From Desulfobacteraceae bacterium (GTDB lineage Bacteria; Desulfobacterota; Desulfobacteria; Desulfobacterales; Desulfosarcinaceae), in the NCBI GenBank assembly GCA_024230435.1, contig JAAERL010000187.1, positions 1 to 33,133 of the forward strand: DNA of 33,133 nucleotides, written 5' to 3'. The notes under the pieces were generated by a model. It saw nothing but the letters and a program-made list of their open reading frames with translations. It made no database searches and was not told where the DNA came from. Of this stretch, positions 1 through 33,133 are shown one piece after another. Position numbers and translations under genes: made by a program. Numbering within the stretch: position 1 is the first letter of the stretch; every line of letters begins with the position of its first letter.

Positions 1-108
1 AGAACTCATCGCTGCCCTTTTTGCACCTTTGTTGCAAATCGTGATCATAACGCAGCGAGAAATGTTTTGCGTATCGGGCTGGATACGTTAACGCCGCAAG
101 GCGTTTAG
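1..108 (+). CDS. tnpB: C-terminal end of a TnpB-type IS200/IS605 protein (partial)
   Basis: An open frame enters from the left edge and ends at TAG 106-108, giving 35 visible residues. It contains CPFC, the second half of a four-cysteine zinc ribbon, followed by NRDHNAARNVLRIGL, which matches the conserved end of TnpB proteins. The Asp of RDHNAA corresponds to the last RuvC-like catalytic acid. TnpB is an RNA-guided nuclease carried by IS200/IS605 elements, and its guide RNA overlaps the 3' end of its gene. Only the C-terminal tail is in the window, so whether the gene is intact, and whether a TnpA transposase lies beside it, cannot be seen. A hairpin follows three bases after the stop codon. 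Confidence 0.75.
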   Translation, partial: RTHRCPFCTFVANRDHNAARNVLRIGLDTLTPQGV

Positions 109-111
109 ATG

Positions 112-131
112 CCCGGCAATTTATTGCCGGG
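112..131 (+). repeat. Hairpin 3' of tnpB, candidate IS right end / guide-RNA scaffold
   Basis: A perfect 8-bp stem (CCCGGCAA/TTGCCGGG) with a TTTA loop begins three bases after the tnpB stop. IS200/IS605 right ends carry subterminal hairpins, and the TnpB guide RNA runs through this end, so this is a good candidate for that structure. No T-run follows, so it is not a classical terminator. A near copy lies at 3607-3626 in the opposite orientation. Confidence 0.5.
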
Positions 132-227
132 AGCAGTCACGGTAACAGATGCAAAGATAGTTGCAATCATAATCATCGCATGTACAATGATGAAAAAAAA
201 TAATCAAAAAGATTGCCTAATTGATCT

Positions 228-2813
228 ATGTTCAACAGATTATCTCATAAGAGCGTTATCTGCGTTTTCATAACGCTGATCCTGCTATCAGCAGGATTGC
301 TAAGTCTGTTTTACTATCTACCCTATTACATTGAATCCCGGATCATCCCCGGGCTCGCACAAAAAGCCGGGCTTGAGTCCTATGCGGCGCAGGTGAAGCA
401 CATCGGAATTTCCGGCGCCCAAGCCGGCCCTATTTTTTTTGGCCTCAACGGTAAAAATCACCTGGAAATAAAAAAAATTAACATTGATTATACTCTTGGC
501 GGCCTGTTCAAAAAAAAAATTAAGGCAATTACAATTTCAGGACTTCGTGTCACTTGCCGCATAGAGCCGGATTGCATCATTATTGCAGGAATTAAGGCGT
601 CGGAAAATCAATCGTCGCAGCGGCCTTCCAGCACTTTTCCGGATACGGACACGATGGCTGATTTAATGTCCATTGCGCCCTTTACACTTGAAAGACTGTC
701 CGCCAATGATGCAATGGTGGATTTATATTGGAAAGGACTTCAACTTAAAGTTCCCATTGAAGCAAAGTTAAACACTTCCGGGTTGGACAATGGATCGTTG
801 TCAGTTCAGTTGCGTATGAAACCGCGGGACAGTGATATTGGGCTGACGGCAAAATTATCCAAAAAAGACCCTGTTCTTCGGGTCAAGCTGGAACATTTAA
901 ATCTTTACCTGGAGCACTACGCAGACCTGTTGAAGTATTTTCCCGGGCTCTCTATCAAGGGAATCGTTGAAGCAGCCGGTCAGGCAGCATTTCAAATTCA
1001 GCCCTTTGATGTTATGCGTTTTGCCGTGGATGCGAGCCTTAGCCAGTCATATTGTTCATTTCAACCCCAAAAGTCCCGTGAAAATAGCCTCAAATTAATC
1101 GAGGCTGCAAACATGACTTGGCGGATATCAGCTCAAATGCCTTCCAAAAAAAATCTTTCCCTTACTGTCAACATGCTCAAAGATACGGATCAGCATCCAA
1201 AACAGGTCAAAATTCAAACCGGCGGCACAACAGTTCACTGTGGTTTGACCGAATTGATGGCAGAGGCAAAGGGTCAATTCAGACAAAATAAATTAACGGC
1301 CCGCTACCATGTTACAGCGGACAATCTGGCAATGGCTTTGGCTGAATCTAAAGCCGGGGCCGCCAGAATGCGTCTTAACGGACGGCTGACCCATGATGAT
1401 CAAACATTAATAGACAACAAGCTCGAACTTGAAGACGCATCCGGCAAAGCAGCGGCATTGCAATTCAAAGCACCCCTTACAACCGTAACCTCTACTGTCG
1501 TTTTTGCCCCGGACAATACGCAGCATAATTTGCGCATAAATGGGCAAGCTACTATAGATGAAGCCTCGATTAAAGACTCATCGGCTAAAATTGCAGCTCG
1601 CGGCATCCGAATAAAAATACCGGTAACCTGGCCGCCGGAAAAACGAACCAGCGCCGGCAACCTTGACATAAAGGATATCATATATAACCGCCAGTCAATG
1701 GGCATAGTTAAAGGATGGTTGCGCCAGGATGGAAAGCACCTTGCTTTTAATATGACTCATTCGAGTAAACTTTTGCCGGGATTAAACGTCACAATTAAAG
1801 GTAAGGCCGGAAAGCAACAAACCCATGTTGATGTTCATGCGCCGGCCTGGCGTCCGGAAAAGGATATAAACCTGGGCGATTTGATACATGATGCCGATGG
1901 ATATGAAATAAACGGGACATTTGAAACCCGTGGACAAATTCAAATAAGCAGCGCAAAGATGCAAGGATGGGCATGGATGGATCTAAAAGACGGTTATTTA
2001 CTAAATCAAGAACAAGCGTTATCCCTGACAGGAATCCAAACCCGGATCAGGTTGCAAGATTTAATCGCTGTCGAAAGTGATCCCAAACAAGACCTGAAAA
2101 TAGAAAAGTTGCATCTTGGCAATATCAATGCAGATGATGTGCATGTTAATTTTAAAGTTCAATCCGCCCGGGATGTCCGGATTAACGCGGCACAGATGCA
2201 ATGGTGCCAGGGAAAAGTGAACATAGCGCCGACCCGGCTGGAATTACCGCTAAAAAAAATCAGCACGGTAATAAATTGCAAAAAACTGAACTTAGTAATG
2301 ATGCTTGAGCAATTGGGTGTCGCCCAGGGAAGTGGAGACGCAGTGGTATCCGGCCGGATTCCCGTGCAATGGTATGACAAAAAGATACGTATTCACAAAG
2401 GATTCCTTACTTCACCACCGGGTTTAACCGGTATCATCGAGTTGCGTAAACTCGGAGGGGCAAATCAATTTGTGAACTCACTTGCACCCGATACACCGCA
2501 AAGAACTCAATTGGATATTGCGATGGAGTCCATAAAAAACTATAAATACACAAAAATTGATTTAAGGCTTTCAAGTCAAGACGAGATGCTTTTGATGCAA
2601 TTACAGATGAAAGGAAGGCCAAACCAATTGCTTCCATTTGCTTATGATCAAGCGAAGGGGCAGCTAAAGCGCATTGAAGGAAAGGCCCAGGCTGATTTCA
2701 AGGGGGTGGATATTGATTTGAATTTTTCAAATCCCTTTGATCAAATTTTACGGTATAAAGACCTGTTTGATCTTGAAAACCTGATAAATAAAAATTTCCA
2801 AAAAGAGGATTAA
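228..2813 (+). CDS. ydbH: YdbH-family AsmA-like intermembrane lipid transport protein
   Basis: This 861-residue protein has one N-terminal membrane anchor (about residues 11-32) followed by a long, beta-rich periplasmic region with little sequence complexity. Length, topology and a conserved C-terminal part resemble YdbH. In E. coli, YdbH is one of three AsmA-like proteins (with TamB and YhdP) needed for phospholipid transport to the outer membrane. The assignment is strongly supported by the next two genes, which look like YnbE and YdbL, the usual ydbH partners. The ATG at 228 is chosen because it gives the membrane anchor at the N-terminus; no strong ribosome site is visible before it. The stop lies 15 bases before ynbE. 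Confidence 0.8.
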   Translation: MFNRLSHKSVICVFITLILLSAGLLSLFYYLPYYIESRIIPGLAQKAGLESYAAQVKHIGISGAQAGPIFFGLNGKNHLEIKKINIDYTLGGLFKKKIKAITISGLRVTCRIEPDCIIIAGIKASENQSSQRPSSTFPDTDTMADLMSIAPFTLERLSANDAMVDLYWKGLQLKVPIEAKLNTSGLDNGSLSVQLRMKPRDSDIGLTAKLSKKDPVLRVKLEHLNLYLEHYADLLKYFPGLSIKGIVEAAGQAAFQIQPFDVMRFAVDASLSQSYCSFQPQKSRENSLKLIEAANMTWRISAQMPSKKNLSLTVNMLKDTDQHPKQVKIQTGGTTVHCGLTELMAEAKGQFRQNKLTARYHVTADNLAMALAESKAGAARMRLNGRLTHDDQTLIDNKLELEDASGKAAALQFKAPLTTVTSTVVFAPDNTQHNLRINGQATIDEASIKDSSAKIAARGIRIKIPVTWPPEKRTSAGNLDIKDIIYNRQSMGIVKGWLRQDGKHLAFNMTHSSKLLPGLNVTIKGKAGKQQTHVDVHAPAWRPEKDINLGDLIHDADGYEINGTFETRGQIQISSAKMQGWAWMDLKDGYLLNQEQALSLTGIQTRIRLQDLIAVESDPKQDLKIEKLHLGNINADDVHVNFKVQSARDVRINAAQMQWCQGKVNIAPTRLELPLKKISTVINCKKLNLVMMLEQLGVAQGSGDAVVSGRIPVQWYDKKIRIHKGFLTSPPGLTGIIELRKLGGANQFVNSLAPDTPQRTQLDIAMESIKNYKYTKIDLRLSSQDEMLLMQLQMKGRPNQLLPFAYDQAKGQLKRIEGKAQADFKGVDIDLNFSNPFDQILRYKDLFDLENLINKNFQKED

Positions 2814-2828
2814 AAGGAGAAATTCTCG

Positions 2829-3044
2829 ATGAAACGAACCTTATTTATATTTGGCGCAAGCTTTGTGTTTTTGATAGTGCTGACGGCTTGCCAGAGCCGG
2901 CACAAGTTAGAAACAGTACATAAGGTTGAAGTGGCGCCAATGCACATTACCATTGATGTAAATGTTAAGGTAGACAGGGCTCTGGATGACTTTTTCGGCG
3001 ATATTGACGAGGTCGCTGAAGATATGCAGGTAACACAACAGTAG
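2829..3044 (+). CDS. ynbE: YnbE-like outer-membrane lipoprotein
   Basis: A 71-residue protein with a lipoprotein signal peptide: hydrophobic stretch FIFGASFVFLIVL and lipobox LTAC, placing the lipidated Cys at residue 20. The mature part contains a short beta-rich segment (VEVAPMHITIDVNVKVDRAL) typical of YnbE, which in E. coli pairs with YdbH to form a bridge from inner to outer membrane. A good ribosome site (AGGAG) lies just upstream, and the gene starts 15 bases after ydbH. The C-terminal region is acidic (DDFFGDIDEVAED). Confidence 0.8.
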   Translation: MKRTLFIFGASFVFLIVLTACQSRHKLETVHKVEVAPMHITIDVNVKVDRALDDFFGDIDEVAEDMQVTQQ

Positions 3045-3070
3045 GAATTCAAAATCATTGGTTTACCGGC

Positions 3071-3095
3071 ATGACAGCAGCCAGGCGGCTGTCAT
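3071..3095. other. Intra-operon hairpin between ynbE and ydbL
   Basis: ATGACAGC at 3071-3078 pairs perfectly with GCTGTCAT at 3088-3095, with a short loop. No T-run follows. It may tune the transcript level of ydbL relative to ydbH-ynbE, or be a processing site. Confidence 0.4.
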
Positions 3096-3165
3096 TTGAT
3101 CACCGGAAATAGATGGTCCCCGTTGCCAAAAAAAAGGCATCCAAAACACGTAAGGGAGACAGACC

Positions 3166-3537
3166 ATGCGGCACAAAGAAAAAATTCTTATTTCAACACT
3201 TGCTATTTCATTGGTATTAGTTGTTGGTTTGGCATGGGCGGACGGTATCAAGAAACGCATGCTCGACCGCCTTCCGGCAATTTCGGCTTTGAAAGCCAAA
3301 GGCATCCTAGGCGAAAACAACAAAGGATATTTAGAATTTATAAAAGGCAAAAACGGACCAAAAAATCTTGTGAAGGCTGAAAATTATGACCGTAAAAAGA
3401 TATACCATGCCATTGCAAAAAAACAAGGTACTACGGCTGAATTGGTAGGACAGCGCCGCGCCATGAAAATTGCCCAAACGGCCAATGCAGGAGAATGGAT
3501 TCAGAGTGAAAGCGGCAAATGGCGCCAAAAAAAGTAA
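3166..3537 (+). CDS. ydbL: YdbL-like periplasmic protein (DUF1318)
   Basis: A 123-residue secreted protein. Residues 1-25 form a signal peptide ending near LAWADG. The mature part matches the DUF1318/YdbL pattern: KKRMLDRLPAISALKAKG, then GENNKGYLEF, then a helical segment with a GTTAELVGQRRAMKIAQTA-like stretch and a GEW..ESGKW tail. YdbL is the usual third gene of ydbH operons and is thought to assist the YdbH-YnbE bridge. AGGGAGA lies about 9 bases before the ATG. A 121-base gap with one hairpin separates it from ynbE. Confidence 0.8.
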   Translation: MRHKEKILISTLAISLVLVVGLAWADGIKKRMLDRLPAISALKAKGILGENNKGYLEFIKGKNGPKNLVKAENYDRKKIYHAIAKKQGTTAELVGQRRAMKIAQTANAGEWIQSESGKWRQKK

Positions 3538-3592
3538 CACTCTGATATTTCATTTAATTTAAGTCACGGCAAAGTTAATGGCATGTCTTTGC

Positions 3593-3626
3593 AAAAAATG
3601 ATCGCTCCCGGCAGTAATTTGCCGGG
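3593..3626 (-). terminator. Rho-independent terminator of the HU gene
   Basis: Read on the minus strand, a 7-bp stem (CCCGGCA/TGCCGGG, 3607-3626) is followed after a few bases by a run of six T (3598-3593). It lies about 50 bases beyond the HU stop codon. The hairpin and the following GAGC closely resemble the hairpin after tnpB at 112-131. It may also serve the ydbL end from the other side. Confidence 0.6.
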
Positions 3627-3645
3627 ATTAATCTTTGAAAACTAT

Positions 3646-3685
3646 TAGAATATCAGCTTATTGGATAGAATATCAGCTTATTGGA
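3646..3685. repeat. Perfect 20-bp tandem duplication across the HU stop codon
   Basis: The 20 bases 3646-3665 are repeated exactly at 3666-3685. The right copy contains the HU stop codon (TAA, 3680-3678 on the minus strand) and the last HU bases. The left copy lies just beyond it, before the terminator. An exact duplication of this kind is likely recent. Confidence 0.9.
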
Positions 3686-3947
3686 CCGCGTCTTTGAGCG
3701 CTTTTCCGGCTGAAAATTTGGGCACTTTAGCTGCAGGAATTTGAATAGGTTGGCCGGTTTGAGGATTGCGGCCGGTTCGGGCCTTACGCTCGGAAACCTT
3801 AAAACTGCCGAACCCGGAAATCTGCACAACCTGATTTTCAGACAATGCTCCGGTAATTGCTGTAAATACGCAATCAACAGCGTCTTTAGCTTGTTTTTGG
3901 GAGCCAACCACAGATGCAACTTTGTTTATTAAATCAGCTTTATTCAC
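3678..3947 (-). CDS. hup: DNA-binding protein HU
   Basis: An 89-residue protein of the HU/IHF family, the usual length (about 90). It has the N-terminal helices starting MNKADLINKVA, the conserved GFGSFKVSERKARTGRNPQTG arm region with the RNPxTG tip that intercalates into DNA, and the ending PKFSAGKALKDAVQ. HU bends and compacts DNA. A strong ribosome site (AAGGAGGAGA on the minus strand) lies before the ATG. The gene diverges from the B12-domain-like gene across a 124-base spacer. The 3' end overlaps a 20-bp tandem duplication. Confidence 0.95.
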   Translation of the reverse strand: MNKADLINKVASVVGSQKQAKDAVDCVFTAITGALSENQVVQISGFGSFKVSERKARTGRNPQTGQPIQIPAAKVPKFSAGKALKDAVQ

Positions 3948-4012
3948 GTTTTCTCCTCCTTATAAAACATGTATCTTAAGTACAGGTGTTCTTGTTTAAT
4001 GGATTGGCCCCT

Positions 4013-4018
4013 TATAAT
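4013..4018 (+). promoter_or_regulatory. Candidate -10 box (TATAAT) for the B12-like/EamA pair
   Basis: A consensus TATAAT lies 54 bases before the start at 4072, in the divergent spacer with HU. A poor -35 candidate (TTGTTT) lies 15 bases upstream, shorter than the optimum, so this is a tentative call. Confidence 0.3.
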
Positions 4019-4071
4019 CGCATTAAAAACTTTATACAAGACAAAAACCGCCTAAAAGGGAAAGGATTCTG

Positions 4072-4608
4072 ATGTCTGATCATAGTGCGCAGTTACGCCA
4101 TAAGCTTTCTATCCTCAGCAGGCAATGGATCACCCACGGGTTGGACTCAAGGCAAGATCTGGAAAACAAAGCAGATATGCTTGAAGAATGGAAAACCGCA
4201 AACAATTCTTCTGGTCTATGGACTCGGGCCCCTGCGCTGCTGACGGTTACCTTGGATGACGGTTTGGGACAAGGGCTGGGGATTATAGAACGTTATGCCA
4301 GCCTTGCAGGAATGCAGGTTACCCGGTTAGGGTTACTTGTAACACCGCAAGAGATTGTAACACATTGTCACCGTCAGCGGCCTGATCTGCTTGGACTTAC
4401 AGTTCTTCAACTGGACTCTGAAGATGACCTTGCCTATATTGGCGAGCATTTGCCTGACGGGACCAACATGATTGCCGGGGGGCCTGTTTTCGGTTATGAT
4501 CCTGAACTTGCTGAGCGTTGCGGGATTGCTTATGCCGCCAAAAATGTGGCGTATTTTATAAACTATGTGTTAAACGATGTGGACTTTGCCAATGACTTCG
4601 CCCCCTGA
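4072..4608 (+). CDS. Cobalamin-binding-domain-like protein lacking the axial His
   Basis: A 178-residue soluble protein. Residues 55-172 resemble the Rossmann-like B12-binding domain of methyltransferases and mutases: a first strand (ALLTVTLDDG), then MQVTRLGLLVTPQEIV, then DLLGLTVLQLDS, then the IAGGPVFGYDPELAERCG loop that normally lines the nucleotide pocket. The signature DxHxxG is present as D63-G-L65-G-Q-G68, so the cobalt-ligating His is replaced by Leu. The domain therefore probably does not bind cobalamin in the usual His-on way, or has become a regulatory or sensor module. The N-terminal 50 residues are helical and charged. The ATG follows AAGGGAAAGGA. The 3' end overlaps the EamA gene, suggesting co-expression. 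Confidence 0.6.
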   Translation: MSDHSAQLRHKLSILSRQWITHGLDSRQDLENKADMLEEWKTANNSSGLWTRAPALLTVTLDDGLGQGLGIIERYASLAGMQVTRLGLLVTPQEIVTHCHRQRPDLLGLTVLQLDSEDDLAYIGEHLPDGTNMIAGGPVFGYDPELAERCGIAYAAKNVAYFINYVLNDVDFANDFAP

Positions 4609-5497
4609 TTCAAAGTTGCCGGCACAGGCGGTTATTTTTACGGTATTGTTATGTGTTGTTTTCGGCGCAAATCCAACCGCAATTAAAATCAGTCTAACCG
4701 GTATCGGGAAATTTACCGCCATCGGTATCCGTTTTTCTTTTGCCGCAACCGCACTTGCTATCTGGGCGGTATTTTCTGGACGGTCGTTAAAAATTGCCTC
4801 CGGCCAACGCATCCCTCTGATTATTTCAGGGCTCATGTTCACCCTTCAGTTTTTCTTGTTTTATACCGGGATCTCTATGACATATGCCTCACGGGTATCT
4901 TTGCTCTCAAATGGCACACCTTTTGTTGTCGCCGTTCTCGCCCACTTTTTTATTCCCGGAGAGCGTATTAATATCAGCAAAATTATTGGCTTGTTGATGG
5001 GATTTACCGGCGTCACGCTGATTCTGGCCGATCCGGCCAGCTTCAAAACACAGTTGCGAGTAGGAGATTTCATCATTATGGCGGCCGTCTTAGTATGGGC
5101 CGGCAACGGCGTTTATACAAAAACCATCATTAAGGACTATCACCCTTTTCAAATAGTTTTTTATCAAATGATTTTTGCTGCCCCATTTTCCTTCTTAGCG
5201 GCTTTGCTTTGGGATGAAATTATGATTATGCAAATAAGCGGAAGCGTTTTACTGGCCCTTTTTTATCAAAGCTTAATTTGCGCTGCAATAGGATTTGTTG
5301 CATGGAACTCCCTGTTAAAAAAATACGGCGCGTCAACCTTGCATAGCTTTATTTTCATTATGCCTGTTTCAGGATTATTTATCAGTGCAAAGTTACTCAA
5401 TGAACCGTTAACGAAAAATATTTTAGCCGCAATGGTGCTGATTGCCATTGGAGTCGTAATTGTTAATTCAAGCTCCGGAACGCCGAACCGGTCCTGA
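4577..5497 (+). CDS. EamA-type drug/metabolite transporter
   Basis: A 306-residue integral membrane protein with about ten hydrophobic segments in two EamA repeats (roughly residues 18-150 and 160-298). Typical features include GANPTAIKISL in segment 1 and GVTLILADP closing the first half. Members of the DMT superfamily export or import small metabolites; the substrate cannot be read from sequence. Two starts are possible, ATG 4577 and ATG 4592 (MTSPPDSK), neither with a good ribosome site. Both overlap the preceding gene, so translation is likely coupled. The second start gives the more usual short cytoplasmic N-terminus. Confidence 0.9.
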   Translation: MWTLPMTSPPDSKLPAQAVIFTVLLCVVFGANPTAIKISLTGIGKFTAIGIRFSFAATALAIWAVFSGRSLKIASGQRIPLIISGLMFTLQFFLFYTGISMTYASRVSLLSNGTPFVVAVLAHFFIPGERINISKIIGLLMGFTGVTLILADPASFKTQLRVGDFIIMAAVLVWAGNGVYTKTIIKDYHPFQIVFYQMIFAAPFSFLAALLWDEIMIMQISGSVLLALFYQSLICAAIGFVAWNSLLKKYGASTLHSFIFIMPVSGLFISAKLLNEPLTKNILAAMVLIAIGVVIVNSSSGTPNRS

Positions 5498-5539
5498 AAG
5501 AGGCAATAAATAGGTTGGATTTGCCTGTTTGAATGGGTA

Positions 5540-5938
5540 CTAGCGAATTACCCCTGAAATGTTAATCCTGACAGGGCTGCCATGAACCACTCTCGGAAAA
5601 TGGCGATGGCGTAGGCCGATCCGGTAGTAGTGATTAAAACGGCGGCAATGATGCCATCTTGGCCTTCGGTGATGATGTTTGGGTGCGTGATAGCGTACCT
5701 GATGACGCCAATGCCGGCTGGCAATGCAATAATGGTAAGGATCATTGTGACGGCGTTGACCATGGCCTGTTTTGACGAGCCGGCCATAATGTTTACCGTC
5801 TTTATGATGAACTTTTTCATGTCTTGACTTATGGCTCCGATAGCCCTTGGTTCTATCCTCATCGGCCAAGGCGGCAGAGCAAAATACGGCAAGGGCCGCC
5901 ATGCTTATAATTGACAGGATAATATGCTTTTTTTTCAT
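5540..5938 (-). CDS. Secreted histidine-rich small basic protein
   Basis: 132 residues. Residues 1-25 are a clear signal peptide (KKKHIILSIISMAALAVFCSAALA, cleavage near ALA-DE). The mature part is basic and has about 20 histidines, with clusters such as KHHHRRPRWHH and SRHWRH. There are also many Arg and Tyr residues. The composition suggests periplasmic metal or heme binding, but no family is recognised and the function is unknown. The start at 5938 is chosen because it provides the signal peptide and follows a GGAAAGGAA ribosome site. A short R1 repeat lies 25 bases upstream. The gene is convergent with the EamA transporter, whose stop is 43 bases away. Confidence 0.75.
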   Translation of the reverse strand: MKKKHIILSIISMAALAVFCSAALADEDRTKGYRSHKSRHEKVHHKDGKHYGRLVKTGHGQRRHNDPYHYCIASRHWRHQVRYHAPKHHHRRPRWHHCRRFNHYYRIGLRHRHFPRVVHGSPVRINISGVIR

Positions 5939-5963
5939 AATCTTTTTCCTTTCCCCGCTTCAT

Positions 5964-6016
5964 AGTTATTGCCCATGGGCGAAAAGGCCAATTTACCCGG
6001 TACACATTAGTTAACT
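5964..6016 (-). repeat. R1 repeat, short copy upstream of the His-rich gene
   Basis: On the minus strand it reads AGTTAACTAATG, then a GGTAAATTGGCC core, then a GGGCAATAACT arm. The outer arms are inverted repeats of each other. It ends 25 bases before the His-rich protein start. It belongs to the family of which fuller copies are at 9172-9327, 12397-12553 and 16467-16622. Confidence 0.7.
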
Positions 6017-6049
6017 ACTCAGACGAACCGGCAAAAGAAAAAGTCTACA

Positions 6050-6622
6050 TCAAAGCTTGCGTTTTTGCCGCTTTTTGCGTTTTGCTTTTTTCTTTCTGGC
6101 CTTTTTCATATTTCGTCGCTTTTTGAGCTTTGGCTTTATCTTTTTTCTGTAATTTTCAATTGTTTGAAAAGTAAGCCAATAGGCGGCAAAAGACAGGGGC
6201 AATCCTAATACGAGCCCGCCCACAGAAAGGTCCAACAAAATCAGCGGAGAATTTTTAATCAGTTCCAGGGCTCCGTTTATCGACAGATAACCACTCAAAT
6301 TGTTAATATCGGAAACACCCAATATTGTGGAACCAACCATATAGATAATGGGATAAATAAATGGAGCCGTAAACACATTTGTTATTTGCACACCAAGTGC
6401 GGCGGCAATTTTATTCCATTTAAAAATCGCTGCAACAAAAATTGCGATAATGGTATGTGCACCGATAAAAGGAGACATGCCAATAAGAATTCCAAGTGCC
6501 AGGCCATAAGCTATAGCCGCCGGATCGCCTCTCATTTTTAAAAAACGAGCGTATGCTTGTTTCAAACGAGCCTTCACCGGGGCGATTTTTTCAGAAAATC
6601 CGTTTTTTTTATCCAAAGGCAA
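6050..6622 (-). CDS. DUF2062 membrane protein with a Lys/Arg tail
   Basis: 190 residues. The central part (about 30-165) matches DUF2062: DPAAIAYGLALGILIGMSPF, followed by hydrophobic segments and QITNVFTAPFIYPIIYMVG. This family is a small inner-membrane protein of uncertain role, often near envelope or lipid genes. The last 35 residues are almost entirely Lys and Arg, which probably sits on the cytoplasmic side and may bind nucleic acid or acidic lipid headgroups. The gene lies 84 bases downstream of the phosphate transporter in the same direction, separated by a small hairpin. Confidence 0.85.
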   Translation of the reverse strand: MPLDKKNGFSEKIAPVKARLKQAYARFLKMRGDPAAIAYGLALGILIGMSPFIGAHTIIAIFVAAIFKWNKIAAALGVQITNVFTAPFIYPIIYMVGSTILGVSDINNLSGYLSINGALELIKNSPLILLDLSVGGLVLGLPLSFAAYWLTFQTIENYRKKIKPKLKKRRNMKKARKKKAKRKKRQKRKL

Positions 6623-6672
6623 CTGCTACTCCTGATCCGAAAAAGTTGGCCGTGTATTGCAGCTAAAATATC

Positions 6673-6690
6673 CCGGGATCAATGTCCCGG
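6673..6690 (-). terminator. Weak hairpin between the PiT and DUF2062 genes
   Basis: A 6-bp stem (CCGGGA/TCCCGG) with a 6-base loop lies just beyond the PiT stop on the minus strand. It is followed by an A/T-rich stretch with only a short T-run, so it may be a weak terminator or attenuator. Confidence 0.35.
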
Positions 6691-6706
6691 CCAAAAAACA
6701 TTTCTG

Positions 6707-8983
6707 TCAATTTGTACATTTAGTTATTTTTTTTTCCCCATAAAATGTATCGCTGCAAAGAGTTTCATTGTAAAGGGTCAACAACTTGAGCACTTGCTCT
6801 CCGATATTCAAGCAAGCGTTATTAATGCCATAATATAAAAGGCTGAGACGGGTTTTTGAAAGACCGTTATGGATACGTTCAATCTGGTTTTGATCGAAAT
6901 TTTCCAGATAATGTTTCAAATCAACATAATTACGAGCCACATCTCTGTAATTATAGGAATCACTGCGCAAAAGAATCCCTGAAATTTCATTTAAAAGCGA
7001 TTCGACGCATTTACGTACTTGCTGAAGTTCCTTTTTTTGAACCGGAATCAATCCGGCATGCTGATTATTTGTGTGAACGTAACAACGCAAAATCATATCA
7101 CGCAAACTTTCTGAAACCCCTTGAAGCGCTGCGATAACTGCAGCATATTTGCCGGCTTGCTTAATTTGATCGTCTTTAAAAAGCCTCATGGACTTGAATG
7201 TGTTAGCGGCAATAATGTTAGACCATTTTTGTACTTTACTGGTTTCCCGGCGCAATTGTCTGAGAAGTTTACGGTCTTGTGTAAGAATACCATCAAAACA
7301 ATGATTTAAGTTATCCCGCACAATCGACAGATACCGGCCGCTTTGCTCAAAACACGTTTGGCTTGCATAAGCAGCGTCCTGAATACGCTTTAAATCCGCC
7401 AATTCCAGTTCCTGTTCGGCCTTTTCCCTTGAACCATGTATCTTGATGTTCCGGAAAATAATATATGCCGCCAATACCATCAGCCCGAATATTGCCACCC
7501 AACCCAATTGATGAATTAAGAAGGCAAAACATAAAGAAACCGTAAAGGCCAGGAAGGCCGTAATAAACCATCCGCCGATTACAGTCAGCACACCGGTTAC
7601 GCGATAAACGGCACTTTCCAATCCCCATGCCTGATCGGCCATCGAGGTGCCCATGGCCACCATGAAAGTGACATAGGTTGTGGATAATGGCAATTTCATA
7701 CTTGTGGCCCAAGCCACCAAGGCGCTTGCAACCATTAAATTGACACTAGCCCGCAGCAGATCAAATTCCGGAATATTTCCATCATAGCCGGACGCCGGTT
7801 TAAAACCATCAGTATCAAGACGGCTTTTTAATAAACGCTGAACTGGTTCCGGGCACACCCAGCGAGCTTTTTCAATGAGACTAACCGCCGCCCGCACCAC
7901 AATTCGAGCCAGCGAAGTCGAGTTGAAACGCTCCAGCCCTTCTTCCTGGCGCCCCAAACTTAATTCGGTTTTGGTAACTGTCCGTGATTTTCGCGAAAAC
8001 CACAACGTCGTCACCATGACTGCTCCTGCCGCCAAAAGAAAAAAAGTGTTGGTTTGTACGGATTTTTGCATTGCTCCCATAGAGAGTGTGGTAGGAGAAG
8101 CCGCGCCTTTAGCCAAATCAAAGGCATGAAATCCGGCAAGAGGCACTCCGATAAAATTAACCAAATCGTTAGCGGCAAATGCCATGGCCAGAGCGAATGT
8201 CCCGGTCAAAACGACGGGTTTGAGGACATTTATTCGAGTAAATGTAATAACGATTTGAAATAAAATTGAAAACCCGATAAACCCGCAAACAATGATAGCT
8301 AAGGTATGTGTTTTAATCCATGTCATCATCAATGGAGTAATAAAAGAAGCGCCCTTGGACCCCTTTATCAAAATAAAATAGGTAATCATGGTAAGAGCAA
8401 ATCCACACCACACAGCACCATAGCGCTTTAACCGGGCTTGATAATTAAACGTAAACAGCACCCGCGTTAAAAACTGGACGATGGCGCCGCTGAAAAAAGC
8501 AATCCCAATGGAGAGTAAAATACCTGAAATAATGGCTAAAGCTTTAGCTGTATTTATGTATTCAGGCAGCTGCAGGATACTTTGCCCATTGCTGAATATT
8601 TTTACCAGCGAAATCGCAACGGCAGCTCCAAGCAGTTCAAACACGATAGATACTGTTGTTGATGTGGGGAGCCCGAAGGTGTTGAACAAATCAAGTAGCA
8701 GCACGTCCGTGAGCATCACAGCTAAAAAAATTGTTATCAATTCGGGCATAAAGAACAAGCTGGGATGAAAAATACCTTTCCGGGCAACCTCCATCATACC
8801 GCTTGAAAATGTAACTCCGGCTAAAATACCAAAACCGGCAATAATAAGAATCGTTTTGCGAGGCGCAACACGAGATCCCATTGAGGAATTAAGAAAATTA
8901 ACCGCATCATTGCTGACACCGACCATTAAGTCAATAATTGCAAAACAGAATAAAAGACCCACAATAACCGCAAAAAGCCACAT
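6707..8983 (-). CDS. PiT-family phosphate transporter with C-terminal PhoU-like domain
   Basis: 758 residues. The membrane part (about 1-520) contains both PiT signature repeats: GVSNDAVNFLNS at residues 22-33, and AANDLVNFIGVPLAG near 268. It also has the paired GLPTSTTVSIVFELLGAAVA and LPLSTTYVTFMVAMGTSMA segments. PiT/SLC20 proteins import inorganic phosphate with a cation. The cytoplasmic C-terminal 210 residues are helical and charged (for example GRYLSIVRDNLNHCFDG), consistent with a PhoU-like domain; such fusions are known. The start at 8983 follows AGAGG. Two R1 repeats lie upstream, at 9021-9105 and 9172-9327. Confidence 0.9.
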   Translation of the reverse strand: MWLFAVIVGLLFCFAIIDLMVGVSNDAVNFLNSSMGSRVAPRKTILIIAGFGILAGVTFSSGMMEVARKGIFHPSLFFMPELITIFLAVMLTDVLLLDLFNTFGLPTSTTVSIVFELLGAAVAISLVKIFSNGQSILQLPEYINTAKALAIISGILLSIGIAFFSGAIVQFLTRVLFTFNYQARLKRYGAVWCGFALTMITYFILIKGSKGASFITPLMMTWIKTHTLAIIVCGFIGFSILFQIVITFTRINVLKPVVLTGTFALAMAFAANDLVNFIGVPLAGFHAFDLAKGAASPTTLSMGAMQKSVQTNTFFLLAAGAVMVTTLWFSRKSRTVTKTELSLGRQEEGLERFNSTSLARIVVRAAVSLIEKARWVCPEPVQRLLKSRLDTDGFKPASGYDGNIPEFDLLRASVNLMVASALVAWATSMKLPLSTTYVTFMVAMGTSMADQAWGLESAVYRVTGVLTVIGGWFITAFLAFTVSLCFAFLIHQLGWVAIFGLMVLAAYIIFRNIKIHGSREKAEQELELADLKRIQDAAYASQTCFEQSGRYLSIVRDNLNHCFDGILTQDRKLLRQLRRETSKVQKWSNIIAANTFKSMRLFKDDQIKQAGKYAAVIAALQGVSESLRDMILRCYVHTNNQHAGLIPVQKKELQQVRKCVESLLNEISGILLRSDSYNYRDVARNYVDLKHYLENFDQNQIERIHNGLSKTRLSLLYYGINNACLNIGEQVLKLLTLYNETLCSDTFYGEKKITKCTN

Positions 8984-9020
8984 AAAAACCTCTAAATACC
9001 AGATGGTTCGAATTAATTCT

Positions 9021-9105
9021 TAATTAACGCCCATCAATGAAAAGGCCAATTTTTCAGATATCTCAATCAAATTTGCCTATTTTACCGGCGGGCAATAGTT
9101 AATTG
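9021..9105 (-). repeat. R1 repeat, short copy upstream of the PiT gene
   Basis: Two R1 arms face each other. 9021-9052 contains TTAACGCCCATC and GGCCAATTTTT. 9069-9105 contains CAAATTTGCC and GGGCAATAGTTAATTG, which aligns with the right end of the full copy at 12513-12553. The internal part of the long form is missing. It ends 37 bases before the PiT start codon. Confidence 0.7.
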
Positions 9106-9171
9106 AACGCGTTCCTTGAAATCGGCATATTTTTATATAGGGCCGTAAAAGTTGCAAATCACCCGTTTTTA

Positions 9172-9327
9172 CTCGCTAATGCCCATCGGCAAAATACCGG
9201 AGCCGCCCGGTATCAAAAGTTGTGCTCAAATTATATCCCCGGAATATATTAGCTATATGCCAGTGGTAAATTTTTCGCATACTTTGATCTCGCCGAATTT
9301 TATTATTTCGTCGAAGGGCACTGCCTA
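9172..9327 (-). repeat. R1 repeat, full-length copy (minus orientation)
   Basis: The reverse complement aligns along nearly its whole length with 12397-12553. Shared blocks include CGAGATCAA, TGCG(A)AAATTT, GGCATAT, and the end block GATGGGCATTAG. The element is about 155 bp. It lies behind the short R1 copy that precedes the PiT gene. Confidence 0.7.
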
Positions 9328-9328
9328 T

Positions 9329-9413
9329 CTTTGAATTCGTTTTCAGATGCGTCTTTAGGCCTCATGCTCATTGCCGGACCATTTGACAAAACAAAACGAA
9401 AACGGATTCAAAG
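9329..9413. repeat. R2 hairpin repeat, copy 1
   Basis: An 85-bp element whose 16-base ends are inverted repeats with one mismatch: CTTTGAATTCGTTTTC at 9329-9344 and GAAAACGGATTCAAAG at 9398-9413. A second copy of the same length with the same ends is at 12144-12228. It directly abuts the R1 copy. Confidence 0.65.
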
Positions 9414-9537
9414 GTAAGCGAGACTGAATGATTTGTAACTTCTGCAACCCTAAAGCCCGGATTCGTAACCGATTTAGAATCCGACTGCGAAGGTATTCAC
9501 TTGTACCCATGGCCATGCTTGATCGCCAATCGGGTTC

Positions 9538-9717
9538 CTTAGGCGATTTACAGTTAAAGAATATACCATCTTGTATGTCTTTTTTCCCGTCTTGTGCGTT
9601 ATGCCAAAGCTGCGAATACGTAAAGTATGCAAACTGATCAGCACACTTTGGCGCGCCTTGAATACGAAAAAAAATCGAAGCTCAATCTGGTATATTCTTT
9701 TCCGCCAATCGCCTTAG
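9538..9717. repeat. R3 long inverted repeat
   Basis: AAAGAATATACCA at 9556-9568 is a perfect inverted match to TGGTATATTCTTT at 9688-9700. Similarity extends outward: CTTAGGCGATT at 9538-9549 corresponds to AATCGCCTTAG at 9707-9717. Between the arms no credible gene is seen. It may be a small defunct mobile element. Confidence 0.5.
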
Positions 9718-9722
9718 TTTAT

Positions 9723-10461
9723 ACCAATGCTGCAGCAAAAATTTAAAATCTGTTCAAACCTTCATCCAGGCCCGATAATTTCATTTAAAAAAAGACCGCT
9801 GACTGATCAATATGATCTGGCCGTTTGGTAGCAAATTGTTGTAAAAAAAGAAACAATTAGATTTGCGTCAGCCCCATCTTAATACCTTTCAAAAGCAAGG
9901 CGGTTCATCTTGATTAAACTTCAGGATCACTCCTTAGTAATTATGATTTAAGATTATTTTTGAATCCAATGCAGCGAAAACAGCTTTTTTAAAAAAAGAA
10001 AAAAAATGACTGGCGGTGCTTTTAAATCAATTGTTATTAACCAAAACCGGTTTGCGGTTCCTGTGCAGGTTCCGGAATATTCAGGAAAGTGTTTTATAAA
10101 AACAATAATTTAATAGGAACAATTCTTCTTACTCTTATGGTGGAAAATAACGCCCAGGCAGATATTGCGGCCCGCGCTATCGACTATGCTAACTCTGATT
10201 TAAATCCATCCGGAACCTGCCTGAAAAACAGGATTCAAGTGAAATTTTGTTATTTTAAGTGCGTTATTGTAAGTTTTTGTCCTCGTGATAGATCAAATAA
10301 AAACTAATATTGCCAAAAAAGGTATTATTTCCTACCTTGCTTGCTTTGAAAAGAGTTGGCATACCATTGCCTTGTATTTTTCAAACGTGAGTTGCGTGTT
10401 TAGCGTGAAAATGATTCATGCAAAACACAATTTCAAATGCAATTACAAAGAGAGGAAGATC
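9723..10461. other. Long leader/intergenic region before pruA
   Basis: About 740 bases with no gene that can be supported. It is A/T-rich with several A and T runs. The open frames present have no recognisable domains and no ribosome sites. It probably contains the pruA promoter, but no clear -35/-10 pair was found. The frame of pruA stays open upstream to 10285, but this part does not look like an ALDH N-terminus. Confidence 0.5.
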
Positions 10462-12093
10462 ATGACCAACGCCATATACGCGATAGAACCACCGCCGAAT
10501 GAAACCATTTTGTCATATGCTCCGGGAACCGGCGAACGTAAGGCAATTAGAAATATACTCAAAGAGCTTCGCAACGATCATATCGAAATTCCATTGATCA
10601 TCGGAGGCAAGGAAATCAGGACGGGAAACACCAAAGCCTGTGTGATTCCCCATGATCATCAGCACCAGCTTGGCATAGCTCATCAGGCAGGCCCCGATGA
10701 AGTACAAATGGCAATTGAGGCTGCCATGGCGGCATCCAAGCAGTGGGCCGCTATGGCCTGGCAGGACCGATTGGCAATTTTCAAAAAAGCCGCTGAATTG
10801 ATCGCAGGCCCCTATCGTATGCTGCTCAATGGTGCAACAATTCTTGGGCAGGGAAAAAATTTGTTCCAGGCGGAAATTGATTCTGCCTGTGAACTCATTG
10901 ATTTTTTGAGATTTAACAGCCATTATGCCCGAAAAATTTTTGCCGGCCAACCTTTGTCAACGGTTACTGAATGGAACCAGTTGGAATATCGTCCTCTTGA
11001 AGGCTTTGTTTTTGCTGTAACCCCCTTTAACTTTACAGCCATTGCGGGAAATCTTCCATCCTCCCCGGCCATGCTGGGCAATACGCTCTTGTGGAAACCC
11101 GCGTCAAGCGCCCTTTATTCGGCTTATTACCTAATGAAAATATTCCATGAAGCCGGCATGCCGGAAGGTGTCATCAACTTCATACCGGGTCCGGGAAGTC
11201 AGATTGGCCCCCTGGTTTTGCAAAATCGCAATTTGGCAGGAATTCACTTTACCGGATCAACCGAAGTTTTCCAGGGCATTTGGAAAACAGTGGGCCAAAA
11301 TATTCACAATTACCGAAGCTATCCTCGTATCGTGGGCGAAACAGGCGGCAAGGATTTCATTTTCATCCACCGCTCGGCTGACATACAAGCTGGCGTAACG
11401 GCTACGATTCGGGGCGCCTTTGAATATCAGGGCCAAAAATGCTCAGCGGCATCAAGGCTTTATGTGCCAAAATCGCTATGGGCTGATTTTAAGCAAGAAT
11501 TGCTCAGCACCCTTGAACAAATAAAAACCGGAAGCCCGGAAGACTTCTCTAACTTTGTCAATGCGGTTATCGATCGTTCTTGCTTTGAAAAAATAACGGC
11601 GTATATCGAGCAGGCGCGCAAAGATGAAAGCGCCGAAATCATCGCGGGCGGCACGTATGATGATAGCACCGGATTTTTCATTGATCCTACCGTAATTGTA
11701 GCCCGGAAACCGGATTATACAACAATGGTTGAAGAGATCTTCGGACCTGTATTGACAATCTTTATTTATGATGACAACCGTTTTGAAGAAACTCTTGAGC
11801 TATGCGACCAAACATCGGACTACGCCTTGACGGGCGCTGTTTTCGCCCAGGACCGCAACGCAGTAATAACTGCCAGGTCAAAACTGGTAAACAGCGCCGG
11901 CAATTTTTATATCAACGACAAACCCACCGGTGCTGTTGTTGGCCAGCAACCTTTCGGCGGAGGACGTGCCTCGGGAACCAATGATAAGGCCGGAAGTATC
12001 TTAAATCTTTATAGATGGTTGAACCCGCGCACTATCAAAGAAAATTTTGTTCCGGCGAAAGACTTTCGCTATCCGTTCATGAACGTTTCATAA
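10462..12093 (+). CDS. pruA: L-glutamate gamma-semialdehyde (P5C) dehydrogenase
   Basis: A 543-residue aldehyde dehydrogenase of the ALDH4 type. It oxidises glutamate-gamma-semialdehyde (from 1-pyrroline-5-carboxylate) to glutamate with NAD, the second step of proline breakdown. The ALDH4 signature YRPLEGFVFAVTPFNFTAI is present, as is the NAD-site GSTEVF. The catalytic Glu is E293 in GETGGKDF and the nucleophile is C327 in GQKCSAASR, with the 34-residue spacing typical of ALDHs. The frame is open upstream to 10285, but ATG 10462 is chosen because GAGAGGAAG lies just before it and the length then matches the family (about 540). No proline dehydrogenase gene is adjacent. Confidence 0.9.
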   Translation: MTNAIYAIEPPPNETILSYAPGTGERKAIRNILKELRNDHIEIPLIIGGKEIRTGNTKACVIPHDHQHQLGIAHQAGPDEVQMAIEAAMAASKQWAAMAWQDRLAIFKKAAELIAGPYRMLLNGATILGQGKNLFQAEIDSACELIDFLRFNSHYARKIFAGQPLSTVTEWNQLEYRPLEGFVFAVTPFNFTAIAGNLPSSPAMLGNTLLWKPASSALYSAYYLMKIFHEAGMPEGVINFIPGPGSQIGPLVLQNRNLAGIHFTGSTEVFQGIWKTVGQNIHNYRSYPRIVGETGGKDFIFIHRSADIQAGVTATIRGAFEYQGQKCSAASRLYVPKSLWADFKQELLSTLEQIKTGSPEDFSNFVNAVIDRSCFEKITAYIEQARKDESAEIIAGGTYDDSTGFFIDPTVIVARKPDYTTMVEEIFGPVLTIFIYDDNRFEETLELCDQTSDYALTGAVFAQDRNAVITARSKLVNSAGNFYINDKPTGAVVGQQPFGGGRASGTNDKAGSILNLYRWLNPRTIKENFVPAKDFRYPFMNVS

Positions 12094-12143
12094 ATTTGGA
12101 TTTTAAGGGTCGTGAAAGATGCGGATATACCACTTAGGCTTGT

Positions 12144-12228
12144 CCTTGAATTCGTTTTCGTATGTTGCGTCAATGTGCACAGACAATAAGTATGCACCCA
12201 CTGACGCACCTTGAAAACAAATCCAAAT
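12144..12228. repeat. R2 hairpin repeat, copy 2
   Basis: 85 bp, the same length as the copy at 9329-9413. It begins CCTTGAATTCGTTTTC and ends GAAAACAAATCCAAAT. An inner inverted pair TGCGTCA (12166-12172) and TGACGCA (12202-12208) strengthens the hairpin. It lies 50 bases after the pruA stop. Confidence 0.6.
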
Positions 12229-12348
12229 CCTGCGCAATAACGGTGCATTAGCATCTTAAGAAAGGAAGGGCTTTGCAATTATGTGCAGCACCGTCTTAAA
12301 AAAAGCCCTGCCCCTGACGCTGGAGTAAATACCGATCACGAAACATTA

Positions 12349-12377
12349 AAAAAGCCCCTGAATTTTAGGGGCTTTTT
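12349..12377 (+). terminator. Rho-independent terminator downstream of pruA
   Basis: An 11-bp stem AAAAAGCCCCT/AGGGGCTTTTT with a 7-base loop. The A-run and T-run on either side make it look bidirectional, but no convergent transcript ends exactly here: the minus-strand gene ends at 12546 and could also use it. Confidence 0.85.
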
Positions 12378-12396
12378 ATTCATTTAGGGTAAAAAT

Positions 12397-12553
12397 CAGT
12401 TGATGTCCATCGGCGCAATAGGAGAGTTTGTTCGAGATCAAGGCGTGCGATAAATTTTACCGCAGGCATATGTCTGATATTACGAGGTTAAAATTTTTCG
12501 CACACAACGAAGATATCGGGCAAATTGGCCATTTACGGATGGGCATTAGTTAT
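12397..12553 (+). repeat. R1 repeat, full-length copy overlapping the 3' end of a gene
   Basis: About 157 bp. The left end reads CAGTTGATGTCCATCGG and the right end GATGGGCATTAGTTATTC, which are imperfect inverted repeats. The inner sequence aligns with the copies at 9172-9327 and 16467-16622. The right arm contains the stop codon (12548-12546) of the minus-strand gene that ends here. Confidence 0.75.
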
Positions 12554-13694
12554 TCGAAGCTAAACCGATCTCGATGCCCTTGGTCATTAGACGAAACTGT
12601 TCGGGGTTGTTTTGGTATAATTTGTAGCATTCGGCTGCGCCCAACTTTGATACGACATCGATGGCTTTGCTTAAGTATCTGTATTGCTGAAAATTTTTCC
12701 GCTCGGCAAGGGATTCTAAAAGTTCATCTTTGCTGATATTATTTACAAAATTGTCAAAAAGCTCAGGTAAAACAAGCGAAACAATACCTCCAACAATAGC
12801 TTCTTCAACAGCCATCCATTCATTGATTACCTGTTCCACCTCCTTAACCTTTTGAGGTTCAATACTGCGAAGATGATCTCGTATGGCTGATTCCGTAGAG
12901 TCCCTGAATAATATATGCAGAGTCTCTTCAACAGGTACAATAAACACATTCATCGGATCCTTGGCGCTGTTTTGCCACACCGTGTAGGTTTCTTTTTCAA
13001 ATTCAAAGCGCTGTTCATCATCGATAATCAAATTGGATGTGTAAGAACCAATAATTCCGGTAAAAACGCGATTGCTCATTTTTATCTTAATTTTGTTTTT
13101 CTCATTTTGTTTTGTAAAAAAAACAAACTCCTCAACATACTCATTAGCGACATTGTGCACCAGGTAAGCCGTAATACCATTTTGCCGCCCAATGTTACTT
13201 ATTTGCCGCTCAATGTTACCCATTTGCCGCTCAATGTTACCTAAATCGCCCTTTTCACCTTCCAGGGTTGTAATTTTAGTATATGGATTGGGAGCATTGA
13301 ACTTTTGGAGCAAATAAGCCACTGCGTCCTGGCAGTAGCTCTCAAAAAGCTCGGCATATTCGTCTCGTTTTTCAGGAACCACATACAAACGCTTTGAACA
13401 CGAACCTAGTTTCCACTTAAGCTCACCCTCATTTAATTTTGTTTTTATATTTTTCAGTAAACTTCTATTTTTATTTAAATATTCAATATTTTCATAATTA
13501 AGTTTTTGATCAAAATCACCCTCATCCTCTTTAAACAGGACCAGTGGCTCTTCCAAATCTTCTATGCTGATAAAGTCCAGCAAACGCCCATAGTCTGTGC
13601 CTTTTTTTTGTATCGGAACTGCGATTGCGGCAACAGGAAAGAACAATATGCACGCGAGGATAAATTTTGATACTTTAACAAGCATTCGTTCCAT
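12546..13694 (-). CDS. Exported protein of unknown function
   Basis: 382 residues, not recognised. The N-terminus has a signal peptide or anchor (residues 7-26, FILACILFFPVAAIAVP). The rest is soluble and charged. Residues 152-172 are three imperfect heptads (GNIERQM, GNIERQI, SNIGRQN) encoded by 21-bp tandem repeats, probably a short coiled coil. A helical C-terminal half includes VEETLHILFRDSTESAI and EWMAVEEAIVGGIV. The stop codon is supplied by an R1 repeat arm, so the original C-terminus may have been replaced. An R1 arm also lies upstream at 13745-13763, and a terminator-like hairpin at 13772-13798. Function cannot be inferred. Confidence 0.7.
   Translation of the reverse strand: MERMLVKVSKFILACILFFPVAAIAVPIQKKGTDYGRLLDFISIEDLEEPLVLFKEDEGDFDQKLNYENIEYLNKNRSLLKNIKTKLNEGELKWKLGSCSKRLYVVPEKRDEYAELFESYCQDAVAYLLQKFNAPNPYTKITTLEGEKGDLGNIERQMGNIERQISNIGRQNGITAYLVHNVANEYVEEFVFFTKQNEKNKIKIKMSNRVFTGIIGSYTSNLIIDDEQRFEFEKETYTVWQNSAKDPMNVFIVPVEETLHILFRDSTESAIRDHLRSIEPQKVKEVEQVINEWMAVEEAIVGGIVSLVLPELFDNFVNNISKDELLESLAERKNFQQYRYLSKAIDVVSKLGAAECYKLYQNNPEQFRLMTKGIEIGLASNN
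13179..13241 (-). repeat. Three 21-bp tandem repeats inside the exported unknown gene
   Basis: Three consecutive units of seven codons encode GNIERQM/GNIERQI/SNIGRQN. The two left-most protein units are almost identical at the DNA level, suggesting slippage expansion of a coiled-coil segment. Confidence 0.75.
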
Positions 13695-13744
13695 TAAATT
13701 TTCCGCCTCTTCGATTCATATATGTCATTGAGTAAATCATACTC

Positions 13745-13763
13745 AAATAATGCCCATTTAACG
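13745..13763 (-). repeat. R1 repeat, isolated arm upstream of the exported unknown gene
   Basis: On the minus strand it reads CGTTAAATGGGCATTATTT, matching the right-arm block (GATGGGCATTAGTTA) of the full R1 copies. It lies about 50 bases before the start codon at 13694. Only one arm is recognisable. Confidence 0.4.
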
Positions 13764-13771
13764 TTTTACAG

Positions 13772-13798
13772 AAAAAAACGGTCCTATATCGCACCGTT
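13772..13798 (-). terminator. Terminator or attenuator hairpin before the exported unknown gene
   Basis: On the minus strand a 6-bp stem AACGGT/ACCGTT with a 10-base loop runs directly into six T. It lies about 80 bases upstream of the start at 13694, so it either ends upstream transcription or acts as an attenuator. Confidence 0.55.
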
Positions 13799-13864
13799 CC
13801 AAAAAATTTTAGAACAGTTAAACTGATTTAAAACCTATAATCAAGTAGTCCCTCTAAATTCCAT

Positions 13865-13902
13865 AAAAAAAACATAATCCCGGTGTATTGGATTGGGATT
13901 AT
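13865..13902 (-). terminator. Rho-independent terminator, minus strand
   Basis: On the minus strand an 8-bp stem ATAATCCC/GGGATTAT with a 13-base loop is followed by eight T (13872-13865). It lies downstream of the decayed gene at 14125-14487 and would have ended its transcript. Confidence 0.6.
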
Positions 13903-14124
13903 AATCAACCAGAAAATAAGGCTCCGTTGAATTGAATTTTTTTAATTTACAAATCACAAATCAACCTAAGATCTTAAAATTATGGTTTAATTTAGAATTC
14001 ACAATAATATGCGGCATTATAAGGATGCAATCCGGGGCCATTGATCTATTGAAAAATATTATTTTAGCCTATACCAGGAAAATCACTGCAAGCCCGATAA
14101 ATAAACCGGACAACGTAAAACCTT

Positions 14125-14487
14125 TTACGCCGCGGCATTTGCCAATATCTGGCCAAAGTCCGGATCTGCCTTGACCCATTCAGTGCCGACTGATATGGGT
14201 AAAGTATTCGCATCAACAGCACCATAAAACTGCAAAGGGAAATGAATTATAATAAGGTTGCTTGCTCTTCATATAAAAAAAACCAATAGATTCAGCATAT
14301 ACAAAATTTTGGTGCCGGTCCAAACATTTGAAGGAGAGTTTAAGGTAATAGCCAACTCATTATCGATTACAATTTCAAGCGCCCGGATTAAACCAGATCT
14401 GATCAACTTGTCCGCAAGGAAACTAAGCGCCCACTGATGATGGAATGTTGTTATGAGTGCATTAAGCGAAAAAAAAGACGATAACAT
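14125..14487 (-). pseudogene. Decayed minus-strand coding region with an in-frame stop
   Basis: Two open segments in the same minus-strand frame are separated by one TGA (14271-14269). The first encodes a hydrophobic/charged stretch with SGLIRALEIVIDNELAI. The second, ending at TAA 14127-14125, encodes FYGAVDANTLPISVGTEW then VKADPDFGQILANAAA. The second segment reads like a genuine protein C-terminus. The upstream end would run into the start of the DHH-like/CPBP gene at 14453, so the 5' part is lost. No family was recognised. A terminator on the same strand at 13865-13902 fits an old transcription unit. Confidence 0.4.
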
Positions 14488-16282
14488 CCCGCATAAGCCA
14501 ACCGAAGCAGCAGTAACACGGCTTCACGCTTCGAATGATGGCAAAATAATAGACGCCAGTCACCTGCCCGAGCGCTATTCTATAAAAACCTTAGGTGAGG
14601 AGCGATTGCTTAATTGCCTTGAAGCCCCGAATTTAAATGTACATATTGAATCGGGATTGGTTATTTCAGGGGCAGTGGCAAAAAAATCTCCGGGAGGTAC
14701 CATATTTTTAGATGGTGTGGCGCAATGCGAGCCATTCCTGGATCACGAGCACAAGATCTATAATATGGATCATCATGAGGGATGTGTGCGTGCATTCACT
14801 TTATCTTGTTGCGAACAAACCCTTGTAATGTATATGAAAGGATTAGATCTGCGAGGCGAGGAATGGCATATTTTCGCTAATGAACCGGATCTGGATACCG
14901 TTTTGGCCATTTGGATTTTATTGAATCACGGCCGAATTGGGAACCTGAACTCTACTCAGCGCCGAATTCTTTTCGCGCTGGTGCGTTACGAAGGAGTGAT
15001 TGATTCATTTGGTCTTGAATTAAAGGAGCTAAGCGCTCTGGCGCCTGATCTGATGCGTAAAATCCAGCGTGTTGTAGATCGTCTGCGAAAAGATGAAATA
15101 AATCTTAAAAAACAGGGCGCCTGGCAAAAAACGGACTACCTGGATTATACAGTTTCAATTCTGCACAAAATCGACCAAATTTTTTATAAATCCAGTGATT
15201 TTAAAGACTATCAAGGTGTCGAAGAGCTGGCGCGAATTGACCTGATCGAAAATCGAATTGCGGCAGTTGTGGAAGCCGATATGGGAATTTATGAAATCGA
15301 GCCGCATTTGGGAAAAATTTACGGAAACCGCCTGGGAATCGTTTTCCTTAAAAAGGGCCCCAATGTCTATACTGTGCGTCAAATGGACTTATTTATGCCC
15401 TTAAGCCTGGATGAGGTTTACGATAGGCTCAATTTTGAAGATCCGGCTGTAAAGTGCCGAACCGCCGCAAATAAATGGGGAGGCGCCAACGATATCGGCG
15501 GATCTCCCAGAGATACAGGAACAGGCTTGGCGCCGGCCGATTTAGCCAGAACTTGCCGAGATGCGGTATGTAAATGGTCTTTTGGCCAACAGGCCTTTCG
15601 ATTTCTGACAACGTTTTTTTTGTCTGGATTCATTGTCCTGTGCGCCTATATTGCAAAGATTTACTGGAAGCCTGAAAACTGGATAGAAGGCTTGAATCCG
15701 GGACTTTTCTGGTCTAGTTCAAGTTTTTGTTTCGCCATGATTATTCTCATGGCAACAAGTTTATCGCTCTTGTTAATATCTCACAGGCATCCATGGCAAT
15801 ATGGCTGGATAACCTCCTGTGGAAAGCAGTGGTGGTTATTACTGCCTGCTTTGCTGGCCGCCGCTTTGGCAGGTGGCGTTTGGATACCCAAAGAGCTCCT
15901 GATGAGCCGGAGCTGGCCTATAATCTTCGTGGTGGGCGCCGGTGCTCTGCCCTTGGCATTTGAATTGTTATTTAGAAGCCTTGTGCATGGCATGTTTGCC
16001 CAGCATTCCTGTATTCAGCGCTGCGACAGCCCCTGGTTTATATCCTGGCCGGCCCTTGCCAGCACCTTGCTGTATACAGGATTTATCATGGCAATGGTTA
16101 TTAAGGATCAAACCAGCATCCACAATATTTCTATCCTGCACTTGGCAATGACCATAATCGGCGCCGCGGTTTTCGGATTAACGACAGCAATGGTAAGGGA
16201 AAGATCCCAAAGCCTGCTTCCCGTCATTTTATTTCATGGTTTAGCGGCTGTCTTAGTAATTATTTTTAAAATCCTGATTTAG
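14453..16282 (+). CDS. DHH-like N-terminal domain fused to a CPBP-type membrane protease-like domain
   Basis: 609 residues. The soluble N-terminal 375 residues contain NMDHHEGC (D106-H107-H108), like the DHH metal site of DHH phosphoesterases, and ANEPDLDTVLAIWIL (D146, D148), like their DxD motif. In ordinary DHH proteins the DxD motif comes before DHH; here the order is reversed. The C-terminal part (about 384-609) has some six or seven membrane segments with FELLFRSLVHGMF (E504) and ILFHGLAAVL (H595). These resemble motifs 1 and 3 of CPBP/CAAX-type proteases, but the usual EE pair has only one Glu. Substrate and role are unknown. No strong ribosome site precedes ATG 14453 (weak GGAATG). 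Confidence 0.65.
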   Translation: MSALSEKKDDNIPHKPTEAAVTRLHASNDGKIIDASHLPERYSIKTLGEERLLNCLEAPNLNVHIESGLVISGAVAKKSPGGTIFLDGVAQCEPFLDHEHKIYNMDHHEGCVRAFTLSCCEQTLVMYMKGLDLRGEEWHIFANEPDLDTVLAIWILLNHGRIGNLNSTQRRILFALVRYEGVIDSFGLELKELSALAPDLMRKIQRVVDRLRKDEINLKKQGAWQKTDYLDYTVSILHKIDQIFYKSSDFKDYQGVEELARIDLIENRIAAVVEADMGIYEIEPHLGKIYGNRLGIVFLKKGPNVYTVRQMDLFMPLSLDEVYDRLNFEDPAVKCRTAANKWGGANDIGGSPRDTGTGLAPADLARTCRDAVCKWSFGQQAFRFLTTFFLSGFIVLCAYIAKIYWKPENWIEGLNPGLFWSSSSFCFAMIILMATSLSLLLISHRHPWQYGWITSCGKQWWLLLPALLAAALAGGVWIPKELLMSRSWPIIFVVGAGALPLAFELLFRSLVHGMFAQHSCIQRCDSPWFISWPALASTLLYTGFIMAMVIKDQTSIHNISILHLAMTIIGAAVFGLTTAMVRERSQSLLPVILFHGLAAVLVIIFKILI

Positions 16283-16416
16283 AATTTTTAGGGTCCTGAA
16301 AGCCGAAAATGAGGGACAAGAGTTAAATTAAGCCTTGTTTTTCTATCCTTATTATCTATAATTATATTCAATATATAATAACTGCATTATTAATTATTCA
16401 CTTCAACGGCTATCTT
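16283..16416. other. A/T-rich spacer upstream of the DUF4388 gene promoter
   Basis: Very A/T-rich, with one copy of a short motif TTAGGGTCCTGAAAG at 16288-16302 also seen, imperfectly, near 12103, 27801 and 30913. No gene or clear terminator is visible. Confidence 0.4.
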
Positions 16417-16445
16417 TTGACATTCCACGTGCTTTTTCCTATAAT
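16417..16445 (+). promoter_or_regulatory. Consensus sigma-70 promoter for the DUF4388 gene
   Basis: A perfect TTGACA (16417-16422) and perfect TATAAT (16440-16445) are separated by the optimal 17 bases. Transcription would start near 16452, before the R1 repeat at 16467-16622, so the repeat should be part of the 5' leader of the gene starting at 16639. Confidence 0.8.
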
Positions 16446-16466
16446 ACTGAATTAACTCAAAGTAAC

Positions 16467-16622
16467 AATTAATTGGTGTCCATTCGGGACAAGACAAGTT
16501 TGGCCGGGATAAACAAGATGTGCGAAAAATTTTGTTAAAAGCAAAATGATTGATATTTCGAGGATAAAATTTTTGGCATAGCGATGATACCGGTCAAATT
16601 GACCTTTTCGCTTATGAAACCG
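16467..16622 (+). repeat. R1 repeat, full-length copy in a 5' leader
   Basis: About 155 bp, aligning with 12397-12553 along its length. Shared blocks are GTGTCCAT, TGCGAAAAATTTT, GATATT.CGAGG.TAAAATTTTT and CAAATTG.CC. It contains a perfect 13-bp palindrome GGTCAAATTGACC (16592-16604). The right outer arm is degenerate. It ends 16 bases before the start codon and lies downstream of a consensus promoter. Confidence 0.75.
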
Positions 16623-16638
16623 ATAAGGAGCGGCGTGA

Positions 16639-19116
16639 ATGGACGAACTGCTCGTTGCCGAAATATTAACCAGTGACAGTGATGAAATCAATGAACTCAG
16701 ATCCAACACATCGGTTTTGGAAAATTTCGTCGAATTAGTCAGAAAAATAGATAACTTACCAGGTATCAACAAACGTTTTTATGAAGACAGCCGAAGTCTT
16801 TATCAAGCGACATCAATCAACCGGCAAATTTCAGAACTGGAAAGCATTTTGGCCGGCCTGTTCGGCCCCCCCATCAAACCCGCCAGCAAGCCCTTGCCCA
16901 GAAAATATAAACGTAATTCATCGGTAAAATACCTGGGAGGAATACAACGGGGGCAGTCTTTTTTTCTGCTCAGTCTTAAAACCGGTGAATTTTATGCCGC
17001 TCTGTGGCCATGGAGACGAAACAAGAAAAAAATTGAAGTTCACTTAGGCTATTGTTCGGATTGGATTACGGATGAAGATTATCATCAAATCGAAACTCTC
17101 GTTAAACGCAATCTGAGCAAAAACGCTTTTGAAAAAATGGATACGGCCGTTGGAGGACAAATCCACGGTATCAGCCTGCCGTCTTTCCTTCAAATGAGTG
17201 AGCTGGAGCGCTCCAGTTACTCATTGCTGGTAAAAAGTCAAGATCAGGTTGGAAGGCTTTTTATTAGCAATGGAGGGCTCATTGCAGCCAGCCTGGACGA
17301 TACTACCGGGTGTGAAGCTGCATATCGCATAATCAGCTGGGATAATCCCATCATTGAAATCGCACCTGCCGAAATGGACAAAGAAGATGAAATAAAGCAG
17401 CCCTTGATGCACGTTTTAATGGAAAGCCTGAAAATCAAAGACGAGCTTGCAGCCGCTATGACCCAACCGCCGAGGCTGCCCAAACCAAAGTCAAAAGCCA
17501 AAAAAAGTCAAAAGCCGCTTGTTCGTCTTGAGCGTGCGCCCCAACCGAAGCTGCCTGTAACAGAAACCTTTTCTAAGAAACGGATTATTAAGCTGCTCAT
17601 CATTGGCGCTGTGTTGATCGCCATAGCTTTTGGCATTCGAATAATTATCAGTTCCCAAAACGTTAAAGTTGAAAATTTTTCGAAACTGATGTCCAAAGTA
17701 GAAAAGTCCGATTCGCCCTATGATAAAATTTCATTATTGGAAAATTACCTCAAATCACATCCTTTAACACCTTATTTTGACGAAATTAAAAGCAGCATCA
17801 AAGAGGCCCGCCAGGAAGTTGAGGATAAAGAGTTAGAACAAACCACACTGCGAATCAGCCGGCTTGAAATCGATGAACATTACGAAAAAAAAGCCATTGA
17901 TTTATACGGCGAGTTTATGGAAAAATACCCCAAATCCCACCATGCGAAAGATATCAGCAAAGCTATTGGCAATGTAAAAAAATTAGTGGATCAGTATTAC
18001 TATGAAGAGCTCAGACAAGCCGCCCGGCTTAATTTTAAAGAACGTCTGGAAGCCTATGTTTCATACCTGAACCGATTTCCCGAAGGACGCTACAAAGAGG
18101 ATGTAAAACTTCTTATTCAAGAAATTGGAAAACAGTATTATGAATTTTTAGAAACCGATTCAAAAGAATGCAAAAAAAACAAGCGCTGGGATCCGTGTAT
18201 TGAACGCTGCCAGAATTTCATCGATGCTTACGCTGACCGTAAGCTGGCAAATCAGGCCAAGCGTCTCAAGAATGAAATGATTGATCTGCAGGATCTTGAA
18301 AAACTACGCAAAAAAGCTCTTGACTCCGGCAATAATTTCGAAAAAACGTATCAACTTTATAAATCCTATCTGGCTTCCAAGCCTCGGACCTCCCAACTGA
18401 GCGTCATCCAAAAAGAACTGCAAGAATTGGAAAAAAAATTAGAGCAGCAGCGCAAATGGGAAGCCGTTCAAAGATATGCAATCAATCCCAAATACGATGT
18501 TTACAAAAAAATCAAAAAGGTGGATTCCTATCTCAATGGCAACATTGGCGGACCTTTTTCCTCTGATGCGCAAAACCTAAAAGATCAATTGGAATCCCAG
18601 CGTCAAGCGAACCTGCGCAATCGGAAAACAAAGCAAAAAAAACAAGTAGAACTCGAAAGGCTTAGAAGACAAAAAGAGCAAAAAGAGCAACGGATTCAAC
18701 GAACCAAGATACTACAAGCTCAAATGGAAAAAAAATTTGCATCCATTCAACGCTATCATTCGAATCACAACGGTACAATGACCGATATTACCACTGGGCT
18801 AAGCTGGAATATCCTGGACAGTTTCCAGGAACTCAACAACTGTCTGAACTATGCCGGAGCAAAGAATTATGTTCAAAGCCTTCGCACCGGAGGCTATACC
18901 GACTGGCGATTGCCTTCGCCCAGCGAGCTGGCTGCCATTTACAAACAAAAGCCTTTTTTACCATCAACCGGTGCACAGTGGTTTTGGACATCGGAATCCT
19001 ACTCAAAGGGCTTCCATACCGTGGCCAATATAGTTACCGCCAAGCGGGAAGCTGTTTTTTACAGGGCGTATCGCGATTTGAATGCCTGTGGCTCCGTCAG
19101 GGCTGTACGCCCGTAG
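16639..19116 (+). CDS. DUF4388 protein with TM segment, helical repeats and C-terminal DUF1566 domain
   Basis: 825 residues in recognisable modules. Residues 1-75 are helical. Residues about 172-245 match DUF4388 (GGQIHGISLPSFLQM, then GRLFISNGGLIAAS), often in signalling proteins of Myxococcota and Desulfobacterota. A single membrane span is at about 316-337. Residues 355-690 hold about six repeats of 50-55 residues with a YLxxxPxSxxxxE-like core, TPR-like in style. A Lys/Glu/Gln-rich coiled coil leads to the C-terminal DUF1566/Lcl-like domain (about 713-825) with TGLSWN, DWRLPSPSELAAIY, FWTSESY and AVRP. The DUF4388 part is probably cytoplasmic and the repeats and DUF1566 periplasmic, suggesting transmembrane signalling or surface sensing. 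GGAG lies before the ATG. Confidence 0.85.
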   Translation: MDELLVAEILTSDSDEINELRSNTSVLENFVELVRKIDNLPGINKRFYEDSRSLYQATSINRQISELESILAGLFGPPIKPASKPLPRKYKRNSSVKYLGGIQRGQSFFLLSLKTGEFYAALWPWRRNKKKIEVHLGYCSDWITDEDYHQIETLVKRNLSKNAFEKMDTAVGGQIHGISLPSFLQMSELERSSYSLLVKSQDQVGRLFISNGGLIAASLDDTTGCEAAYRIISWDNPIIEIAPAEMDKEDEIKQPLMHVLMESLKIKDELAAAMTQPPRLPKPKSKAKKSQKPLVRLERAPQPKLPVTETFSKKRIIKLLIIGAVLIAIAFGIRIIISSQNVKVENFSKLMSKVEKSDSPYDKISLLENYLKSHPLTPYFDEIKSSIKEARQEVEDKELEQTTLRISRLEIDEHYEKKAIDLYGEFMEKYPKSHHAKDISKAIGNVKKLVDQYYYEELRQAARLNFKERLEAYVSYLNRFPEGRYKEDVKLLIQEIGKQYYEFLETDSKECKKNKRWDPCIERCQNFIDAYADRKLANQAKRLKNEMIDLQDLEKLRKKALDSGNNFEKTYQLYKSYLASKPRTSQLSVIQKELQELEKKLEQQRKWEAVQRYAINPKYDVYKKIKKVDSYLNGNIGGPFSSDAQNLKDQLESQRQANLRNRKTKQKKQVELERLRRQKEQKEQRIQRTKILQAQMEKKFASIQRYHSNHNGTMTDITTGLSWNILDSFQELNNCLNYAGAKNYVQSLRTGGYTDWRLPSPSELAAIYKQKPFLPSTGAQWFWTSESYSKGFHTVANIVTAKREAVFYRAYRDLNACGSVRAVRP

Positions 19117-19227
19117 GCCTTGTCCAAATTCTAAAAACATAAAATTTTATCTGATTTTTTATTGTATTATTTGCCGAAATATACTATGCCAAAGCAGTCT
19201 TTTATCTCAAGAGGGGGTTTTAATAGT

Positions 19228-19671
19228 ATGCGAAATATGATGTTGCTGGCAGTGTTGCTAACATGTCTTTTCATTGGATCAATGGTTACTGCTCAAGAGC
19301 AAATGTGTGTACCAATGGGAGATATTACCATCGAACCACTTGCCCAGAAGGCAAAACGCCAGGCAGTGACTTTTCCTCATGCGGTCCACTTCGATTATTC
19401 CTGCCAAAAATGCCATCATCAATGGGACGGTGAGAAATCCATCGATAGTTGCAGCACCTCAGGTTGCCATGGCATGGCTGAAAAACCTGATACAAAAAAC
19501 CGCGGCAAAAAAATACTTTATTACAAAAGCGCGTATCACGAAATGTGCATCGGCTGCCATAAAGATATTAAAATGAACAACAAAAAATTAGAATCAACGC
19601 TTTTAGGAGTCTCCAAAAAAATATCGCCAACAGGCCCCACCGGCTGCAATGAATGTCATCCAAAAGAATAA
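19228..19671 (+). CDS. Tetraheme c3-type periplasmic cytochrome
   Basis: 147 residues with a signal peptide (1-22). There are four heme sites: C59QKCH63, C75STSGCH81 (a CX4CH site), C107IGCH and C140NECH144. Spare histidines H51, H54, H64 and H104 can give bis-His ligation, and the pattern FPHAVHF is typical of the class III c3/c7 family. These proteins shuttle electrons in the periplasm of sulfate and metal reducers. The frame is open upstream to 19162, but ATG 19228 is chosen because AGAGGGGG lies before it and it gives a proper signal peptide. No hydrogenase or partner gene is adjacent. Confidence 0.9.
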   Translation: MRNMMLLAVLLTCLFIGSMVTAQEQMCVPMGDITIEPLAQKAKRQAVTFPHAVHFDYSCQKCHHQWDGEKSIDSCSTSGCHGMAEKPDTKNRGKKILYYKSAYHEMCIGCHKDIKMNNKKLESTLLGVSKKISPTGPTGCNECHPKE

Positions 19672-19808
19672 ATTTTGTAAATTTACCCAAAGGCCGCAGG
19701 AGTTGCAAATCGCATCTAATCTTGGTCAATAAAGGATGATTTACATCTTCCAAATCCCTTACGTTTTACGTTACGCTGTTGTTGGGGTATGTGGTCAATT
19801 CATTTTGA

Positions 19809-19840
19809 GCCCCCTGCTGTGTCTGCCGCAGCCAGGGGGC
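19809..19840. other. Strong G/C hairpin after the c3 cytochrome
   Basis: GCCCCCTG (19809-19816) pairs perfectly with CAGGGGGC (19833-19840), extended by CTG/CAG around one bulged base. No T-run follows, so it is not a standard terminator. It may stabilise or end the cytochrome transcript with Rho. Confidence 0.5.
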
Positions 19841-20020
19841 CGAATTTAGGAAATGAAATTAGATCAGTTGAGTAAAAAACAAGCTTTGCTGGAAAATTTC
19901 CATTGGCGACAACGCAGCGTACCTGCGAGGCGGCGCCGCATATGTCAATGTGGAAGCCTTAAAGATGGCCGCATGATGTTCCTTAATGACCCGTCAGGCT
20001 GCCAATTACCGGATTGTTCA
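19841..20020. other. Spacer between the c3 cytochrome and TetR genes
   Basis: No supported gene. One plus frame encodes a short coding-like stretch (GDNAAYLRGGAAYVNVEAL, about 19907-19963) broken by stop codons on both sides. It could be a gene remnant but is too short to name. Confidence 0.25.
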
Positions 20021-20656
20021 TCACGGATGAGCAACAACACCATTGCGAAAAAGATCAAAAGCGGTTTTTAAGGTATCTTTGAGATAATCTTTTTCCTTGT
20101 CAATTATTTTTTTGCTGGCTTCCCACAACACCACACCGGAAAACAAAGACCAGAAAATATCGGCCAAGGCCGTCGGATGCCGGTCTTGAAAGTGTCCTGT
20201 TTCAATACCATCTTTAAATATTGTTGAAATCGCCCCGATGGATTTGCGTGACAAGTCCTTTATCTCATACAATAGTTCATCAGACAGGTTTTTAAGCGTC
20301 TCGCTGGATTGCAAATGAAACATGTTGATAATAATCAGAGGATCAAAATCATAAACATCGTACATGGCATCCATAAGTGCGTCCAGCTTTTCAAGAGCAT
20401 TGAGCCCTTGCTCTTTATTCACATGCGCCACCCGGATATGAAGATATTGTAAAATGCGCAGGGAAAGCGATGCATAAAGCTCTTCCTTGTTTTTAAAATA
20501 TAAATAAAGTGTTCCCGGGCTCAGCTCGGCCTCTTTGGCTATATCTTCCATGGTGGCCTTGTTGAAGCCTTTTTCTGAAAACACCCTCTTGGCGGCCACA
20601 ATGATTTGCTGGCGCCGCCGTTCTTTCTCTCTTTCTTTTCTCTCTCGTATACCCAT
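20021..20656 (-). CDS. TetR/AcrR-family transcriptional regulator
   Basis: 211 residues. The N-terminal helix-turn-helix (about 15-62) is classic: QQIIVAAKRVFSEKGFNKAT, then MEDIAKEAELSPGTLYLYF and KNKEEL. The remaining helical part is the ligand-binding/dimer domain. A very charged leader (ERKEREKERRRQQ) precedes the HTH. Such regulators commonly repress efflux or lipid genes; the target is not evident because neither neighbour is divergent and close. The start at 20656 has no strong ribosome site. An R1 repeat lies 17 bases upstream and could carry its own operator. Confidence 0.95.
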   Translation of the reverse strand: MGIRERKEREKERRRQQIIVAAKRVFSEKGFNKATMEDIAKEAELSPGTLYLYFKNKEELYASLSLRILQYLHIRVAHVNKEQGLNALEKLDALMDAMYDVYDFDPLIIINMFHLQSSETLKNLSDELLYEIKDLSRKSIGAISTIFKDGIETGHFQDRHPTALADIFWSLFSGVVLWEASKKIIDKEKDYLKDTLKTAFDLFRNGVVAHP

Positions 20657-20673
20657 ATATGGATTCCTGAATT

Positions 20674-20733
20674 CAACTTAGTGTCCATGCAGAAACGGTT
20701 AATTTGACCGATATCTGAATGCTCATTTGTTAA
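20674..20733 (-). repeat. R1 repeat, short copy upstream of the TetR gene
   Basis: On the minus strand it reads TTAACAAATGAGCATTCAG, then GATATCGGTCAAATTAACC, then GCATGGACACTAAGTTG. The layout (outer arms, GGTCAAATT core) is that of R1, though divergent. It ends 17 bases before the TetR start. Confidence 0.55.
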
Positions 20734-21076
20734 TGCCACCCGCAAAATGACATTTTTAATTGTGCTTAAATTTTGCCTTAGCGAAACATCACCAGCACCC
20801 GCCTGTATTTATCAACATATAACGTATTGTAATCGAAAAACATATGTCACTTGCGGACAAACGGCTGTTAATACAAAGAATCAAAGGTGGCGGATGCCCG
20901 TTAACTATCGTAACCGAATCAAAAAAGCCGTTTAGGCTTCTTACCGGAGGTGATGATTAAGGCCCAACGTGCTGGATATATGGAACAAGCAAATTAAATT
21001 GTCAATCATTTAATGAATGAATATTATAGCAATTACTGAAATCTATTTCATAAAGGGGCTTGGAGGCCGCAATCTA
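20734..21076. other. Spacer between TetR and cysK
   Basis: About 340 bases without a supportable gene. The only open frame (62 codons from 20747) has no ribosome site and no recognisable motif. No clear terminator for cysK was seen. Confidence 0.4.
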
Positions 21077-22018
21077 CTAATTTTTTAATAATTTTTCGCC
21101 CTTGAATAAATCTGTACTGATATAGCGTTCACCGGTGCTGGGCAAAATAGCAACGATGCACTTACCACTGTGTTCCGGTCTTTGCGACAGTTCAAGAGCG
21201 GCCCAAACGGCGGCCCCGGAAGATATGCCGCACAAAATGCCTTCAAATCGGGCGAGCCGCCGCGCAGTTTCAAAAGCATTTTCGTTGCTAACGGTAACCA
21301 CTTCATCAATGATGGACCGGTCAAGGATCTTTGGAATAAAACCAGCTCCAATGCCCTGAATTTTATGAGGCCCCTTTTTACCGCCGGATAACACCGGCGA
21401 ATCCTCGGGCTCAACAGCAACCGCTTTAAATTCTGCTTTCTTAGCCTTTATGAACTGACTCACACCTGTAATTGTGCCGCCTGTGCCTACACCAGACACG
21501 AGTATATCCACTGCACCTTCGGTATCTTGCCAAATTTCATGTGCTGTGGTTTGCTTATGGGCAAGCGGATTGGCTGGATTCCCGAATTGATCAGGCATAT
21601 ACGCATTGGAATTATGCCTCAAGATATCCCTGGCTTTTTCGATGGCGCCATTCATTCCCGTAGCGCCGGGAGTTAACACAAGTTCTGCGCCCAGGTGACG
21701 CAGCAGTTTTTGGCGTTCAACGCTCATAGTATCAGGCATGGTCAGGCACAAACGGTAGCCTTTTGCAGCACATATAAAGGCAAGGCCAATGCCTGTATTA
21801 CCACTGGTTGGTTCTACTATCAGAGTCTCCGGGCCAATGAGCTGCCGGCGTTGCGCCTCATCAATCATATATGCTGCAATACGGTCTTTGACACTGCCCA
21901 ACGGATTAAAAAACTCCAGTTTAGCTAAAACCTGCGCTTTTGAGTCAGACACCAACCGATTTAAACGCACCAGGGGAGTCCAGCCGATGGTGGCTTGGCT
22001 TGAATTAAAAATGCGCAT
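21077..22018 (-). CDS. cysK: Cysteine synthase (O-acetylserine sulfhydrylase)
   Basis: A 313-residue PLP enzyme that makes cysteine from O-acetylserine and sulfide. The PLP lysine is K44 in [11 protein letters not shown]. The substrate loop [11 protein letters not shown] (71-81) and the phosphate-binding [10 protein letters not shown] are intact, and the length is normal for CysK. The frame is open to 22075, but ATG 22018 is chosen: GGAAAGGAG lies just before it and [12 protein letters not shown] aligns with family starts. The start codon lies one base after the cysE stop, so the two are translationally coupled and should be made together, as expected for partners of the cysteine synthase complex. 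Confidence 0.95.
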
Positions 22019-22019
22019 G

Positions 22020-23015
22020 TCATTCTCCTTTCCCGGAATTGTTTGCAGACCGGTAAACCAAACGGGGATTTTCAATCATTACCGTTGTATCCGGTGGTAT
22101 GGACTGGGTCAGCCAGACATTTCCGCCTACCACGGATCGCGCTCCAATCACGGTTTCGCCTCCAAGAATGGTGGCGCCGGAATAAATAATCACATAATCC
22201 TCAATCGTTGGATGCCGCTTTTTTCCCCTGTAACGCTCGCCTGCGTCTTTGGGCAAACTCAAAGCACCCAAGGTGACCCCCTGGTAAATTCTTGCATTTT
22301 GACCGATTTGAGTTGTTTCACCGATCACAACACCGGTTCCATGGTCAATCACAAAGCTGGAACCAATTGTGGCGCCGGGATGAATATCAATTCCAGTAAC
22401 ACTATGGGCATGTTCACTGATAATACGCGGCAACAAAGGCACATCCAACTCAAACATGCGATGGGCAATCCGATGCACCATAGTTGCGTAAATTCCCGGA
22501 TAGCTGAAAATAATTTCGTCATGGCTTTTAGCGGCCGGATCGCCTTCATAGGTCGCTTGAACATCTGTAGCAAGGATTTTTCGCAACTCTGGAATCGATT
22601 CCAGCAGGGCCAATGCTTTGACTTGACCGCTTTGTTCGCATTCACTGCATGGCAAATTATAACGCATGCAATCATGGCGCATATGGTGGGCGATCTGTTC
22701 GGATAAAAGATCGTAAAGCACCGAAACGGTTTGCCCCAAACTGTATTTCATGTTTGCCGGATCAAGCCGTTCACGACTGAAATAACCGGGGAAAAGCAAA
22801 TCGCGGAACTTGTCGATCAGATCACTTACATATCCTTCCGAGGCTATAGGCTCATAATCAATGTGCGTAAAGCATTCGTTGCTTTTACAATCACTGATAA
22901 TTCTTTCCGCGATTTCAGGTACCCTGGCCTTCATCTGCTTGCAGGCGGCAAGATCGGTTTTGCATTTGTCAGTATTAAATTTTAAGTTATCAGCCTGCTT
23001 TGCCTTGGTATCCAC
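22020..23015 (-). CDS. cysE: Serine O-acetyltransferase
   Basis: 331 residues. The enzyme acetylates serine with acetyl-CoA, the first step of cysteine synthesis. The C-terminal left-handed beta-helix (about 205-320) shows hexapeptide repeats: [28 protein letters not shown], and [15 protein letters not shown]. The catalytic His and Asp are in the IDIHPGA and [10 protein letters not shown] segments. The N-terminal helical part with [10 protein letters not shown] is like the long EpsC/SatA-type enzymes (around 300 residues) rather than the shorter E. coli type. The start is GTG at 23015 behind a strong GGAGGAA; no ATG fits better. First gene of the cysE-cysK pair, divergent from the cytochrome pair. 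Confidence 0.95.
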
Positions 23016-23139
23016 AATCTATTCCTCCATAAGGGTAAAAATTATATGTTGCAGTAACATAAGCCCGGAAAATCATCATGCAAGGCAAAATGGCCATCGT
23101 TACAGACTAAGGCCTGATCACATAATCGAAAAAATAATT

Positions 23140-23811
23140 ATGAGATTTCAAACAATTATGATAATTATTTTAAACAATTTCTTTTTGTTCCCCTTGCTGC
23201 ATTCAGATTCCATAAATACGCTTTTTTGCGAGACCATCAAAGATATTGGCCTAAAAGATGAAAAAAAATACATTCTTTCATTAATGCTGGTTTGCCTGGG
23301 CATTGTTTTAGGCTTTCCGCTATTTAGCATCAGTTACTACACGATGGTCCGCACGTCTACTCCCCAGTTTTGCGCAAGTTGTCATGAAATCCGGTTTGCT
23401 TATGATACCTGGAAAACATCGACCCATGCCAACAATGCACAGGGGTTTGTAGCTGACTGCATGGATTGCCATTTGCCGGCTCCTCACGACACCTTTAACT
23501 TCTTCTACGCCAAAACCGCCCACGGAATCAAAGACGTGGTAGCTCATTTTATCGGCGGCGCTTATGATCGCCAAAAGAACCGGCAGGCGGCCTCTGCATC
23601 ATTAAAAAATGAACAATGCATGAAATGCCATCGCAATATTTTATACATTCCGGATAAGCGCGGCGCCATGTTAGCACATCGGGCAGTGCTTTTTGCACGC
23701 GCCGGGTATGAAAAAAAGTGCATGGATTGCCATCGCGGCTTAGTACATAATCCAGCGCCGGTCTACCGGTACAAGCAATACGAGATAGCATACCGTGGAT
23801 TGGGCAAATAG
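23140..23811 (+). CDS. NapC/NrfH-type tetraheme quinol-oxidising cytochrome (HaoC-like)
   Basis: About 223 residues from ATG 23140. A membrane segment (YILSLMLVCLGIVLGFPLFS) is followed by four heme sites: CASCH, CMDCH, CMKCH and CMDCH. The layout QFCASCHEIRFAYDTWKTSTH is that of NrfH/NapC proteins, which take electrons from menaquinol and pass them to a periplasmic multiheme partner. The next gene, 35 bases on, encodes an octaheme HAO-like protein, so this is its likely electron donor (as with HaoC in epsilonproteobacteria). The true start is uncertain: the first 40 residues include an extra hydrophobic stretch not usual in NrfH, no ribosome site precedes 23140, and the frame is open back to 22861 inside cysE. 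Confidence 0.85.
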   Translation: MRFQTIMIIILNNFFLFPLLHSDSINTLFCETIKDIGLKDEKKYILSLMLVCLGIVLGFPLFSISYYTMVRTSTPQFCASCHEIRFAYDTWKTSTHANNAQGFVADCMDCHLPAPHDTFNFFYAKTAHGIKDVVAHFIGGAYDRQKNRQAASASLKNEQCMKCHRNILYIPDKRGAMLAHRAVLFARAGYEKKCMDCHRGLVHNPAPVYRYKQYEIAYRGLGK

Positions 23812-23846
23812 GCTTAAATCAACACAAACATTATGGGGAAACAGTA

Positions 23847-25244
23847 ATGTATTGTAATGTGAAAAATATTTTGACGGTCATTTTCCTGCCGGCATTTGCT
23901 ATATATTTAATCTGCGCACCGGCCTGGGCAGATCTAAACCAGCCCGTACACAAAGCTTTCCTCATTGAACGCAGTATGCCTGCCGAGGCTGTTGCCTGTA
24001 TTGAGTGTCACAAAAACGAACACCCCGGCCTGTTTGTTGATTGGGCACGCAGCAGACACGCCAATGCAAACATCTCTTGTTATGATTGCCATCTTGCCGA
24101 AAAGCACGATCCGGACGTTAGCACAAAACATTACCAGCAATATAAACGCTCGGATTTAAAGTATGGCCGCAAGGAATACAAAGTTCCCATTGCCGCGGCA
24201 GTAACACCCAAGGATTGTTCCCGCTGTCATCCCGATGAAGCCCTGCAATACAGCCGCAGCAAACATGCAAATACAATTGAAATTATATGGAAACTCGATC
24301 CATGGCTTAACAAGGGCATGAACAGCGATTTTGAAAGGGCCTCGGGTTGCTATCACTGCCACGGAACGATCCTGAAAATAAAAGACGATACCCTCGACCC
24401 CGAAACCTGGCCTAATGTAGGCGTAGGCCGCATGAATTTGGACGGCAGCAAGGGCAGTTGCACAAGCTGCCATACGCGGCACCGGTTCTCGGTAATGGAA
24501 GCGCGAAAGCCCGAAGCATGCGGACAATGCCATTTAGGTCCTGATCATCCCCAAATTGAAATTTACATGGAATCCAAGCATGGTGATATCTATACGGCTC
24601 ATGGCGGCAAGTACAACTGGAACGCTGCGGCTGGAACCTGGACGCCGGGTGTTGATTACCGCGGTCCCACATGCTCCTCGTGCCATATTTCCGGAGCCGG
24701 AACCACACTTACCTCCCATGATGTCACAGAACGGCTTTCCTGGGAAATACAAGCCCCTAAAACAATCAGGCCTTCGGAATTCAAGCCCTTTCCGGCAAAA
24801 ACGGATTGGAAAATAGAACGGGAAAAAATGATGGCGATCTGCACCCAATGTCACGGAAAAACCTGGGTCAACGGCCACTATGTAAAACTGGATAAAGTGA
24901 TAACTGAGTATAATGATGTGTATTTTGCACCGGCAAAACAAATGCTTGATGACCTTTACAATAAAGGTCTTTTGGATAAAACAAAATTTTTCGATGAACA
25001 ACTGGAAGTGGAATACTATGAGCTCTGGCATCACGAAGGGCGCCGTGCGCGTATGGGCGCCGCCATGATGGCTCCTGATTATACCTGGTGGCATGGGTTC
25101 TATGAATGCAAAAAGCGATTCAACAATTATATGCAAGAAGCACGTCACCTTTTAGAAACCAATAAAAAAGCTTATGTGGCCAAAGATTTTCCAAATGCAA
25201 CCGGCCGAACCGGAAAACCCAAAAAAATTTTCCCCGGGCAATAA
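23847..25244 (+). CDS. haoA: Octaheme HAO-family cytochrome c
   Basis: 465 residues with a signal peptide (1-28, ending PAWA-D). Eight CXXCH sites: CIECH (C51), CYDCH, CSRCH, CYHCH, CTSCH, CGQCH, CSSCH and CTQCH. The C-terminal helical part contains GRRARMGAAMMAPDYTWWHG, a hallmark of the hydroxylamine oxidoreductase family. In nitrifiers HAO oxidises hydroxylamine; in epsilonproteobacteria related proteins paired with a NapC-type HaoC are proposed to reduce nitrite. The upstream NrfH-like gene argues for the reducing direction here. Whether the P460-type Tyr cross-link is kept needs an alignment. GGGGAAACAG precedes the ATG. Confidence 0.8.
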   Translation: MYCNVKNILTVIFLPAFAIYLICAPAWADLNQPVHKAFLIERSMPAEAVACIECHKNEHPGLFVDWARSRHANANISCYDCHLAEKHDPDVSTKHYQQYKRSDLKYGRKEYKVPIAAAVTPKDCSRCHPDEALQYSRSKHANTIEIIWKLDPWLNKGMNSDFERASGCYHCHGTILKIKDDTLDPETWPNVGVGRMNLDGSKGSCTSCHTRHRFSVMEARKPEACGQCHLGPDHPQIEIYMESKHGDIYTAHGGKYNWNAAAGTWTPGVDYRGPTCSSCHISGAGTTLTSHDVTERLSWEIQAPKTIRPSEFKPFPAKTDWKIEREKMMAICTQCHGKTWVNGHYVKLDKVITEYNDVYFAPAKQMLDDLYNKGLLDKTKFFDEQLEVEYYELWHHEGRRARMGAAMMAPDYTWWHGFYECKKRFNNYMQEARHLLETNKKAYVAKDFPNATGRTGKPKKIFPGQ

Positions 25245-25252
25245 GCCATTAA

Positions 25253-25296
25253 GCCGCCGGGCGCATACGCAGTCCGAAATGTATGCATCCGGCAGC
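25253..25296. other. Long imperfect hairpin after the HAO-like gene
   Basis: GCCGCCGGGCGCATAC (25253-25268) and GTATGCATCCGGCAGC (25281-25296) pair at 13 of 16 positions, most of the rest being G-U in RNA, with a 12-base loop. It starts 8 bases after the stop codon. No T-run; probably an RNA-stabilising or Rho-linked 3' end. Confidence 0.5.
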
Positions 25297-25527
25297 ACGT
25301 TAGTGTTCATCCAAAAAATGGATCAACCTTGCACACGCTATGAACGATTTCGTGCATTTTTCATCAGTCCCCATAATCTTAACCTTTCAAATCCATCTAA
25401 GTCATTATCATTTCAATAATTTTTGAACGCTATTATTTTCGGCATCAATTTTGCTCTACATAGATGGTTGACCTGTATACTCTGATAAACAAGGCATGTA
25501 ACACATTTATGACCTGGTGAAGACTGA

Positions 25528-26979
25528 ATGCAAATACCGCTTAAAATATTCTCAATTTTGATTTCACGCACCCTTCAAAAACCAAAGATTTGGAATCGGC
25601 AAATCCATACGTTTAGCAATCGTATTCTCAATTGGCAACCGTCAACCCTTATCCTGACAAGCTTTATAACCGCTATAATACTCGGGGCGTTACTTCTCAA
25701 GCTTCCGGCAGCAACCAATACCGGACACATCGGTTGGATCAATGCCATATTCACATCCACATCCGCCGTTTGTGTTACAGGCCTGGTCGTTATCGACACA
25801 GGAAGCTATTTTAGCACCTTTGGTCAATTGGTGATTCTGGCATTAATCCAAGTTGGCGGCTTGGGCGTTATGACAATATCCTTGATACTTTTTAAGTGGT
25901 TGGGCCGCAGCATCACTTTTCGCCACAGAAGGGTAATGCAGGACTTGTTTACCCACACTCCGAGAAAAGACATCTTCAAGCTGGTCAAAAACATTATTTT
26001 TTTGACATTTACGATTGAAGGCATCGGTATAATTGTGCTCACGGTCCATTGGTATGGGGAACTTGGTCTGCAGCGGGCTGCTTACATGGCTTTATTCCAT
26101 TCGGTTTCCGGCTTCTGCAACGCCGGTTTTTCACTTTTTCATGACAGTATGGTCCGCTATGGCGGCAGTCTTTTGCTCAACGCGACGCTTGGAGGGTTAA
26201 TTGTTTTAGGAGGGATTGGTTTTCCGGTGTTCTATGACCTTCAATGTTGGTTCAAAAAACGGAAAAATATACGATACAGGCTTTCAATTCAAACAAAAAT
26301 CGTCTTACTGACAACCTTTATCCTTATTGTTTCAGGAGCCCTGATGTTTGCGTTTCTTGAGCGATCGGCCCTGGCCGATAATGCATCTGTTACCCAGCGT
26401 ATCCTGACACCGCTGTTTCAATCGATGACATGCAGAACAGCGGGTTTTAACACTACCGCTATAGATCAGCTCAATGACGCTACACTATGCATGATGATTT
26501 TTCTCATGTTTTTCGGCGCCTCACCTGGTTCATGCGGAGGTGGCGTAAAAACGACCACCTTGGCGCTATTAACAATTTTTGCGGTAAGCCGAATTCGAAA
26601 ACAGCGATGGGTGAATATTTTTAAAAAAAGCGTTCCACACGAAACAGTCATGCGCAGTATTTCATTGGTTTTGATCTCCAGCATCATTATTAGCACCGTT
26701 TTATTCTTAATGCTTTCAGGAGATTTAATATTAACGGGTCAAGAGGTAACCAATGTCCGGGGCTCCTTTCTGCCTTATTTTTTTGAAACAGTATCAGCAT
26801 TTGGCACTGTAGGACTTTCAATGGGTGTTACGTCTGAATTGAACTCGTTGGGTAAATGTTTGATTATTTTAACAATGATTATTGGACGGGTCGGCGTTCT
26901 AACTTTTGCATATATCATTGCCGGTTCGGACCCTGTTAACGGAGTAGAACGCGCTGAAGAAAATATGATGATAGGATAG
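25528..26979 (+). CDS. ktrB: Potassium uptake channel subunit KtrB/TrkH
   Basis: 483 residues, an ion-conducting subunit of the Trk/Ktr/HKT superfamily. All four selectivity-filter loops are visible: TSAVCVTGLVV, HSVSGFCNAGFSLF, MTCRTAGFNTTA and SAFGTVGLSMG. The gating-loop region near GASPGSCGGGVKTTT is typical of this family. Size and the small RCK partner directly downstream (11 bases) favour KtrB rather than the larger TrkH systems. The N-terminal 40 residues are basic and cytoplasmic. No strong ribosome site precedes ATG 25528. Confidence 0.92.
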   Translation: MQIPLKIFSILISRTLQKPKIWNRQIHTFSNRILNWQPSTLILTSFITAIILGALLLKLPAATNTGHIGWINAIFTSTSAVCVTGLVVIDTGSYFSTFGQLVILALIQVGGLGVMTISLILFKWLGRSITFRHRRVMQDLFTHTPRKDIFKLVKNIIFLTFTIEGIGIIVLTVHWYGELGLQRAAYMALFHSVSGFCNAGFSLFHDSMVRYGGSLLLNATLGGLIVLGGIGFPVFYDLQCWFKKRKNIRYRLSIQTKIVLLTTFILIVSGALMFAFLERSALADNASVTQRILTPLFQSMTCRTAGFNTTAIDQLNDATLCMMIFLMFFGASPGSCGGGVKTTTLALLTIFAVSRIRKQRWVNIFKKSVPHETVMRSISLVLISSIIISTVLFLMLSGDLILTGQEVTNVRGSFLPYFFETVSAFGTVGLSMGVTSELNSLGKCLIILTMIIGRVGVLTFAYIIAGSDPVNGVERAEENMMIG

Positions 26980-26989
26980 GAAAAATAAA

Positions 26990-27655
26990 ATGAAACGATT
27001 CGCAGTTATCGGTCTGGGCAATTTTGGCTTTCATGCGGCTAAAACTTTATATGAAGACGGCCATGAAGTAGTGGCTATAGATATCGATAAATTAACAGTA
27101 CAGGCTATCGATAACTTTTGCACCGAGGCGGTTGTTCTTGACGCCAACAATAAAGATTCCTTACTAACGCTTGGGCTTGATAATATGCACGGAGTAGTTG
27201 TAGCCGTGGGAACCAAAATCAGTACGAGCATTTTAATCTGTCTGTACTTACAGCAAATCGGTGTAAAAAATGTTATTATAAAGGCCTTGGATGAAGATCA
27301 CGGAAAAATTCTCGAACGTTTAGGGGCCACCAAAATCATTCATCCGGAACGAGATATGGCCATCCGTGTTTCCAGGGGCTTATCCCGTCCAAATGTTCTG
27401 GATTTCATCCCTCTGACGAAAGATTTCGATCTTATCCAGATTGGTCCGGCCAAAGAATTTATCAACAAAAGCCTAAGGGATCTTAACCTGAAAGCAAAAT
27501 TTGACGTATATGTAATTGCCATCAAGCAAATGAACACCGGAAAAAGTATTCTGGTCCCATCCGCCAGCTACGTGATCAAAAAAAATGACACACTTATCAT
27601 GATTGGGAAGTCAAAACATATTCGCCGGGTCAAAAATTTGGGTCACCTCGCATAA
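26990..27655 (+). CDS. ktrA: Ktr/Trk potassium regulator with one RCK unit
   Basis: 221 residues. RCK_N (1-135) has the Rossmann motif GLGNFG (residues 8-13) and the acidic end of strand 2 (VVAIDID) that binds the adenosine ribose of NAD(H)/ATP/ADP. RCK_C (about 140-221) follows. KtrA forms an octameric ring under KtrB and gates it in response to nucleotides. The single RCK pair (not the doubled form of TrkA) fits KtrA. AGGAAAA precedes the ATG; the pair is surely one operon. Confidence 0.93.
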   Translation: MKRFAVIGLGNFGFHAAKTLYEDGHEVVAIDIDKLTVQAIDNFCTEAVVLDANNKDSLLTLGLDNMHGVVVAVGTKISTSILICLYLQQIGVKNVIIKALDEDHGKILERLGATKIIHPERDMAIRVSRGLSRPNVLDFIPLTKDFDLIQIGPAKEFINKSLRDLNLKAKFDVYVIAIKQMNTGKSILVPSASYVIKKNDTLIMIGKSKHIRRVKNLGHLA

Positions 27656-27833
27656 AATTTTTCTCACCCAATTGAGCAAACATTATTTATCCCCTCCCAA
27701 AAAAAAATTAGGAATTTGGATGATAAGGACAAGCAGTTTTAAAAAAAACCAGATCGTGTGCACCATTTATGCCGTGGTCTATAGATGAGTTCTGTGCTAC
27801 TTAGGGTCTTGGAAAGCAACTAATGCAACAGTC

Positions 27834-27886
27834 AGCAATTAATGGCTATCGGTAAAATTGGCCATTTATCGATGGGCAGTAACTAA
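27834..27886 (+). repeat. R1 repeat, short copy upstream of the ABC-F gene
   Basis: Left arm AGCAATTAATGGCTATCGG, core GGTAAAATTGGCC, right arm GATGGGCAGTAACTAA. The ends are inverted repeats of each other. The long internal part of R1 is absent. It ends 26 bases before the ABC-F start codon. Confidence 0.7.
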
Positions 27887-27912
27887 CCAAAAGGTGTTTA
27901 GTAAAACAGGAC

Positions 27913-29781
27913 ATGATATCTGCAGACAATTTATCCAAATCGTATGGTGCGCACGTTTTATTTAAGAACTTGAGCTTTAAAATCAACTCACGGGAACGGG
28001 TTGGTCTGGTAGGACGAAACGGGCACGGCAAAACCACGCTATTTCGTATCATCATAGGCCAGGAAGCCTGTGATGACGGCCAATTGACCATACCTAAAAA
28101 CTATCACGTAGGCCATGTTCAGCAACATCTGAAATTTACCCAAAGCACTGTTATAGAAGAGGGTATGCTCGGGTTGCCGCCAACGGAAAAAGATCATCAT
28201 TGGAAAGTAGAAAAAATTTTGGCCGGTCTTGGCTTTTTAACAGCTGATATGAAACGCCGCCCTGATGAATTTTCAGGCGGGTTTCAGGTCCGGTTAAACC
28301 TGGCCAAGGTTTTGGTGTCGGACCCGGATTTGCTGCTGCTCGACGAACCCACCAATTATCTGGACATTACCTCAATTCGATGGATTGAAAGGTTTTTAAT
28401 CAACTGGCCCCGCGAACTGATGTTAATCACCCATGACCGCAGTTTCATGGACCGCTTGGTGACCCACACAATGGGTATTCATCGCAAGGGCATTCGAAAA
28501 ATCGCGGGAAATACCGAAAAATATTATGCCCAATTGGCTCAAGATGAAGAAATTCATGAAAAGACCCGCCTTAACGAGGAAAGGCGCACCAAGGAAATCG
28601 AACAATTTATCACCCGGTTCCGTGCAAAAGCACGCCTGGCCGGAATGGTCCAATCCCGCATCAAGACGCTGTCCAAAATTGAAAAATCATCAAAACTTGA
28701 ACAACTCCAAAATCTTGAGTTCGGTTTCCGCAGTCTGGAATTTAAAGCCAAACATGTCCTTAGCGCCAAGGATTTGACCTTCGGCTATTCAGAACAATCC
28801 ATGCTTTTTAAAAACTTGAACCTATCGGTCAACTCGGGCGACCGAATCTGTGTGGTCGGGCCCAATGGGAAAGGAAAAACCACTCTGTTAAAACTGCTGG
28901 CCGGACAGTTTCAGCCTCAGCAAGGCGAAATCAGCTATCACCCCCGTGTTGAAAAAGGATTTTACGAACAAACAAATGTTCAAAGCCTCAATGAGCACAA
29001 CAGCGTTGAGCAGGAAATTCAATCCAGTTACCCGGATGTGGATCGTCAGATGGCCCGCAACATCAGCGGCGCCATGCTCTTTTCAGGAGATTCGGCATTA
29101 AAATCGATCAGCGTACTCTCCGGGGGTGAAAAAGCGCGGGTGATGCTGGGCAAGCTTCTGGTAAAGCCCTTAAACTTTCTGCTATTGGACGAGCCGAGCA
29201 ACCATCTTGACATGGAATCCTGCGATGCCCTTTTAGCCGCCATTGACAACTTTGAAGGCGCCGTCATTATGGTTACCCATAATGAAATGTTTCTGCATGC
29301 CCTTGCCCGGCGCCTGATTGTTTTTAACGCGGATAGCGTTGATATGTTTGAAGGATCTTACCAGCAGTTTCTCGATAAAGGCGGATGGGGTGATGAAACG
29401 GACACCGCGACACTAAAAAGAAAAGATGATGACAAACAAACGGATGATAAAACTGAACGTTTCAACAAAAAACAGATCCGCCGGCGCCGCTCGGTAATCA
29501 TCAATGAACGATCCAGGCAACTCAAACCTGTAGAGCGGATCATTACCGAAACCGAATTAAAAATTGAAACTGAGGAAAATCGTCTGGAACAATTAAACCA
29601 GCAAATGGTTGAAGCTGTTCAGGACAAAAAAGGCAATCACATTGCTAATTTGTCACAGCACATACATCAGTGCCAGCAACAGATCGATCAAAATTTCAAT
29701 AAACTGGAATCACTTTACCAACAAAAAGATGCCCTGGAAAAATCCTTTAACGCCCAGTTAGCTGATTTGGAAGATACATAG
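27913..29781 (+). CDS. ABC-F family ATPase (YheS/Uup-like)
   Basis: 622 residues with two ABC domains and no membrane segments. Domain 1 has Walker A GRNGHGKT (34-41), signature FSGGFQ and DEPTNYLD; domain 2 has Walker A GPNGKGKT (316-323), signature LSGGEKAR and DEPSNHLD. Between them is the charged linker typical of ABC-F proteins. The last 110 residues are a Lys/Gln-rich coiled coil. ABC-F proteins act on the ribosome as translation factors or resistance factors. The coiled-coil tail and length fit the YheS/Uup housekeeping groups rather than antibiotic-resistance types. Start preceded by AAAACAGGAC. Confidence 0.9.
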   Translation: MISADNLSKSYGAHVLFKNLSFKINSRERVGLVGRNGHGKTTLFRIIIGQEACDDGQLTIPKNYHVGHVQQHLKFTQSTVIEEGMLGLPPTEKDHHWKVEKILAGLGFLTADMKRRPDEFSGGFQVRLNLAKVLVSDPDLLLLDEPTNYLDITSIRWIERFLINWPRELMLITHDRSFMDRLVTHTMGIHRKGIRKIAGNTEKYYAQLAQDEEIHEKTRLNEERRTKEIEQFITRFRAKARLAGMVQSRIKTLSKIEKSSKLEQLQNLEFGFRSLEFKAKHVLSAKDLTFGYSEQSMLFKNLNLSVNSGDRICVVGPNGKGKTTLLKLLAGQFQPQQGEISYHPRVEKGFYEQTNVQSLNEHNSVEQEIQSSYPDVDRQMARNISGAMLFSGDSALKSISVLSGGEKARVMLGKLLVKPLNFLLLDEPSNHLDMESCDALLAAIDNFEGAVIMVTHNEMFLHALARRLIVFNADSVDMFEGSYQQFLDKGGWGDETDTATLKRKDDDKQTDDKTERFNKKQIRRRRSVIINERSRQLKPVERIITETELKIETEENRLEQLNQQMVEAVQDKKGNHIANLSQHIHQCQQQIDQNFNKLESLYQQKDALEKSFNAQLADLEDT

Positions 29782-29802
29782 CGAAAAAGTTAAGGCGCCC
29801 CT

Positions 29803-30699
29803 CTACTGGTATTTATCCTTCAGGACAGACAGCTGCGTCAGGTAACGCTGATGGTACATCAAATTTTTTTGATTACTGATATCGTAAAACAGGTAGTCCA
29901 GATGTGTCCGGATATCCAAACCGTATTTATTTATCTTGGCGGCATTGGCCATATCAATAATCAAAAGTGAATAATAATTGACAAGCATCCGGATATTGCT
30001 ATCGCGCCGCATCAAATAACTCCTGCCGCCAAAGGTATTAAGAAAAAAACAGGCGTATTCATACATCGTCTGCAAACTGGGCTGAGCGTCTTTAGCGCGG
30101 GATTTTGGCCTACACACGGTCATCCATGAAAAAATCACCGACATGGCAGGCTCCAAAACACTAGCCTCGGTGCTGAGAATTTCCTTAACCAAAGCAACCT
30201 GGTCTTTACCAAGCAATCGGTAAAAATGGCTGACATTGCCTATCATGCTGTGCAAATCATTCATTTCTCCCACATTGATTGGCGGTTTTGCCGCTAATTT
30301 GACTAATATCTCGTCAAAAAGCTCTTCAGCCTGAATATTTATTCCCGGCCTTATCAAATATGATTTGCTATCCAGGTACTGAAAAAAAGCGGCCACCTGG
30401 GCGGTGTTTTTCTCACAATCCAACTTTTCAGACTCGGGAAAGGTCTCGGGTTTCTTACTGCCAAACACCGGCTTTAAATCTTTTGGTTTGGGGTCTTGCT
30501 GCTGCTGAATCTCCAACGCCTCGGCAAGCTTATTGACTTCAACTTCCAGATGCGAGATTTGATTGGTGCAATCTTGCTTTTGCACGTCAACAGCACGCTC
30601 AAGGCTCTTATTGTGCCATTGATTAATCTGGTGATATCCAAAAAGAGCTGCTCCGGATAAGGCAAAAATAATTACAAGAATTTTAACTGTTTTATCCAT
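29803..30699 (-). CDS. Membrane-anchored coiled-coil protein of unknown function
   Basis: 298 residues, not recognised. One N-terminal membrane segment (about 5-22, VKILVIIFALSGAALFGY) is followed by a predicted coiled coil (35-68, HLEVEVNKLAEALEIQQQQ) and a Pro/Lys-rich hinge. The remaining part is helical and probably periplasmic, with DSKSYLIRPGINIQAEELF, and LNTFGGRSYLMRRDSNIRML, two related SYL.R...NI patterns that may be a duplicated motif. Convergent with the ABC-F gene, with only 21 bases between the stops. A GATAGGATC-like weak ribosome site precedes the ATG. Confidence 0.7.
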   Translation of the reverse strand: MDKTVKILVIIFALSGAALFGYHQINQWHNKSLERAVDVQKQDCTNQISHLEVEVNKLAEALEIQQQQDPKPKDLKPVFGSKKPETFPESEKLDCEKNTAQVAAFFQYLDSKSYLIRPGINIQAEELFDEILVKLAAKPPINVGEMNDLHSMIGNVSHFYRLLGKDQVALVKEILSTEASVLEPAMSVIFSWMTVCRPKSRAKDAQPSLQTMYEYACFFLNTFGGRSYLMRRDSNIRMLVNYYSLLIIDMANAAKINKYGLDIRTHLDYLFYDISNQKNLMYHQRYLTQLSVLKDKYQ

Positions 30700-30819
30700 T
30701 TAGAAAGATCCTATCCCGGCCAAATAATTATGTTTTCTATGCACTAAAAAAATAGTTTAAAATTTCGGTCAGAATACGTCAGCGAACTTGAGTTTGCAAG
30801 GCCTACATGGAAAAGACAC

Positions 30820-30863
30820 AGCCGGGCAGACCGGAGTGGTTACCCGGCTCGGTCTACCCGGCT
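30820..30863. other. Strong hairpin upstream of the M1 aminopeptidase
   Basis: AGCCGGGCAGACCG (30820-30833) pairs with CGGTCTACCCGGCT (30850-30863), 13 of 14 positions, with a 16-base loop that itself contains ACCCGG. No T-run follows. It lies between divergent genes and may be a leader structure or a small palindromic repeat. Confidence 0.5.
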
Positions 30864-30933
30864 GGAAAATAACGTCCTTGCCGCAGATTTAAAAACAGTA
30901 CAAATCGTGCTATTAGGGTTGTGAAAATTATAC

Positions 30934-30956
30934 GAGCCTGTTTGGGAAACAGGCTC
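30934..30956 (+). other. Perfect 10-bp hairpin in the aminopeptidase leader
   Basis: GAGCCTGTTT/AAACAGGCTC with a GGG loop, 57 bases before the start codon. A run of seven T starts 14 bases further on (30969-30975), which is too distant for a standard terminator but could act as an attenuator. Confidence 0.45.
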
Positions 30957-31012
30957 TAAAGTACCTAATTTTTTTGTTTTTCAATCCTTTTAAGACCAGG
31001 AGATTAAAACCT

Positions 31013-33133
31013 ATGACGACCACGATCCGTCCTATCACCTACACCATCGATCTTACACCGGACCTTGAACGTTTCCAATTCAAGGGCCGCGTTCTGATAC
31101 ACCTCAAAGCGGATAGCCCAACAGATACACTGGCGTTAAATGTCCTGGAACTAGCGGTTTGGAATTGCCGGTTCATTCAACACGAAGGCAAAAACGAGGG
31201 GCAATTATGTGCTTTTACACAAACTCCCGACCGTCAAAGCCTGACCATCGAATTGCCGGAAAAAATCACTGGGGAATTCAAAATTTCAATTGATTACGAG
31301 GGAATCATCAACGACACCATGGCGGGATTCTACCGCAGCGGATTCAAAAAAAACGGCCAAACCCGCTATCTTGCAGTCACCCAGTTCCAGGAAAGTTCGG
31401 CCCGGCAAGCCTTTCCCTGCATGGATCACCCAATGCACAAAGCCGTTTTCAACCTGAGCATGACCGTGCCGAGCCACCTTGAAGTTATCGCCAACACCAA
31501 TCCTGTAAACGAAAAACCGGTAGACGGCGGAAAAAAACGAATCACCTTCGCCCCAACCCCGATCATGTCCACTTACCTGGTTTTTTTCGGTTTAGGCGAA
31601 TTTGAAAAAACCACGGATACACAAGATAGCCGTGTAAGGGTAATTCATTTGCCCGGACTGGCACGCACAACCGGCCTGGGGCTGGATTTTGGCCGCAAGG
31701 CGCTTGAGTATTGCGAATCCTACTACGGCATCGCCTACCCGCTGCCGAAAATGGACCTTATCGCCGTACCCGATTTTGCATTCGGCGCCATGGAAAATTG
31801 GGGAGCCATCACTTTCAGGGAAAACCTGCTGCTAAGGTATCCGGGCGTAACATCCATGGCAGCCGCTCAGCGCATCTGTGAAATCATCGCCCACGAAATC
31901 GCCCACCAATGGTTCGGAAACCTGGTTACCCCCTCGGATTGGAAATACCTTTGGCTAAATGAAAGTTTCGCCACCTATTTCGGATATGGCGTAGTGGATC
32001 ATTACTACCCCCAATGGCAAGTCTGGGACCAGTTTCTCAACGCGGAAACCGCGTTTGCCTTGACCCGCGACGGGCTTGAAAACACCTTTTCAATAGAAAT
32101 TCCCGGCGATGAACACATCGCTATAAATGCGGCAACCGCCCCTATCATTTATAATAAGGGCGGCAGCATTTTGCGCATGATAGAAGGCTATATCGGAAGC
32201 GATCTTTACCAAAAGGGCGTTCGAACCTACCTGCAACAACACCAGTATGGCTGCGCACAAAGCCGCCATCTTTGGCAGGCATTTGAAAGCGCATCAAATC
32301 AGCCCGTCACAACCATGATGAAAAGCTGGATCAATCAGCCAGGATATCCGGTAGTTAAGGTCCAACGAAAAGGCAACAAACTGCATCTTAGCCAGAAACG
32401 CTTCACCTATATGAACGGCGATTATGATCAAACCTGGCAGCTTCCCATTACCCTGAGCACCTGGAACCGCAAAGGCCAAAAACAGTGTGAAACCCGCTTG
32501 ATGAACAACGGCTCGCTCATACTCGATCTTGCCCCGGACGCAACCGCTTACAAATTCAATACCGGTCAAACCGGTTTCTACCGCGTCAATTATGAAGATA
32601 ATAACAATCTCGAAATCCTGGGTGAATTCATTTCATCTGAAAAATTGTCCGCTGGAGACCGTTGGGGAATTCAAAACGACCTATATGCCCTTGTCCGCCA
32701 ATGCGGGCTTTGCCTGAACACATACCTGGATTATTTATCCCACTATAGTAATGAATGCAGCTATCTGCCCATAACCGGCATCATCGGAAATCTTTCCCAA
32801 ATCACCCGGCTGGCTGCCGGATCATTTCATGCAAAATCACTCAAAACCGAATCACTTAAAGAAAGGGTAGCCGGATTGGCACGCAAATTAGCCGATAGTG
32901 TGTTGGATAAAATCGGCCATGCGCCTGCTGAAAACGAACCCCAAACCACAACCCTGATGCGCGAGCAAGTGCTTTGGCAAGCGGTTCAATGGGGATCAGA
33001 CAAAGCCTTATCATTTGCCAGAGACGAGTTTGATAAAATGACGGCAGGCCATGACGTGCATCCCGACATTGCCAAAGCGGCCCTGCAATCCGGCGCATTT
33101 TCCGGCGGCCCTGAGGAATTGGAATGGCTCAAA
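31013..33133 (+). CDS. M1-family zinc aminopeptidase (partial, 3' end outside window)
   Basis: 707 codons open to the right edge. A zinc aminopeptidase trimming N-terminal residues from peptides. The substrate-anchoring GAMEN motif is at residues 258-262. The zinc site is H294-E295-xx-H298 in HEIAHQWFGN, with E317 in LNESF, the exact HEXXH-X18-E spacing of the family. The N-terminal beta domain (1-190) and the start of the C-terminal helical domain (from about 520) are also visible. The architecture resembles the eukaryotic puromycin-sensitive/ERAP-like M1 enzymes more than E. coli PepN. No signal peptide, so it is likely cytoplasmic. ATG 31013 follows CCAGGAGA. Confidence 0.93.
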   Translation, partial: MTTTIRPITYTIDLTPDLERFQFKGRVLIHLKADSPTDTLALNVLELAVWNCRFIQHEGKNEGQLCAFTQTPDRQSLTIELPEKITGEFKISIDYEGIINDTMAGFYRSGFKKNGQTRYLAVTQFQESSARQAFPCMDHPMHKAVFNLSMTVPSHLEVIANTNPVNEKPVDGGKKRITFAPTPIMSTYLVFFGLGEFEKTTDTQDSRVRVIHLPGLARTTGLGLDFGRKALEYCESYYGIAYPLPKMDLIAVPDFAFGAMENWGAITFRENLLLRYPGVTSMAAAQRICEIIAHEIAHQWFGNLVTPSDWKYLWLNESFATYFGYGVVDHYYPQWQVWDQFLNAETAFALTRDGLENTFSIEIPGDEHIAINAATAPIIYNKGGSILRMIEGYIGSDLYQKGVRTYLQQHQYGCAQSRHLWQAFESASNQPVTTMMKSWINQPGYPVVKVQRKGNKLHLSQKRFTYMNGDYDQTWQLPITLSTWNRKGQKQCETRLMNNGSLILDLAPDATAYKFNTGQTGFYRVNYEDNNNLEILGEFISSEKLSAGDRWGIQNDLYALVRQCGLCLNTYLDYLSHYSNECSYLPITGIIGNLSQITRLAAGSFHAKSLKTESLKERVAGLARKLADSVLDKIGHAPAENEPQTTTLMREQVLWQAVQWGSDKALSFARDEFDKMTAGHDVHPDIAKAALQSGAFSGGPEELEWLK

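Follow-up and report, generated by a model that had tools for sequence, protein, structure and literature searches.

MYG1 is a human RNA exonuclease found in mitochondria and the nucleus, and the membrane c-di-AMP phosphodiesterases of the GdpP type hold a DHH-type domain at the membrane. Members of the DHH superfamily carry their motifs in the order I-II-III-IV. The parts of PMC11167044 drawn on here describe MYG1 as a 3'-5' RNA exonuclease in which DHH is crucial. The metal ligands of NrnA are D24, D26, D80, H103, D156, and H20, with RecJ having Asp for H20, as stated in the excerpted text of PMC5593865. For the CPBP/Rce1-like membrane proteases (PF02517), which include the myxosortases, an excerpt of PMC10811503 reports that mutating E140, E141, or H173 impairs MmRce1.

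The window, the whole stretch of DNA that was analysed (33,133 nucleotides of contig JAAERL010000187.1 from a Desulfobacteraceae bacterium), contains a 609-aa open reading frame at 14453-16282 (+), with an ATG start and without an internal stop, which is single copy in its own genome. The encoded protein joins a DHH-like domain with permuted motifs to a degenerate CPBP membrane domain. Judging from the sequences compared, we consider it likely, with a probability of roughly 0.7, that the N-terminal domain belongs with the DHH-superfamily phosphoesterases as a circularly permuted relative, tethered by a CPBP-derived domain without a protease site. The protein resembles MYG1 (PF03690, UPF0160) in having motif II followed by NxDHH, but MYG1 has the standard motif order and lacks a CPBP domain. 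With NrnA and RecJ (PF01368) it shares the conserved Asp/His set DxD, D, DHH, D, as far as the excerpted source describes that set, whereas the motif order differs, the NrnA motif I His is absent, and WGGxxxIGGSPR is found rather than GGGHxxASG. Unlike GdpP, it has no PAS or GGDEF domain, its membrane domain is of another type, and its motif order is permuted. The CPBP/Rce1-like proteases share the PF02517 match, but in the window protein family three of the five active-site positions are lost in 34/34 members and the membrane domain is fused to a 375-aa N-terminal domain. Novelty was judged against Pfam, NCBIfam, PADLOC, PHROGs, and the open-access literature, subscription journals being mostly outside this scope, and neither a DHH-CPBP fusion nor a permuted DHH enzyme was found in that literature.

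Motif order and conservation in the N-terminal domain

The N-terminal DHH-like domain comprises residues 36-375 (14558..15577, +) and is recognized by its conservation in 37 aligned sequences and by a permuted match to a second protein family, here called family B. An earlier note on this DNA had placed DHH (residues 106-108) ahead of EPDLDT (144-149), and this order is confirmed in the intact reading frame and is kept in the relatives that reach both motifs. The DxD stretch it described is also present, although as E144-P-D146-L-D148-T-V-L-A-I-W154 it begins and ends one residue earlier than the 145-155 that had been quoted. Along the chain, the motif II equivalent L86-D87-G88 (14708..14716, +) comes first, with D87 and G88 each in 36/36 relatives where the residue is present. 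It is followed by motif III, D106-H107-H108 (14768..14776, +) within YNMDHHEGC, all three residues of which are likewise found in 36/36 relatives with residues at these positions. The helix after DHH, S118-C-C-E-Q122 (14804..14818, +), aligns with family B and retains C120 and Q122 in 36/36 and E121 in 35/36 relatives, the consensus being AxCEQ in the window protein family versus PPACRQA in family B. The motif I equivalent, N143-E-P-D-L-D-T149 (14879..14899, +), lies in a permuted place that is supported by the placement tests described below. Its D146 and D148 are found in all 37 aligned relatives, as are W154 and the residues G181 and D184 of the motif IV equivalent, E180-G-V-I-D184 (14990..15004, +). 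The motif order in the window protein family is II-III-I-IV. A glycine loop, W342-G-G-A-N-D-I-G-G-S-P-R353 (15476..15511, +), is conserved among the relatives as WGGxxxIGGSPR and common to family B, with a tail match at P 5e-7, and may be comparable to the GGGH loop of DHHA1.

Counterparts of all NrnA ligands except the motif I His (H20) are present in the window protein family. Position 144 is occupied by Glu in 33 and Asp in 4 of the 37 sequences, and this acidic residue may pair with the Asp of RecJ. The 37-sequence alignment leaves out partial copies (L024, L025), a deleted copy (L030/L031), weak hits (L026, L029), ordinary CPBP proteins (L052-L055), and duplicates of included loci (L038, L039, L115-L117, L120/L121), and pairwise identities were taken from the 33 sequences with both halves. 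The N-terminal half matches no Pfam or NCBIfam model even at E <= 10. PF01368 (DHH) does not match the window protein (P0001) at E <= 10 and is absent among 25 alignment members at E <= 1, and PDB sequence searches with P0001, A1, A4, L118, L119, and A5 found no DHH protein. AlphaFold models built from two sequences gave a pLDDT of 34.6 for the N-terminal domain and 41.8 for the C-terminal domain, which was modelled as helical, values too low for either model to serve in a fold comparison.

Permuted similarity to a family of standard order

A search with the N-domain profile over 394 genomes of the phylum gave two weak matches (E 0.002-0.003), confined to the WGGxxxIGGSPR stretch. In these two proteins (L118, L119) a PDLDT or VDLDT close to the N-terminus precedes DHH, and GWGGRxxIIGSP follows, which is the ordinary order. 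As seen in L122, L118, and L119, family B shares with the window protein family PDLDT, DHH, an (A/T)C(R/E)QA helix, the motif IV Asp, and a GWGGxxxIGSP tail, and differs in that PDLDT stands first and there is no membrane domain. The whole reading frames of members L118, L119, L122, L124, L125, L126, and L131 are standalone proteins with the pattern KPDLDT ... NxDHH ... GWGGxxIIGSP. The family B members scanned gave no Pfam match above cut-off and no NCBIfam match. Searching with a single member as query detected family B in 6/297 phylum genomes (the match in G185 being weak) but not in the genome of the window, and a profile search of one class detected it in 4/46 genomes.

The 37 window-family sequences were compared with six family B sequences using hhalign. 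With the natural order kept, the top alignment is limited to the tail (55 columns, score 54, P 5e-7), and DHH (P 9e-4) and PDLDT (P 3e-3) appear as separate, out-of-order matches. Placing residues 135-168, the PDLDT block, in front yields a single alignment of 244 columns with a score of 77 and P 1.9e-10; the top score in 200 shuffles of the columns of B was 22.4. As rearrangement controls, a 34-residue block was moved to the front from each of 51 start positions (85 to 335 in steps of 5), and as an insertion control block 135-168 was tried at 27 places. Scores above 70 against B were reached by 3/51 block moves (starts 125, 130, and 135) and by 3/27 insertion places (before residues 80, 90, and 100), the insertion before residue 80 being the same arrangement as start 135. 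All of these top arrangements have PDLDT ahead of DHH and score 74-81 compared with 54 for the natural order, and the runners-up, block 270 moved and block 135-168 put at 374, score 65. The borders of the block matter, because starts 115, 120, 140, and 145, which carry PDLDT wholly or partly forward, still score 54. Including residues 36-79 gave no gain in the match to B (66 to 77 versus 79 without them). The idea that these residues represent the second strand of family B was dropped, as the profile gives no support for it.

The reading of the domain as a circularly permuted metal-dependent hydrolase, proposed in the earlier note, therefore stands as far as the end-to-end match to a standard-order family is concerned, which is obtained only with the PDLDT block before DHH, and is less well served by the direct similarity to NrnA/RecJ-type proteins, which is weak. 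When sets of NrnA, RecJ, PPX-like, and CBS-DHH proteins taken from related genomes were compared with the window protein family by hhalign, the best P value was 0.004, permuting barely shifted the NrnA score (23.8 to 23.9), and residues 236-375 gave no significant match to NrnA or RecJ profiles. Over 227 genomes of the Acidobacteria phylum the B profile found one protein, L128 (E 6.8e-6), which is MYG1_exonuc (PF03690) by Pfam (E 6.9e-8) and matches MYG1 entries in the PDB (E 8e-6). The hhalign comparison of B with L128 gave P 4e-7 over 47 columns spanning motif II and DHH. Family B itself, a MYG1-related DHH-type family, is probably a phosphoesterase. The window protein family, compared directly with L128, gave P 0.03 in natural and 0.07 in permuted order, neither of which is significant, and P0001 has no PF03690 match. 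Because the direct comparisons are weak, the link to known enzymes rests on the chain from the window protein family through B to MYG1, together with the conserved residues. The standard order is probably ancestral, since B, MYG1, and ordinary DHH proteins all have it, and the rearrangement would then have led from this order to II-III-I-IV. In L128 (976-2301, minus strand), a bacterial MYG1_exonuc relative, only positions 5-65 of the 318 in the model are matched.

The CPBP-derived membrane domain and the proposed function

The membrane domain comprises residues 376-609 (15578..16279, +), and the hydropathy peaks of the 609-aa protein are confined to the region after residue 375. The CPBP assignment proposed earlier for residues 384-609 is upheld by a PF02517 match to residues 489-598, which at 22.9 bits just exceeds the cut-off of 22.4. 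PF02517 matches 23/25 members of alignment A1 at E <= 1, some relatives falling below the cut-off of the model, and one relative (L044) touches the myxosortase models Mrt_core and MrtJ with E values near 2e-4, short of their cut-offs. Active-site residues were counted in 34 family members aligned with four ordinary CPBP proteins (L052-L055), and the corresponding MmRce1 residues, from the cited excerpt, are E140, E141, H173, H227, and N231. The EExxxR motif is degenerate, F503-E504-L-L-F-R508 (15959..15976, +), the ELLFR portion being residues 504-508. Its first Glu is present in 0/34 members, its second in 33/34, and its Arg in 32/34. The earlier note had held the usual second Glu to be missing; the alignment reverses this, as the retained Glu sits four residues before the Arg and is the second of EExxxR, the first being absent. 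The motif-2 His is also found in 0/34 members, its site in the window protein being I545 (16085..16087, +). In the degenerate HxxxN motif, H595 to A599 (16235..16249, +), with FHG at residues 594-596, the His is retained in 29/34 and the Asn in 0/34. H512 is present in 32/34 family members, where the four ordinary CPBP proteins have Gln. Of these ordinary proteins, the CPBP reading frames L052 and L053 have intact EExxxR and HxxxN motifs but Asn at the motif-2 His position.

With three of the five active-site positions lost, proteolysis by the known mechanism is unlikely, and from its sequence the CPBP half looks catalytically dead. The protease or protease-derived scaffold suggested by the earlier note is thus best taken as a scaffold, the loss of these positions in 34/34 CPBP-containing relatives speaking against the protease. 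The CPBP core (residues 480-605) has a mean pairwise identity of 0.36 among the 33 sequences, compared with 0.57 for residues 36-375, and the N-terminal domain is the better conserved of the two in 528/528 pairs.

In the proposed mechanism, the motif I unit (PDLDT) would sit between the post-DHH helix and motif IV, not at the N-terminus, of a DHH-like fold in which D87, D106-H107-H108, D146/D148, and D184 form a two-metal (Mn or Mg) site. The WGGxxxIGGSPR loop may hold a nucleotide or oligonucleotide, and the domain, facing the cytoplasm, would hydrolyse a phosphate ester or phosphodiester. Likeness to related families suggests a nucleotide, a short RNA, or a cyclic dinucleotide as candidate substrate. 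Two diadenylate cyclase (DAC) matches are present in the genome of the window, and nothing beyond these ties the protein to c-di-AMP. The CPBP-derived domain would be a membrane anchor, or an intramembrane sensor controlling the enzyme. The protein would then be a cytoplasmic phosphoesterase at the inner membrane, whose protease-derived bundle may also sense something within the membrane.

The fused membrane domain that looks catalytically dead, together with the hybrid histidine kinases that adjoin the gene in two loci (L091, L108), would also suit an N-terminal domain that is a DHH scaffold binding metal or nucleotide without hydrolysis, a ligand sensor signalling through the pseudoprotease bundle. 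We regard this as unlikely, because every putative metal ligand is retained, which a sensor would not need, and no neighbour of the gene is constant. It is distinctly improbable that the CPBP half has kept intramembrane hydrolase activity, acting via E504, H595, and the family-specific H512, with the DHH-like domain regulating it or preparing its substrate. The retention of E504, R508, H595, and H512 (33, 32, 29, and 32 of 34, the last absent in the four ordinary proteins) and the PF02517 match in 23/25 members of A1 are in its favour, but the equivalents of MmRce1 E140, H173, and N231 are missing in 34/34, H595 is lost in 5/34, the MmRce1 mutants described in the excerpt of PMC10811503 (E140, E141, H173) are impaired, and conservation of the CPBP core is below that of the N-terminal domain in all 528 pairs.

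An unrelated fold, in which DHH and PDLDT are a mere resemblance and the likeness to B reflects a common tail domain plus chance, would be consistent with an N-terminal domain that has no Pfam or PDB sequence match and only weak direct similarity to NrnA and RecJ. This has very little probability in our judgement, as the end-to-end permuted match to standard-order B depends on both the block and its place, DHH and PDLDT are matched separately even in natural order, and B in turn matches MYG1. The permuted phosphoesterase tethered by a CPBP-derived domain is preferred. A broader proposal, that a naturally permuted DHH branch and a regulatory CPBP pseudoprotease constitute a novel class of nucleotide hydrolase under membrane control in the taxonomic family of the window and the Acidobacteriota, with unpermuted B as the bridge to MYG1, has in our estimate even odds. 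If the permuted reading is right, the DHH active site would survive relocation of the motif I unit within the chain. The protein would be a membrane-held, so far unannotated candidate for a phosphoesterase and an example of an intramembrane protease fold retained after active-site loss, and family B would connect poorly annotated bacterial proteins with MYG1.

Distribution of relatives and genomic context

In the taxonomic family of the window 23/30 genomes match, its own included. One copy (L024) is truncated by the contig end, and one genome (G020) carries a second, partial copy (L025). No match was found among the 17 genomes listed for other families of the same order. In a phylum sample of 395 genomes the N-terminal domain occurs in two besides that of the window, G086 and G314. 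Of the copies in these genomes, L028 is interrupted by an in-frame stop and lacks the CPBP part, and the similarity of L027 (G086) fades beyond about residue 318; these two N-domain-only members have no Pfam match whatsoever. In G086 the N-domain gene is present twice, and both copies (L027 and L030/L031) are eroding, the second being internally deleted and carrying a stop. A match in G353 (L029, E 7e-4) was rejected as a relative, as we read it as a PAS/histidine-kinase-like reading frame.

One relative (L002) comes from an Acidobacteria metagenome-assembled genome, and in the Acidobacteria phylum 15/396 genomes match the family profile, 12 of them with two-domain proteins (L049 being cut at a contig end). 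The remaining matches are an intact N-terminal domain alone of 384 aa (L051) and two that arise via ordinary CPBP proteins only. In the N-domain tree (37 sequences, arbitrary root L051) the taxonomic family of the window forms one clade of 22 sequences with a support of 0.95, and L027 is placed within an Acidobacteriota group, a placement behind which a transfer may lie. No relative was found in viral contigs or plasmid proteins, or in phages with L128 as sole query. Four proteins given to PADLOC (E <= 1) and PHROGs (E <= 0.1) had no match, and a defence or phage role was dropped on this ground.

The neighbour downstream of the gene is encoded on the same strand (16639-19116, +) and has DUF4388, a C-terminal Lcl_C domain, and weak YfiO/TPR-like stretches. 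A protein from the cluster of this DUF4388/Lcl_C neighbour occurs close to the gene in 10/31 gene-holding loci (33 examined), and the neighbours in another genus differ. An operon was considered and dropped, as the next gene starts 356 bases past the stop and the neighbours vary between genera. A hybrid histidine kinase is directly upstream in L091 and L108 and, by clustering, nearby in L090 and L111. Because no neighbour is constant, the context yields no substrate. On the opposite strand of the window, at 12546-13694 (-), a 382-aa reading frame with no Pfam match below E 0.3 starts with what resembles a signal peptide and contains short near-repeats (GNIERQ.., GNIGRQ..).
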